Part shown: positions 1 through 53,385 of the stretch, in pieces
How positions within the stretch are numbered: the stretch's first letter is position 1
How the letters are laid out: every line of letters begins with the position of its first letter
Origin: Gemmatimonadota bacterium
GTDB taxonomy: Bacteria > Latescibacterota > UBA2968
Length of the DNA: 53,385 nucleotides
Assembly: GCA_028874765.1 (NCBI GenBank)
Contig: JAPPIE010000113.1
Location: forward strand, 3,553 to 56,937
Reading direction: 5' to 3'
Made by a program: the position numbers and the translations under genes
Notes under the pieces: generated by a model
The model's input: only the letters and a program-made list of their open reading frames with translations
Database searches by the model: none
What the model was told of the DNA's origin: nothing

Positions 1-1124
1 ATGCGGGATATAAGACCGCGTTGTTTGGCAAGTATCATATCCGGCAGGATCCGCGTGGGTTTGATACGTGGTGTATTCATCCCGGGCAGGGGGTGTATTT
101 TGACCCGACGTATATCGATAATGGGAAAGAGGTGCAAAAGGAGGGGTACGCCACGGATATAACGACGGATATGGCGCTTGAATTTTTGAAGGGGTTGGAT
201 GGTGAGCAGCCCTTTTGTCTGGTGTATCAGTTTAAGGCGCCGCATCGACCGTTTACGCCAGCCCCCCGGCACGCGCATCTTTTTGATGATGTTGAGATTC
301 CCCAGCCGGAGACGTATGGCGATGATTTTGCGACGCGGAAGATTGCGGCTCTGGCCGAAGATATGAAGTTTGATATTAGTCTGGCGCCCGATTATGACGA
401 TATACCCGAGGGCTTGAGTGAAGGGGAAAAGAAGGACTGGATTTACCAGCGTTTTATGAAGGATCGGTATCGCACGATTTACGGTGTGGATGAAAATCTG
501 GGGCGGGTGCTGGATTATCTGGATGAGACGGGTTGGGCTGACGATACCCTGGTGATTTACACATCGGATCACGGGTATTTTTTGGGCGATTACGGATGGT
601 ACGACAAGCGGTTTATGTACGAGCCGTCAATTCGCATTCCGCTGGTGGTGCGTTATCCAAATGGGGGTATAAGCGGCAATGTGACCGATGCGCTGGTGAT
701 GAATGTGGATTTTGCGCCGACGATTCTGGATTTTGCGGGTGTGGAAATTCCCGAAGGTGTGCAAGGCGAGAGTTTGCGTCCGTTGCTCCAGGGGACAGAG
801 CCGGATGATTGGCGCAGGTCTGTTTATTACGCTTATTTTGAAGATTCATGGGTGCTGCACGGCAAGGGGGCAGAGGCGATGTCGGAGCCGTCGTTTCAGT
901 ATTTTACGCCGCACCGCATTGGCCCGCACCGCGGCGTGCGTACAGACCGCTACAAGCTGATTGAATATTATGCCGAGGGCGATTACTGGGAGTTGTTCGA
1001 TTTGCAAGAGGATCCCAATGAATTGCGAAATGTGTACGATGACGCCGCGTACGCAGATTTGGTGGCGGAGTTGAAGGCTGGGTTGCGGAGGTTGCAGGTG
1101 CAGTATGGGGATTTGGGTGTGTGA
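1..1124 (+). CDS. Sulfatase, 3' part (5' end outside window)
   Basis: The reading frame is open from base 3 and lacks its start, so about 373 C-terminal residues are visible. Sulfatases of the alkaline-phosphatase superfamily hydrolyse sulfate esters, often on polysaccharides. The first residues read AGYKTALFGKYH, the conserved sulfatase block that normally follows the CxPSR formylglycine motif by some tens of residues. That catalytic motif lies upstream of the window and cannot be checked. Further on, SDHGYFLGDYGWYDKR (about residues 187-202 of the visible part) is the metal-binding Asp-His block, followed by the typical IRIPLVVRYP strand. The C-terminal region (RTDRYKLIEYY, WELFDLQEDPNELRN) is characteristic of the N-sulfoglucosamine/iduronate sulfatase type. 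The gene converges on lpdA with two bases between the stops and no terminator hairpin. Substrate unknown. Confidence 0.93.
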   Translation, partial: AGYKTALFGKYHIRQDPRGFDTWCIHPGQGVYFDPTYIDNGKEVQKEGYATDITTDMALEFLKGLDGEQPFCLVYQFKAPHRPFTPAPRHAHLFDDVEIPQPETYGDDFATRKIAALAEDMKFDISLAPDYDDIPEGLSEGEKKDWIYQRFMKDRYRTIYGVDENLGRVLDYLDETGWADDTLVIYTSDHGYFLGDYGWYDKRFMYEPSIRIPLVVRYPNGGISGNVTDALVMNVDFAPTILDFAGVEIPEGVQGESLRPLLQGTEPDDWRRSVYYAYFEDSWVLHGKGAEAMSEPSFQYFTPHRIGPHRGVRTDRYKLIEYYAEGDYWELFDLQEDPNELRNVYDDAAYADLVAELKAGLRRLQVQYGDLGV

Positions 1125-1126
1125 AG

Positions 1127-2539
1127 CTACTTTTTGGGCATGTACACGTCGGTGGCGGAGCCGAGGTGGATTTCTGAGGCTATGCCGATGGATTCGGCGA
1201 GTGAGGGGTGCGGGTGAATGGTGTGGGCAATGTCTTCGGCGACGGCAGCCATTTCAATGGCGAGTACGCCTTCGGCGATGAGGTCGCCCGCATGTGGTCC
1301 TACGATGCCCATGCCGAGTACGCGCTGGGTATAGGGATCGACAATGAGCTTGGTCTGGCCTTCGATGCGCCCAATGGCATGCGCTTTGCCCAGGGCGGCC
1401 CAGGGGAAGCGCACGATATCGACTTTTCGGTCTTGTTCGCGGGCGTCGGTTTCGGTCAGGCCCACCCAGGCAATTTCGGGATCGGTGTACACGACAGAGG
1501 GTATGAGTGCGTCAAAAGACGCGGGTTCACCGGCGAGAACTTCGGCGGCGATTTTGCCTTCGTGCGCGGCTTTGTGGGCAAGGCCGGGACCCGGAACGGC
1601 ATCGCCGATTGCAAAGAGGCGGGGGTCGTTTGTACGCATTTGCGAATCGACTTCGATGAATCCCTGATCATTGGGTTCAATGTCCGTGTTTTCAAGGCCG
1701 ATATTGTCTGTATTTGGGCGTCGGCCAATGCAGAGGAGGACGCGGTCGAATATTTCGGATGTTTTCGATTCTTCGCCTTCCCAGTGTACTTCAATGCCGG
1801 TGTTGACTTCTTCGATATGCGTGACGCGCGTGCTGGTGTGTATGGCGCTGAATGCCTGACGCAACCGGGTTTCGAGGGGTTTGATCAGGTCGGGGTCGGT
1901 GCCGGGCAAGAGGGTGTCGGTCATTTCGACGACTGTGACGGCACTTCCCAATGCGGCGTAAACACTGCCGAGTTCGAGGCCGATGATGCCTCCGCCAACG
2001 ACGAGGAGGCTTTTGGGTATTTCGTCGAGGTCGAGTGCTGTTGTCGAGTCCAGGATGCGCGGTGTGTCGAGCGCGAAAATTGGGAGGACGACAGGGCGTG
2101 AGCCCGTGGCGATGATGGCGTGTTCAAATTCTACGCGGTCGATATCCCCATCGCCTGAGATAGACGCGCTTTGCGAATTCTCGAATTGCGCGTAGCCCGT
2201 CAGGTGGGTAACCTTGCGCTGGCGCACCAGGCCAGACAGACCGGTCGAGAGGCGGGTGATGATGTTGTCTTTCCAGCCGCGCAGGGCGTCCAGATCGATT
2301 TTGGGATCGCCAAAGGTGAGGCCATAAGTTCTGGCTTCACTGGCTTCGGTGATGAGTTCTGCAACGTGGAGCAGGGCTTTGGATGGGATGCACCCGCGCA
2401 ATAAGCAGGTGCCACCGAGGTTGTCATCGGCATTGACGAGGGTAACTTGCAGACCCAGGTCAGCAGCGCGAAAGGCCGCAGTATATCCGCCGGGACCGCC
2501 GCCGATTACGAGGAGATCGGTTTTGTGCGTTTCAGCCAT
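1127..2539 (-). CDS. lpdA: Dihydrolipoyl dehydrogenase (E3)
   Basis: E3 component of 2-oxoacid dehydrogenase complexes: it re-oxidises dihydrolipoamide on E2 and reduces NAD+ in the cytoplasm. At 470 residues it has the usual length. An N-terminal FAD-binding GGGPGG motif (residues 13-18) is followed by the redox-active disulfide in GGTCLLRGCIPSK (C45 and C50). A second Rossmann motif, VVGGGIIGLELGS, binds NAD. The C-terminal HPHPSLAES supplies the catalytic His of the partner subunit. It is the last gene of aceE-E2-E3 on this strand, 14 bases after the E2 stop, so it is probably dedicated to pyruvate dehydrogenase, although E3 is often shared between complexes. Confidence 0.97.
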   Translation of the reverse strand: MAETHKTDLLVIGGGPGGYTAAFRAADLGLQVTLVNADDNLGGTCLLRGCIPSKALLHVAELITEASEARTYGLTFGDPKIDLDALRGWKDNIITRLSTGLSGLVRQRKVTHLTGYAQFENSQSASISGDGDIDRVEFEHAIIATGSRPVVLPIFALDTPRILDSTTALDLDEIPKSLLVVGGGIIGLELGSVYAALGSAVTVVEMTDTLLPGTDPDLIKPLETRLRQAFSAIHTSTRVTHIEEVNTGIEVHWEGEESKTSEIFDRVLLCIGRRPNTDNIGLENTDIEPNDQGFIEVDSQMRTNDPRLFAIGDAVPGPGLAHKAAHEGKIAAEVLAGEPASFDALIPSVVYTDPEIAWVGLTETDAREQDRKVDIVRFPWAALGKAHAIGRIEGQTKLIVDPYTQRVLGMGIVGPHAGDLIAEGVLAIEMAAVAEDIAHTIHPHPSLAESIGIASEIHLGSATDVYMPKK

Positions 2540-2553
2540 GTGATTTCTCCAGT

Positions 2554-3792
2554 TTATCCGCCCATGAGCATGAGTTCCGGGTTTTCGAGCGCATCGACGA
2601 TTTTTCGCATAAATCGCGCGCCGTCGGCGCCGTCAATGACGCGGTGATCATAAGAGAGTGCCAGAGGCATGATGAGGCGGGGTTCGATGCGGCCCTCGCG
2701 CACGGTGGCTTCTTCTCTTGCGCGTCCAAATCCCAATATCGCAACTTCGGGGTGATTGACGATGGGGGTAAATTCGCCCACGCCCAGGCTGCCCAGGTTG
2801 GTGACGGTGAATGTGCCGCCTTGTAATTCGTCGAGGCCGATTTTGCTGGTGCGCGCGCGGTCGCTGATGTCGCCGAGTTCGAGAGCCAATTCCAGGATGT
2901 CTTTGCGATCGACGTCTTTGATGACGGGAACGAGTAAGCCGCGCTCGGTGTCAACGGCGATGCCGAGGTTGTAGTAGTGTTTGAGAATAATTTCATTGGC
3001 GCCTGTATCGAGGCTGGCGTTGAATTGCGGAAAGGTCTTGAGCGCGGTGATGATTGCTTTTAGCGCGAGGACAGTTGGCGTCAGTTTGGCTCCCAGTGCT
3101 TCGGCTTTTTCTTTGTTGCGCTGCCGAAATGCTTCGAGGTCTGTGACGTCTGCGCGATCAAATTGCGTGACATGAGCCACCTGTTGCCAGGCCTGGCTCA
3201 TATTTTTTGCTATAATTTGCCGAACTTTGCTGAGGGGTTGGCGCTCGATGTTGCCCCATCTCGAGAAGTCGGGCAATTCGACGGGTGCGGTTGGTGCAAT
3301 ACCACCTGTTTGCCGGTCGCGCACAGCGGCTTTGATATCGTCTTGTGAGATGCGGCCACCCGGTCCAGAGCCAGCGACCTGTGTGAGATCTACACCGAGC
3401 TCTCGCGCGAGCCGCCGCGTGGATGGGGCTGCGGGAATGGGGTCGCCGTTTGCAGGTGGTCTGGTAGGTGTTGGCTCGGGTGCTCTGGGTTCGGGTTCTT
3501 CTTTTGGTGCAGGGGTTGGTGCTTCGGCTTCCGGCTCTTCTGGGACGGATTTTTCACCTTCTTCAACGGAGATCAATAAACTGCCCACGGGCACGCGGTC
3601 TCCGGCACTAATGTGTATTTTTGTGATGGTGCCAGCAACACTGCTGGGTACTTCAACGAGGGCTTTGTCGGTTTCGAGTTCGACTACGCTTTGATCGATT
3701 TCAACGGTGTCGCCCTCGGCAACGAGTACGCTGACTACATCGCCAGCTTCTACACCTTCGCCGAGATCGGGAAGTTTAAATTCGGTTGCCAC
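2554..3792 (-). CDS. aceF: Dihydrolipoamide acetyltransferase (pyruvate dehydrogenase E2)
   Basis: Core of the pyruvate dehydrogenase complex, transferring acetyl groups from lipoamide to CoA. Domains in order: one lipoyl domain (residues 1-78) with lipoyl lysine K43 in ETDKALVEVP; a Pro/Glu/Ala-rich linker (about 80-120); a peripheral-subunit-binding domain (about 122-158, STRRLARELGVDL...GPGGRI); and the catalytic acyltransferase domain (about 185-412) with active-site DHRVIDGADG near the C-terminus. A single lipoyl domain is fewer than the three of E. coli AceF. The start is GTG at 3792, supported by AAGGAGGT at 3796-3803. It lies 25 bases after aceE and 14 before lpdA. Confidence 0.95.
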   Translation of the reverse strand: MATEFKLPDLGEGVEAGDVVSVLVAEGDTVEIDQSVVELETDKALVEVPSSVAGTITKIHISAGDRVPVGSLLISVEEGEKSVPEEPEAEAPTPAPKEEPEPRAPEPTPTRPPANGDPIPAAPSTRRLARELGVDLTQVAGSGPGGRISQDDIKAAVRDRQTGGIAPTAPVELPDFSRWGNIERQPLSKVRQIIAKNMSQAWQQVAHVTQFDRADVTDLEAFRQRNKEKAEALGAKLTPTVLALKAIITALKTFPQFNASLDTGANEIILKHYYNLGIAVDTERGLLVPVIKDVDRKDILELALELGDISDRARTSKIGLDELQGGTFTVTNLGSLGVGEFTPIVNHPEVAILGFGRAREEATVREGRIEPRLIMPLALSYDHRVIDGADGARFMRKIVDALENPELMLMGG

Positions 3793-3817
3793 GAGACCTC
3801 CTTAATCGCGGATTGAG

Positions 3818-6523
3818 TTAATAGTACGTCGTGACCGGGCCTGCCGATACGGGGTCGATTTTTTCGGGATCTATTCCGAGTTCGTCGATGGCTGTGGCGA
3901 CTTGTTCGCGTTTGATTTTGCCCTGTTTTGCCAGGACGTGAAGCGCGGCCACAGCGATGCACTCGGCGTCAACTTCAAAATGCCGGCGCAGAGCCTGGCG
4001 CGTGTCGCTGCGCCCAAATCCATCTGTGCCGAGGACCATCATGTCTTCGGGTATCCATGGGCGGATCATTTCGGGCAGGGATTTCATGTAATCGGATGCG
4101 GCGACTATTGGACCATCGGTTTTTTCGAGTACTTTGACGATATACGGCTTTTTCTTTCGCCGAGTTGGGTGCAGCATGTTCCACCGCTCGGTTTCAAGCG
4201 CGTCCCGCCGCAATTCCTTGTATGAAGTGACGCTCCACACGTCGGCGGAAATATTGTATTCGGCGGCGAGGATTTCTTGCGCGCGCAGGGTTTCGCGAAG
4301 GATGGATGCACTGCCAAAGAGCTGAATCTTGTGCTGGCCCTGTTGTGTTTCGTGCGTCTTGAGCGGATAAATGCCTTTGACAATGCCTTCTTCAACGCCT
4401 TTGGGCATGGGGGGGTGTTCGTAGTTTTCATTGCCCAGGGTCATGTAGTAATAGACATCTTCTTGTTCCTGGTACATGCGTCGGATGCCGTCCTGGATGA
4501 TGATGGCAATTTCGTAGGCATAGGCCGGGTCGTAGGCGATACAGTTGGGAACGGATGAGGCGAGAATGTGGCTGTGTCCGTCTTCGTGCTGGAGTCCTTC
4601 GCCGTTGAGCGTGGTGCGCCCGGCTGTTCCGCCTAAGAGAAAGCCCTTGCAGCGGATATCGCCGGCCAGCCACATGAGGTCGCCCACGCGCTGAAATCCG
4701 AACATGGAATAGTAGATGTAGAACGGGATGGTGTTGACGCCGTGTGTGGCATAAGCTGTGCCAGCGCAGATGAATGAGGACATGGCACCGGCTTCGTTGA
4801 TGCCTTCTTCGAGTATTTGGCCGTCTTGCGCTTCTCGATAGTAGCTGATGTTGCCCGCGTCAACGGGTTCGTATATCTGCCCCATGTGCGAGTAGATGCC
4901 GAGTTGCCGAAAGAGGGAATCCATACCAAAGGTGCGGGCTTCGTCCGGGATGATGGGGACGAGCAGTTTGCCGATGTCTTTGTCGCGAGCGAGTTTGGCA
5001 AACAGGCGCGCAAAAGCCATGGTTGTAGAGGCCTGGCGATCGCCTGTACCTTTGAAGGCTTCGTCGAATACGTCGCGCGAGGGTGCTTGAATGGGTTTGG
5101 CACGTACGCTTCGGCTGGGCAAATAGCCGCCGAGTTCGCGGCGTTGTTGTTGCAAATACTGCATTTCGGGGCTGTCGTCGGGGGGACGATAAAAGGGTGC
5201 TTTGCCCACCTCGCTGTCGGAGATGGGAATGTCAAAGCGCCGCTTAAATTCTCGCATCTCGTCTTCTTCGAGCTTTTTTTGCTGGTGGGTCATGTTGCGG
5301 CCTTCGCCAGCTTCGCCCAGGCCATAGCCTTTGATGGTTTTGGCCAGGATGACAGTTGGTGCGCCTTTGTGTTCCACAGCGGCTTTGAAGGCGGCGTACA
5401 CTTTTTCGGGATCGTGACCCCCGCGACGCAATTTTTGAAGTTGTTCATCCGAGAGGTGTTCGACTATTTTGAGCAGGTCGGGATGGGTGCCAAAAAAGTC
5501 GCGGCGAATGTATTCGCCGGATTCGACGGTGTATTTCTGGTATTGGCCATCGACGACTTCTTCCATGCGCTGCTGAAGCAGGCCCTGGGTGTCTTGTTCG
5601 AGTAGTGCGTCCCAATCGTCTCCCCATATCACTTTGATGACATTCCAGCCAGCGCCGCGAAATACCTGTTCGAGTTCTTGAATGATTTTGCTATTGCCAC
5701 GCACGGGACCGTCGAGGCGTTGCAGGTTGCAATTGATCACGAAGATGAGGTTGTCGAGTTGTTCGCGGGTTGCCAGGCTGATGGCGCCGAGGGTTTCGGG
5801 TTCGTCTGTTTCGCCGTCGCCAACGAAGACCCAGACTTTGGAATCGCGAGTCGATTTGAGGCCGCGGTCTTCGAGGTAGCGGTTGAAGCGGGCCTGAAAG
5901 ATGCCCATGAGGGGACCAAGTCCCATTGAGACGGTGGGAAATTGCCAGAAGTCGGGCATGAGATAGGGATGGGGATAGGAAGATAGACCGCCGGGATTGC
6001 GGAGTTCTCGGCGGAAGTTTTCGAGGTGTTCGGTGCTCAGCCGGCCTTCGAGAAAGGCGCGGGCATACATGCCGGGCGAGGCATGACCCTGGAAGAAGAC
6101 CTGGTCTCCGGAGAAATCGCCATTGGGTGCTTTGAAGAAGTGATTTTGACCCACTTCATATAGCGTGGCAGCCGATGCAAAGGTGGAGATGTGACCGCCG
6201 ATGCCATCGGCTTCTTTATTGGCACGGGTGACCATGGCCATGGCATTCCAGCGCACGAGACTTTTGATGCGGCGCTCAATTTCGCGGTCGCCCGGATAGG
6301 GCAGTTGTTTGTCGCGCGGGATGGTGTTGATATAAGGCGTATGGGATGCGAAGGGTATGTCAACGCCCAGACTTTTTTCTGCTTCTTGTTCGAGGCGGTC
6401 GAGCAAATAGCGCACGCGCTCGGGGCCGCCGTGTTGCAGAACATAAGCCAGAGATTCGATCCATTCTTCGGTTTCGATGGGATCGGTATCGCGAAATGTA
6501 TCTGGTGCGACAGAATCGGCCAT
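3818..6523 (-). CDS. aceE: Pyruvate dehydrogenase E1, homodimeric type
   Basis: Thiamine-diphosphate-dependent decarboxylation of pyruvate and acetylation of lipoyl-E2. At 901 residues it is the homodimeric (AceE) form and not the alpha/beta heterotetramer. The ThDP/Mg motif is seen as VFVGDGETDEPE followed some 27 residues later by INCNLQRLDGPVRGN. The QGHASPGMYARAFLEGRL block and the C-terminal transketolase-like region (LGTDGFGRSDTRQALRRHFEV) also match AceE. The ATG at 6523 follows an AAGGAG Shine-Dalgarno. It is the first gene of the operon, with a promoter-like sequence at 6607-6635 and a palindrome at 6572-6583 in the leader. Confidence 0.97.
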   Translation of the reverse strand: MADSVAPDTFRDTDPIETEEWIESLAYVLQHGGPERVRYLLDRLEQEAEKSLGVDIPFASHTPYINTIPRDKQLPYPGDREIERRIKSLVRWNAMAMVTRANKEADGIGGHISTFASAATLYEVGQNHFFKAPNGDFSGDQVFFQGHASPGMYARAFLEGRLSTEHLENFRRELRNPGGLSSYPHPYLMPDFWQFPTVSMGLGPLMGIFQARFNRYLEDRGLKSTRDSKVWVFVGDGETDEPETLGAISLATREQLDNLIFVINCNLQRLDGPVRGNSKIIQELEQVFRGAGWNVIKVIWGDDWDALLEQDTQGLLQQRMEEVVDGQYQKYTVESGEYIRRDFFGTHPDLLKIVEHLSDEQLQKLRRGGHDPEKVYAAFKAAVEHKGAPTVILAKTIKGYGLGEAGEGRNMTHQQKKLEEDEMREFKRRFDIPISDSEVGKAPFYRPPDDSPEMQYLQQQRRELGGYLPSRSVRAKPIQAPSRDVFDEAFKGTGDRQASTTMAFARLFAKLARDKDIGKLLVPIIPDEARTFGMDSLFRQLGIYSHMGQIYEPVDAGNISYYREAQDGQILEEGINEAGAMSSFICAGTAYATHGVNTIPFYIYYSMFGFQRVGDLMWLAGDIRCKGFLLGGTAGRTTLNGEGLQHEDGHSHILASSVPNCIAYDPAYAYEIAIIIQDGIRRMYQEQEDVYYYMTLGNENYEHPPMPKGVEEGIVKGIYPLKTHETQQGQHKIQLFGSASILRETLRAQEILAAEYNISADVWSVTSYKELRRDALETERWNMLHPTRRKKKPYIVKVLEKTDGPIVAASDYMKSLPEMIRPWIPEDMMVLGTDGFGRSDTRQALRRHFEVDAECIAVAALHVLAKQGKIKREQVATAIDELGIDPEKIDPVSAGPVTTYY

Positions 6524-6571
6524 GGTAAAACTCCTTTGTTCTGGAGTGCAATAACAGGTATTGATAATAAT

Positions 6572-6583
6572 ATACGCGCGTAT
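6572..6583. promoter_or_regulatory. Perfect 12-bp palindrome in the aceE leader
   Basis: ATACGCGCGTAT reads the same on both strands and sits about 20 bases downstream of the predicted start of transcription, about 50 bases before the aceE start codon. This is a plausible operator site for a dimeric repressor. The regulator is unknown. Confidence 0.4.
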
Positions 6584-6606
6584 CCAAATGTCTCTTTTGT
6601 GCGTGA

Positions 6607-6635
6607 AATTTACGAGGGATAATGAATTTTGTCAA
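6607..6635 (-). promoter_or_regulatory. Sigma-70-type promoter of the aceE operon
   Basis: On the minus strand TTGACA (6635-6630), a 17-base spacer and TAAATT (6612-6607). The predicted transcript starts near 6600, giving a leader of about 75 bases before aceE. Assigned from consensus match and position only. Confidence 0.6.
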
Positions 6636-6792
6636 ATGTAGAGCGTATTTTTTTGCGAGAGAATGGCAAATTTTAAGGAGATGTATTTATATAAGATGTT
6701 GTTAATTAGTAAAATGATATGGTTAGTTGACTGGTTGGTAAAGTATGATGAAAAAACAGGGCATCTCGCATCTTCCGGGGGGAGAATAGATG

Positions 6793-7185
6793 TCAGGCGT
6801 CCGGTACTTGTTGTCCCCGATGGCAGGTCTGGCAGGTGATCTGGGTGAATTGTCCTTCTTTGAAGTCTTTGAGGATTTCGCCATTGATTTTTTGCGTCAT
6901 GGTAATCATGAGGCGCGCGATGTCTTTGCGGGGGTTTTCGTCTGAGGCGAAGTCGTAAGTGGATAGGGATTGGCCTTCTTCCCCTTTGTGGCAAGCGTGA
7001 CAGCGCACGCCCAGTGCTTTGCTAAAGTCTTTCATGTATTGCATGAGTTGCGCTTTTTTGATGTCTTTGGGCAGGACTTTTAAGTTGGTGTAGGTGTCGG
7101 GAATTTGCGCGAAAGATGCGGTGACGATCAGAGAGATGAGGGAACTGAGTGTGAGAATGAGTGCGATGAGTAGTGAACGGTTCAT
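6793..7185 (-). CDS. Periplasmic two-heme cytochrome c, reaction-centre cytochrome-like fold
   Basis: 130 residues. The frame is open further upstream, but the ATG at 7185 has a GGAGG seven bases away and begins a clear signal peptide (NRSLLIALILTLSSLISL...FA), so it is the preferred start. Two heme-attachment CxxCH motifs are visible: CHACH in the middle and CQTCH near the C-terminus. The intervening text (LSTYDFASDENPRKDIARLM) resembles small cytochromes related to the photosynthetic reaction-centre cytochrome subunit (CytoC_RC family), which are common in non-phototrophic soil and marine bacteria. It probably carries electrons in the periplasm; the partner is not visible here. The FAH-fold gene 7199-8227 lies 13 bases upstream on the same strand. 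Confidence 0.82.
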   Translation of the reverse strand: MNRSLLIALILTLSSLISLIVTASFAQIPDTYTNLKVLPKDIKKAQLMQYMKDFSKALGVRCHACHKGEEGQSLSTYDFASDENPRKDIARLMITMTQKINGEILKDFKEGQFTQITCQTCHRGQQVPDA

Positions 7186-7198
7186 GGCGCCTCCTTTT

Positions 7199-8227
7199 TT
7201 ATCTGTGATTATCCAGCCATTGCAGTTGATTTGTTTGCGGAAAAGCGGTGATGGGATTTTCGAGAGGTCCAATGCCTTCAAAGGTCATGCACACGCGGTC
7301 GCCTTCGCGCAAGCCGCTTTCGAGGTCGTCGTCGGAAAAGACAATGGGTGTGCCCCAGTAGAGGATTTGCAGGGTGTCGGGTTCAAGGGGTAAGCGGGAA
7401 AAGAGCGATCGTTCGAGGTGAAAGAGGCCGTCGGGCATGTTGAGATGGTTTTGTCCGGTATGTCCTTCTTTGTAGGCGATGCGCGTGTTGTTGCGTATCA
7501 CTTCACAAGAGACGGCTATGCTGCTGTCGTCATAAGCGGGGTCGGTGACCATCAGCGGACCGAGGCTGGCGCAGCCGTGGGACCAGTTTTTGGCCTGGGG
7601 TAAGTTGAGTGGGTTTTCGGCTTCGATGCCGTTGTCGGTGTAATCGTTGCCGCCGGTATATCCCAGGCGTTCAATTTGACCTGTGGTGTTGAGGCCGTAA
7701 ATGGTTACGAGTTCTGTTTCGGGTACAAGGCGCTGGGTGTTGTGCGGGTGCGATATACATCCGCCGTGTCCGACGAGGGCAGCGGTGTCGTTCTTGGCAA
7801 AGAGTTCGGGTGTGCCGCCTTGCGCGCATTCCCGGTATTTTTGATCATAGACGTTGACGGCATCACCGGTGGCCTGTTTGGCTTCTATTTCGCGCAATTT
7901 CGCGCTGTCTTCGTGGGTGACTCCCGCCAGCCAGATACGCAGTTTGTGCGGCGCATCTGTTGGTGCGGTTACCGGGCTGATGAGGTGAGGTTGGTCGGGA
8001 TCGGTCGCGTTGTTCAAGAGGTCGCGGAGTGAGAGGCGCGGCGCATTGCGGATGTTGATTGACTCTACTGTGGTTTCAATGCCGTTTTTGTTGCCTCCGT
8101 GGCGGTAATAGAGATCGTGAAGCGAAGCCGGGTGGGGGGCGCAGGCTGTGAGGTCAAAGACATCGTCGCCTTTGACAAGCCCCAGGCGAGATCCCCGCTC
8201 GGGGTGTGCGAATTGCAATAGTTTCAT
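7199..8227 (-). CDS. FAH-fold family protein (GguC/AraD1-like)
   Basis: 342 residues, cytoplasmic, with no signal peptide. The C-terminal two thirds resemble the fumarylacetoacetate-hydrolase fold as found in GguC/AraD1-type proteins: GGTPELFAKNDTAALVGHGG and VTIYGLNTTGQIERLGYTGGND, followed by acidic metal-binding residues. Members of this branch act on sugar-acid intermediates such as 2-keto-3-deoxy-arabinonate, but many are uncharacterised. It begins with ATG at 8227 (KLLQFAHPERGSRLG), diverges from the SDR gene at 8357, and is followed by the cytochrome gene. No pathway partner is next to it, so the substrate remains open. Confidence 0.68.
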   Translation of the reverse strand: MKLLQFAHPERGSRLGLVKGDDVFDLTACAPHPASLHDLYYRHGGNKNGIETTVESINIRNAPRLSLRDLLNNATDPDQPHLISPVTAPTDAPHKLRIWLAGVTHEDSAKLREIEAKQATGDAVNVYDQKYRECAQGGTPELFAKNDTAALVGHGGCISHPHNTQRLVPETELVTIYGLNTTGQIERLGYTGGNDYTDNGIEAENPLNLPQAKNWSHGCASLGPLMVTDPAYDDSSIAVSCEVIRNNTRIAYKEGHTGQNHLNMPDGLFHLERSLFSRLPLEPDTLQILYWGTPIVFSDDDLESGLREGDRVCMTFEGIGPLENPITAFPQTNQLQWLDNHR

Positions 8228-8356
8228 GGTTGCCTCGTTGATTGTGGGATGGAAAACAAGAATAGTTATTATTGGGGCACCTGTAAAGCAGATTTATCGT
8301 TAGCCATTGTGCGAATTTTTTTACATATTGAGAAAGGAACAAAGGAGGCGGATCTT

Positions 8357-9136
8357 ATGGCTATAGCACTGATTACGGGCGCGTCGAGTGGTATTGGTTT
8401 GGAATTGGCGCGGGTGTTTGCTGCTGATGGGGTTGATGTGATTTTGTCGGCGCGGTCCGAGGATAAGTTGCAGGTGCTGGCGGGAGAAGTGCGGGAGAAG
8501 TACGGTGTAAGAGCTGAGGTGATTGTGGCCGATTTGTCGGTGCCGGGTGAGGCAAAGAAGGTTTATGACCGGGTTGTGGAAATGGGATGGGATGTGGATT
8601 ATCTGGTGAATAATGCCGGGTTTGGGGTGTATGGTTTTTATGCAGAGACAGATTGGATAGCCGAAGCGGATATGTTACAGGTGAATATTGTCGCTTTGAC
8701 GCATTTGACCAAGTTGTTTTTGCCTGGTTTGATCGATAGGGGGCGAGGAAGAATTTTGAATGTGGCTTCGACTGCGGCGTTTCAGCCCGGTCCGAGGATG
8801 GCTGTGTATTTTGCGACGAAAGCGTATGTGTTGTCGTTTTCAGATGCGATTGCCAATGAGTTAAAGGGTACGGGTGTGAGCGTGACTGCGCTGTGTCCAG
8901 GGGCAACGGAGACGGGGTTTCAACGCGCTGCGGGTGCAACGGGTTCGCGTTTGTTTGATATGCGCGGGTTGCCCACGGGGGCCGATGTGGCGAAGTATGG
9001 GTATAGAGCTATGCAAAAGAGAAAGCGGGTCGCTATTCACGGGTTGATCAGTAAGATGCTGGCTTTTACTGTGCGCTTATTACCTCGACGAATTGTTGCC
9101 GCAACGACGAGAGCGTTGATTGCGAGGAGTGATTAA
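8357..9136 (+). CDS. Short-chain dehydrogenase/reductase
   Basis: NAD(P)-dependent oxidoreductase, 259 residues. The Rossmann motif LITGASSGIGLELA is at the N-terminus, NNAGFGVYG in the middle, and the catalytic Ser and Tyr-x-x-x-Lys in NVASTAAFQPGPRMAVYFATKAY. The closest family by look is the DltE/YqjQ-like group of unspecific SDRs. The start is ATG 8357, with AAGGAGG at 8342-8348; the open frame extends upstream but has no such site. The stop overlaps the hflX stop in a shared TTAA (9133-9136), so the two genes are fully convergent. Substrate unknown. Confidence 0.9.
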   Translation: MAIALITGASSGIGLELARVFAADGVDVILSARSEDKLQVLAGEVREKYGVRAEVIVADLSVPGEAKKVYDRVVEMGWDVDYLVNNAGFGVYGFYAETDWIAEADMLQVNIVALTHLTKLFLPGLIDRGRGRILNVASTAAFQPGPRMAVYFATKAYVLSFSDAIANELKGTGVSVTALCPGATETGFQRAAGATGSRLFDMRGLPTGADVAKYGYRAMQKRKRVAIHGLISKMLAFTVRLLPRRIVAATTRALIARSD

Positions 9137-10425
9137 GCCAGTGCATCTGCCTGTGTGTGACTCGCGGATAGGAAGCGGTCCAGTTGCAAGTGCTCGGCAT
9201 GGTTGGAATTGAGGCGAATGCGCAGGTGTACGTCGTTGCCCTCATAATCCAGAGTCAGTATTTCGCTGTGGGTGTAGAGTTGTGAGAGGAGTTTGCCTTC
9301 ACTTTGTGGCACCTGAAGTTTTAGGGTGACCGCATCGGCAGCCAAAAAATCACATATCCGATTTTTGACCGCGTCGAGATTAGCGACGTCAAGCGCAGAA
9401 ATTGCAAGCGCATTGGGATTTTTTGCGCAGCGTTTTGCAATTTCTTTTTGTCGTTCAGAATCCGCGAGGTCCATTTTGTTATAAACGATCAAGGCGGGTT
9501 TGTCAGCAATTTTGAGTTTTGTGAGGACTTCGCTGACTGTGATCATTTGCATTTTGTATTGCGAATGGCTGGCATCGACAACGTGAAGGAGCAGGTCTGC
9601 CTGTACGGCTTCTTGTAATGTGGCGCGAAAGCAAGCAAAGAGGTGGTGCGGTAAGCGGTTGATAAAACCGACGGTGTCGGTGAGCAAGATGGGGCGATGG
9701 CTGTGTACATCGACGCTGCGCGTGGTGTTGGTCAAAGTGGCAAAAAGCTGATTTTCGACCAGAACATTTTCACCCGAAAGCCCGCGCATAAGCGTGGATT
9801 TGCCCGCGTTGGTATAGCCAACGAGTACAACGTTAAAACTATGGCTGCGCCCTTTGCGGCTGGTGTCCATTTGACGTCTCACGCGTTTGAGGCTGTCGTA
9901 GAGGAACTTTCCTCGCTGTTCTATCCACCTGCGGGTGGTTTCGGTGTGCGTTTCACCCGATCCGAGGCCTGCGCGACGTTCTGCGTGGGGATTAAACTGG
10001 CGAATGCGGGGGCGCAAATAACGCAGGTGAGCCATTTGTACTTGAATTTGTGCGGTGCGTGTGCGTGCGTGTAAAGCAAAAATATCGAGAATGAGCAGGC
10101 TGCGATCGAGGATGCGTACCCCAATGTCGGTTTCGAGGTTGTGCATTTGCGAGGGCGAAAGGTCATTGTCAAAGATGATCGCGTCGATATTTCTCTTTTG
10201 GGCCATTTTTCGAAGTTCGTCGATTTTGCCCGAACCGATATAGGTGGCTGGATCGGGTTTGTCGCGATTTTGCAATGTGCGATCAATTACCTCAAAGGTG
10301 GCAGTGCTGGCCAGGTGCGCGAGTTCTTCGAGAGATTCTCTGGTGCTGCGTGTGGAGATACCGCGTTGCGTCACCCCAACGAGAACAGCACGTCGTATGC
10401 CCTGTGCGTCAAAGATATGGTCCAT
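9133..10425 (-). CDS. hflX: Ribosome-associated GTPase HflX
   Basis: 430 residues. HflX is a GTPase that binds 50S/70S ribosomes and helps rescue or split stalled ribosomes under stress. The N-terminal HflX domain (YIGSGKIDEL) is followed by a G domain with G1 GYTNAGKSTLMRGLSG, G3 DTVGFI and G4 NKMDLAD. ATG 10425 follows GGAG and is preferred to an upstream in-frame start 32 codons away. The gene is divergent from the RDD gene (47 bases between starts) and convergent with the SDR. hfq is not adjacent. Confidence 0.95.
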   Translation of the reverse strand: MDHIFDAQGIRRAVLVGVTQRGISTRSTRESLEELAHLASTATFEVIDRTLQNRDKPDPATYIGSGKIDELRKMAQKRNIDAIIFDNDLSPSQMHNLETDIGVRILDRSLLILDIFALHARTRTAQIQVQMAHLRYLRPRIRQFNPHAERRAGLGSGETHTETTRRWIEQRGKFLYDSLKRVRRQMDTSRKGRSHSFNVVLVGYTNAGKSTLMRGLSGENVLVENQLFATLTNTTRSVDVHSHRPILLTDTVGFINRLPHHLFACFRATLQEAVQADLLLHVVDASHSQYKMQMITVSEVLTKLKIADKPALIVYNKMDLADSERQKEIAKRCAKNPNALAISALDVANLDAVKNRICDFLAADAVTLKLQVPQSEGKLLSQLYTHSEILTLDYEGNDVHLRIRLNSNHAEHLQLDRFLSASHTQADALA

Positions 10426-10472
10426 GTTATCTCCTGAGTTTTTAGTTACATTCACAATAATAAGGTGAAGAT

Positions 10473-11003
10473 ATGTTGATGCAAAGTGAAATCGCCGGGA
10501 TAGGACGGCGTCTGTTGGCAACGGTGTTGGATTTTGTGATTTTGCACCTGGTGCTGACGGTGGTCCTGCGCAATATGCTGCTATCGCCTGCGGGCGTGTG
10601 GATGGTGGATTTTATTTTTATAGTGGTGTATTCAGCGATATTTGTGGGGCTTATAGGCCAGACGCCGGGCAAGATGTTGTTGAGATTGCGCGTGATTGAT
10701 GCCCACGGTGGCGGGTTGAATTATGGGCAGACGTTTCGGCGTGCGGTGGTGAAATGGTCGCCGGTTTTTGTGCTGTTTATTGTGATGGCTCTGTTGACGC
10801 CAGAGGAGGTGTACCAGCGTCCCTCGGATGGAGAGGGGATCGAGATGGTGGAGGTGGAGGCGGAGTCTGCTGTGGCTTCATCAATCGCAATGGTGATCGG
10901 TACGGTGGGTTGGCTGGTGTTGATTCACATGGCACGCCGCCATCCCGATGGACAGGGGATTCACGATCGGGTGGCAGAGACGTATGTGATTAGAACGGGG
11001 TGA
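10473..11003 (+). CDS. RDD family membrane protein
   Basis: 176 residues with the RDD family signature: Arg and Asp in GRRLLATVLDFVIL in the first transmembrane segment, then QTPGKMLLRLRVID, FRRAVVKW and GQGIHDRVAETYVI at the end. Four hydrophobic segments are visible (about residues 15-36, 46-64, 92-108 and 135-153). An acidic loop (PEEVYQRPSDGEGIEMVEVE) separates the third and fourth. Some RDD proteins have been linked to ion or Na+/H+ exchange, but the function of most is unknown. It converges on the GWxTD gene with three bases between stops. Confidence 0.85.
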   Translation: MLMQSEIAGIGRRLLATVLDFVILHLVLTVVLRNMLLSPAGVWMVDFIFIVVYSAIFVGLIGQTPGKMLLRLRVIDAHGGGLNYGQTFRRAVVKWSPVFVLFIVMALLTPEEVYQRPSDGEGIEMVEVEAESAVASSIAMVIGTVGWLVLIHMARRHPDGQGIHDRVAETYVIRTG

Positions 11004-11006
11004 AAA

Positions 11007-13310
11007 TTACCGGGTGCCTGGTACAAAAAAGACAGCATCTTTTTTTGTGGTCTGGTCGGTGTTTTTGTCTGTGATTGTGAGTTTGAGGGTGTAGCGTCCG
11101 GATGCGAGGTTGGTGAGGGGCATTTCGAGATAGGTGTTTTCGTCGGGGTTTGTACCGACTTGATCAAAGCTGAGGCCAACGGCCTCGGTATTTTTTTGTC
11201 CCAATTTGGCGAGGAGAGATACGAGTGCAAAACCGGCTTCCTGGCGTTTTTGTACTTCGTATGAGATGGTGTATCGCGTCTGCCCAAATTCGTCGCGTTT
11301 GAGGTTGTAGATTTCAAAGTAAACGTACATGGACATGCCGGGGACAAAGGTTGCCGAGGGCTGCGGCTGAATGTAGAGGTCGCCGCGCACAAAGGATGTG
11401 TCGGGTGCGCGATCCGCTTCGATGATGCGGGAGGCGATCTGGATGTCGCTCATCATCAGGTGGCTTTTATCGTGATAGTCGGGCAGGTGAAGATCGGGCT
11501 GACGATATGCGCCAACACGGTTGGTATTTTGACGCCACGCTTCAACGGCCAGTTCATATTCGCCGGGTTCGGCGATGTGGTGTACGCCGCTGAGGGCTTG
11601 TAAACCCCGGTCCCGAATATCATCGGTGATGTCGATGGCCAATGCGCTTTTGGTGTTTTGAAAATTGAGGGCACGAGGGTAGATAAGCGCGGTGCGGCGT
11701 TCCACGACTACAGTGGTGTCCGGGTCTGCGGGCAGGGCCACATTGTCTAAAGGCAGGCCAAATATGACCTGTAATTCGGTTTTGTTCTCCGGTCCCCGGA
11801 AGGTGAGGGTGTCGAAGTAAAAGTCGAGGGGGTCGAGTGCTTCTATGCTGTACAATTCGGGTTCTATTGCGGCGAGCGATTGGGCGAGGGTGGCGGGGTT
11901 AAATTCGTTGAGGCGCTGAATCACGCTCATGTACGAGCGTCCGGAGGATTCGGCATTGGCGAGGTCTTCTTCGGTCAGCGATGGGACGGGAGCAAAATCG
12001 AAGTTTCCGCCCAGAAATTCATCGGTAAATGTAAATTCTGCGCCCTGTTCGAGATTTTTGTATATCCACACTTCCCAGGGTACAGAGGTCCAGCCGCTGG
12101 TCGTTGTGACGGGGCGGTAGTCGGTAAAGCCCATATTGCCCACGCGGCCTATGCCACCTTGCTCCATGGTGCGAATCGGATAGACGGGACCGACAAAGTT
12201 GGCCTCAATGCCCGCATCGCCGTAAATCGCATACGCTCTTTGTTCTTGAAGGCGCTGTACGTCCAGTGGGACAATGGCATTGAGTTTTCGGGAGGTTGAG
12301 ATATAGTCGGGTTCGCCGTATCGGATGTATATTTCTCCCCGGCGATCCCACGGCCACTTTTTGCCAAAGTGGGTTCGCGCATGCCATACCCTGCGGTAGT
12401 GTTGGGATCGGCGCAGTGCGCCTCCCGAGGTTTTAAAGGGATCTTTTTGCAACCAGAAGCGTGTGAGAAAACGCTCGCGTTGTGTTTTGTCGTCTGAGGC
12501 TGACGCGAGGCGGTAAGCGCGCGCTTCGGCTTTTGAGCCGATATAAGAGATGTCGTCATAGAGGGGCTGTTCTTCTTTGGGTAAGGTCTCGATATAGTGT
12601 CGAAATGCCGTTAGTGCGCCTTCGTGGTCGCGTCTTTGAATGAGGGCCTGGGCGAGCAGTGGCAGTGCGCGGGGGTCTCGCATGCGCGATGTGATGTCTT
12701 CGAGGTCTCGGTATTCTTTGGCTTCGTATAGCGCGTAGGCAAATTGGTATGCGGTTTCGTGGTCTTCGGGGTTGCGCTCGAGGTATTTTTTGTAATAGTA
12801 GAGCGCGACCTGATGCGCGCTGCCTTCTTCGCGGTGGGCGCGAGCGAGGAGGAGATAGGGCGAAGCCCGGTCGGGAAATCGCGCAATGGTTTGTGAGGCG
12901 GCTTTTCGCGCGCGGCTTCCGGTATTTTCAAGTGCGAGGAGGGTTTTGATGAGGCGGTCGTGGGCGTCCGCGTCTGTGGTGTCGATGGCGACGGCTTTTT
13001 CGTAGTGTGACAGCGCGCGGTCGGGTTTGTTGTGCAGGTTTTGGTAAACGCGGCCCAGGCCCGTGTGGGCAATTGCGAGGTTGGGACGCAAAGCGAGCGC
13101 GTTTTGAAAGGCTGCTTCGGCACTGTCGGCTTCTTCAAGACGCAAATAGAGCAGGCCCATGCGCGCATAGCTCGCCGACGAATCAGACGCGGTAGCCAGA
13201 TCTGCTTTCAATCGGTTGATGACGTCGTGGAGGTCGCGGTTTTGCGCGAATCCCGTGCTTGCAAAACTGATGAGGAGCAGATAAATGGTCGAGTAGAGGA
13301 CTGTGTGCAT
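11007..13310 (-). CDS. Secreted TPR and GWxTD-domain protein
   Basis: 767 residues. An N-terminal signal peptide (TVLYSTIYLLLISFASTGFA) indicates export. Residues about 25-270 form tetratricopeptide repeats (for example AYARMGLLYLRLEEADSAEAAF-like helices and LRPNLAIAHTGLGRVYQNL). Residues about 275-360 carry the GWxTD-type domain (ERFLTRFWLQKDP, WPWDRRGEIYIRYGEPDYI). The C-terminal half is beta-rich and probably made of Ig-like modules. GWxTD proteins occur in Acidobacteria, Gemmatimonadota, Latescibacterota and related groups. Their role is not established; scaffolding in the periplasm or outer membrane is my guess. ATG 13310 follows AAGGA. Confidence 0.82.
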   Translation of the reverse strand: MHTVLYSTIYLLLISFASTGFAQNRDLHDVINRLKADLATASDSSASYARMGLLYLRLEEADSAEAAFQNALALRPNLAIAHTGLGRVYQNLHNKPDRALSHYEKAVAIDTTDADAHDRLIKTLLALENTGSRARKAASQTIARFPDRASPYLLLARAHREEGSAHQVALYYYKKYLERNPEDHETAYQFAYALYEAKEYRDLEDITSRMRDPRALPLLAQALIQRRDHEGALTAFRHYIETLPKEEQPLYDDISYIGSKAEARAYRLASASDDKTQRERFLTRFWLQKDPFKTSGGALRRSQHYRRVWHARTHFGKKWPWDRRGEIYIRYGEPDYISTSRKLNAIVPLDVQRLQEQRAYAIYGDAGIEANFVGPVYPIRTMEQGGIGRVGNMGFTDYRPVTTTSGWTSVPWEVWIYKNLEQGAEFTFTDEFLGGNFDFAPVPSLTEEDLANAESSGRSYMSVIQRLNEFNPATLAQSLAAIEPELYSIEALDPLDFYFDTLTFRGPENKTELQVIFGLPLDNVALPADPDTTVVVERRTALIYPRALNFQNTKSALAIDITDDIRDRGLQALSGVHHIAEPGEYELAVEAWRQNTNRVGAYRQPDLHLPDYHDKSHLMMSDIQIASRIIEADRAPDTSFVRGDLYIQPQPSATFVPGMSMYVYFEIYNLKRDEFGQTRYTISYEVQKRQEAGFALVSLLAKLGQKNTEAVGLSFDQVGTNPDENTYLEMPLTNLASGRYTLKLTITDKNTDQTTKKDAVFFVPGTR

Positions 13311-13453
13311 GGATAATCCTTTGTGGTGTCGAGGCAGTTTTTACACGCTTGTTTGGGTTTTTGGTTTCTTTTTAAGGTTAAAAACTTTTGTCGAATTTCT
13401 CAATGACTTTTGCGACTTATGAGGCTGTAAAGGTATAAATATATCTAATTTTC

Positions 13454-13482
13454 TTGACTTAGTTGAAGGGGCGTTTTATTTT
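13454..13482 (+). promoter_or_regulatory. Sigma-70-type promoter of the EIIA gene
   Basis: TTGACT (13454-13459), a 17-base spacer and TATTTT (13477-13482). It would start a leader of about 58 bases ahead of the ATG at 13548. The remaining intergenic bases 13311-13453 are AT-rich and show no gene. Confidence 0.55.
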
Positions 13483-13547
13483 CCGTCTGAAAGCGATGTG
13501 TGCGCAGGCAGGGATGTCTATGCTCTCACTCAAATGAAAGGGCATTT

Positions 13548-14009
13548 ATGACGTTGATGGAGATTCTGTCGGGCAAGTCGGTCATTATCGGGCTTAAGGG
13601 GCAAAACAAGCGGGAAATTCTCGAAGAGCTTGTTAATGAACTCGAAGTAGGCGATAAAATTACGGACCGAGATAAGGTACTTCAGGCGGTTTTGGACCGC
13701 GAAGATATTATGAGTACGGGTATTGGGCACGGTATTGCCATTCCCCATGGGAAGTCGGAATATGCCACGATGTTGGGCGGTGTGCTGGGCATCAAGTCAG
13801 AAGGTATCAATTTTAATGCTTTAGATGGGAAAAAGACCTACATTTTTTTTCTTTTGGTTTCTCCGCTAAATGTTTCGGGACCGCATATTAAAGCCTTAGC
13901 GCGTATATCAAGGGTGCTCAAAGGAGAAGATTTTAGACAGCGTTTGATTGGCATTAGAAATCGCGAGGAGGCTCTGGCGATTATTGCGGCAGAAGATAAG
14001 AAACACTAA
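13548..14009 (+). CDS. PTS EIIA (nitrogen/fructose-type) domain protein, copy A
   Basis: 153 residues made of a single PTS EIIA type-2 domain. The phospho-accepting His is in GIAIPHGKSE, the family hallmark. No EIIB/EIIC, HPr or EI gene is in the window, which suggests a regulatory PtsN-like role instead of sugar uptake. ATG 13548 is chosen because homologous copy B (19825-20331) starts at the same MTL; the frame is open 16 codons further up. A strong terminator follows at 14035. Copy B is about four-fifths identical by eye. Confidence 0.9.
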   Translation: MTLMEILSGKSVIIGLKGQNKREILEELVNELEVGDKITDRDKVLQAVLDREDIMSTGIGHGIAIPHGKSEYATMLGGVLGIKSEGINFNALDGKKTYIFFLLVSPLNVSGPHIKALARISRVLKGEDFRQRLIGIRNREEALAIIAAEDKKH

Positions 14010-14034
14010 TAAATGTTATAAGACTTTACCCAAT

Positions 14035-14063
14035 ACCTGCTTTTCTGTAAAGCAGGTTTTTTT
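14035..14063 (+). terminator. Intrinsic terminator after EIIA copy A
   Basis: Perfect 9-bp stem ACCTGCTTT/AAAGCAGGT with a TCTGT loop, followed by seven T. It lies only 16 bases before the start of the BatA-like gene, so that gene needs read-through or a promoter inside this short gap. Confidence 0.85.
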
Positions 14064-14079
14064 GTTTGAGCGTTTTTTT

Positions 14080-16140
14080 ATGTTCGGTATTTCATTTACA
14101 AATCCAATGCTGTTGCACGGTTTGTGGGCGGCGCTGTTGCCGCTTGTGATTCATTTGTTGAATCGGCGTCGTACGGTAACAGTTTCGTTTTCAAACGTGG
14201 CACTTTTGCAAAGACTCCAGCACGACCGCATGCGACGGCTAAAATTAAAGCATCTCGCGTTGCTCATTTTGCGAACTCTGCTCATTGTTTTGCTGGTGCT
14301 GGCTTTTGCGCGTCCGACTTTGAGTGGGGGTAGTGGGCAGGTGGGCGATGCGGGTACGTCGGCGTTTATTTTGCTCGATCGTTCGTTGAGTATGCAATAT
14401 CGCACAGCAGAAGGTACGTTGTTTGAGCGGGCGCTTCGCAGAGTGCAGGCTCTGTTGTCTCTGTTTGATGAGCGCGACGATGTGCGTCTGGCACTGATCG
14501 ACAATGACGTTGAGGAGGTCGATATGACCTCTCCAGAGCGGTTGCGGTTGCTTATGGATACGCTAAAACCCGGTTTTGGCAGTACAGATTTTGAGGCGGG
14601 ATTGCAATTGGCTTTGTCGCATTTGTCCGGGTCACAGATGCCCAACCGCGAGTTGTATTTTGTAACGGATCGCGCTTATAATGGATGGACGAATTTGCCC
14701 GATACATTGTCTAATTTGGACGATGTATCGGTGTACATCCTTTCCGAGCGGCCTTCGCAAGTTGCCAATATCGGTATTGGGCAGATCAATACGACTTCTC
14801 CAGAGGTCGGGCGTTCAACCGCGCTGGGGATCGAACTGATCAATTACGGCTCGGCAAATCGAGGCGATGTGCCTGTGCAGATATTTTTAGATGGTCGGCG
14901 CATTGGCCAGGATATTGCCCATGTGCCTGCGGGAGGGCGCCGCAAATTGCATACGTCGTTTGTGCCCAAAACAGGGGGGGATGTTTCCCTGCGTGTGGAA
15001 ATAGGAGAAGATGATCTCGAGGCCGACAACAAGTGCGTGACAGTGTTGCGCGTTCCAGAGCGCGTCCGCATTTTGCTGGTGGGGGATGCGTCCCGCGAGT
15101 CTTACTATCTCGCAGAGGCTTTGTCCGTTGTCTCAAGCGAGGTGGTGCAGGTTAAACCCGAGCGCGTATCAGATCAGGTGTTGGAAGATATTGATGTGGT
15201 TTTTTTGTGCAATGTTGCGCGGCTTTCTACAGGTGCGATTGCCGTTTTGCAAAATCGGATATCTCGCGGGGTTGGGTTGGCTATTTTCCTGGGGGATCAA
15301 ATAGATGTCCGATATTATAATGAGCATGTGTTGCCCGCGCTTTTTCCCGCTAAATTACTCGGTACGCGGGGTGTGTTGTCAGGCGCTTATCAGGCTTTAC
15401 AGACAGTTTTACCCGATCATCCCATGCTGTCGGGTCTGGAACTTAAAGGGGCATTTCAAAGCCCGCGTTTTTTTGTTTCTTATCGGGTCTTACCCGCGCA
15501 AAATGCACAATCTGTGTTGTCCTTTACTTCGGGGGCACCCGCGCTTCTCGAAGCGCGCAAGGGCAATGGGCGCGTCGTGCTGTTCGCGTCTTCGGTGAGT
15601 GCGAATTTGGGATGGAATGACGCGCCGCTTTCCGGCTTTTTTGTTCCATTTGTGCATCGCCTGAGCGGATATCTGGCGGCCGGGGCGTTTGGTCGATCTG
15701 ACTATCGCGTTGGTCAGGTTGTGTACAGAGATCTCCGGCAAAAAAATGCTTCTGAAGCTGTTCTGCGGGCGCCGGGTGGAGAGCCCAGAACAATTTGGCC
15801 TCAACAACGCGGTTTGCAATCGGTGTGGCCGGTCGGGGTGGTGGATGCGCCAGGGCTGTGGGAGATTTTTGCGCGCGAGCGCGTCTCTGATCGCTTTGCC
15901 GTTCAGATTGATGCGCGCGAACCCGATTTGACCCCGGTTCCGATGGCGCGACTCGAGACTCTGTTTGGTAAAGACCGCTTGTGCGTTGTAGATGGCAAGG
16001 CCGATTTGAAGGAGGCTATTCTTTCCCAAAGGCATGGTCGGGAGCTTTGGCGATGGGTGTTGTTGTTGGCCTTGATGGCGATGGGTGCAGAGATGCTCAT
16101 TGCACAGTCTGCGCGCACGAGCCGCGGGACGCAACCTTGA
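14080..16140 (+). CDS. BatA-like membrane protein with VWA domain
   Basis: 686 residues. The N-terminus is the BatA/aerotolerance double-membrane-segment domain: ITNP-like FTNPMLLHGLWAALLPLVIH, LLNRRR, then a second helix LLILRTLLIVLLVLAFARP. A von Willebrand factor A domain follows (AFILLDRSLSMQYR, with the DxSxS metal site). A long extracytoplasmic beta-rich region ends in a C-terminal helix (LWRWVLLLALMAMGAEMLI). BatA-type proteins usually accompany MoxR ATPases, which are absent here. ATG 14080 is preferred; an upstream in-frame start would lie inside the EIIA gene and read through the terminator. Shine-Dalgarno is weak. Confidence 0.86.
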   Translation: MFGISFTNPMLLHGLWAALLPLVIHLLNRRRTVTVSFSNVALLQRLQHDRMRRLKLKHLALLILRTLLIVLLVLAFARPTLSGGSGQVGDAGTSAFILLDRSLSMQYRTAEGTLFERALRRVQALLSLFDERDDVRLALIDNDVEEVDMTSPERLRLLMDTLKPGFGSTDFEAGLQLALSHLSGSQMPNRELYFVTDRAYNGWTNLPDTLSNLDDVSVYILSERPSQVANIGIGQINTTSPEVGRSTALGIELINYGSANRGDVPVQIFLDGRRIGQDIAHVPAGGRRKLHTSFVPKTGGDVSLRVEIGEDDLEADNKCVTVLRVPERVRILLVGDASRESYYLAEALSVVSSEVVQVKPERVSDQVLEDIDVVFLCNVARLSTGAIAVLQNRISRGVGLAIFLGDQIDVRYYNEHVLPALFPAKLLGTRGVLSGAYQALQTVLPDHPMLSGLELKGAFQSPRFFVSYRVLPAQNAQSVLSFTSGAPALLEARKGNGRVVLFASSVSANLGWNDAPLSGFFVPFVHRLSGYLAAGAFGRSDYRVGQVVYRDLRQKNASEAVLRAPGGEPRTIWPQQRGLQSVWPVGVVDAPGLWEIFARERVSDRFAVQIDAREPDLTPVPMARLETLFGKDRLCVVDGKADLKEAILSQRHGRELWRWVLLLALMAMGAEMLIAQSARTSRGTQP

Positions 16141-16235
16141 CTTTTGTAATTGGTGCGCGTATTTTTTTGAATTGTGGTGGGCGGGCTGGGGGTAGGTCCC
16201 TCTTGTTTTTCATTTGAACGATAAAGGATGTTTTG

Positions 16236-18680
16236 ATGGCGAAAAATTTGATTATTGTCGAATCACCTGCCAAAGCGCGGACAATTTCTCGATTTGTGGG
16301 CAAGGACTACAAAGTCGCCGCTTCTATGGGGCATGTGCGCGATCTTCCCGCACGCGAATTGGGCTTTGATGTGGAGAGTTTTGATCCCAAATACGTGGTG
16401 TCGCAAGATAAGCGCAGTGTGATTCAGGCACTGAAAAAGGATATTAAACAAGATACGACTGTGTATTTGGCGACGGATGAAGACCGCGAAGGGGAATCTA
16501 TTTCGTGGCATCTGATTTCTGCACTCAAGCTCAAGAATCAGCCCATTAAGCGGGTTGTGTTCCACGAGATTACCCGGTCTGCTGTTTTGCACGCGCTTGA
16601 AAATCCCCGCGAACTGGATCAAAATCTGGTCGATGCACAACAGGCGCGTCGCATTCTGGATCGCGCTGTGGGATATCAGTTGTCGCCTTTGTTGTGGCGA
16701 AAGGTAAAGGGGGGATTGTCAGCCGGGCGCGTGCAGAGTGTGGCGGTGCGGATTATTGTTGATCGGGAGCGGGAGATTCGGGCGTTTAAGCCAGAGGAGT
16801 ATTGGAAGATTAAATCCGATTTTAAGGATCCCAAATTTCAGGCTGAATTGACGCGGCAGAATGGCAAAAAAGCGTCTGTGAAAAATGAAGCCGAGGCCAA
16901 AGCTATTGAGGCGAGTGCGCTGCAGGGACAATTTGTCGTGACAGAGGTGGTCGAGCGCGAGGGCGTGCGGCGGCCCGTGCCTCCGTTTACGACATCGACG
17001 CTGCAACAAGAGGCGTCTCGCAAACTGAGTTTTTCCGTGGCGCAGACGATGCGGGTTGCACAACAGCTTTACGAGGGCAATTTTGAAATTCCCGGATATA
17101 CCGGCGGTTTGATTACTTATATGCGTACCGATTCGGTGAATTTGGCCGAGCAGGCGGTGAATCAGGCGCGGGAGGTAATTGCGCGGGAATATGGTCGGGA
17201 TTACACCGTGGAAAAGCCCCGGCGATTTGCCAATAGGACCAGGGGGGCACAAGAAGCGCATGAGGCGATTCGTCCGGCGGATTTGTCGATTAAACCCAAC
17301 CGCGTTAAAGCACATCTCGATCCCCGACAATTTCGGCTTTACGATTTGATCTGGAAGCGCACGTTGGCGACGCAGATGGCCGATGCGCGCATTGCATATA
17401 CGACGATTCGCATTCGGGCTGGTGATGCGGGCGAATTGATTTTTGAGGCAAAGGGGCAACGCGTTTTATTTCCCGGATTTTTGAGGGTTTATGCCGAGGG
17501 ATCAGATGATCCGGAGGCCAATATCAGCGATAAAGATGTGATTTTGCCAGAGGTTGCAAAGGGGCAGGTGCTCAATTTGGAGAAGTTGCATTTGGAGCAG
17601 TTGTTTACCAAACCACCCGCGCGTTATACCGAGGCGTCGCTGGTGAAGAAGCTCGAGAGCGAAGGTATTGGGCGTCCCTCGACTTATTCGCCGACGATTT
17701 CAACCATTCAGAGCCGGGAATATGTGGAACGCACGCGAGATAAGAAGCTCAAGCCCACAGATATCGGCGAGGTGGTGAACGATTTTTTGATGGCGCATTT
17801 TCCCGATATTGTCGATTTGGGTTTTACGTCGCATCTCGAAGACGATTTTGACGAGATTGCACAGGGCAAAAATTCATGGAAAGAGATGTTAGAAGCGTTT
17901 TATCCGCCGTTTAATGAGCGGGTGGAAGATAAAAAGTCGGTTGATAAAATTGGGCGCAATCTGGGGAAAGATCCCAATACAGGGCGCGAGGTGAGTGTGC
18001 GTTTTGGGCAGTATGGTCCCTATGTTCAGATTGGTAGTGCGGGTGAAGAAGAAAAGCCTTTGTTTGCATCTTTGCCACCCAATCGGAGTATTTTTGATAT
18101 TGAATTGGCCGATGCGCTCAAGTGTTTTGAATTGCCGCGCAAACTCGGGCAAAATGATGCGGGCGATGAGGTGCAGGTCAATAGTGGTCGGTATGGCCCT
18201 TATGTGCGAATAGGTCGCAACTTTTTCTCCCTGCCAGAGGGAGAAGATCTGTTTGCGGTGACGCTGGATCGCGCATTGGAGATCGCGGCGGCTGAGAAGG
18301 ATCGCAAAGCCAAAAATGTGATTCAGGATTTTGGCGATTTCCAGGTGCTCAATGGGCGGTATGGTCCTTATATTCGCAAAGATGGAAAGAATTACAAGAT
18401 TCCCAGAGGGATGGATGCGACGACATTGGACCGCGAGACGCTCGAAAAACTCATGCAGGGCGGGGCGGGCGGCAGGCAGTCGCAGCAGGTGATTCACGAT
18501 TTTGATGGGATTCAGGTTCTCGCCGGGCGGTATGGTCCTTATATCAAACACGATGGCAATAATTACCGCATTCCAAAGGGCGTAGAGGCGTCGTCTTTGA
18601 CAAAGGCGGCTTGCGAGAAAATTATCGCGGAAAACCCGGCGACGAATAGGAGAAGGTCGAGCAGAAGAAGTAGGAAGTGA
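16236..18680 (+). CDS. topA: DNA topoisomerase I
   Basis: 814 residues, type IA topoisomerase relaxing negative supercoils. The Toprim domain is N-terminal (LIIVESPAKARTI, and the acidic triad in ATDEDREGESISWHL). The catalytic Tyr is Y295 in GGLITYMRTDSVN. Instead of Cys4 zinc fingers the C-terminus carries repeated GRYGPYVRIG-type modules (at least four, residues about 575-800, for example GRYGPYIRKDGKNYKIPRG), ending in an Arg/Lys-rich tail. ATG 16236 has AAAGGA at 16223-16228. In many bacteria topA is followed by trmFO and xerC; here an accessory island of about 6.6 kb lies between topA and xerC. Confidence 0.97.
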   Translation: MAKNLIIVESPAKARTISRFVGKDYKVAASMGHVRDLPARELGFDVESFDPKYVVSQDKRSVIQALKKDIKQDTTVYLATDEDREGESISWHLISALKLKNQPIKRVVFHEITRSAVLHALENPRELDQNLVDAQQARRILDRAVGYQLSPLLWRKVKGGLSAGRVQSVAVRIIVDREREIRAFKPEEYWKIKSDFKDPKFQAELTRQNGKKASVKNEAEAKAIEASALQGQFVVTEVVEREGVRRPVPPFTTSTLQQEASRKLSFSVAQTMRVAQQLYEGNFEIPGYTGGLITYMRTDSVNLAEQAVNQAREVIAREYGRDYTVEKPRRFANRTRGAQEAHEAIRPADLSIKPNRVKAHLDPRQFRLYDLIWKRTLATQMADARIAYTTIRIRAGDAGELIFEAKGQRVLFPGFLRVYAEGSDDPEANISDKDVILPEVAKGQVLNLEKLHLEQLFTKPPARYTEASLVKKLESEGIGRPSTYSPTISTIQSREYVERTRDKKLKPTDIGEVVNDFLMAHFPDIVDLGFTSHLEDDFDEIAQGKNSWKEMLEAFYPPFNERVEDKKSVDKIGRNLGKDPNTGREVSVRFGQYGPYVQIGSAGEEEKPLFASLPPNRSIFDIELADALKCFELPRKLGQNDAGDEVQVNSGRYGPYVRIGRNFFSLPEGEDLFAVTLDRALEIAAAEKDRKAKNVIQDFGDFQVLNGRYGPYIRKDGKNYKIPRGMDATTLDRETLEKLMQGGAGGRQSQQVIHDFDGIQVLAGRYGPYIKHDGNNYRIPKGVEASSLTKAACEKIIAENPATNRRRSSRRSRK

Positions 18681-18683
18681 GAT

Positions 18684-18710
18684 GTAGGGGACGGCCCCTG
18701 TGCCGTCCCG
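18684..18710. repeat. GC-rich palindromic dispersed repeat, copy 1
   Basis: Starts four bases after the topA stop. GGGACGGC (18688-18695) and GCCGTCCC (18702-18709) form a perfect 8-bp stem around CCCTGT. A related copy is at 52281-52310, with the same GTAGGGG...CCCCTGTGC core and a similar GTGAGATG text ahead of it. Confidence 0.75.
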
Positions 18711-18712
18711 TG

Positions 18713-18770
18713 TGTCATTGCGGCATGATGTTGAGCCGCCACGCGAAGCATGACGAAGTAATCCAGAGGG
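18713..18770. repeat. Dispersed repeat resembling the 'GTCATTGCG...GAAGTAATCC' family
   Basis: The segment opens with TGTCATTGCGG and closes with CGAAGCATGACGAAGTAATC. It resembles the widespread 'gtcattgcgag...cgaagcaatc' intergenic repeats I know from many bacterial genomes, here with an internal diverged stretch. Only one copy is in the window, so the assignment rests on recognition. Confidence 0.5.
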
Positions 18771-18801
18771 TTTTGAAGGGCGGTGTGAAGTGAGGTAGGC
18801 T

Positions 18802-19644
18802 ATGGAATGGCATGACATTGCACAGCGCATCAAAGCGGGCGGGTATAGAAGACAGAAGACGTATGATACCTTCGGTTTTATTTTAACGGAAGAGTTGATC
18901 ATTCCGTCCGCGAGAATGGAGGATATTGATCTCGATGCGTTTCGGGCCTTTCTGCGTATGCAGGGTCTCGATACAGAGGAGGAACCACAGCCTTCAATCG
19001 CTGACGATCTGTGTAATAGACGCATTTTGGCTGAGTTCGACAATGCCCTGCGTCCGACACTCTATGGATTGATGGCATTTGGTAAAGAGCCGCAGGCGCA
19101 TCCGCAGACAACGAATTTTTTCGTCGAGTGTGTAGCCTATCTGGGCGAGGATCGGGCGTCGGATGTTATTCTCACTGGCGAGGGAAAGGGACGTCTTGAA
19201 GAGCAAATACGCCGGTCAGTCGGATGGGTTCGCGGTTTGGGATGGAAGGAGAGCTATCAGGGCATTGATCGAGAGGAGACGCCACTAATTCCCGAGAAGG
19301 CACTGCGCGAGGCAATCGTCAATGCTGTTGTTCACCGGGACTACGCGATTACAGGGTCGAAGGTGTTGCTCGAAGTATTCCGCGACCGTATTGATGTGAC
19401 CAGTCCAGGGACTTTTCCAAATCATATGAGTGTCGAGAATGTTCGCTCGGGTGGCAATCCCCGATCCCGCAATGAGTTGATGGCAAATGCCATGCTCGTT
19501 GCGCGCTTGATGGAGCAGCGAGGACGCGGATGGCCCGTGATGCGGAGAGAGATGCGAGAATTTAACGGTACTGAGCCAGAAATCGTGCAAGATGAGGGCG
19601 GGAAGTTTGTGCGGGTGACGTTTCGCAAAGGGGTAGAAGGGTAA
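18802..19644 (+). CDS. ATP-binding regulator (COG2865-like), DNA-binding domain apparently deleted
   Basis: 280 residues. Most of it matches the C-terminal part of the AlbA_2/RecG-like transcriptional regulators: DLCNRRILAEFDNALRPTLY, GLMAFGKEPQAHP, then a GHKL-type ATP-binding segment with ALREAIVNAVVHRDYAI. Full-length relatives are usually 380-480 residues and have an N-terminal AlbA_2 (Schlafen-like) domain after a start like this one. Here MEWHDIAQRIKAGG runs almost at once into EELIIPSARMEDIDLDAF, so about 100 residues seem to be missing in frame. ATG 18802 has GAGG six bases upstream. The next gene, an antitoxin-like ORF, starts four bases after the stop. First gene of the topA-xerC island. 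Confidence 0.75.
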   Translation: MEWHDIAQRIKAGGYRRQKTYDTFGFILTEELIIPSARMEDIDLDAFRAFLRMQGLDTEEEPQPSIADDLCNRRILAEFDNALRPTLYGLMAFGKEPQAHPQTTNFFVECVAYLGEDRASDVILTGEGKGRLEEQIRRSVGWVRGLGWKESYQGIDREETPLIPEKALREAIVNAVVHRDYAITGSKVLLEVFRDRIDVTSPGTFPNHMSVENVRSGGNPRSRNELMANAMLVARLMEQRGRGWPVMRREMREFNGTEPEIVQDEGGKFVRVTFRKGVEG

Positions 19645-19647
19645 CGT

Positions 19648-19809
19648 ATGGCTAATAGAGAGGACACCTTAGCAACTTTCCGTCGCGTGCGTGCAATTCA
19701 AGCTGTTGATGATCTCCAAAAGCAATCGGTTGAAAATGGTCTTGATAAGATGGATTTGAAAGAGGTAAACCGCGAAATCCAGGCCGTGCGAAAATCGGAC
19801 ATATTATGA
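19648..19809 (+). CDS. Small antitoxin-like protein, no toxin partner
   Basis: 53 residues, starting MANREDTLATFRRVRAIQAV and ending KEVNREIQAVRKSDIL. The helical pattern with a central LDKMDLKEVNREI resembles small antitoxins that pair with PIN-domain toxins, in which the final 'I..VR' helix docks to the toxin. The next gene on this strand is not a toxin; the neighbouring EIIA gene lies on the opposite strand. It is therefore an orphan or the relic of a toxin-antitoxin pair. The start lies four bases after the preceding gene, suggesting coupled translation. Confidence 0.6.
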   Translation: MANREDTLATFRRVRAIQAVDDLQKQSVENGLDKMDLKEVNREIQAVRKSDIL

Positions 19810-19824
19810 TGTTATGGTATCTCG

Positions 19825-20331
19825 CTAAGACGATGTTTCGACAAAGCTGCCAACCCGATCTTCACCAGATTTAGCCAACCGCTCTTCTTCCGCCTCAATA
19901 ATTGCCAGGGCCTCCTCGCGATTGCTAATGCCAATCAAACGCTGTCTAAAATCTTCTCTTTGGAGTAATCTTGAGATACGAGCGAACGCTTTGATGTGCG
20001 GCCCTGAAACGTCCAGAGGCGAGACCAGAAGAAAAAAAATGTAGGTCTTTTTGCCATCTAAAGAATCAAAATTAATACCTTCCGATTTGATGCCCAGCAC
20101 ACCACTCAGCACCGTGACATTTTCCGACTTCCCATGAGGAATGGCGATGCCGTTTCCTATTCCAGTACTTAGAAGAACTTCGCGTTCTAAAACCGCTTGG
20201 AGCACCTTTTCTCGATCGGTAATCTTATCGCCTACTTTGAGTTCCTTAACAAGCTCTTCGAGAATTGCTGGCTTGTTTTGTCCTTCAAGCTCGACGATGA
20301 CATTGCCCGACAGAATCTCCCTTAACGTCAT
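19825..20331 (-). CDS. PTS EIIA domain protein, copy B
   Basis: 168 residues, a paralogue of copy A at 13548. The phospho-His motif GIAIPHGKSE and the blocks VLGIKSEGINF and IFFLLVSPLDVSGPHIKA are shared. It has one residue fewer near position 10 and a C-terminal tail (about 20 residues, SGEDRVGSFVETSS) absent from copy A. The Shine-Dalgarno is AAGGG. Being in the island and on the opposite strand, it looks like a duplicated or horizontally acquired regulator. It may act as a phosphorylation-dependent switch, but no PTS partner is seen. Confidence 0.88.
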   Translation of the reverse strand: MTLREILSGNVIVELEGQNKPAILEELVKELKVGDKITDREKVLQAVLEREVLLSTGIGNGIAIPHGKSENVTVLSGVLGIKSEGINFDSLDGKKTYIFFLLVSPLDVSGPHIKAFARISRLLQREDFRQRLIGISNREEALAIIEAEEERLAKSGEDRVGSFVETSS

Positions 20332-20559
20332 GATTTTTAGCCCTTATATTGTCCTAATTCATTACAAGCCGTACAGTCACATGGGGTCGTCTGTGCTGGC
20401 ATAATTATTTTAATGTTGAATAAAAAAATTATTCGTGATTGATCATAAGGCTTATCCGTCGATCTCCGATGATTATATTTATCGATAAATTCGCCAAAAA
20501 TTTGTCGTTCGATTTTCAAGTCCTCCGCATCATTTTGTATCGCAGCTTTCTGGAAATTC

Positions 20560-20943
20560 CTATCGTTTTTCTCCATTCCTTAGATTATAGTAGCTCATGC
20601 CAAGTTCATGCCGAGCATGGATATGTTTCTGCTCGGCGGCTTTTTTTAACCATCTTACTGCTTCCCCATGATTTTGAGGTATGCCCAGTCCCTTTCTGTA
20701 GCTCATGGCAAGGTCGTATTGGGAATGTACATATCCCTGTTTGGCAGATTTTTTGTACCACTTCACCGCTTCCGAAAAGTCTTGATCCTTGGCATACATC
20801 ACGCCAATCAGGTGCTGTGCATTGGCCGATCCTTGTACGGCGAGCGGGTACAAGATCTTGCATGCGGTTCTGTAGTCTTTTCGCTCATACGCAACTTTAC
20901 CTGCTTGATAGTCCTCATTGATTTTTTGTTTATGATTATTCAT
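20560..20943 (-). CDS. Sel1-repeat protein
   Basis: 127 residues with three Sel1-like (TPR-related) repeats: YPLAVQGSANAQHLIGVMYA, WYKKSAKQGYVHSQYDLAMS and WLKKAAEQKHIHARHELGMS. Such repeats form a helical scaffold for protein-protein contact. No signal peptide is visible, so it is probably cytoplasmic. ATG 20943 follows AAGGAG at a good distance. It is downstream of the large unknown gene on the same strand and probably in the same transcript (ankyrin, unknown, Sel1). Function unknown. Confidence 0.8.
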   Translation of the reverse strand: MNNHKQKINEDYQAGKVAYERKDYRTACKILYPLAVQGSANAQHLIGVMYAKDQDFSEAVKWYKKSAKQGYVHSQYDLAMSYRKGLGIPQNHGEAVRWLKKAAEQKHIHARHELGMSYYNLRNGEKR

Positions 20944-20976
20944 TTTCGATCTCCTTAGACTTTGGGCCTCTATATT

Positions 20977-21195
20977 TCAGGTCGCGCTCGACCTTTGATG
21001 GGTGCCGATGAATCCGACGATCAAACGCTGACGTCTCTTGTCCCACTCGAAAGCGATCCGTATCGTACGCCGTGCATCTTTTCCGATTCCGGTCCCGATA
21101 TGCCTCTTCAGTATATAAACTTCTTTATCTACGATCGTTTTATACCAAGCGGGGTACGTCTTCGTGATCATATCGTTTTGCCACGGCTTATACAT
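20977..21195 (-). pseudogene. Detached C-terminal segment of the 21168-22760 protein (frameshift) or separate small gene
   Basis: 72 residues in the frame following the large gene, overlapping its end by 28 bases. The text (HIGTGIGKDARRTIRIAFEWD, RLIVGFIGTHQ) looks like the natural C-terminal continuation of the upstream protein: the upstream frame ends in a low-information tail (CISRGKTI), whereas this frame continues with aromatic-rich WMYKPWQND. A single-base shift near 21195 would join the two. If it is translated alone it would start at ATG 21195, without a convincing Shine-Dalgarno. The strand pair IRIAF-WD...LIVGFIG-H faintly recalls RelE-like toxins, but this is not a firm match. Confidence 0.5.
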
Positions 21196-22760
21196 CCATT
21201 ACAGGCCTGTCGGATAGACAAATCGAGATCTGTCACACTGGTCTTCCCGATAAGGGAGTCATAAAGCGTAGTGCTCATCCACTCAAAGGCTTTGTACAAG
21301 ACTTTGGGATCGTTGAAAGGATTGTTTCGTACCTGGGATTTTGCGTTCAGCGCAAAAATGAGTCTGTGTCCAAATTGCTGTTTAGCAAGCTCAACGGCGT
21401 CGTGAACGCTTTCAATGGACAAATCTTCATCTTCACCCGCGGTTGCTGGCGGCTGCTTACTGATCACATCTTCGTAACATTGTCGCCAATATTTGGCTTC
21501 TTTTTGATGATTTTCACTCTCTTCTTGGCTCTTGTGTAATTGCTTTTGTAGCGATTCGACCCGGTCATAAAGACGTTGATTCTCAGATTGCAAAGATATA
21601 TACTCTGCCTCGGAAAACGTCGGTCCATTTTCTATCCCAGATTTGACATCATCTGGCACCTCGAGGGGCTGCTCATCGATCTTCCCGTTCGTTTTCTGGC
21701 CTCCTGCTCCAGGGAATGAACTTCCGTTGACCACCTTACCTGCCTGGTCGGGCGGGTCTGCCTCAGCACCTGTCGCTTCGTCAAAGTTGTCTATTCCAGA
21801 AGGAAAATCGTCATCTGGCCCATGACCTCCGGTCATAAGCTGATCGATATGATCCAGGATCGGCAAGATGCGAGGCTCCAACTTCGCCCGCTTCTGCCTT
21901 CTAATCCGCTCCTCGGTCAAAACAGGCGCAATTCCATAAATAGGTTGATACTCAATCAGCAAAGACTGCAATTCCTCTGTCATTTTAAGTGCTTTTGCTA
22001 CATCGGCATCCGGTGAGAGTTTATTCGCAGACCAAAACGCGACATCTTGTTGGAAGAAAGCCATCTCTGCTGAGAAATTATTGAGGACACCTGCAATCGC
22101 GTCATCGAGCGCGACTGCAAGACCTCGCTGCTCTTCTTTCTTCTCTCGAATCGCATTCAGTTCCTCGATAAAATCTGGAATCCTCTCCAATTCCGCTGAG
22201 GTCGGCGGGAGTGACCTCAAATACTCAAGCCCTTGCGACAAAATATCGTCCTTGGTTTCTCCAGATGGTATTTTCCCCGATGCATAGCACAACATGAGAG
22301 CGATATCGTTATGATCGAAATCGTCGTAGCGTTCGAGAATTTTATTCGTTTCGCGCAGCCAGGTATCGCTAAACCAGGTGCTTCGGAATCGATTCTTCGC
22401 ACAGTCTGGATACTCCACCGGCATAGCCAGATTCTCGAGATGTTTAACAACCACATCGCTGAGTGTGTCCTGCGACTCTGCCCAGGCTTTCAAAACCACT
22501 GCGGTTAGCATGTCCGATCGCATCGTGGCCTTCAAAATAGGTTTTATGAGAAAAGGCGTCGGTGCTTTAGCGGGGTAATTTGGAAATTGCGGCACTTTCA
22601 CAGTTTTATTTATAGCTGAATTGAGCGATCCCTGCGCCTCTTTTGACACCTTATCCCGTGAATTCAGCGCGCGTTTGACCACAGCTTCGTGATAGTCCGA
22701 CTCCATGAATCTAAAGATTGTACTCAGTTGCAAACTATCAGTCATATCGCTCGAGAACAT
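21168..22760 (-). CDS. Large protein of unknown function with central coiled coil
   Basis: 530 residues from ATG 22760, chosen because GGAG lies six bases upstream; an earlier in-frame ATG at 22850 would overlap the ankyrin gene. No family recognised. The N-terminal 250 residues are helical. Around residues 265-320 comes a basic helical stretch (TEERIRRQKRAKLEPRILPILDHIDQL), then a low-complexity acidic/Gly linker (about 320-395). Next is a coiled coil (about 400-450, LQSENQRLYDRVESLQKQLHKSQEE). The final domain, KQQFGHRLIFALNAKSQVRN onward, seems to be cut short by a frameshift. No signal peptide or membrane segment. It sits between ankyrin and Sel1 genes, so protein-protein interaction is a likely theme. 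Confidence 0.7.
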   Translation of the reverse strand: MFSSDMTDSLQLSTIFRFMESDYHEAVVKRALNSRDKVSKEAQGSLNSAINKTVKVPQFPNYPAKAPTPFLIKPILKATMRSDMLTAVVLKAWAESQDTLSDVVVKHLENLAMPVEYPDCAKNRFRSTWFSDTWLRETNKILERYDDFDHNDIALMLCYASGKIPSGETKDDILSQGLEYLRSLPPTSAELERIPDFIEELNAIREKKEEQRGLAVALDDAIAGVLNNFSAEMAFFQQDVAFWSANKLSPDADVAKALKMTEELQSLLIEYQPIYGIAPVLTEERIRRQKRAKLEPRILPILDHIDQLMTGGHGPDDDFPSGIDNFDEATGAEADPPDQAGKVVNGSSFPGAGGQKTNGKIDEQPLEVPDDVKSGIENGPTFSEAEYISLQSENQRLYDRVESLQKQLHKSQEESENHQKEAKYWRQCYEDVISKQPPATAGEDEDLSIESVHDAVELAKQQFGHRLIFALNAKSQVRNNPFNDPKVLYKAFEWMSTTLYDSLIGKTSVTDLDLSIRQACNGCISRGKTI

Positions 22761-22830
22761 AATCATCTCCAATACCTTTACGGCTGGAGCCAGGGCGTTC
22801 CCCCATTTGGCGCCACGAGAGCTTTTCTCC

Positions 22831-23217
22831 TCAAAGCTCACTGGCTCCAACCAAAGGGGCTGCGGACATTAATTCCATCATCTCAGGGCTGCTAGCGAAA
22901 TACTTAGGCGTCCTACTCCGAGCGTCACATACATCGGTGGTTGCTCCGTGTGCAATCAGCACGGCGGCTGTTTGGAGGGCATTGCTCTTTGCGGCAATAT
23001 GCAAGGCACTCCAGCCTGAGTCATTGAGAGATTCAACATCGGCCCCGAAGTCGAGAAGCAATTTCAAGATCGGGACATCGTCAAGCATTGCAGCTATCAT
23101 CAGAGGCGTACTGCCAACCGAGTTCCTGGCATCCTTATCGATGCCTTGGTTCAGGAGTCCTTCGATACATGAAGGATCCTCTCCATCTAAAATCGCCTGA
23201 TGGATCGTATTTTGCAC
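22831..23217 (-). CDS. Ankyrin-repeat protein
   Basis: 128 residues with three to four ankyrin repeats (GSTPLMIAAMLDDVPILKLL, GWSALHIAAKSNALQTAAVL, and a partial RTPKYFASSPEMMELM). The start is GTG 23217, supported by AGGAGG six bases upstream. There is no signal peptide; it is cytoplasmic. It is the first gene of a probable minus-strand unit with the 530-residue unknown and the Sel1 protein. The upstream region contains a divergent promoter driving a putative small RNA. Function unknown; ankyrin proteins often act as immunity or adaptor factors. Confidence 0.85.
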   Translation of the reverse strand: MQNTIHQAILDGEDPSCIEGLLNQGIDKDARNSVGSTPLMIAAMLDDVPILKLLLDFGADVESLNDSGWSALHIAAKSNALQTAAVLIAHGATTDVCDARSRTPKYFASSPEMMELMSAAPLVGASEL

Positions 23218-23250
23218 TGTGAACCTCCTCTCCGTTGAATAAAAAAAGAG

Positions 23251-23279
23251 TTGACCTATCAGAAATAAATTCCTATATT
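23251..23279 (+). promoter_or_regulatory. Sigma-70-type promoter of putative small RNA
   Basis: TTGACC (23251-23256), an exact 17-base spacer and TATATT (23274-23279). No plus-strand gene follows before the terminator at 23324-23365, so it seems to drive a short transcript. It is divergent from the ankyrin gene start by only about 35 bases. Confidence 0.65.
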
Positions 23280-23285
23280 TAAAAG

Positions 23286-23365
23286 AGTTAGGGTCAGGCT
23301 GTTGTTTGGTCTTTGACCAATCCGGCCTTTTACGTTTGGACAGAACGTAAAAGGCCTATTTTTTT
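23286..23365 (+). ncRNA. Candidate ~80-nt small RNA
   Basis: The segment between the promoter at 23251 and the T-run ending at 23365. It contains a short hairpin TTGGTC-TTT-GACCAA (23306-23320) and then a perfect 13-bp hairpin GGCCTTTTACGTT/AACGTAAAAGGCC (23324-23336 and 23344-23356). No Shine-Dalgarno/ATG pair is seen inside. The exact 5' end is predicted only. No known family recognised. Confidence 0.5.
23324..23365 (+). terminator. Strong intrinsic terminator with 13-bp stem
   Basis: GGCCTTTTACGTT, loop TGGACAG, AACGTAAAAGGCC, then TATTTTTTT. The T-run follows on the plus strand only. No plus-strand coding gene lies within 3.5 kb upstream, which is why a small RNA is proposed. Confidence 0.8.
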
Positions 23366-23681
23366 CGGAATTATACACGATATTTCAGAATCATAAAGAA
23401 CCTAACAGAACTTCATGCAATACTTAATACAAAGATATAGAACTAAAAATTCAAGTCAAGTCTTTTTTTCGGCTTATTTTTTCTATATTTGCGATTATTT
23501 TTATTTGCGTTGGACAGAATGCGAAGCCCTATTTCATTTTTAAAATTATACACAATACTTCAGAATTATAAAGAACCTAACATAATTCCGAACAATCTCT
23601 ATGAATATACATAACTGAAAAGTCGAGTCAAGTCTTTTTAGACTTGTTTTTTTTATATTTGCGACTATTTTTATTCGAGGG
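23336..23681. repeat. Tandem duplication of a ~174-bp AT-rich unit
   Basis: Unit 1 begins at 23336 and unit 2 at 23510, both with TTGGACAGAA. Further shared blocks are TTATACAC, CAGAAT-ATAAAGAACCTAACA, AGTCAAGTCTTTTT and TATATTTGCGA-TATTTTTATT, with scattered differences between. Each unit ends in a hairpin plus T-run: weak, with a G-T pair, in unit 1; perfect in unit 2 (23629-23654). No coding capacity seen. Confidence 0.8.
23629..23654 (+). terminator. Intrinsic terminator at the end of repeat unit 2
   Basis: CAAGTCT (23629-23635), TTTT loop, AGACTTG (23640-23646), followed by eight T. It has no clear upstream gene, which again suggests a short non-coding transcript or an attenuator ahead of the gene at 23743. 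Confidence 0.7.
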
Positions 23682-23742
23682 GATAGACTAGCGTAGAGGT
23701 ATATTCACGTCAGGTAGATAGTCAAGAGAATGGAGGTATGTA

Positions 23743-24084
23743 ATGGAAATGACCACTTTTTTAGGAGTTCTGTTGGCGGCTGCTGTTTTTGTGATCATCA
23801 TGCTTATTGTGGGAGAAATTCCCGCATTGAAGAAACAGTTGAGAGAACGTGACGAATCGCTCAAAACTGCGAATAGCCAAATTTCCGAGTATAAGAAACA
23901 GTTGAGAGGACGTGACGAATCGCTCAAAACTGCGAATAGCCAAATTTCCAATATCTCAAAGAGAAGTGACTTTTTCGAAAATGATCTCAAGGAACTCCTT
24001 GAGGTAATTAATGAGGGTAACATCACGCAAATCCAAGGTCGAGCTGCTGATAGTCAAGATGCCCTCATACAATATGAAAAGTAA
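23743..24084 (+). CDS. Small membrane-anchored coiled-coil protein
   Basis: 113 residues. An N-terminal hydrophobic segment (residues 5-24, FLGVLLAAAVFVIIMLIVG) anchors it, followed by a coiled coil made of two nearly identical 19-residue blocks, KKQLRERDESLKTANSQIS, spaced 21 residues (three heptads) apart. The remaining 45 residues are acidic and helical. ATG 23743 has GGAGG six bases upstream. No family recognised; it could be a structural anchor or a small phage-type spanin/holin-associated protein, without support for either. Confidence 0.65.
   Translation: MEMTTFLGVLLAAAVFVIIMLIVGEIPALKKQLRERDESLKTANSQISEYKKQLRGRDESLKTANSQISNISKRSDFFENDLKELLEVINEGNITQIQGRAADSQDALIQYEK
23830..23949. repeat. 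57-bp direct repeat inside the coiled-coil gene
   Basis: Copies at 23830-23886 and 23893-23949 differ by one base (GAA versus GGA, Glu to Gly). The 63-base period keeps the frame and the heptad register. Confidence 0.9.
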
Positions 24085-24315
24085 ATGTGAATAAACTCTA
24101 AGTGACCGACATCACCTTTGTGCTCACTTGGTCAGGCTTCTTGTATCTGACGGCTAAAGATTGTAAAAGCGCATACATCGCAAACCTGGTTATCTCCATA
24201 TATATGGCAGGCTCAGATATCTGAACCCAATGCCTGAAACATACAATGGAGGTGGCCAAGATTCACCTTTTTTGGCGAAGGTTTTAACTATTGTTGTTAT
24301 TTTAAGAGGTACCTG
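24085..24315. other. Intergenic region without recognised gene
   Basis: 231 bases between two plus-strand genes. A weak inverted repeat AAGTGA...TCACTT lies at its start, and ACCTT...AAGGT with a short T-run near 24270. I see no tRNA, no convincing ORF and no consensus promoter. The following gene at 24316 has AAGAGG as a possible Shine-Dalgarno. Confidence 0.5.
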
Positions 24316-25272
24316 ATGGCAAATAAGAAAACGCGAGCTTACAGCGTTCTATTTGAACAAGCTGTCGGAGATGATAATAAACTATTTGATAATCCAACTG
24401 CTCTCGCTATCAAAATGACTGAGTGGAAAATCCACAGTTCCGACAATTCAGCCAGTCTGGCTTCTTATTTAAATCAGACCTTCTCGCGTGGGCAACGAAG
24501 TTGTTCAAGTGAACTGCAAGAGCAGCTAAACAAGGCCATTGATATACGATTTCAAGAGAGCAAGGTCCAGAATAGCAAATCTCAGAGCGATCTGTGGAAG
24601 AAACGGCTTGCCTGTGCCATAGATGCAGATAATGCTGATTTTGGTTTTCCTCACCCTCTAAATGCCATACAACTTACGTACGATTTCTTTGAGCGGGCTG
24701 AGTATGCAGAGGAGCAATTTATCATCACGTCGTATCCACCTGAGTTTGTCCTGACTGAGGATGCGGTAACGCTGCAGAATATCCTGCTACGACGCTTAGG
24801 TCTGATTGACTTTGAAGATAGACCAGAGTCAGATGAGCCAAAGGTGCGCTATACTTTTAACTTTCCGTCTGAGGAGATGGCGGAAAGATGGTGGTGGGCT
24901 TTATACGATGCGGTTGAAGTCCATGCGGAAAGAAATTCCCAAAAGGGACGCGCTTCTGAAGAGGATATTCATGGTGAACTCAAGACTCTGAACGAAGCAG
25001 GTCGTCTGGTTGTGCAGGTCATATCACCGGAGCTATGTGCCTTACCAATTGTCGCTTTCGACCCAACTGAGGGGAATGCCTCCGCCTATGTGTTTTTTTA
25101 TTTTGACGGAATAAGAAATGAAGGGGGTAGAGCGGCTCAAGACTCTCTGAGTATGGCTAAGTTGGACCGCCATACCTATATGACGTGGCGTGAGGCAGTG
25201 TACCGACCTATCCGACGTGGTCAAATTGAGGCGAAAAAGATAGAATATTCAGAAATTGTTTTAAAAACCTGA
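24316..25272 (+). CDS. Protein of unknown function
   Basis: 318 residues, probably cytoplasmic, with no signal peptide or membrane segment. Family not recognised. Three parts can be seen. An N-terminal helical region of about 70 residues (TALAIKMTEWKIHSSDNSASLASYLNQ) has the spacing of a small DNA-binding or adaptor helical bundle. A middle part (DLWKKRLACAIDADNADFGF...DFFERAEYAEEQFIIT) may be alpha/beta. A C-terminal mixed part contains RYTFNFPSEEMAERWWWALYD and a beta-rich stretch before the end. It is the last gene of the island, 17 bases before xerC, with the start ATG 24316 after AAGAGG. Confidence 0.6.
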   Translation: MANKKTRAYSVLFEQAVGDDNKLFDNPTALAIKMTEWKIHSSDNSASLASYLNQTFSRGQRSCSSELQEQLNKAIDIRFQESKVQNSKSQSDLWKKRLACAIDADNADFGFPHPLNAIQLTYDFFERAEYAEEQFIITSYPPEFVLTEDAVTLQNILLRRLGLIDFEDRPESDEPKVRYTFNFPSEEMAERWWWALYDAVEVHAERNSQKGRASEEDIHGELKTLNEAGRLVVQVISPELCALPIVAFDPTEGNASAYVFFYFDGIRNEGGRAAQDSLSMAKLDRHTYMTWREAVYRPIRRGQIEAKKIEYSEIVLKT

Positions 25273-25289
25273 GTTGATTCTGTGCGGAT

Positions 25290-26177
25290 ATGAAAACAGC
25301 TATTAATGAGTTTCTCAATCATCTATCGCGGCAGCGGCGATTGTCCGATCATACGTGTGCGGCATATAACACGGATCTGGATCAGTTTGCCGCTTTTTTG
25401 CATGGGCGTCAGGTGGATCGCGTGGAACAGATTGACCGGAATGCGGTGCGGGATTTTTTGGGATTTTTGCACAATAGGGGATTTGGTCGGCGGTCTGTTG
25501 CCCGAAAGCTGGCGGCGGTGCGAACGTTTTTGAGTTATTTGTGCAGTGTGGGCAATTTGGATCGGAATCCAGCACTCGATGTGCGCCCGCCCAGGCAGGA
25601 TAAGATATTGCCCGTTCATCTGGATGTTGACGAGGTTGCCCGCGCGATGTCCCTGCCGTCGCCCAATACGGTGTTGGGATTGCGCGATCGGGCGATTTTG
25701 GAGTTGTTTTACAGCGCGGGGATTCGATTGCGCGAGCTTGCGGGTCTCAAAATTGAGGCTGTGGATCTGGCAGATAAACTGGTGCGGGTTGTGGGCAAGG
25801 GCAACAAAGAGCGATTGGTTCCTTTCGGGGAACCGGCTCGGGTCGCGCTGGTGGCTTATTTGATGCGGCGAGAGGAACTGGTTTCTGAGCAGACGACGGA
25901 TAGACGGCATTTGTTTTTGGCGCGGTCTGGGCGTCCGCTGAGTCCCAGTGGTATTCAAGGTCGCGTTGCCCGGTATCTCAGCAAGGCGACCGGGCGGTCT
26001 TTGTCCCCCCATGCATTGCGCCACGCCTATGCAACCCATCTGCTGGATGCGGGTGCAGATCTCAATGCAGTGAGAGAATTGCTCGGTCATGCGAGTCTTT
26101 CTACCACACAGGTTTATACGCATGTGAGTGTTGAGCGGTTGAAAAGAGCCTATCGACAAGCGCATCCACGGGCGTGA
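25290..26177 (+). CDS. xerC: Tyrosine recombinase XerC/XerD
   Basis: 295 residues, site-specific recombinase that resolves chromosome dimers at dif. The N-terminal SAM-like core-binding domain (1-95) is followed by the catalytic domain with the complete set R146 (SAGIRLREL), K170 (VVGKGNKERLVP), H241 and R244 (HALRHAYATH), H267 (LGHASLSTTQ) and nucleophile Y276 (VYTH). Length fits the chromosomal Xer proteins, which often follow topA/trmFO; integrases of islands are usually longer. It could still serve as the island's recombinase. higB starts 11 bases after the stop. Confidence 0.93.
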   Translation: MKTAINEFLNHLSRQRRLSDHTCAAYNTDLDQFAAFLHGRQVDRVEQIDRNAVRDFLGFLHNRGFGRRSVARKLAAVRTFLSYLCSVGNLDRNPALDVRPPRQDKILPVHLDVDEVARAMSLPSPNTVLGLRDRAILELFYSAGIRLRELAGLKIEAVDLADKLVRVVGKGNKERLVPFGEPARVALVAYLMRREELVSEQTTDRRHLFLARSGRPLSPSGIQGRVARYLSKATGRSLSPHALRHAYATHLLDAGADLNAVRELLGHASLSTTQVYTHVSVERLKRAYRQAHPRA

Positions 26178-26188
26178 AACGAGGAAGT

Positions 26189-26470
26189 ATGATTCTCGGA
26201 TACAAGGACCGCAGAACCGAGTTGTTCGCCAGTGGCGCATTTGTCGCTGCATTCCAGGGGTTTGAGAAGCAGGCAGCGAAGCGGCTTTCAATTTTGAATG
26301 CGGCACCCTCACTGGCTACCTTGAGGGCGTTACCGAGCAATCGTCTTGAAGCTCTCAAGGGGGCGCGGAGAGGACAGTATTCCATCCGAATCAATCGGCA
26401 GTGGCGTATCTGCTTTACCTGGTCCGGCAGTCCGGGGCCAACCGATGTCGAGATTGTAGATTATCACTAA
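26189..26470 (+). CDS. higB: HigB/RelE-type toxin
   Basis: 93 residues of the RelE/HigB (plasmid maintenance killer) fold, a ribosome-dependent mRNA endonuclease. The start MILGYKDRRTELFASG and the core LEALKGARRGQYSIRINRQWRICFTW match this family, with the basic and aromatic residues of the active site present. ATG 26189 is chosen because of GAGG four bases before it. It is followed by the antitoxin 20 bases downstream, the toxin-first order typical of higBA, and the complex normally autorepresses. Confidence 0.88.
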   Translation: MILGYKDRRTELFASGAFVAAFQGFEKQAAKRLSILNAAPSLATLRALPSNRLEALKGARRGQYSIRINRQWRICFTWSGSPGPTDVEIVDYH

Positions 26471-26490
26471 AATCGTAGAGGATCTGAGCC

Positions 26491-26781
26491 ATGTTGAAGC
26501 GAGTTGTTCATCCCGGAGAGATTCTACGAGACGAATTGGCGGAATTTGGAGTATCCCCAGCGACGTTTGCACATCAGATTGATGTGCCGCCGGATCGCAT
26601 TGGTCAGATTATCGCGGGCAAGTGTTCTGTAGATAGCGATACCGCTTTGCGCTTCGGGCACTGGTTCGGGGTTGATCCTTTATTCTGGCTGAATCTTCAG
26701 ATGCAGTTCGATCTCGTTGTGGCCGATCAGAAAGTTGGGATGGCTATACGAGCCTTACCCACTGCTCAGGAAAGCACCTGA
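26491..26781 (+). CDS. higA: HigA antitoxin, XRE family
   Basis: 96 residues with a helix-turn-helix domain (VHPGEILRDELAEFGVSPATFAHQIDVPPDRIGQIIAGK) of the HigA/VapI type, which neutralises HigB and represses the operon. The HPGE...LRDEL start is the diagnostic block. The stop TGA overlaps by one base the start of a further small gene (26781). The tail QKVGMAIRALPTAQEST is short. Confidence 0.9.
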   Translation: MLKRVVHPGEILRDELAEFGVSPATFAHQIDVPPDRIGQIIAGKCSVDSDTALRFGHWFGVDPLFWLNLQMQFDLVVADQKVGMAIRALPTAQEST

Positions 26782-26954
26782 TGACACAACTTCCCGTATC
26801 ATTGTTGAACGAACGATCTGTAGATTTACAGAAACGCGGTATTGACAAAGCGCAGGCTGCAGATTTGCGTGAACGCCTGGCGACCTTTGCCGAAGACTGG
26901 GAAAGCCCGGAAATGAGTATTTATGACAACTATGATGTAGCCAAATCCAATTAG
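26781..26954 (+). CDS. Small antitoxin-like protein without toxin
   Basis: 57 residues, overlapping the higA stop by one base (TGATG), so translation is probably coupled. The C-terminal text ERLATFAEDWESPEMSIYD is typical of small antitoxins that precede MazF- or PIN-type toxins. The next gene, two bases after the stop, is a lipoprotein and not a toxin. This suggests that the toxin was lost, or that the protein now belongs to the higBA unit as a third component. Confidence 0.65.
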   Translation: MTQLPVSLLNERSVDLQKRGIDKAQAADLRERLATFAEDWESPEMSIYDNYDVAKSN

Positions 26955-26956
26955 AC

Positions 26957-28606
26957 ATGCCTGCGCTCGCGTCTCACGTCTTACCTCTTACCTTTTTCTT
27001 TCTTTTTTTTGCCTGTGCGCGGCAGATGCCTCCGCCAGGAGGACCGCTCGATAAAACGCCGCCGAGGGTGATTGATACAGTGCCCGCAGATGATTCTGTG
27101 CGAGTCGGGCTGGATACGCCGATTCGCATTCGCTTTTCTGAGGCGATGGATCGCAGGTCGGTCGAGCGGGCATTATTTGTTTCCCCACAGGGGGCTGAGG
27201 AATTCGATTTCAAGTGGCGTGGGGATGTGTTGGAGATTCGATTGCCCGATGGATTGCAAGCCGACCGAACGTATCTGGTCACGGTAGGGCAGGAGAGCGC
27301 GGATGAGTGGCGCAACCGCATGCGGGCTTCTTATAGTTTTGGATTTGCGACGGGAGATCGATTAAATCGCGGGGAACTCAACGGGCGGGTGTTGCAGTCT
27401 AAGGAGCAGACGGGACAAGTTTTTGTTTGGGTTTATGATCTGTCTGTGGTGACAGCACCCGATCCTGGAAGAGACCGTCCCACTTATGTGACGCAGCCCG
27501 ATGAGACGGGTCATTTTGTATTGCCGCGGTTGGGTTCTGGGAATTATCGGACATTTGCTTTTGGCGATCAGAATAATGATCGCACGTATTCATCAGGCGA
27601 CTTGTTGGCACTTCCGCCCGGCGATGTGGCGTTTACCGGTGAGGAGCGCGTTCGTCTGGGCGATCTCAAATTCGCGGTGCGCGATACGTCAGCACCTGTG
27701 CTCGCTGCTGTCCGCACGCCCGATCAACAGCATATTTTGATGCGTTTTGATGAACCAGTACGCGTTTTAGGCGTTGAAATAACCGACCTTTCGGTATTGG
27801 AGATATATCAAGACCCCGTTGATTCGAGTGGGGTGGGGGTGATCACCGAACCGCAAACACGGGGTGTGGAATATACAGCGCGGGTTGATATTGCAGACCG
27901 CTGGGGCAATCGCGATACTACAGATGCAACAGTGCGAGGCGATGGTACGCGCGATCGACGCGCGCCAGAGGTGTTGGCAATCTCACCGGTGGAGAATGCC
28001 GAGAATGTTTTGCCAACGGCTGAGATTCGCATGTTGTTTTCCGATGCGATGCGTGTAGATGCCGTGTCTGACTTCTGGATAGCGTCGGATTCGACGGTTG
28101 TTCCCCAGGGGCATTTTGAATGGGTTGCGCCCAATCATCTCGTGTTTACACCGGATAGTCTGTGGACGAGTGGGGAGACGGTTCGACTTATTGGAAATCG
28201 CGAAAGGCTATTGGATATTGGCGGCAATGTTCTTTCTGAACCGATTCCGTTTGTTTTTTCTGTGATGGATACCGCGGCACTGGGGCGCATTTCCGGGACG
28301 ACATCTTCTTCTGATGTGGTGATATGGGTGGAGGGGGTGACGCATGATTTTTTTCGGGAACAGGTTTTGCGGGATACGACGTTTAGTTTGACGAATATGC
28401 TTCCAGGGACGTATCGCATTTCCGGATTTTTAGATCGCGACCGCAATGGCTATTGGATGTCTGGGCAAGTCCATCCGTTTTTGCCCGCAGAGTCTCTGGT
28501 CGCGCAGGCTGATACTGTAGAGGTGCGGGCGCGGTGGGAGACGGAGGTGGAGAGGTTGGAATCCAAAATCTGGTGGATGTTGCCAACCGGTGAGGAGCGT
28601 CCGTGA
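26957..28606 (+). CDS. Lipoprotein with bacterial Ig-like (Big_5) domains
   Basis: 549 residues. The signal sequence ends in FFFLFFAC, giving Cys20 as the probable lipidation site, followed by PPPGGPLDKTPP as in Bacteroidetes-type Ig-like lipoproteins. Two Big_5-type domains are seen: residues about 36-130 (IRIRFSEAMDRRSVERALFV, SFGFATGD) and about 340-440 (AEIRMLFSDAMRVDAVSDFW). Between and after them are beta-rich segments (YRTFAFGDQNNDRTYSSGD, GTYRISGFLDRDRNGYW), likely carboxypeptidase-regulatory-like. Its exported location fits the pilin-like and protease genes that follow. Exact function unknown. Confidence 0.8.
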   Translation: MPALASHVLPLTFFFLFFACARQMPPPGGPLDKTPPRVIDTVPADDSVRVGLDTPIRIRFSEAMDRRSVERALFVSPQGAEEFDFKWRGDVLEIRLPDGLQADRTYLVTVGQESADEWRNRMRASYSFGFATGDRLNRGELNGRVLQSKEQTGQVFVWVYDLSVVTAPDPGRDRPTYVTQPDETGHFVLPRLGSGNYRTFAFGDQNNDRTYSSGDLLALPPGDVAFTGEERVRLGDLKFAVRDTSAPVLAAVRTPDQQHILMRFDEPVRVLGVEITDLSVLEIYQDPVDSSGVGVITEPQTRGVEYTARVDIADRWGNRDTTDATVRGDGTRDRRAPEVLAISPVENAENVLPTAEIRMLFSDAMRVDAVSDFWIASDSTVVPQGHFEWVAPNHLVFTPDSLWTSGETVRLIGNRERLLDIGGNVLSEPIPFVFSVMDTAALGRISGTTSSSDVVIWVEGVTHDFFREQVLRDTTFSLTNMLPGTYRISGFLDRDRNGYWMSGQVHPFLPAESLVAQADTVEVRARWETEVERLESKIWWMLPTGEERP

Positions 28607-28995
28607 TGTTCTTCTGGAAATATCGAGGTCAGTTGCGTCAGGTGGGTGTTATTATTGGTCTTCTGGTATTGATATGCGCGGTGTTGTTTTATCAGTTTAC
28701 ATATCGCACGCCCGAAGACGCAGAGCGAGAACGCGCCCGTATTATATTGCAACGCATTGCGGCTCTACAACACGCATATCGCGCAGAATATGGCACTTAT
28801 TTGCCTATTGACCACGAAAATAACGGTGGTATTTTACAACTCAATAATGCGCCCGGACGGTTTCGCTATCGGGTGACAGTTTCAGAGGATGGCTTCGTGG
28901 CGTATGCAGAAGCAGATTTTGATCGAGATGGCAAAGCTGAGGTGTGGGTGGTGGATGCAAGGGAATCGGAACCGGTACTTAAACATGAGGATTAA
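28606..28995 (+). CDS. Pilin-like single-pass membrane protein
   Basis: 129 residues from ATG 28606, which shares its first base with the previous stop (TGATG); a GTG three bases earlier is an alternative. One N-terminal transmembrane helix (VGVIIGLLVLICAVLFYQF, about residues 13-31), then a helix (RARIILQRIAALQHAYRAEYGTYLP) and a beta-sheet with FDRDGKAEVWVVD. This is the layout of type IV pilin-like or pseudopilin proteins, but a canonical G|FxxxE prepilin site is not present. Periplasmic domain; function unknown. Confidence 0.68.
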   Translation: MFFWKYRGQLRQVGVIIGLLVLICAVLFYQFTYRTPEDAERERARIILQRIAALQHAYRAEYGTYLPIDHENNGGILQLNNAPGRFRYRVTVSEDGFVAYAEADFDRDGKAEVWVVDARESEPVLKHED

Positions 28996-31503
28996 ATGGT
29001 AAAAAAAATTTGCGTTGTTGGGCTTCTGCTCGCTCTGTGGGTTGGTGCAGAGGGGTATGTGATTCTTACAGAACAAAATTCTCGTGGACAAATTGTGATA
29101 AAGCGCTGGTCACCTTCTCGGGCTGGGGTAGGTATCCCCTTTGTGGTCAATGCCGGGAGTTTTCCCTTTCCCGAGACCGAGGTGGTGCGGATCACACAGC
29201 AGGGATTTAACGACTGGAGTGCAGTGCCATCGGCATTTATTACATTCGAATATGAAGGTACAGCACAGCTTGAAGTGTCGGGAAATGATAATCGCAATGT
29301 GATTTTTTACGATGCGACGGGAGAGGTTATAGGAGCACCCGAGGGTACGGGGGTCATTGCATTTGCACGGATCATCAATAACGACGACGGTTTGATTACG
29401 GATGTGGATATTGTTTTTAATGGGCGGGATCATACGTTTTCGATTGAGGAGAATACTACGCCTGAGGACTTGACCGATCTTCAGGCTGTGATGACGCATG
29501 AAATCGGTCATTTGTTGGGTTTGGATCACAGCCCCTGGGTGGGAGAACCCGAACTGCGTGCGACAATGTTTCCCTATGCTTCGTCCCAAGCACCGCGTGC
29601 GGAGCGTTCTCTGGAAGTCGATGACCGTGCGGGTATAACGGCGTTGTATCCGGTTGAAGGGCTTACCGGTGGGATACGTGGACAAGTTCTGGATGCCGAC
29701 GGTCCCACATTTGGCGTGCATGTGGTGGTTTATCAGGCGGACACTGTGTTTGTCGCGAGTGCTCTGTCGGGTTCGGCTGGTGAACAAAAGGGGCCCAATG
29801 GCGATGGGCGATATGAAATTCTCGGATTGCCACCAGGCGATTACCACGTTGCGATTGAGCCACACCATTTCGCAATTTCTGCTGATAATTTTGGCGGTAT
29901 TTTTCAGACATTATATGAGGAAAGATTCGAAAAAGAGTACTATAATAATGCGTTTTTGCAGGACCGTGCTCAGATTATACGCGTTGAAATCGATCGCGTG
30001 ATAGAAAATGTCGATTTTGCGATTGGACCTTCTGTGGCGGGCGCGCCTTTTATTCGGGAGACTATTTTTCCAGCCAATACGCCCGATCCCAATGGCCCCT
30101 ATCGCTTTTCGGCAAGGGTGACCGATAATAACGGGGTGGCAAATGTCGAATTGCATTATCGGATCAATGGCGGGGGCGTGCAGGTGTTGCCAATGCCCCA
30201 TACGGGTAACGATATTTTTGCTGCTGAACTCGACGGACAAAATGTGGGATCGCGGATTGAATATCGGGTGATTGCGCGAGACGGCGATGGCAATGAAACG
30301 CCTTCACCGCCACCTGAATTGCCCATGTTGCAATTCGATGTGATATCGCTTTCTGGAGCGCCTGTACTTTTTGTCGCATTGCGAGATGAAGATGTAGTGG
30401 CCGTTATCGATATGGGATCGGATGAAGAGGTGGCGCGCATTCCCACTGGCGTGGTGCCCTTGAGTGTTTTGATGACGCCGGATCAGCGCTATTTGTTTGT
30501 CGCCAATACGGGAGGATCTGCCGGTACATCTGAGAATCGGGTCACAGTTATCGAGACTGCCACGCATCAAGTGGCGGCGAATATTACGGTTGACAATGCG
30601 CCTTTGGATCTCGCTGTGAGCGCAGATGGGCAACTGGTCTATGTCACCAATTCACAGTCTAAGAGTATTTCGGTTATCGAGGTGGCGAGTTTGACTGTGC
30701 GCAATCGCATTCGGGTGCCGGTCGTTAATGACGGCGGTCCTTATGGTGTGGCGATTCATCCGGATGGAAAGCGGCTTTATGTCACAGATATCCAGAACAA
30801 TCAGGTGCTGATTGTCGATACCGCACTCAGGGCGACGGTTGGTCGCATTGAAGTGATTGAGGATCCCCGCTCATTGGTTATATCTGCGGATGGGAAGCGG
30901 TTGTATGTATCGGGGGGAGACTTTGGTGACGTTGGCAGTGGCGGTATTGCGGTGATTGATACCGAGTCGGAGTCTGTGGTGACAACGATTCGGATGGATG
31001 CCGGGATATTTCGCCTTGCTTTATCGCCGGATGGTTCGCGGTTATACGGAACCGATCGCACGAATGCCCAATTGATCGTCGTCGATGTGGCGCAAAATCG
31101 CGTTGTGAATCGCGTTCGGGTTTTGCCCGAAGGTGAGGAGACGCGTTCTTTGTTTGTGTCGCGCGACGGGTCGCAGATATATGTGGCGAATCAGAATTCG
31201 AATGAACTGGTTATTTTTGATGCGGAGTCGTTTCAGATTCTGAGAACGCTGAATTTTGAAGATAGGCCGCGCGGTATGGCGGTGCGATCTCAGCCAGCTG
31301 TGTTTTTGCCTTTGAAGGAGATAGCCGCTCAAGCGGATTTCGATAGCAATGGCAAGATCGACTTTGGCGACTTTCTCCTGTTTGTTGCCGCTTTTGGTGC
31401 TGAGAATCCCGATGCGCGTTTTGACTTAAATGAGGATGGCCAGGTCAATTTTGGCGATTTTTTGTTGTTCACCAGTGTTTTCGGAAGAACGGTAAGCGCG
31501 TAA
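28996..31503 (+). CDS. Secreted multidomain protein: metalloprotease, beta-propeller and dockerin-like C-terminus
   Basis: 835 residues. Signal peptide (KKICVVGLLLALWVGAEG), then a matrixin-like domain with the zinc motif HEIGHLLGLDH (about residues 172-182). A carboxypeptidase-regulatory-like module follows (LTGGIRGQVLDADGPTFGVH, about 225-320), then an Ig-like region with YRFSARVTDNNGVANVELHY (about 365-440). YVTN-type beta-propeller repeats (for example LSVLMTPDQRYLFVANTG, VYVTNSQSKSISVIEV) span about 455-765. The C-terminus has two dockerin-like EF-hand repeats, DFDSNGKIDFGDFLLFVAAFG and DLNEDGQVNFGDFLLF. These resemble those of the DUF1501 protein at 36291. An ATG 28996 follows GAGG. Extracellular proteolysis is inferred. 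Confidence 0.88.
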   Translation: MVKKICVVGLLLALWVGAEGYVILTEQNSRGQIVIKRWSPSRAGVGIPFVVNAGSFPFPETEVVRITQQGFNDWSAVPSAFITFEYEGTAQLEVSGNDNRNVIFYDATGEVIGAPEGTGVIAFARIINNDDGLITDVDIVFNGRDHTFSIEENTTPEDLTDLQAVMTHEIGHLLGLDHSPWVGEPELRATMFPYASSQAPRAERSLEVDDRAGITALYPVEGLTGGIRGQVLDADGPTFGVHVVVYQADTVFVASALSGSAGEQKGPNGDGRYEILGLPPGDYHVAIEPHHFAISADNFGGIFQTLYEERFEKEYYNNAFLQDRAQIIRVEIDRVIENVDFAIGPSVAGAPFIRETIFPANTPDPNGPYRFSARVTDNNGVANVELHYRINGGGVQVLPMPHTGNDIFAAELDGQNVGSRIEYRVIARDGDGNETPSPPPELPMLQFDVISLSGAPVLFVALRDEDVVAVIDMGSDEEVARIPTGVVPLSVLMTPDQRYLFVANTGGSAGTSENRVTVIETATHQVAANITVDNAPLDLAVSADGQLVYVTNSQSKSISVIEVASLTVRNRIRVPVVNDGGPYGVAIHPDGKRLYVTDIQNNQVLIVDTALRATVGRIEVIEDPRSLVISADGKRLYVSGGDFGDVGSGGIAVIDTESESVVTTIRMDAGIFRLALSPDGSRLYGTDRTNAQLIVVDVAQNRVVNRVRVLPEGEETRSLFVSRDGSQIYVANQNSNELVIFDAESFQILRTLNFEDRPRGMAVRSQPAVFLPLKEIAAQADFDSNGKIDFGDFLLFVAAFGAENPDARFDLNEDGQVNFGDFLLFTSVFGRTVSA

Positions 31504-31526
31504 TATGCGATAATCCCCGAAAAATA

Positions 31527-31557
31527 AAAAAAGCTCTGGATGCCCGGAGCTTTTTTC
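31527..31557 (+). terminator. Intrinsic terminator after the metalloprotease gene
   Basis: A-rich 5' arm AAAAAAGCTCTGG and 3' arm CCCGGAGCTTTTTT with an ATGC loop, including one G-T pair. The A-rich side makes it usable on both strands. Confidence 0.8.
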
Positions 31558-31628
31558 TTTTTGCGCTTAGATTGTGGTGTATATTGCAATGGTGTGTGAT
31601 TTTTTAGTTTTTTTACAAGGAGGATATG

Positions 31629-32492
31629 ATGACGTTTGGACAGGGTGATTATGTCTATACGGTGGAGGAAAATTGGTGGTCGTTGCCCGAGGGTTGGTCG
31701 TTTGGGTGGATACCGGCGGTGGCTGTTGATTCGCAGGACCGCGTTTATGTGTACAGTCGCAGCGAGCACCCGATGGTGGTTTTTGATCGCGAAGGCAATT
31801 TTTTGTCTTCGTGGGGCGAAGATGTGTTAAAGGATGCGCATGGCATTTATATCGATGCGGAGGATCACGTCTATTGTGTGGAGCGCAACACGCATTGTTT
31901 GCGGAAGTTTAGCTGTGATGGCGAGTTGTTGATGACGGTGGGGACGCCCGACCGGGAAGGCGATGAGGGTGAGCCGTTTCGGTTGCCGACAGATGTCGCG
32001 TTTGATTCTCAGGGGTTTATGTATGTGTCCGATGGGTATGACAATGCGAGGATGCACAAGTTTACACCCAATGGGGAGTTGATCAAGTCCTGGGGGGAAC
32101 CGGGTACCGGGCCGGGGCAATTTGATCTGGTGCATTCTGTGCGGGTCGATAAGGATGACCGTTTGTGGGTGGCGGATCGGAGCAATAATCGCATTCAATT
32201 TTTCGATACTGAGGGTAATTTCCAGGGGGAGTGGACGGGCTTACATCAACCCGATACTGTTTATATTGATGACGACGATGGGGTGGTTTATATCGCGGAG
32301 TTGGAGCAGCGGGTGAGTATCTGGACGGTTGATGGCGAGAAATTGTCTGAGTGGGGGCGCGGTGTTGAAAGCGATATCCCGGGGGAGTTCAAGAAGTGCC
32401 CGCACGGTATCTGGCTGGATTCTCACGGCGATTTGTATGTTGGAGAAGTGCAGGCAGATGCCCGGTTGCAAAAGTTTATTCGGCAGAGATAA
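31629..32492 (+). CDS. NHL-repeat beta-propeller protein
   Basis: 287 residues from ATG 31629, which lies five bases from AAGGAGG (31617-31623); the adjacent ATG 31626 is too close. The protein consists of six NHL-like blades (PAVAVDSQDRVYVYSRSEHP, HGIYIDAEDHVYCVERN, LPTDVAFDSQGFMYVSDGYD, HSVRVDKDDRLWVADRSNNR). This resembles the lyase domain of peptidyl-hydroxyglycine alpha-amidating enzymes, but a catalytic role is not shown. No signal peptide. It is followed after seven bases by the UbiA-type gene. Confidence 0.8.
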   Translation: MTFGQGDYVYTVEENWWSLPEGWSFGWIPAVAVDSQDRVYVYSRSEHPMVVFDREGNFLSSWGEDVLKDAHGIYIDAEDHVYCVERNTHCLRKFSCDGELLMTVGTPDREGDEGEPFRLPTDVAFDSQGFMYVSDGYDNARMHKFTPNGELIKSWGEPGTGPGQFDLVHSVRVDKDDRLWVADRSNNRIQFFDTEGNFQGEWTGLHQPDTVYIDDDDGVVYIAELEQRVSIWTVDGEKLSEWGRGVESDIPGEFKKCPHGIWLDSHGDLYVGEVQADARLQKFIRQR

Positions 32493-32499
32493 GACAGTG

Positions 32500-33354
32500 A
32501 TGATTGAGGGTATTGTTACTTATGGTCGGATGATTAAATTCGGCCACAGTATTTTTGCCTTGCCATTCGCGCTTTCGGGCGCGGCATTGGCGGCGGCTGG
32601 ACACGGGATTTCGTCCGAGCAGGTATTCTGGATTGTGGTGGCGATGGTGGGCGCGAGAAGTGCGGCCATGGGGTTTAATCGGCTTGTGGATCGGAAAATG
32701 GATGCGGCCAATCCGCGCACATCTAACCGCGAGTTACCGCGGGGGATTATTTCTGCGGGTGCTGTGAAAGTGTTTGTTTGCGTGTTTTCTGCGCTACTCG
32801 TTTTTGCGGCGTATAAGTTAAATCCACTGTGTTTGATGCTGTCCCCCGTGGCATTGGGTATTGTGTTTTTTTATTCTTATACGAAGCGTTTTACGTGGGC
32901 TACGCAGCTTTTTCTCGGTTTGGCATTGTCTCTCGCGCCTGTGGGCGCGTGGATTGCGGTGACGGGACAATTGGATGCGGAAATTTTACTGCTCGGTGGT
33001 GCGGTGTTGATGTGGGTCGCGGGGTTTGATGTGATTTACGCCTGTCAGGATGCCGAGTTTGATCGGCGGTTTGGGGTGTATTCGATTCCACAGAAATTTG
33101 GGATTGGTTTCGCGTTGTGGATTGCGCGGTTATTTCATGTGATTGCTTTTGGTTTGATGGTGTGCGTGGGGCGAGTATTTGACTTGGGGATGATTTATGT
33201 AGCTGGCGTGGTGTGCGTGGGATGTTTGCTGATTTACGAGCATTATCTGGTGAGGCACCGAGATTTGTCAAAGGCGGGCATGGCGTCTTTGACAATGAAT
33301 GGTGTGGTCAGTGTGGTGTATTTTGTGGGGACGCTGGTCGATTTGTTGTTGTAA
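32500..33354 (+). CDS. ubiA: UbiA-type prenyltransferase (4-hydroxybenzoate/quinone pathway)
   Basis: 284 residues, polytopic. UbiA enzymes attach a polyprenyl chain to an aromatic ring in quinone biosynthesis. The first Asp-rich motif is in NRLVDRKMDAANPRT and the second in DVIYACQDAEFDRRFG. Seven to eight hydrophobic segments follow. The start MIEGIVTYGRMIKFGHSIFALPFA is typical of the MqnP/UbiA branch. ATG 32500 is chosen over the much longer upstream frame, which overlaps the NHL gene. The ubiX gene follows after 27 bases, supporting a menaquinone (futalosine) or ubiquinone role; a UbiD partner is not in the window. Confidence 0.9.
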   Translation: MIEGIVTYGRMIKFGHSIFALPFALSGAALAAAGHGISSEQVFWIVVAMVGARSAAMGFNRLVDRKMDAANPRTSNRELPRGIISAGAVKVFVCVFSALLVFAAYKLNPLCLMLSPVALGIVFFYSYTKRFTWATQLFLGLALSLAPVGAWIAVTGQLDAEILLLGGAVLMWVAGFDVIYACQDAEFDRRFGVYSIPQKFGIGFALWIARLFHVIAFGLMVCVGRVFDLGMIYVAGVVCVGCLLIYEHYLVRHRDLSKAGMASLTMNGVVSVVYFVGTLVDLLL

Positions 33355-33381
33355 TCCGCTGTATCTGGGATTCTGTTTGCT

Positions 33382-33975
33382 ATGAAACGAATTACGGTTG
33401 CAATTACAGGGGCAAGTGGGGCTATTTATGCGTTGCGCACATTGCGCGCGTTGCTGATGCACAGGGTTGCCGTGGATGTGGTGATATCCGAATTTGGCTG
33501 GATGTTGCTGCGAGATGAGGCGGGCTTTGAGGGAAAACAGCGAGATTTTGGTGGTTTTATCCGGGAACTTTACGGTGTTTCGGTGGATAATATGGCACTG
33601 CATCCACTTAAGGATCTCGCTGCAACGCTGGCGAGCGGTTCGGCGCAGTCAGATGGCATGGTGGTGGTGCCGTGTTCGATGAAAACATTGGCGAGTATAG
33701 CCCATGGGTTATCGCGCAATTTGATTGAGCGCGCTGCAGATGTCACGTTGAAAGAACGTCGGACGCTCATTATCGTGCCTCGCGAGACGCCTATGAATGT
33801 GATTCAATTGCGCAATATGGTGGCGGTGGCCGAAGCGGGTGCTGTTGTGGTGCCGGCGATGCCGGCATTTTATCAAAAGCCGGAGACGTTCGATGATTTG
33901 GCAGATTTTGTCGTTGGTCGAATTTTGAGTTTGTTGAGTATTGAGCACGATTTGTATCCGGCGTGGGAAGGGTGA
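33382..33975 (+). CDS. ubiX: Flavin prenyltransferase UbiX
   Basis: 197 residues. UbiX makes prenylated FMN, the cofactor of UbiD-type decarboxylases, from FMN and dimethylallyl phosphate. The flavoprotein fold shows ITGASGAIYALR at the N-terminus, VVVPCSMKTLASIAHG and the LIIVPRETPMNVIQLRNM block that binds FMN and the prenyl phosphate. Length is normal. The gene is coupled in order with the UbiA-type prenyltransferase. The stop codon overlaps the first base of a dispersed tandem repeat (33975). Confidence 0.94.
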   Translation: MKRITVAITGASGAIYALRTLRALLMHRVAVDVVISEFGWMLLRDEAGFEGKQRDFGGFIRELYGVSVDNMALHPLKDLAATLASGSAQSDGMVVVPCSMKTLASIAHGLSRNLIERAADVTLKERRTLIIVPRETPMNVIQLRNMVAVAEAGAVVVPAMPAFYQKPETFDDLADFVVGRILSLLSIEHDLYPAWEG

Positions 33976-34016
33976 TCCGCAGATGAACGCAGATGAACGC
34001 AGATGACGCAGATAAA
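33975..34016. repeat. Short tandem repeat 'AGATGAACGC', dispersed family copy 1
   Basis: ATCCGC, then AGATGAACGC twice, a shortened AGATGACGC and AGATAAA. The same 10-base text, inverted, recurs at 53177-53210 (ATCTGCGTTCATCTGCGG on the plus strand). I recall similar ATCTGCG-TTCATCTGCGG repeats in other genomes. Confidence 0.75.
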
Positions 34017-34041
34017 AGAGAGGGTTGGGGGATATGTGGAC

Positions 34042-34102
34042 TGACCGCTGACTACTGATAGCTTTTTTTAAAAGCCGACCGCTGATTGCTGGTAGCTTTT
34101 TT
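34042..34102. repeat. 27-bp imperfect direct repeat at the RNB gene end
   Basis: Copies begin at 34042 and 34076 (GACCGCTGA-T-CTG-TAGCTTTTTT, four mismatches). The second copy lies inside the RNB coding frame and encodes its last residues SYQQSAVGF and the stop. It belongs to the kind of intergenic repeat that gives SYQLSAIS-type tails in other organisms. Confidence 0.75.
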
Positions 34103-36206
34103 CCGTGAAGTGTGCCCAGCCTTTCCAGCGGTCAATACCTGTCAGGCGCAGGTCAATTTCGTCGCCGACCTCTACGGGATAACCCGGATAGATGACGGTT
34201 TTGAAGGGGTGGTCGAGGATCTCAACGAGGACACCGCGCATTTTGAGGTAGAGAACAACGGCGCGAAATTCCCGACCGAGTTGGTCTTCCCACGATTGTA
34301 ACATTAAGTTGCGCGTATGTCGGTGAACCAGATCGTCAATGAGGTCCAGCGTTTCCCACATGCGGTAGCGCAGGGTGTTGAGGTCGTCAACTGAGTAAAG
34401 GGATTGCTCCGTTTTAAGGTAGTGATCGATCTGGCGTTGCATTGCGAGGTCGGTGTATCGGGTGGTGGGTTGCGTGATGGGACAATAATGCGAAATGCCA
34501 TAGCCGTGATGTGTTTCTGGCGTTGTATTGAGGCCGATGTTTGGGGTCTGGCGGTGAAGTTCGTGGCGGCGGACGACGGGGTGGGGGATTTGTATGATGG
34601 ATTCGATATTTTCAATGGGGTCGCGTATTTCGTAAATTGCGGGGATGTTTTTATTATTGCACCATCGCCCAACAGCTATGCCAGCGAGCAGGGATAGTTC
34701 GCGGGCAATGCGAAATGCGGGATTTGGGGGTGATTGTTCCTCAAGGTCGTGTATGGTCGTTTGCCGCTTTTTGTGGAGGCGCGTGGATAATTGCGAGAAG
34801 AATTGTATGGCGCGGTGTTGCGGGTGAGCGGGATCGTCCAGTGCTCGATCGATGTCTTCAGGTAAAAGGTCAGCTTTGTTTATTGCGGCCGTTTGCGCGA
34901 TACAAAAATCTTTGAGGTGGCCATCCCGATTTACGCGCCAGAAGATGCTGAGTGCTGGATGCGCTTTGTCGCTTTGGAATTGGCCCAGGTCGTGTGCAAA
35001 CGGTAGCATGGGAATGGGATGATCGGGAAAGGGAATGTGCGCCATGCGCTCGGCAGCGTCGCGGTCGATGTGTGAATCTTTGGGGATGAGTGCGCTGATA
35101 TCTGGAATGTGTACGCCAAATTCTGCGCCCCTAAAGAGCCGGCGGCGGAATGAGAGGGCGATTTCTGGGTGATCGGGTGGATGTATCACAAAGGCGAGCT
35201 GTTTTTCGCGGTTGCCATAAGTGGGCACGAGTGTTTCTGCCTGGCGGATGACGAGGTCTGAAAATGCAGTTGGAACTTCGGCACGGAGTAAGTCGAAGTT
35301 TTGATCGCGTTTCCAGACTTTTTTTTGTATAAGCAATTCGACTGCAGATTTTTGGCGGTTTTTTTTCGTTTTGCAGATTTCCGCGATCAATGCCTGAGCC
35401 TGAGTTGCGTGTTGGGATTCGCTGCCCCATAATGCGTATTGTCTAATCTGTTCCAGATAGGTTTGTTGGCGTGGGGTTAGCGTGTGTTCTGCAATGGATT
35501 CGGCATTATTCGCCATGGCGTGGATAAATTCTTCGCGTTCTTCATCCCGATCTTTTCTAAGTTTGTCGCGTTGGTAGAGGACATTGACTTGACCAGCCGT
35601 ATAGGGCGAATACGAGTTGGAAGATTGAGGCTGAAAATAAGGAGAGGCCTGGTGCAGGTGAAGATAGAGGGCAATCCACTGTGTGGCATCGGTTTCTGTG
35701 TTGTAGTAAAGGTCGGCGATTTCTGAAAGCGGAAGCGGGGTTGCAGATTCAATGGCGATTTCCCAAACGTCTTTGAGATCTATTTCTCGGCTCAAGGTGC
35801 GGACGGTCAGAGCATAAGTTTTGAGTGGTACATCGCGCGATGAGATACCGGTGAGATAAACGAGGTTGGTGTGGTGAAAGCGGAGGCGCCGGCCGTCTTC
35901 TGATAAAACTGCGATTTCGGAAATTTTGCGGGGTAAAACAGCCTGGCAAGTTCCCAGGAGCAGGCGTTTTCGAAAGCGAAACAGGACGATTTCATCCTGG
36001 ACAGGTGTGCCGGATAGTCTGCCTTTTGTATGGGACGCATCCTGGGAACTCGGTATTCCGTCTTCATCCAGACGGCCCGTGTAGCGCTCGTTGGGTTGGT
36101 TTTTGTGTTCATTTCGGATGATCAGACCGTAGATGCGTTTGACCAGGCTGGCGTAGAAGTAGAGATAGCGATTGGAAATTGTGATTTCGCGTTTGGGTTT
36201 TTGCAT
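34068..36206 (-). CDS. RNB-domain (RNase II/R family) protein with degenerate active site
   Basis: 712 residues. The RNB fold is recognisable: GAEFGVHIPDISALIPKDSHIDRDAAERMAHIPFPDH, then IPMLPFAHDLGQFQSDKAHP, and late PTTRYTDLAMQRQIDHYL. The catalytic Asp cluster, normally D-x-D-D in (I)DPxxxxDxDDALS, reads HPPDHPEIALSF (342-353), so most of the metal ligands seem lost. The N-terminal 330 residues hold a beta-barrel-like region and a helical domain; the C-terminus has an OB-fold-like end (VEVGDEIDLRLTGID). ATG 36206 follows GAGG. The last residues derive from a repeat. It may bind RNA without cutting it, or use altered chemistry. Confidence 0.82.
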   Translation of the reverse strand: MQKPKREITISNRYLYFYASLVKRIYGLIIRNEHKNQPNERYTGRLDEDGIPSSQDASHTKGRLSGTPVQDEIVLFRFRKRLLLGTCQAVLPRKISEIAVLSEDGRRLRFHHTNLVYLTGISSRDVPLKTYALTVRTLSREIDLKDVWEIAIESATPLPLSEIADLYYNTETDATQWIALYLHLHQASPYFQPQSSNSYSPYTAGQVNVLYQRDKLRKDRDEEREEFIHAMANNAESIAEHTLTPRQQTYLEQIRQYALWGSESQHATQAQALIAEICKTKKNRQKSAVELLIQKKVWKRDQNFDLLRAEVPTAFSDLVIRQAETLVPTYGNREKQLAFVIHPPDHPEIALSFRRRLFRGAEFGVHIPDISALIPKDSHIDRDAAERMAHIPFPDHPIPMLPFAHDLGQFQSDKAHPALSIFWRVNRDGHLKDFCIAQTAAINKADLLPEDIDRALDDPAHPQHRAIQFFSQLSTRLHKKRQTTIHDLEEQSPPNPAFRIARELSLLAGIAVGRWCNNKNIPAIYEIRDPIENIESIIQIPHPVVRRHELHRQTPNIGLNTTPETHHGYGISHYCPITQPTTRYTDLAMQRQIDHYLKTEQSLYSVDDLNTLRYRMWETLDLIDDLVHRHTRNLMLQSWEDQLGREFRAVVLYLKMRGVLVEILDHPFKTVIYPGYPVEVGDEIDLRLTGIDRWKGWAHFTEKSYQQSAVGF

Positions 36207-36237
36207 GGCTTTGCCTCGTCTCTGTTGCCCATTAGTA

Positions 36238-36266
36238 AAAAGCCCCGGTGTGTGACCGGGGCTTTT
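36238..36266 (-). terminator. Intrinsic terminator after the DUF1800-DUF1501 operon
   Basis: 12-bp perfect stem AAAAGCCCCGGT/ACCGGGGCTTTT around CACAC on the minus strand, with a run of Ts. It sits 24 bases after the DUF1501 stop and 31 bases before the RNB start. Confidence 0.9.
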
Positions 36267-36290
36267 ACAGTTTCAGACGATGCCGGATGA

Positions 36291-37715
36291 TTAACGGTTT
36301 CGGTAGGCATCGACAAATCTCAGGAAATCGCCAAATCCAACGTTGCCATCGCCGTCTAAATCGAATTTGGCTTCGTTGCTGCCGTAGGCCTTGGCAAATT
36401 GGAGAAAGTCGTTGAAGTCGAGTTTGCCGTCGGCATTAAAGTCAAATTTGGCGAGATCGATGGGTGGCGGTCTGAGAATGGGTATGTGTGACGTATTGGA
36501 TGAAAAGATGTTCGAGACAACATCTTGTGATACGTCAAACCAATCGTTGAGTACCGAGGCATAGACATGGCGAAAGTCGTGATCGTAGTAAAAGTCACCA
36601 CGCCTGTCAACTTGTTCAAAGTTGGGGGCTGGACCCGCAATGCCCGCATTGACCGATGGGCCAAAGAAGAACATGGGCGCTGATGTGCCGTGATCGGTGC
36701 CTGCGCTACCGTTTTCTTTTGTTCGACGACCAAATTCCGAAATGCTCATGCCGAGTACGCGGTCTTGTAACTGGTGTTGCCGCAGGTCTTGAACAAAAGA
36801 CGTGACTGCTTCGTTGAGATATCCCATCAAGGTGTTGTGGCGGTTGAGCTGATTGGAGTGTGTGTCGTATCCGCCCTGTGAGACCAGATACACTTTGGAT
36901 TGTAAGCCGCCAGCGATCAGCCGCGCGACCAGACTGAGCTGGTTGGCGAGCGAATTACCAGAGGGATATTCAACTCTGTTCGCGCCTTTATTTGCGGCAT
37001 CTCGGACTTGTGAGGAATATTGCAGGGATTCAAAGTTGATGCGGCGGATAAAGTCGAGTTCATATCCAGCCGGTGAGGGGATTTTACCGTCTTCGATAAT
37101 TTTGTTGCCCTGCTCCACGAGATTGACAAATTGCCTGGGGTTGCGCAGGGCAATGCCCATGGCACCGTTTTTACCCAATAGGGCAAGAGAAAGTACGGGG
37201 CCGATGTCAACTGCGAGAGGTTGTTCTGGCAGGGTGTCTGGGAAGCCCGGAGTCTGGGATTCAAAATAGCGCCCCAGCCAACCGTGGTTCAAAAATTCGT
37301 TGGAATTTGATGCGGTCAACCAGATGTCGGTTGAACGGAAGTGCGATCGGTTGGGGTTGGGATATCCCACTCCCTGCATGACCATCAACTGACCTTCGTC
37401 GTAGAGTTCTTTGAATCCGGTGAGTTGGGGGTGCAGGCCCTGTGTTGGGGTGAGTCTGAGGGCTTCTTCTTTTGTGATGTGGATTTTGGGACGCGCCTGG
37501 TAATAGGCGTCGTTTTCAAAATTGACCAGGGTGTTGAGGCCGTCGTTACCGCCATTGAGGCGAATGATAACGAGCACGCGGTCGGTCTCGCTGAGGGCTG
37601 TTGCAGCCAGGGGGCCAATAGCTTCGGCGCGCCCATAAGCCCGCGTCATAAAACCGCCCAGCGCAAACCCGGCACCACCGCGGGTCGCATTTTTCATAAA
37701 GTCGCGTCTGTTCAT
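36291..37715 (-). CDS. DUF1501 protein with Tat signal and dockerin-like C-terminus
   Basis: 474 residues. The N-terminus MNRRDFMKNATRGGAG carries the twin-arginine RRDFM motif of a Tat signal. The body matches DUF1501 (VLVIIRLNGGNDGLNTLVNF; ISEFGRRTKENGSAGTDHG with conserved HG; VYLVSQGGYDTHSNQLNRH), a family with alkaline-phosphatase-like metal sites and no firmly known reaction. The last 45 residues form two dockerin-like EF-hand repeats (FDFNADGKLDFNDFLQFAKA, FDLDGDGNVGFGDFLRFVDA). It follows the DUF1800 gene by 21 bases. Confidence 0.9.
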   Translation of the reverse strand: MNRRDFMKNATRGGAGFALGGFMTRAYGRAEAIGPLAATALSETDRVLVIIRLNGGNDGLNTLVNFENDAYYQARPKIHITKEEALRLTPTQGLHPQLTGFKELYDEGQLMVMQGVGYPNPNRSHFRSTDIWLTASNSNEFLNHGWLGRYFESQTPGFPDTLPEQPLAVDIGPVLSLALLGKNGAMGIALRNPRQFVNLVEQGNKIIEDGKIPSPAGYELDFIRRINFESLQYSSQVRDAANKGANRVEYPSGNSLANQLSLVARLIAGGLQSKVYLVSQGGYDTHSNQLNRHNTLMGYLNEAVTSFVQDLRQHQLQDRVLGMSISEFGRRTKENGSAGTDHGTSAPMFFFGPSVNAGIAGPAPNFEQVDRRGDFYYDHDFRHVYASVLNDWFDVSQDVVSNIFSSNTSHIPILRPPPIDLAKFDFNADGKLDFNDFLQFAKAYGSNEAKFDLDGDGNVGFGDFLRFVDAYRNR

Positions 37716-37736
37716 AACGAGCTCCTTGCCTCAAGT

Positions 37737-39209
37737 CTAATTCAGTTGATAGTCGGGCAATTCAAAGATGAGTTTGAGAATATTTTTGATGCGTCGGGGT
37801 GCTGCAACAGCGTCGGGATTCCAGTCATAGACATCGGCGCCTTCGAGTAGCGTTTCCAAAAACATTTCGCGGCGATAATCGTCAACTGGAAAGGCGGTCA
37901 GGCATTCTCCCATGGCGCGAACGAGTTTTTCCGCGTCGTAGGGATCGGGAAATGCCTTGACGAATCCCACAGTATCCGGGTTGAGGATGGTGTAACGGTT
38001 GGGATTGCGCGGTTTGGCATCGACCATCTCGTCGGTCATTTTGTGGCGTTCGGGCAATGTTGACGTGCTGATCCACAGCCGATACCCCGGCCACCCGGCG
38101 ACATTGGGCGGATCGAGCAGTTTCTGACCGAGCACCTGGGCGATGTAAACGAGGTATTGGGAACTGATGCTTCTGCCTGCGCCAGCTTTGAAACCGAGAC
38201 TGCGCGCTGTGCCAGCGACGAGTTCGACGGGATTCTTGATTTTGGCGCCGATGGTGGCTGGGTCGAAAAAGTGCTGGCTCAAGAGCAATGTCTTCAGCAC
38301 GGGTTTGATTTCGTAATCGTTGTCGCGCATGATTTGCGCGAGTTCCGAGACGACGTTTTTGTCTGGATGCTCATAGACAAATTCGCGATAGAGTTTGCCG
38401 CATATAAATTCGGCTGTGATTTCTTGTTGGAAGATGATGTCGATAATGTCTTGTTCATTGAAGTTGCCGGTTTGCCCCAGGAATGTCTTCTGGCCTTTGT
38501 CGAATCGATTTTCTCTAAAAGTGGGTTGTTTGCCTACGACAATCCACCCCGTGAGCGCTCGGGCCGCTTCTCCGATGTCGTGTTCTGTGTAGCCACCACC
38601 TTCGCCCATGGTGAACAGTTCCATGAGTTCTCGGGCGTAGTTTTCATTGGGTCTGCCCACTCTGTTGGTGTTGCTGTCGAGATAGTAGATCATGGCCGGA
38701 TCGCGCGTGACGCCCTCAACTATTGTTTTAAAATTGCCGACGGCGTGTTTGCGGAACAGGAAATTTTGGAGATACACCCACTGTGGGCGTCTGACATCTT
38801 TGGCCTGGGTGGCGAAGTGATCGTGCCAGAAGAGCACCATGCGTTCTTGAATTGAGAACCCCTGATTGACGATGAGTTCCATCCACCAGGCGCGGGTCTG
38901 GTCAACGCGCGCACGCTCAATTTTGCGCTGGTCTGCATCGGGTTTTTGAAATGGGTCTTCGTTGACCCAATTATCGGGTGGATTCGGTGGCAAAAAAGGC
39001 ATTTCCAGAAGGCGATCTACAACGGCTTCTGGCGTGCTTTGCACGGCTTCTGCAATTTCTCTTGGCGTTGGGCCAATGAGGGTGCGCCGCAAGAGGTGTG
39101 CCGCCCGGTGCTCATTCCACGGCTGTTCTGCCGAGGGGATATAAGGTTCGAGTCCCGTGGATGCATACGCAAGTTTGGGCGCAACAGGAAAATGTTTGCG
39201 GTTGGACAC
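37737..39209 (-). CDS. DUF1800 family protein
   Basis: 490 residues. The text AAHLLRRTLIGPTPREIAEAV, MVLFWHDHFATQ and the later NYARELMELFTMGEGGGYTEHDI are diagnostic for DUF1800. The family is nearly always paired with DUF1501, and here the DUF1501 gene follows after 21 bases. The start is GTG 39209, with GAGGAGGAG close upstream. No clear Sec signal peptide is seen; export together with the Tat-dependent DUF1501 partner is possible. Biochemical function unknown. Confidence 0.92.
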   Translation of the reverse strand: MSNRKHFPVAPKLAYASTGLEPYIPSAEQPWNEHRAAHLLRRTLIGPTPREIAEAVQSTPEAVVDRLLEMPFLPPNPPDNWVNEDPFQKPDADQRKIERARVDQTRAWWMELIVNQGFSIQERMVLFWHDHFATQAKDVRRPQWVYLQNFLFRKHAVGNFKTIVEGVTRDPAMIYYLDSNTNRVGRPNENYARELMELFTMGEGGGYTEHDIGEAARALTGWIVVGKQPTFRENRFDKGQKTFLGQTGNFNEQDIIDIIFQQEITAEFICGKLYREFVYEHPDKNVVSELAQIMRDNDYEIKPVLKTLLLSQHFFDPATIGAKIKNPVELVAGTARSLGFKAGAGRSISSQYLVYIAQVLGQKLLDPPNVAGWPGYRLWISTSTLPERHKMTDEMVDAKPRNPNRYTILNPDTVGFVKAFPDPYDAEKLVRAMGECLTAFPVDDYRREMFLETLLEGADVYDWNPDAVAAPRRIKNILKLIFELPDYQLN

Positions 39210-39325
39210 GAATGCTCCTCCTCTTGATCTAAAATGCTGGTGATTTAGTTCTAATCATTAAGCACATGTATAAAATGATAAATTTTTATTATTAGTGCAA
39301 GTTAATATTTGTAAATACCAAAGCC

Positions 39326-39643
39326 TCAAGGGGCATATTTTGTGAGTGAATCGAGTAGAGCTTGTTGCGCTACCAAATTTTTTTCCGATGCCGCGACAAT
39401 GGTCTCCTGGATTTTGATGCGGGTGTGTTCTATTTTTTTTGCCTGTTCTTCTGGAATGCCCAGGGCGATATTGCGCTGAATTTCGCTTTGCAGGCTGTCG
39501 CGCAGGGTTTGCAGGCGGATGCGTTCTTCGCGCAGTGCTTCTCGGGCTTTTGAGACCTTCATTTTTTGACTTTCGAGTACGGGATTGGTTCCCGAACACG
39601 CAAAAATCAGAATAAGGAAAAAAAATAAGAGAAAGCGAGGCAT
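39326..39643 (-). CDS. Small lipoprotein with coiled coil
   Basis: 105 residues. The signal FLLFFFLILIFAC ends with a probable lipobox, so Cys16 is the likely lipidated residue. The rest is a long helix (KAREALREERIRLQTLRDSLQSEIQRN, then EQAKKIEHTRIKIQETIVAASEKNLVAQQALLDSL). It starts one base after the RelA/SpoT homolog stop and probably shares its transcript. No family recognised. Confidence 0.75.
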   Translation of the reverse strand: MPRFLLFFFLILIFACSGTNPVLESQKMKVSKAREALREERIRLQTLRDSLQSEIQRNIALGIPEEQAKKIEHTRIKIQETIVAASEKNLVAQQALLDSLTKYAP

Positions 39644-39644
39644 A

Positions 39645-41066
39645 TTATTTTTGACTATTGAGATAGTGCTGGATGTGGCGGCGGGCGCGATAGGTTTTTA
39701 CGCGGCTGATCCAACTCTTTTTGGGATGTTGGTTTGGATCGATGTCAATTTCAACGGTGTCGCCCCAGGCGAGTTTGGAGAACGGATAAGCCCGCACGCC
39801 GTTGATACGACCTCCTTTGCATTGCAAGCCGAGGTCGGTATGTACGGCAAAGGCAAAATCTGCAAGGGTCGCATCTTCGGGTAAAATAAAGGGATCACCT
39901 CTGGGTGTGAGTGTGACTATTTCTCGGGTAAAGAGAATGCGTTGGAGTTCGGACATCAGGTGATGGGAGGCGTCGGCGCGGTCGTACCAATCGACAAAAT
40001 CGTGCAACCAGCGCGTGCGGCGCTCTTCGTGCTCTGCATCTCCGCGCAATGCGGCAATGCCAAATTCGCCCAGGCGATGCATTGCGGGGGTTTGAATGTG
40101 GAGTTCGTAGCGTTGGTCTCTGTGGTGGACACAGGTATGCAGAGCCTGGTAACCATTACGTTTGGGCAGGGCAATAAAATCTTTGAAACGCTCCATTACA
40201 GGCAGGAATTGCTCGTGTAAAATTCCCAAAGCCGAATAACACAATCGGCGACGCGAGACAATGACTTCGATTGCGTAGCGATCCTGAATTTGACTGAGGG
40301 GGCGATGTTGCATTTTGCGGTAAATACTGCTCAAACTCTTCTCTTGCACGCGCACACTTGTCCGCACGCCGTTGGCATTGAGCAGGTTGCGAATTGTGTT
40401 CTGGAATGTTACGAGGTGCTCGGTCGGTTCTGTTCTAAATGTCGTCTGTATCTGATTTGTAATGCGCGGTTCAAGACAGAAAAGACTGCGGTCTTCAAGC
40501 TCTCGGCGGATGCGGGCCATGCCCAACAAGTGCGATAGGGGTGCGTATATATCAATGGTCTCTTGCGCAATGCGTTGCCGCCTGTCGAGTTCTGCAATGC
40601 CATCGAGGCTGCGCATGTTATACATGCGGTCAGCCAATTTGAGAATGAGGACGCGCGGGTCTCGGCTGGCATGGGTGAACAGATGTTGTAAGGTGGCAAT
40701 GCGCCGCGCAGTGCGTCCAGCTTTTAATCCTTCAACTTTTGTAACGCCGCTGACGAGGGTGGCAATATTTTTCCCAAAGGTGGGTTCAATATCGCCAAGG
40801 GTCAGGGCAGAGTCTTCAACAGCGTCGTGTAATAGTGCCGCCGCCATCATTTCCGCGTCGCGGGCAAAGCCCAATTCAGAAGCCAGAATGAGGGCTACGC
40901 CAATGGGATGGGTGATATACGGTTGCCCGGCGTCACGGTCCTGGCCTTCGTGGCTGGCATTGGCGAAGTGATAGGCATGCCCGACGAGCGGATGATTGCG
41001 CTGAGGAATTTTTACCAGTAATTCCCGAAGGGGTTCGCGTATGGCAATTTGGTATTTGGTATTCAC
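39645..41066 (-). CDS. Short RelA/SpoT homolog, probably hydrolase only
   Basis: 473 residues, against more than 700 in bifunctional RSH proteins; the C-terminal ACT part is missing. The HD hydrolase domain is intact: H53 in THPIGVAL, H80-D81 in ALLHDAVEDS and D146 in KLADRMYNM. The synthetase domain (about 215-340) is altered at sites needed for catalysis: Q241 where the GRxK Arg is expected, ELHIQT (321-326) in place of EVQIRT, and DRYAIE where D-x-x-A-x-R is usual. A TGS domain (about 385-445) follows. The start GTG 41066 overlaps the DinG stop as GTGA. Confidence 0.85.
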   Translation of the reverse strand: MNTKYQIAIREPLRELLVKIPQRNHPLVGHAYHFANASHEGQDRDAGQPYITHPIGVALILASELGFARDAEMMAAALLHDAVEDSALTLGDIEPTFGKNIATLVSGVTKVEGLKAGRTARRIATLQHLFTHASRDPRVLILKLADRMYNMRSLDGIAELDRRQRIAQETIDIYAPLSHLLGMARIRRELEDRSLFCLEPRITNQIQTTFRTEPTEHLVTFQNTIRNLLNANGVRTSVRVQEKSLSSIYRKMQHRPLSQIQDRYAIEVIVSRRRLCYSALGILHEQFLPVMERFKDFIALPKRNGYQALHTCVHHRDQRYELHIQTPAMHRLGEFGIAALRGDAEHEERRTRWLHDFVDWYDRADASHHLMSELQRILFTREIVTLTPRGDPFILPEDATLADFAFAVHTDLGLQCKGGRINGVRAYPFSKLAWGDTVEIDIDPNQHPKKSWISRVKTYRARRHIQHYLNSQK

Positions 41067-43912
41067 GCCGCGCTCACTTTGTCAAACCAGCTTTTGATGG
41101 TTTGTAATAAATGGTCCGGTGCCCGAAACGCCCGATGTTGAACTGGGAGTGCTTCGAGAAAGGCCCGCCCGTAAAAGGTGGATAAAACCCGACTGTCGAA
41201 GACGATGACAATACCTCTGTCGGATTTGTTGCGTATCAGGCGGCCAAAACCCTGGCGGAATTTGAGAATGGCTTCGGGGACAGAATAGTATAAAAATGGA
41301 TTTTTGCCCTGTTTTTCGAGCTCTTCCATGTGCGCTGCAATAAGGGGTTCAGATGGCACGGCAAAAGGCAGGCGAATAATGCCCAGTATTTCGAGGGCTT
41401 CGCCGGGGATATCTACCCCTTCCCAGAAACTGTCGGTGCCAAGCAACATTGCGCGTCGGTGGGTCTTAAAGCGATCGGTAATGCTGCCGCGCGCACCGTC
41501 TATCCCCTGTCCCAGGAGTAAGATGCCATCGGACGATAGATCGTTTTTGAGTGCGTCATAAGATTGGTTGAGCATGCTGTAAGACGTAAATAATGCCAGC
41601 GTGCCCCGTCCGATTTCGCGTGCGAGATGGCGTAATAAATCGTCAACGGCGCGTTGAAAATGAGGAGATTTGGGCGATGGCATAAATTGAGGTACGCAAA
41701 CGAGGGCTTGTAAATCGTAGTCAAAGGGCGAACCCAGACAACTCGTTTGCACGCGCTCATCGGGCATGGTATCGAGCCCCATGCGCTGAAGAAAGTAGAT
41801 GAGTTTGCCGCGAATGCCCAGAGTAGCCGATGTGAAGACGATGGTGCGCATTTTGTCGTAGAGTGCGTCGCGCAATACATCGGCGACATGCAAGGGCGCG
41901 GAAAACAGGCGCGTGTCACTGCTGTTTTCTCGGGTTGGCAATTCAAACCAGTAAACACATTGTTCGTCTTCGGGATGGGTCAAGTGATTGAGGGTTGCGA
42001 GCAGGTCGCTGCATTCTTGTGCGCGTCCGTCGAGTTCACTGACGAGTTCGTCCTGGTTGGGAAAGGTGTCGTCGGGCAAGTCTTTGAGCCAATCGCACAG
42101 ATTTTTTAAGCTGTTATTGAGTTCTGTGATCGATTCGGCAAATTCTTCAAGGCTTTCGCCAACCGCATCAAACGTATTTTCACCCGGTCGATAGCGCTCT
42201 TTTGGCGTATAGTTAAATTTGCGGCTGCCCTGTTTGCCGTACAAAAATTCCGTGAGGTCTTGAAAAAAGGTCTGCGCTTTGAGATAGATGTCTTCGGCGG
42301 CGTTTACGGCCCGTCCAATGCCTTTGTCAAAGGTGGCGAAGATATTGTCTTTGAGATCGGCTACACCGATCCAGTGGCGCAATGCAGGCAGGGTGCCTGT
42401 GCTTTGAAAGCCCGGACTGCGCAGTTGATCAGAAAAATTTTTGATGTGCCATATATTGAGTTCGCGTCCCAAATATTGTGCGGCAATTTTTTCGATGTTG
42501 TGGGCTTCGTCCAGGATGAGGTCTTCGTATTCGCCCAGCACGGCATTTTCCGAGACGATGTCGGAAAAGAGCAGGGAGTGATTGACAACCACGATATGTG
42601 CTTTTTGGGCAGAGCGGCGCACGGTGTTGGCAAAACACTGCCCGTTGGTGCGACACTTTTGCGATCGGCAATATCCCGAGTCGGAACACACTTTTGCCCA
42701 CAGGCCAGCATGGCGACGCATATCAAAGCCATTGTTTTCCGAAATGTCGCCCGTTTGCGTTTGCTCTGCCCATATAACGAGAGATAAAGCTCCTTCGCGC
42801 TCGTCTTCGGTAAAGAAGGTATCGATATTGGCGAGTGCTGCGTGCCACCGATTGAGGCATATATAGTTGCTGCGACCTTTGAGCAGGACATAGTTGAAGG
42901 GTACATTCAGGGCGCGTTCGAGGTGGGGCAGGTCTTTGAAGAACAATTGTTCCTGAAGATTTTTGGTGTTGGTGGAAACAATAATGCGGCGGCCATTTTG
43001 TGCGGCGTGGTGAATGGCCGGGGTGAGATAGGCCATGGATTTGCCCACGCCTGTGCCCGCTTCGGCGACGAGAAGATGGTTGTTGTTGAAGGCGTTGGCA
43101 ATGGCGCGCACCATTTCGATCTGTTCGGCGCGCACTTCATATCCTTCGGTTTGGCGGTCAAAGGTGCCACCGGATTCAAACAAGGTGCAGAGCATGTCGA
43201 TGTCGAGAGGCGCGTGGTCCTCTGTTTCCGTTCGGGTTTCTTCGCCGCCCACGTTGGATAGGGGGAGGCCATCTGCCCCGCCACCGCGAATGCGGTTCAT
43301 AAATTCGCTTTTGACCGCTTCGTTACCCAGATCGACAAAGATGTTGAGCAGGGGGCTATTTGTGCCTTGCAAAAGCCGCAGTATGTTTTGTTTGTTTTGC
43401 AATGAGGTTTCGCGCAAGACCTCGACGACGCTCGAGTATATGCCCGCGAGTTGCTCGGCATCGCCAAGTGCTTTGTGCGCTGATTGGGATTCGACTTCAA
43501 AATAGTCTGAAAGTGTGTTCGCCCGATGATCGGATAAACTGGGCAAGGCAATCCGGGCGAGGTCGCGCACGCTGTGTATGTTGTTGCCAAAGGGCAGGCC
43601 AGAGGCTTCAGATAAAAAGCGAGTTTCAAATTGACCCTGGTGTACGATGAGAGGCTGGTCGCCTGCAAATGTCATAAAGTTTTCGATTGCTGCGTTGATG
43701 CGGGGGGCGTTTTTCAGGTCTTTGAATGCTATACCCGTCAGGCGCGTTGTTTCTGCGGGCACACCCATTTTCGGACGCACATAAGTCTGAAAGCGGTCGG
43801 CAATTTCGCCATCTTTGACTTTGACAGCACCGATTTCGATTATTTCGGCTTCTTTCGGGTTCAGACCCGTGGTTTCGAGGTCGAGGGTTATGAAGGTGTG
43901 GAGGGTGGACAT
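41063..43912 (-). CDS. dinG: DnaQ-like exonuclease fused to DinG-type helicase
   Basis: 949 residues from ATG 43912, the last in-frame start before the exonuclease fold; an upstream extension of 42 codons is poor in conserved text. The N-terminal DEDDh exonuclease (residues 1-165) has DLETTGLNP (D11, E13) and the closing SAHKALGDAEQLAG (H146, D151). The XPD/DinG helicase follows: Walker A EAGTGVGKS (K291), four Cys of an iron-sulfur cluster (CSDSGYCRSQKCRTNGQC), DEAH in LILDEAHNIEKI, and motif VI QGFGRLIRNKSDRG-like. It probably unwinds R-loops or damaged DNA and trims 3' ends. It is translationally coupled with the RelA/SpoT homolog. Confidence 0.93.
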   Translation of the reverse strand: MSTLHTFITLDLETTGLNPKEAEIIEIGAVKVKDGEIADRFQTYVRPKMGVPAETTRLTGIAFKDLKNAPRINAAIENFMTFAGDQPLIVHQGQFETRFLSEASGLPFGNNIHSVRDLARIALPSLSDHRANTLSDYFEVESQSAHKALGDAEQLAGIYSSVVEVLRETSLQNKQNILRLLQGTNSPLLNIFVDLGNEAVKSEFMNRIRGGGADGLPLSNVGGEETRTETEDHAPLDIDMLCTLFESGGTFDRQTEGYEVRAEQIEMVRAIANAFNNNHLLVAEAGTGVGKSMAYLTPAIHHAAQNGRRIIVSTNTKNLQEQLFFKDLPHLERALNVPFNYVLLKGRSNYICLNRWHAALANIDTFFTEDEREGALSLVIWAEQTQTGDISENNGFDMRRHAGLWAKVCSDSGYCRSQKCRTNGQCFANTVRRSAQKAHIVVVNHSLLFSDIVSENAVLGEYEDLILDEAHNIEKIAAQYLGRELNIWHIKNFSDQLRSPGFQSTGTLPALRHWIGVADLKDNIFATFDKGIGRAVNAAEDIYLKAQTFFQDLTEFLYGKQGSRKFNYTPKERYRPGENTFDAVGESLEEFAESITELNNSLKNLCDWLKDLPDDTFPNQDELVSELDGRAQECSDLLATLNHLTHPEDEQCVYWFELPTRENSSDTRLFSAPLHVADVLRDALYDKMRTIVFTSATLGIRGKLIYFLQRMGLDTMPDERVQTSCLGSPFDYDLQALVCVPQFMPSPKSPHFQRAVDDLLRHLAREIGRGTLALFTSYSMLNQSYDALKNDLSSDGILLLGQGIDGARGSITDRFKTHRRAMLLGTDSFWEGVDIPGEALEILGIIRLPFAVPSEPLIAAHMEELEKQGKNPFLYYSVPEAILKFRQGFGRLIRNKSDRGIVIVFDSRVLSTFYGRAFLEALPVQHRAFRAPDHLLQTIKSWFDKVSAA

Positions 43913-43943
43913 AAAAAATAAAAAAATCCTGGATGCTTTGAGT

Positions 43944-43972
43944 TTGACTGTTTGAGTTCTGTGCAGTATCAT
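43944..43972 (+). promoter_or_regulatory. Sigma-70-type promoter of the oxidoreductase operon, with leader hairpin
   Basis: TTGACT (43944-43949), a 17-base spacer and TATCAT (43967-43972). Directly downstream, GCCGACCGG (43977-43985) and CCGATCGGC (43996-44004) form an imperfect hairpin at the expected 5' end of the transcript. No T-run follows, so it is not a terminator on this strand. Confidence 0.5.
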
Positions 43973-44081
43973 AAATGCCGACCGGTTTTGATTTTCCGAT
44001 CGGCTCTTGCATGGCGGCAATTTGATATGGTTTAACATACATTACAAAGCCCTGAATTTCAAGGGTTATTGTGGAGGTGAT

Positions 44082-45098
44082 ATGAAAGCGTCTGTCTATC
44101 TGGGATCCGAGCAGGTTGAATTGCGCGATATTGCGGAACCCAAACCGGGTGATGATGAGGTGCTTATCAAGGTGGCGCGGGCGGGTTTATGCGGCACGGA
44201 TTTGCATGTTTATCAGGGTCACATGGATCAGCGGGTGCAAATTCCTCTGGTGATGGGGCACGAGATGTGCGGTGAAATTGTCTATGTTCCTAAAGATGCC
44301 GGGTTTAAGGTGGGGGATCGCGTGGTGGTTGAACCCACGGTGGCATGTGGGGCGTGTGCGGCTTGCCGGCGGGGTCATCGGCATATTTGTCAGAATCTGA
44401 ATTTTTTGGGTATTGACTCTGCGGGGGCATTTCAGGCTTTTTGGAATGCACCACTCAATCGTCTGCATCGCGTACCCGATGCACTGGACGATGATGCCGG
44501 CGCGCTTATCGAACCGCTTGCAGTCGCTGTCCACGATGTTCGACGCGCAAAAGTGGAATTGGGCGACCGCGCGGTTGTGATTGGCGGCGGCCCGATTGGG
44601 ATACTAATTGCAATGGCGGCGCGATTGGATGGGGCCGAGGTTGTGGTTTCCGAAGTGAATCCCTTTCGTTTGGCAAAGGCGAGGGCATTGGGCTTTGAGA
44701 TTGTGAATCCATTGGAAACAGATCTTCTCGCCTATACAGAAGATTGGACCGAGGGTGCGGGCGCAGACCTCGTGTTTGAGGTTAGCGGTAGTGCGCCCGG
44801 TGCAAAGGTCATGACGGAGTTGGCACGGGTTCGTGGAACTATTGTGCTGGTTGGAGTACACGCTGAACCGCCGCCTGTGGATTTACAGCGGTTTTTTTGG
44901 CGGGAATTGCATCTGGTGGGGTGTCGCGTGTACGAACCCATAGATTTTGAGCGGGCAATTCGGTTGGCGGCATCTGGCGCGGTTGATGTAAAAGCACTGA
45001 TTACAGATACGCTGCCACTGGATGATGCGGCAAAAGGGTTTGAACAGATGGTGGCGGGTGGCGAGGTGATGAAGGTGCTTTTGGACTGTCAGGCGTAA
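44082..45098 (+). CDS. Zinc-dependent alcohol/polyol dehydrogenase
   Basis: 338 residues, medium-chain dehydrogenase. Catalytic zinc ligands are Cys in GLCGTDLHVYQGH and His in MGHEMCGEIV; the structural zinc is held by CGACAACRRGHRHIC. The nucleotide-binding motif is VIGGGPIGIL. By look it belongs to the threonine/sorbitol/galactitol dehydrogenase group. ATG 44082 is chosen because GGAGG ends five bases before it; the long upstream frame has no such site. It leads a three-gene operon with an SDR and an aldo/keto reductase, suggesting catabolism of a sugar, uronate or polyol. Confidence 0.92.
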   Translation: MKASVYLGSEQVELRDIAEPKPGDDEVLIKVARAGLCGTDLHVYQGHMDQRVQIPLVMGHEMCGEIVYVPKDAGFKVGDRVVVEPTVACGACAACRRGHRHICQNLNFLGIDSAGAFQAFWNAPLNRLHRVPDALDDDAGALIEPLAVAVHDVRRAKVELGDRAVVIGGGPIGILIAMAARLDGAEVVVSEVNPFRLAKARALGFEIVNPLETDLLAYTEDWTEGAGADLVFEVSGSAPGAKVMTELARVRGTIVLVGVHAEPPPVDLQRFFWRELHLVGCRVYEPIDFERAIRLAASGAVDVKALITDTLPLDDAAKGFEQMVAGGEVMKVLLDCQA

Positions 45099-45109
45099 TA
45101 GGGGTTATT

Positions 45110-45877
45110 ATGGGAATTTTAGATAAGTTTGATTTGAGTGGTAAGACTGCACTGGTGACGGGGTGCCGGCGCGGTATTGGCCGCGCCTTTGCCCAGGGGC
45201 TGGCCGAGGCAGGTGCCGATATTGTAGGGGTGAGCGCATCGCTGGCATCGGGTAGTGAGGTGGAAGGAGATGTCGCGGCATTGGGCCGCAGTTTTCGCCC
45301 TTATGCATGTGATTTTTCTGATCGAGATGCTTTGTGGGCTTTTATAAAACAGGTGAAAGCAGATGTTGCTCAGATCGATATATTGGTGAATAATGCGGGC
45401 ACAATTTTGCGGGAACCCGCGGCGGATCATCCGGATGAATACTGGGATAGGGTGATTGAAGTAAATTTGAACGCGCAATTTGTTCTCGCGCGCGAGTTTG
45501 GCAAAGAGATGGTGGCGCGCGGGTATGGTAAAATTGTTTTTACAGCGTCTTTGCTGAGTTTTCAGGGGGGTATTACCGTTCCGGGTTATGCTGCGGCTAA
45601 AGGCGGTATTGCGACTTTGACGATGGCACTTTCGAATGAGTGGGCAGGCGAGGGGGTGAATGTCAATGCTATTGCGCCGGGTTATATTGCAACGGATAAT
45701 ACCGAAGCCCTGCGCAGTGACTCTGTCCGTTCCGAGCAAATTTTGGCGCGCATTCCCCAGGGACGATGGGGGCAGCCAGATGATCTGAAAGGCGCGTGTG
45801 TGTTTTTGTGTTCAGATGCAGCCAATTATGTCAATGGTGCGATTTTGACTGTGGATGGTGGATGGATGGGGCGGTGA
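45110..45877 (+). CDS. KduD-like short-chain dehydrogenase
   Basis: 255 residues. SDR fold with VTGCRRGIGRAFA, NNAGTILREPAADHP and a YAAAKGG active site; the C-terminal APGYIATDNTEALRSDSVRS and QGRWGQPDDLKGACVFLCSD are the signature of the 2-deoxy-D-gluconate 3-dehydrogenase (KduD) group. KduD acts in pectin and uronate degradation. It lies 11 bases after the zinc dehydrogenase and 29 bases ahead of the aldo/keto reductase. The operon context agrees with uronate or related sugar-acid catabolism, but the substrate is not proven. Confidence 0.9.
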   Translation: MGILDKFDLSGKTALVTGCRRGIGRAFAQGLAEAGADIVGVSASLASGSEVEGDVAALGRSFRPYACDFSDRDALWAFIKQVKADVAQIDILVNNAGTILREPAADHPDEYWDRVIEVNLNAQFVLAREFGKEMVARGYGKIVFTASLLSFQGGITVPGYAAAKGGIATLTMALSNEWAGEGVNVNAIAPGYIATDNTEALRSDSVRSEQILARIPQGRWGQPDDLKGACVFLCSDAANYVNGAILTVDGGWMGR

Positions 45878-45906
45878 TTAAGCAATATTTTAACCGGAGG
45901 TTTGAT

Positions 45907-46890
45907 ATGGAATACAGGCCGTTTGGAAAGACCGGATTGGATGTTTCGGCGATTGGGTTTGGGTGCTGGGAACTCGGTGGGAATTATGGTTATTTTGATG
46001 AGGGCGAAGTGATTGCGGGTATTCACAAGGCACTGGATTTGGGGATTAATTGCTTTGATACGGCCGAGGGCTATGGAAAGGGAAAATCAGAGGCTTTGCT
46101 CGCGCGCGGTCTGGGGAATCGACGCAGGGATGTGATTGTGGTGACAAAGGTCGGTATTGGATATGCGGATTCGGGACGGGAAAAGGGGCGCGACAGCCGC
46201 AGGGAGCGGATTATGGCGTCGGTAGAGAATAGTTTGCGGTTTTTGAATACGGATTATATCGATGTCTATTTAATTCACTGGCCAGATCGGTACACACCTT
46301 TTGAAGAGCCTATGCAGGTGCTGGAAGATTTGATTCAGCAGGGGAAGGTGCGTTTTGGAGGCGTATCGAATTTCAAGGCCGAAGAGATCGATGCGTGCAT
46401 GAAGACGCGGCGGGTAGATGTGGGGCAATACGGCTATCACATGTTTGATCGGCGCATGGAGAGGGATGTTTTTCCCTATTGCGAAACGCACGGTATTGGG
46501 ATGATGGGATATGGATCTCTGGCGCATGGGTTGCTCGCCGGAGCATTTGATGAGAATACGACATTTGAGACAGAAGATTGGCGCTCTAAGGGCGGGTTGT
46601 TTAATATGCCTTTGTTTACAGAGGAGAATTTTCCGCGCAATTTGAAGGTGGTGGAAGCGTTAAAACAGATGGCTGCGGAACGCGGTACAGCTATATATCA
46701 TCTCGCGCTGGCGTGGGTGTTGTCCAATCCCGTTATTAGCACTGCACTGGTTGGCGTGCGAAAACCCGAAGAGGTGGTGTCGAATATGGGCGCATTGGAG
46801 GTGGTGTTATCCGAAGACGATAAGTGCGCTATTGATGCGATATTTGAGAATTACGGGGTGGATACGCGCCCGGATATTTGGGTGGAATAA
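45907..46890 (+). CDS. Aldo/keto reductase
   Basis: 327 residues from ATG 45907, with GGAGG six bases upstream. The TIM-barrel AKR signature is present: GFGCWELGG, catalytic Asp/Tyr in FDTAEGYGKGKSE, Lys in VVTKVG and His in VYLIHWPD. The C-terminal NPVISTALVGVRKPEEVVSN binds NADPH. This branch often acts on sugars or L-glyceraldehyde-like aldehydes. Third gene of the dehydrogenase operon. Confidence 0.92.
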   Translation: MEYRPFGKTGLDVSAIGFGCWELGGNYGYFDEGEVIAGIHKALDLGINCFDTAEGYGKGKSEALLARGLGNRRRDVIVVTKVGIGYADSGREKGRDSRRERIMASVENSLRFLNTDYIDVYLIHWPDRYTPFEEPMQVLEDLIQQGKVRFGGVSNFKAEEIDACMKTRRVDVGQYGYHMFDRRMERDVFPYCETHGIGMMGYGSLAHGLLAGAFDENTTFETEDWRSKGGLFNMPLFTEENFPRNLKVVEALKQMAAERGTAIYHLALAWVLSNPVISTALVGVRKPEEVVSNMGALEVVLSEDDKCAIDAIFENYGVDTRPDIWVE

Positions 46891-46930
46891 GCCAAAGGGA
46901 CGAAAAAAATAGGGAATGGGCAATCTATAC

Positions 46931-46960
46931 TTGACAAATCAAAGCATGCTGGACTATAAT
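46931..46960 (+). promoter_or_regulatory. Consensus sigma-70 promoter of the HU gene
   Basis: TTGACA (46931-46936) and TATAAT (46955-46960), both perfect consensus, separated by 18 bases. The leader of about 70 bases ends at the HU start 47037. A high-expression promoter fits an abundant nucleoid protein. Confidence 0.8.
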
Positions 46961-47036
46961 TAGGGTATAGCCTTTGACCTATCTGCCTGGGGCATTAGGT
47001 TTGAGATTATAACCATTTTCACAAAGGGAGAGAATT

Positions 47037-47354
47037 ATGTCGCAAGCTGTAACAAAACGATGGAGTAAAGCCCAGATTGTAAGCGCGATCGCAGAAAGCA
47101 CTGGTCTGAGCAAAAAGGATGTGGGTAGCGTTCTCGATGGGTTGGACAGTGCCATTGAAAGCCATGTCACAGCAGGTTCTGTCGGCGAATTTGTGTTGCC
47201 TGGTCTGCTCAAAATCAAAAGGGTCGAAAAACCGGCCCGCGCAGAACGAGAGGGCGTCAATCCATTCACTGGCGAAAAAATAACAATTGCAGCCAAACCC
47301 GCTTCGCAGGGTATAAGAATTTCAGCTCTTAAAAAACTGAAAGACATGGTTTAG
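47037..47354 (+). CDS. HU-family DNA-binding protein
   Basis: 105 residues. HU/IHF proteins bend and package DNA. The N-terminal helical region (WSKAQIVSAIAESTGLSKKDVGSVLDGL) and the DNA-binding arm with KIKRVEKPARAEREGVNPFTGE are typical; the Pro in NPF is the intercalating residue. It has its own promoter and terminator and is not in an operon. ATG 47037 follows GGGAGAG. A related paralogue may exist outside the window. Confidence 0.94.
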   Translation: MSQAVTKRWSKAQIVSAIAESTGLSKKDVGSVLDGLDSAIESHVTAGSVGEFVLPGLLKIKRVEKPARAEREGVNPFTGEKITIAAKPASQGIRISALKKLKDMV

Positions 47355-47382
47355 CAATTGCCGCATTGTAGGGAACTATCGT

Positions 47383-47420
47383 AAAGCCCAGCCTTTTAAG
47401 GTTGGGCTTTTTTATTTTTA
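47383..47420 (+). terminator. Intrinsic terminator of the HU gene
   Basis: AAAGCCCAGCC / GGTTGGGCTTT stem around TTTTAA, with one G-T pair, then TTTTATTTTTA. About 28 bases after the HU stop. Confidence 0.88.
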
Positions 47421-47523
47421 TAATCACTTTGGGTATATTTTGTGGGACTGGACAAAAGACCGCGAAATGATTACTTTCAAAGTTGAAACTAAAAAGCGAT
47501 AATCCAATCGCCAAGGAGGCAAA

Positions 47524-48462
47524 ATGCGGCGGTATATTATGGGAGTATGCTTGATCGTATTTGGGGTGTTATCTTGCATGGTTGATACAACTGAGGCCAT
47601 TGAGGTCGTTCTCAAATCGGGTCGCGTTGTGCGAGGCGATTTGATTCGAGAGACTGCAACTTCTATTACGCTTCAGCTATCTTCCAGCCGGATCGAAATT
47701 TCCAAGTTGAGTATCAAGACGATTGATGGACGTTCTCCGTTTGAACAGCGCAGATCTCGCGCGGCAGTATCTTCCGATAGTACAGGTCAAATGGAGGTGC
47801 AAATTCCCGCAGGCCATTTTCTCATGGGAGATACCCGAGATAAAAACGCACCTGTACACAAGGTTTATCTCGATTCCTACTGGGTTGATACACGCGAAGT
47901 CACCAATGCTCAGTACCGCGAATTTGTGACGAGCACAGGGCATGCGGCTCCCCGGTATTGGGGCGAGGCCAAATACAATAATCCCGACCAACCCGTTGTG
48001 GGTGTTTCGTGGGATGACGCCGATGCCTATTGTTCCTGGAAGGGCAAACGACTGCCCACTGAAGCGGAGTGGGAACGCGCAGCACGGGGGGCACAAAGCC
48101 GTCTTTATCCCTGGGGGGACCGTTTTGATGTCACGCGAACAAATACTCGGGAGACTCGAAACCGGCGCCCATTGCCTGTGGGGACCTTTCCCGAAGGTGC
48201 TACCAGTGAAGGGTTACTCGATATGTCGGGCAATGTATGGGAATGGTGTTGGGATTGGTTTGACGAAGGATATTACCGCGTCTCTCCGCTCCACAATCCC
48301 ACAGGCCCGGAGGCAGGAAAAAAGCGCGTTATAAGGGGCGGGGGCTGGAGTGCCCCCCATATTCATATGGCCCGACGGCGGGGCGAAAAGCCCGATAAAA
48401 CCTATCCTTCTCTGGGTTTTCGGTGCGCCAGATCGGATACTGAGGCACAGGCGAAACAGTGA
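47524..48462 (+). CDS. Exported SUMF1/FGE-sulfatase-domain protein
   Basis: 312 residues. A signal sequence (RRYIMGVCLIVFGVLSC) may end in a lipidated Cys18. Residues about 25-70 form a small beta domain (EVVLKSGRVVRGDLIRETA). The SUMF1/formylglycine-generating-enzyme-like domain spans about 90-305: IPAGHFLMGDTRDKNAPVHKV, VTNAQYREFV, RLPTEAEWERAARG, YPWGDRFD, DMSGNVWEWCWDWFDEGYY, RVIRGGGW and LGFRCA. The copper-binding Cys pair of true FGE is absent in the stretch after GGGW, so it is unlikely to activate the sulfatase at the window start. It could bind ligands or regulate. AAGGAGG precedes ATG 47524. Confidence 0.88.
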   Translation: MRRYIMGVCLIVFGVLSCMVDTTEAIEVVLKSGRVVRGDLIRETATSITLQLSSSRIEISKLSIKTIDGRSPFEQRRSRAAVSSDSTGQMEVQIPAGHFLMGDTRDKNAPVHKVYLDSYWVDTREVTNAQYREFVTSTGHAAPRYWGEAKYNNPDQPVVGVSWDDADAYCSWKGKRLPTEAEWERAARGAQSRLYPWGDRFDVTRTNTRETRNRRPLPVGTFPEGATSEGLLDMSGNVWEWCWDWFDEGYYRVSPLHNPTGPEAGKKRVIRGGGWSAPHIHMARRRGEKPDKTYPSLGFRCARSDTEAQAKQ

Positions 48463-48470
48463 ATGAAAAT

Positions 48471-48499
48471 AAAAAAGCCGCTGATTTAGCGGCTTTTTT
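48471..48499. terminator. Bidirectional intrinsic terminator
   Basis: Perfect 12-bp stem AAAAAAGCCGCT/AGCGGCTTTTTT with loop GATTT, between the convergent SUMF1-domain gene and the GroES-like gene. Runs of T follow on both strands. Confidence 0.92.
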
Positions 48500-48519
48500 C
48501 GTGATCATTTGCAAAACCA

Positions 48520-48939
48520 TTACAGGTCGAGGTCGTCCAAACCCTCCAGTTCATCCAATACCTCGTCTTCGCCTACTATGGTATTCGACTCTCGAATCAC
48601 TACCAGAATAGAAGCCTGGGGGACAATGAGATATTTTTCTCCTTCAAAAGAGATCTCCATCGCGGCTTTTTGTAAAAATAAGGCAAAATCTCCTTCCTCA
48701 ACTTGCAGGGGCAAATATCGCGTTTCTTTTGGCGTATTGCGCCAGGGTTCATCGTCTTCGGGCGTTTCTGGCAGTGGGAGACCAGGCCCTGTGGCCATAA
48801 TACGACCGCTCTGTACTTCCTCTTTTTCGACTACGGTTTGAGGCAAATAAAGCCCCACTTTGGTTCGTTCTTCCAAATCTTCCCGCTTGACCAAAACGCG
48901 GTCGCCAATAACGACGAGTTCTTTGTTTCCTATTTGCAT
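48520..48939 (-). CDS. GroES-like co-chaperonin family protein
   Basis: 139 residues. The Cpn10 fold is seen in VVIGDRVLVKREDLEERTKVGLYLP and EVQSGRIMATGPG, with SFEGEKYLIVPQASILVVI near the end. It is longer than GroES (about 97 residues) because of an insert (LPLPETPEDDEPWRNTPKET) and an acidic C-terminal tail (VGEDEVLDELEGLDDLDL). No groEL is adjacent. The family is a divergent stand-alone branch; whether it caps a chaperonin is not known. It may be monocistronic, ending at the bidirectional terminator. Confidence 0.85.
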   Translation of the reverse strand: MQIGNKELVVIGDRVLVKREDLEERTKVGLYLPQTVVEKEEVQSGRIMATGPGLPLPETPEDDEPWRNTPKETRYLPLQVEEGDFALFLQKAAMEISFEGEKYLIVPQASILVVIRESNTIVGEDEVLDELEGLDDLDL

Positions 48940-49054
48940 TGCATTTTCTCGCTTAATGAGTTTCGCATATATCCAAACAATTGTGTGTCAAACTTAAAAA
49001 ATTGTATCGCAGGTGTCAACTATTTAGAGAAAGAACAAATTCAATAATAAAATC

Positions 49055-49083
49055 TTGACAAATGGATGGATAAGGCATATTAT
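49055..49083 (+). promoter_or_regulatory. Sigma-70-type promoter of a short transcription unit
   Basis: TTGACA (49055-49060), exactly 17 bases, TATTAT (49078-49083). The transcript would start near 49090 and end at the terminator 49255-49289, just before holB. Confidence 0.7.
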
Positions 49084-49127
49084 TTTTCACCGTGTATGTG
49101 ATATACTTTTGATTGTGGAGCCGTTCC

Positions 49128-49223
49128 ATGTTGTTTTTTGTGCCAACAATGCCAATGCCAATGCCCGTCACTGTACGGGCTGCACATGTTGTACATTCCC
49201 ATTGTGAGCAGGAGCATGGATAG
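49128..49223 (+). CDS. Possible 31-residue peptide ORF (low confidence)
   Basis: ATG 49128 is preceded by GGAG at a seven-base distance. The peptide is MLFFVPTMPMPMPVTVRAAH continued by a His-rich end. The same stretch in another frame (GTG 49115, stop 49207) encodes a Cys-rich 30-mer ending CTGCTCCTFPL, without a good Shine-Dalgarno. Either frame, or neither, may be translated. The ~200-nt unit has its own promoter and terminator, so it may also be a regulatory RNA. Confidence 0.3.
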   Translation: MLFFVPTMPMPMPVTVRAAHVVHSHCEQEHG

Positions 49224-49254
49224 CGGATCATTTTAGTCGTTTGCATTATGAAAC

Positions 49255-49289
49255 AAAGCCGTTGGAATGTTCCGTTCCAGCGGCTTTTT
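49255..49289 (+). terminator. Intrinsic terminator upstream of holB
   Basis: AAAGCCGTTGGAA / TTCCAGCGGCTTT stem of 13 pairs with one G-T pair, loop TGTTCCG, then TTTTT. It ends 15 bases before the holB start. Confidence 0.82.
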
Positions 49290-49304
49290 ATGTGAGAGGC
49301 GATA

Positions 49305-50348
49305 TTGAAACGGGTGATTGGACAGGAGCGCGCAGTTCGGTTTTTGACCGAATTGATTGAAAGAGATCGAGTCCCGCACGCGCTGTTGTTTTTGGGCACT
49401 TCTGGCACGGGTGCAGTGGCGGCGGCATTGGATTTTGTGCAGGCGTTGCATTGTCGAGCAGATGGTGCTGTGGCCTGTGGGCATTGTGCCGAATGTCACA
49501 AGGCGACAAATCTCAATCATCCGGATAGTACGCTGCTCTTTCCTTTTTCTCGGGGCGTGAAAGAGGAAGTTAGGCAGGCCGCACTGCTGCAGGTGTGGCA
49601 ATCGCCTTATCACTATCCATTGCCCGACAAGAATGTGGGGATTCTCATTGATGACGTTCGGGAGATGCAGCGGCAGTTTACGCACAGTGCTTTTGCGGGG
49701 GGCTGGCGCACGACTCTTATTTTACATGTGGATCAAATGCGCGCAGAGGCGGCTAACGCCATGTTGAAAACTCTGGAAGAACCGCCTGTTCGGTCGCTGA
49801 TGATCTTGGTTGCAGCCCAGGGCGATGCGTTGTTGCCCACCATTGTGTCGCGGTGTCAGTTTGTGAAATTTCCCGCGCTTTCGCCTCAGGATATCAGTGC
49901 CAGCTTGGCGGCAAGGGGCGTTGATAAAACAATGGCAGATTTTATTGGACGCACGTGTGGCGGAGACTTACGCAGGGCATTGGATATGACCGATGGTCAT
50001 ATCGCAGATAGGCAAAATCGATCTTTTAAGTTTTTGGAAGCCTTGCTGTGGGAGCAGGAGGAGCGCACGTTTGAAGCACTTGTAAAACTCGACCGACAAG
50101 AGGCATTGGATATTTTGGCAGGTGCTGAAATTTGGCTCAGGGACGCGCTGTTGTTACAATGTGGTCGGGGCGATAATATAGCCAATGCCGATCAGGAGGA
50201 CAATGTCGGGCGATTGGCTGAGGTTTTTGATCTGGACCAACTCGCCGCAATTGTAAAAAAAATTGAATCACTGCGGGAGATGAATCACCGCAATGTAAAT
50301 ATGAATCTGGGCTTGATCTCGCTCTGGCGGCAGATGAAGTCTTTTTGA
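49305..50348 (+). CDS. holB: DNA polymerase III delta' subunit
   Basis: 347 residues, clamp-loader subunit. VPHALLFLGTSGTGAVAAALDF is the P-loop region; the usual Lys is missing, as expected because delta' does not hydrolyse ATP. A zinc module follows (CGHCAECHKATNLNHPD), then MRAEAANAMLKTLEEPP and SRCQFVKFPALS, typical of the family. The start is TTG 49305 (frame begins KRVIGQERAVRFL), with GAGAGG upstream. It is followed 14 bases later by metG, but preceded by a terminator only 15 bases away, so its own promoter must be very close or read-through occurs. Confidence 0.92.
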   Translation: MKRVIGQERAVRFLTELIERDRVPHALLFLGTSGTGAVAAALDFVQALHCRADGAVACGHCAECHKATNLNHPDSTLLFPFSRGVKEEVRQAALLQVWQSPYHYPLPDKNVGILIDDVREMQRQFTHSAFAGGWRTTLILHVDQMRAEAANAMLKTLEEPPVRSLMILVAAQGDALLPTIVSRCQFVKFPALSPQDISASLAARGVDKTMADFIGRTCGGDLRRALDMTDGHIADRQNRSFKFLEALLWEQEERTFEALVKLDRQEALDILAGAEIWLRDALLLQCGRGDNIANADQEDNVGRLAEVFDLDQLAAIVKKIESLREMNHRNVNMNLGLISLWRQMKSF

Positions 50349-50362
50349 GTGGGTGTAGAAAA

Positions 50363-52246
50363 ATGGGCACATTTTATATTACAACACCGATTTATTACGT
50401 TAATGATGAACCCCATATTGGGCATGCGTACACGACGATTATGGCCGATGTGCTGTCGCGTTTTCACCGTCTGGCCGGCGATGATGTGTTGTTTTTGACC
50501 GGTACGGATGAGCATGGGCAGAAAGTGGATGAGGCTGCGAAAAAACGCAATCTGTCGCCGCAGGCACACGCCGATGAAATGGTGGTGCGATTTCAGGCGT
50601 TGTGGAAGGCTTTAGATATTTCTAACGATGATTTTATTCGCACAACCGAAGCGCGACACAAGCGCGTTGTATCGGAGATTTTGCAACGCATTTACGATGC
50701 GGGCGAGATTTATGCCGATAATTACGAGGGCTGGTATTGTGTCCCGGACGAGCGGTTTTGGACGGAGAAGGATCTGGTTGATGGGAATTGTCCGGATTGC
50801 GGGCGGCCTACGGAGAAGATTTCGGAGAAGAATTACTTTTTCAGGATGAGCAAATACCAGGACTGGCTTATTGAATATATCGAGACACATCCCGATTTTA
50901 TTCGACCGGAAAAGCGGCGCAACGAGATCCTCGGTTTTTTGCGCCAGCCGCTGGGCGATCTGTGTATTTCTCGTCCCAGAGCGCGCTTGGAATGGGGGAT
51001 TCCGCTTCCTTTTGATGACGATTATGTTTGTTATGTGTGGTTCGATGCCCTGATCAATTATATCACGGCACCGGGTTATATTGCCGATGACGCGCGTTTT
51101 GAGCACTGGTGGCAGGCGTCTTGCCATCTGATTGGCAAGGATATTTTGACCACGCATTGCGTGTATTGGCCCACGATGCTCAAGGCGATAGGTGTGCCGT
51201 TGCCCAAAACGATTATGGGGCATGGTTTTTGGCTCGTGGATGAGACAAAGATGGGGAAGTCGCTGGGCAATGCGATTCGGCCTCTGGATCTGGCTGATAA
51301 ATACGGGGTGGATGCGTTTCGGTATTTTCTGGTGCGCGATATGACGCTGGGGCAAGATAGCGATTTTAGCGAAGAGGCTTTTGTCCAGCGTTATAATACC
51401 GAGTTGGCGAATGAGTTGGGCAATTTGCTGAATCGCTCGGTGGTGATGGCTGCGCGGTATTTGGATGGGGTTGTGCCTGCTGTGGATGTCAACCATGCGG
51501 CGCTCAACGCTTTGAAAGCGCAGACGGATGAGACGCTCAATGCGGTGGGCAAAGCTATTGATGCAATGAATCCCAATGCTGTGCTGGATGCGGTTTGGAA
51601 ATTGGTGCGGGAAGCCAACAGGTTTGTCGAGGTGCAGGCGCCGTGGCATTTGGTGAAGGATGCTGGCAAGAGGGATGAGCTTGAGGTGACGATTTACGCG
51701 TTGCTGGAGACGATGCGGCAATTGGCCGTGTTGCTGTTTCCGGTGATTCCTTCAAAGGCGTGTGAGATTTGGCAGCAACTCGGCGCAAAGGGTTCGCCGG
51801 AAGATGTTCATTTGGATGATTTAAAAACATGGGGCGGTCTGGACGCCAATTTGAAGGTTGCACCTGGCGATCCGGTGTTCCCGCGTATTGAGGAGGTCGA
51901 TGTGGCAGAAGAAAAATCAGAAGATTTGATTTCTTTTTCAGAATTTCAGAAGCTCAAGTTGCGCGTGGCAAAAATTGATGCAGCCGAGCGCGTGAAGGGG
52001 GCAGATCGCCTGTTGCAGTTGCAGATCAGTTTGGGCGATGAGCAACGCCAGATCGTCGCCGGGATTGCCGAGTTTTATGAGCCTGATGATCTCGTTGGGC
52101 AGCAGATTGTGGTGGTTGCCAATCTGGAGCCTGCGACTATTCGCGGTGTCGAGTCCCAGGGGATGCTGCTGGCGGCATCCGACGATAACGGCCTCACACT
52201 CGTAACGCCGGATAGTGAGATTAGCGATGGGGCAGAGGTTAGTTGA
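50363..52246 (+). CDS. metG: Methionyl-tRNA synthetase
   Basis: 627 residues, class I aminoacyl-tRNA synthetase. HIGH motif is PHIGHAYT near the start; the KMSKS equivalent is KMGKSLGNAI. One zinc knuckle is visible (DGNCPDCGRPTEK). After the helical anticodon-binding domain, the C-terminal tRNA-binding OB domain (about 525-625) is seen in KLRVAKIDAAERVKGADRLL and ATIRGVESQGMLLAASD. ATG 50363 is chosen over an upstream TTG. It follows holB by 14 bases; tatD, its classical neighbour, is separated by an insertion here. Confidence 0.97.
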   Translation: MGTFYITTPIYYVNDEPHIGHAYTTIMADVLSRFHRLAGDDVLFLTGTDEHGQKVDEAAKKRNLSPQAHADEMVVRFQALWKALDISNDDFIRTTEARHKRVVSEILQRIYDAGEIYADNYEGWYCVPDERFWTEKDLVDGNCPDCGRPTEKISEKNYFFRMSKYQDWLIEYIETHPDFIRPEKRRNEILGFLRQPLGDLCISRPRARLEWGIPLPFDDDYVCYVWFDALINYITAPGYIADDARFEHWWQASCHLIGKDILTTHCVYWPTMLKAIGVPLPKTIMGHGFWLVDETKMGKSLGNAIRPLDLADKYGVDAFRYFLVRDMTLGQDSDFSEEAFVQRYNTELANELGNLLNRSVVMAARYLDGVVPAVDVNHAALNALKAQTDETLNAVGKAIDAMNPNAVLDAVWKLVREANRFVEVQAPWHLVKDAGKRDELEVTIYALLETMRQLAVLLFPVIPSKACEIWQQLGAKGSPEDVHLDDLKTWGGLDANLKVAPGDPVFPRIEEVDVAEEKSEDLISFSEFQKLKLRVAKIDAAERVKGADRLLQLQISLGDEQRQIVAGIAEFYEPDDLVGQQIVVVANLEPATIRGVESQGMLLAASDDNGLTLVTPDSEISDGAEVS

Positions 52247-52280
52247 GAAAGGTGAGACGGGAGCAGTGAGATGTGAAAGC

Positions 52281-52310
52281 GTAGGGGCGGTGCCCCTGTG
52301 CCCGCCCGTT
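52281..52310. repeat. GC-rich palindromic dispersed repeat, copy 2
   Basis: GTAGGGGCGG-TGCCCCTGTGC-CCGCCCG pairs GGGCGG with CCGCCC. It shares the GTAGGGG...CCCCTGTGC core with copy 1 at 18684, and is preceded by AGTGAGATGTGAAAGC, related to the text before copy 1. Confidence 0.7.
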
Positions 52311-52327
52311 AAAGTAAGATACAAGAC

Positions 52328-52864
52328 ATGAAACGCGGGAAGCACATAGAGGTTAAAATTCGCCCATTACGGTTCAGCGATGCAGCAGCAGTACAGTGCT
52401 ATGCCTCTGATGAGCGCGTTGCGCGTACTACTACTATACCCCAACCATATCCGGAGAATGGCGGGGAAATATTCGTCAGGAAAGGTATTAGAGAACACAG
52501 AAATCGAGAGGCTTTCTATTTTGCTATTGTTGCAGATGGCGATGTGATTGGCGTGGTGGAACTCGGAGCAGTTGATTACGAAAAACGCAGCGTCCGGTGT
52601 GATTACGGAATCGCATCGTCGCACTGGGGCAGGGGAATCACGACCAGAGCTGTCGCTCTCGCGCTACACTACGCGTTCTGTGAACTCGACATGGAGATTG
52701 TTCATTCGACTTGCCTGAAGCGCAATCCGGCGTCTGCTCGTGTTCTGGAGAAGAATGGGTTTCAGGAGATGGAAGGGTTTATCTATAATAGTTCCAAGTT
52801 CGAGAACGAACCCGCACGACGGTTCCAACTGACCCGACAGGCGTGGAGCAAACAGAATGTCTGA
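52328..52864 (+). CDS. GNAT-family N-acetyltransferase (RimJ/RimL-like)
   Basis: 178 residues. The GNAT fold shows IRPLRFSDAAAVQCYASDE, VIGVVELGAVDYEKRSVRCDYGIASSHWGRGITTRAV (acetyl-CoA loop), and LKRNPASARVLEKNGFQEMEGF at the end. This is the ribosomal-protein/N-terminal acetyltransferase-like branch; the true acceptor is unknown. The start ATG 52328 lacks a strong Shine-Dalgarno. It overlaps by eight bases with the following small gene. It sits between metG and tatD, which normally adjoin. Confidence 0.88.
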   Translation: MKRGKHIEVKIRPLRFSDAAAVQCYASDERVARTTTIPQPYPENGGEIFVRKGIREHRNREAFYFAIVADGDVIGVVELGAVDYEKRSVRCDYGIASSHWGRGITTRAVALALHYAFCELDMEIVHSTCLKRNPASARVLEKNGFQEMEGFIYNSSKFENEPARRFQLTRQAWSKQNV

Positions 52865-53093
52865 CCATGAAACGGTACGTGAAACATTGGTTGAGATGAG
52901 CGTTACGTATAGTATTGAAGTCAATGGGCGGTTTGTTATCATTGAAGATGTTCCCGCTCGGGTCAATGTTGAGACGGGCGAAAGGTTCTTTTCTCCAGAG
53001 ACTGTCGAATGTTTGCAACAGGCGGTTTGGGAAAGATGTCAACCCGTTCGCACTATTGAAACACCTGTGTATGATTACGCCGCATTGACCTGA
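52857..53093 (+). CDS. Antitoxin-like small protein without zinc finger
   Basis: 78 residues. VTYSIEVNGRFVIIEDVPARVNVETGERFFSPETVECLQQ resembles the central part of YgiT/MqsA-type antitoxins and related small proteins. The N-terminal CxxC zinc finger normal for that family is missing. It overlaps the GNAT gene by eight bases. It may be a relic of a toxin-antitoxin pair or a small partner of the acetyltransferase. No toxin is seen. Confidence 0.55.
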   Translation: MSDHETVRETLVEMSVTYSIEVNGRFVIIEDVPARVNVETGERFFSPETVECLQQAVWERCQPVRTIETPVYDYAALT

Positions 53094-53176
53094 CTATCCG
53101 TTGCCGTTGACAGGAGTTACGGCGGGGTTGGGTTGTTGGACGCTTTCTGACAGACTAACAATTTACCTCTCGTCTT

Positions 53177-53210
53177 TCATCTGTGTTTATCTGCGTTCAT
53201 CTGCGGATAC
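53177..53210. repeat. Dispersed 'ATCTGCGTTCATCTGCGG' repeat, copy 2 (inverted)
   Basis: Reverse complement of the 33975-34016 repeat: ATCTGTGTTTATCTGCGTTC, ATCTGCGG. It lies just before tatD. Confidence 0.75.
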
Positions 53211-53231
53211 TCGCCTTTACAGGATTTCAAC

Positions 53232-53385
53232 ATGCTTGTTGATTCACACGCGCATTTGATGTTTCCACAGTTTAAGAAGGATCTGGACGATTTGCTCGCC
53301 CGGGCGAGGACTGCAGGGGTGGAGCAGATCGTGAATGTGGGGACAAATTTGGAGACGAGTCGCGCTGCCATTGATCTTGCTGAGG
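53232..53385 (+). CDS. tatD: TatD-family metal-dependent DNase, 5' part (runs off the window)
   Basis: 51 codons visible. MLVDSHAHLMFPQFKKDLDDLLARARTAG has the HxH metal-binding motif (DSHAH) of TatD-type nucleases, and GVEQIVNVGTNLETSRAAIDLA is the typical second block. ATG 53232 with AGGA upstream. tatD often directly follows metG; here two small genes and repeats separate them. Confidence 0.92.
   Translation, partial: MLVDSHAHLMFPQFKKDLDDLLARARTAGVEQIVNVGTNLETSRAAIDLAE

Follow-up and report, generated by a model that had tools for sequence, protein, structure and literature searches.

The variable site between topA and xerC

The intergenic block analysed here is part of an accessory island, which occupies a variable site flanked by topA and xerC. 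In the window, by which we mean the whole stretch of 53,385 nucleotides that was analysed, this site extends from topA-HATPase to xerC (18681-25289) and is apparently an accessory-gene hotspot of the genus; the length of the interval varies, from 343 bp in G001 through 520 bp in G008 to as much as 5.6 kb in the window. The minus-strand genes of the island, which encode PTS EIIA, Sel1, a 560-aa protein of unknown family and the ankyrin protein, all lie left of the block, and the plus-strand genes, for a small coiled-coil protein and then a 318-aa protein, lie right of it. As originally predicted, the plus strand is free of genes for about 3.5 kb upstream, its last gene ending at 19644, 3.6 kb away, and the distance from the promoter to the ankyrin start (23217), predicted to be about 35 bases, was measured as 34 nt. 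The features of the block and its surroundings are as follows.

22831-23217, minus strand: ankyrin-repeat gene, divergent from the candidate small RNA; overlaps the gene at 21168-22850 (unknown family)
23251-23279, plus strand: predicted sigma-70-type promoter TTGACC-17-TATATT (TTGATT-17-TATATT in the sister species G004)
23286-23362, plus strand: candidate small RNA of about 75-80 nt with predicted ends, without a conserved ORF
23287-23317, plus strand: 5' stem-loop of the candidate RNA (includes TTGGTC/GACCAA), with 79% of the sequence kept but no conserved structure
23324-23362, plus strand: predicted intrinsic terminator of 13 bp and a G-U pair, followed by a T-run; loop GGACA(G) conserved
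23336-23507: tandem unit, copy 1, about 172 nt, holding the loop and 3' arm of the terminator, a leftward promoter-like site and TATATTTGCG
23432-23459, minus strand: leftward promoter-like site TTGACT-16-TATCTT; an ankyrin leader starting here would be antisense to the small RNA
23508-23680: tandem unit, copy 2, with a weaker hairpin that has the same loop (GCGTTGGACAGAATGC)
23604-23631, minus strand: second putative leftward promoter-like site, TTGACT-16-TATATT, within the duplicated unit
23743-24084, plus strand: gene for a small coiled-coil protein with a hydrophobic N-terminus, downstream of the block
49055-49290, plus strand: candidate non-coding RNA of about 200 nt with a promoter TTGACA-17-TATTAT and a 13-bp terminator, its consensus fold being rod-like

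The 560-aa gene (20977-22850, minus strand) looks split by a frameshift in the window, because the C-terminal part of its congeneric homologues sits there in a separate overlapping ORF (20977-21195); in G004 the gene is shortened to 206 aa. An AlphaFold model of the 560-aa protein was too poor for interpretation (pLDDT 53). We also considered the island as a defence system and rejected this reading, for which the matches were weak or repeat-driven only, such as HEC-07 with E = 4e-4 for the 560-aa gene. The small coiled-coil gene contains an in-frame tandem repeat of 63 nt (21 aa) at 23816-23941. In addition, about 150 nt within 19645-19824, where no gene was called, are 89-95% identical in G003, G005, G007 and G010, not in G004, and the position of this stretch varies between topA and xerC across those four genomes.

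The predicted promoter, RNA and terminator

On the plus strand at 23251-23362 we indeed found the predicted arrangement, in which TTGACC-17-TATATT is followed by a terminator hairpin with a T-run and no gene is present. Transcription is predicted to start at about 23286, downstream of the -10 box TATATT ending at 23279. The terminator stem GGCCTTTTACGTTTGGACAGAACGTAAAAGGCC (23324-23356), originally described as a hairpin of 13 bp, comprises 13 Watson-Crick pairs and, in addition, one G-U pair, and the T-run TATTTTTTT comes next. The folding energy of the RNA from 23286 to 23366 is -32.8 kcal/mol, compared with -16.9 kcal/mol for shuffled sequences (z = -5.7). The TTGGTC/GACCAA hairpin is present, but the best fold forms a longer stem, with GTTAGGGTCAGGC pairing 3'-wards.

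We evaluated these elements against shuffles of the 525-nt intergenic region. A promoter scoring at least 10/12, taken alone, appeared in 27% of the shuffles and is thus common by chance; a terminator with at least 11 perfect pairs, or a promoter and terminator in this order, appeared in 0 of 2000. Upstream of genes in the genus, TTGAC-16..18-TAnnnT occurs 13 times versus 0.6 expected and TATATT 24 times versus 7 expected, both counts including orthologues of one another and hence not being independent. The wording of the predicted promoter at 23251 fits that of the lineage's own promoters.

The candidate RNA has no conserved coding frame, as its 14-codon TTG frame is gone in G004 (TTGGTC to TTAGTC), and the reading of the block as a small ORF was dropped since the frame is not conserved. 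The terminator, about 40 nt past the expected start, would serve only a transcript that starts in the 110 nt before it. Since neither of the divergent genes needs a terminator there, a short transcript from the 23251 promoter would best explain its presence.

Conservation in the genus

We then compared the locus with the sister species G004, which belongs to the same genus and carries the block at the matching position (138 nt, aligned to 23226-23363, 79% identical). A pattern scan of GTDB r220 recovered this block in record JAJEDY010000095.1, from Candidatus Latescibacterota. The gene order in G004, spliced from two contigs whose ends overlap at the transposase gene, is topA, HATPase, EIIA, a fragment of the 560-aa gene, the block, an insertion sequence, the small coiled-coil gene, the 318-aa gene (83% identical between the window and G004) and xerC. 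The alignable block stops at the terminator, beyond which, to the right, the intergenic DNA is for the most part not alignable.

The block is present in 2 of the 11 genomes of the genus, the window's own and G004, and absent from the other nine. A covariance model of the promoter and terminator likewise found only these two among 64 genomes of the phylum, the next matches having E of about 0.3-1. Besides G004, pattern scans of GTDB r220 and IMG/VR gave chance matches only, coding-looking and without a terminator, and the loop pattern TTNGGACAGAACG had no more matches in the genus than its reversed control. The block is also a single copy in the window's genome and in G004, at the same locus in both, which speaks against a mobile or repeated element (MITE, REP-like or attC-like hairpin); we thus regard this explanation as very unlikely, despite the large hairpin, the adjoining tandem duplication and the imperfect inverted repeats at 23232/23681.

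Between the window and G004, six columns of the terminator stem differ, through one C-G to G-C double change, one U-A to U-G change and three single-base gaps. Both stems nevertheless have a stability of about -20 kcal/mol, which only 0.16% of random mutants carrying the same number of changes reach. For the RNA as a whole, the consensus fold scored better than each of 500 column shuffles, a result that is due to the terminator; the compensatory pairs by themselves, counted from two sequences, are too few for significance. Judged from its sequence, the terminator is functional, since its stem stays stable through these changes and the consensus fold beats the shuffles. The 5' domain alone has no conserved structure, 130 of 500 column shuffles being as good. 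Of the two hairpins that the original prediction expected to be conserved in a homologous island, the terminator was therefore borne out and the 5' TTGGTC/GACCAA hairpin was not. Likewise, for the proposed small RNA of about 80 nt, the G004 block with its kept terminator stem backs a short, terminated, non-coding transcript, but without the 5' hairpin as a conserved part.

The 5' part of the RNA is identical at 30 of 38 nt in G004, a comparison of two sequences in which its rate is near neutral. Four-fold degenerate sites in the neighbouring genes (topA, HATPase, EIIA) are 72-81% identical, and the divergence of the block, 20 of 112 sites, is similar, so that there is no clear slow-down in the RNA body. 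This neutral-like divergence, together with the narrow distribution and a regional GC of 0.32, is in line with a by-product without a role, arising from spurious rightward initiation at the AT-rich divergent promoter region, with the terminator kept solely to block read-through. We consider this explanation possible but doubtful, because G004 has the identical -10 box and the same 14 nt TAAATTCCTATATT, and because the block is alignable, whereas most of the surrounding intergenic DNA is not. Given the promoter, the terminator and the conservation of both in G004, the block probably yields a short, terminated, non-coding RNA of about 75 bases.

As a control, applying the screen for promoter-terminator pairs to the window returned one other pair, at 49055-49290 on the plus strand, flanked by GroES-like and DNA polymerase III delta-prime-like genes (named from sequence only). 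This RNA is conserved throughout the genus, in 11 of 11 genomes (90-96% in nine of the other ten, 79% in G009), together with its promoter, rod-like fold and terminator. Two further genera of the family gave partial matches, and as an RNA gene it is far stronger than the candidate at 23286-23362. It has no match in Rfam. The 6S family model matched 6 of 14 control genomes and none of the 11 genomes of the genus, and since it finds nothing in the genus, the 49055-49290 RNA is possibly a divergent 6S-like RNA.

Predicted leftward transcription and possible roles of the RNA

To the right of the block, the two copies of about 172 nt (23336-23680) are 80-88% identical and share the hairpin loop GGACAG. 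The strongest leftward promoter-like sites (23459, 23631, and TATAAT boxes at 23370 and 23545) all lie right of the block, and the stretch from the ankyrin start to the block contains no leftward promoter-like site of at least 9/12. The G004 locus has no leftward promoter-like site of at least 9/12 and also no ankyrin gene; there, the conserved ribosome-binding site precedes a different frame of about 82 codons.

We propose that RNA polymerase would start near 23286 at TTGACC-17-TATATT and produce an RNA of about 75-80 nt, which would encode no protein and end at the intrinsic terminator. Since the best candidates for a leftward promoter are found on the right side of the block, the leftward mRNA of the ankyrin operon would begin there, and its leader would then be fully complementary to the small RNA, which would control the operon by cis-antisense action or transcriptional interference. 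With moderate confidence, we thus interpret the block as a stand-alone small-RNA gene, for which cis-antisense control of, or interference with, the ankyrin operon would be the likeliest role. Taken by itself, such control or interference is a tentative proposal. Against the favoured reading stand the substitution rate of the block, similar to that of four-fold degenerate sites, the G004 locus without an ankyrin gene or a leftward site of at least 9/12, the ankyrin ribosome-binding site left uncovered and the chance-level pairing with neighbouring start regions. We find it improbable that the island's small RNA may control, by antisense pairing to the leader of the leftward operon, a rapidly changing set of ankyrin and coiled-coil genes, with the leader, the promoter and the terminator hairpin loop tandemly duplicated.

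Two other functions were weighed against the stand-alone antisense gene. Its own promoter and terminator, its shortness and its partly identical 5' part (30/38 nt in G004) would also suit a trans-acting small RNA with distant mRNAs as pairing partners; however, the predicted pairing with the start regions of neighbouring genes was no better than with shuffled sequences, so that no target appears among them, and we judge a trans-acting role to be unlikely. A little less probable still is an attenuated leader of the coiled-coil gene (23743), in which transcription would mostly stop at the terminator and read through under some condition. The coiled-coil gene is indeed on the same strand, with its start 380 nt downstream; G004 shows synteny of the intergenic region, and the sequence just upstream of the corresponding gene matches there too. 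However, a promoter-like site lies nearer to the coiled-coil gene (TATATTTGCG, about 23655-23665), and an insertion element separates the block from that gene in G004. Moreover, an attenuator or riboswitch leader is disfavoured because the window and G004 share no alternative pairing, the 5' arm of the G004 terminator staying unpaired when the 3' arm is blocked.

The stand-alone small-RNA gene that we favour has counterparts among known systems. SIPHT-type searches have reported >45,000 intergenic small-RNA loci across bacteria, most of them conserved only in close relatives (PMC2527527). The block resembles those candidates in its intergenic position, its own predicted promoter and rho-independent terminator and its conservation in a close relative only, but comes from an uncultured phylum and has one orthologue only. 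Like cis-encoded antisense RNAs (PMC8464778), it would be transcribed opposite the 5' leader of a neighbouring mRNA, and its loop UUGG fits the YUNR motif found in some loops of these RNAs; it differs from them in that the overlap follows from predicted promoters only, that the candidate small RNA leaves the ankyrin ribosome-binding site uncovered, and that the presumed target is absent in G004. An Rfam search with the block, at the gathering score and at E up to 5, gave nothing above gathering, and the best bacterial match, BTnc049 (17.7 bits, E = 2, gathering score 81.9), was taken as chance.

The block is thus a new candidate of a well-known kind of element, one ordinary candidate among many. 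Since a limited full-text literature search for Latescibacterota and small RNA found no paper, even candidates are useful as starting points. If the antisense role holds true, the block would be a regulator for a variable island.
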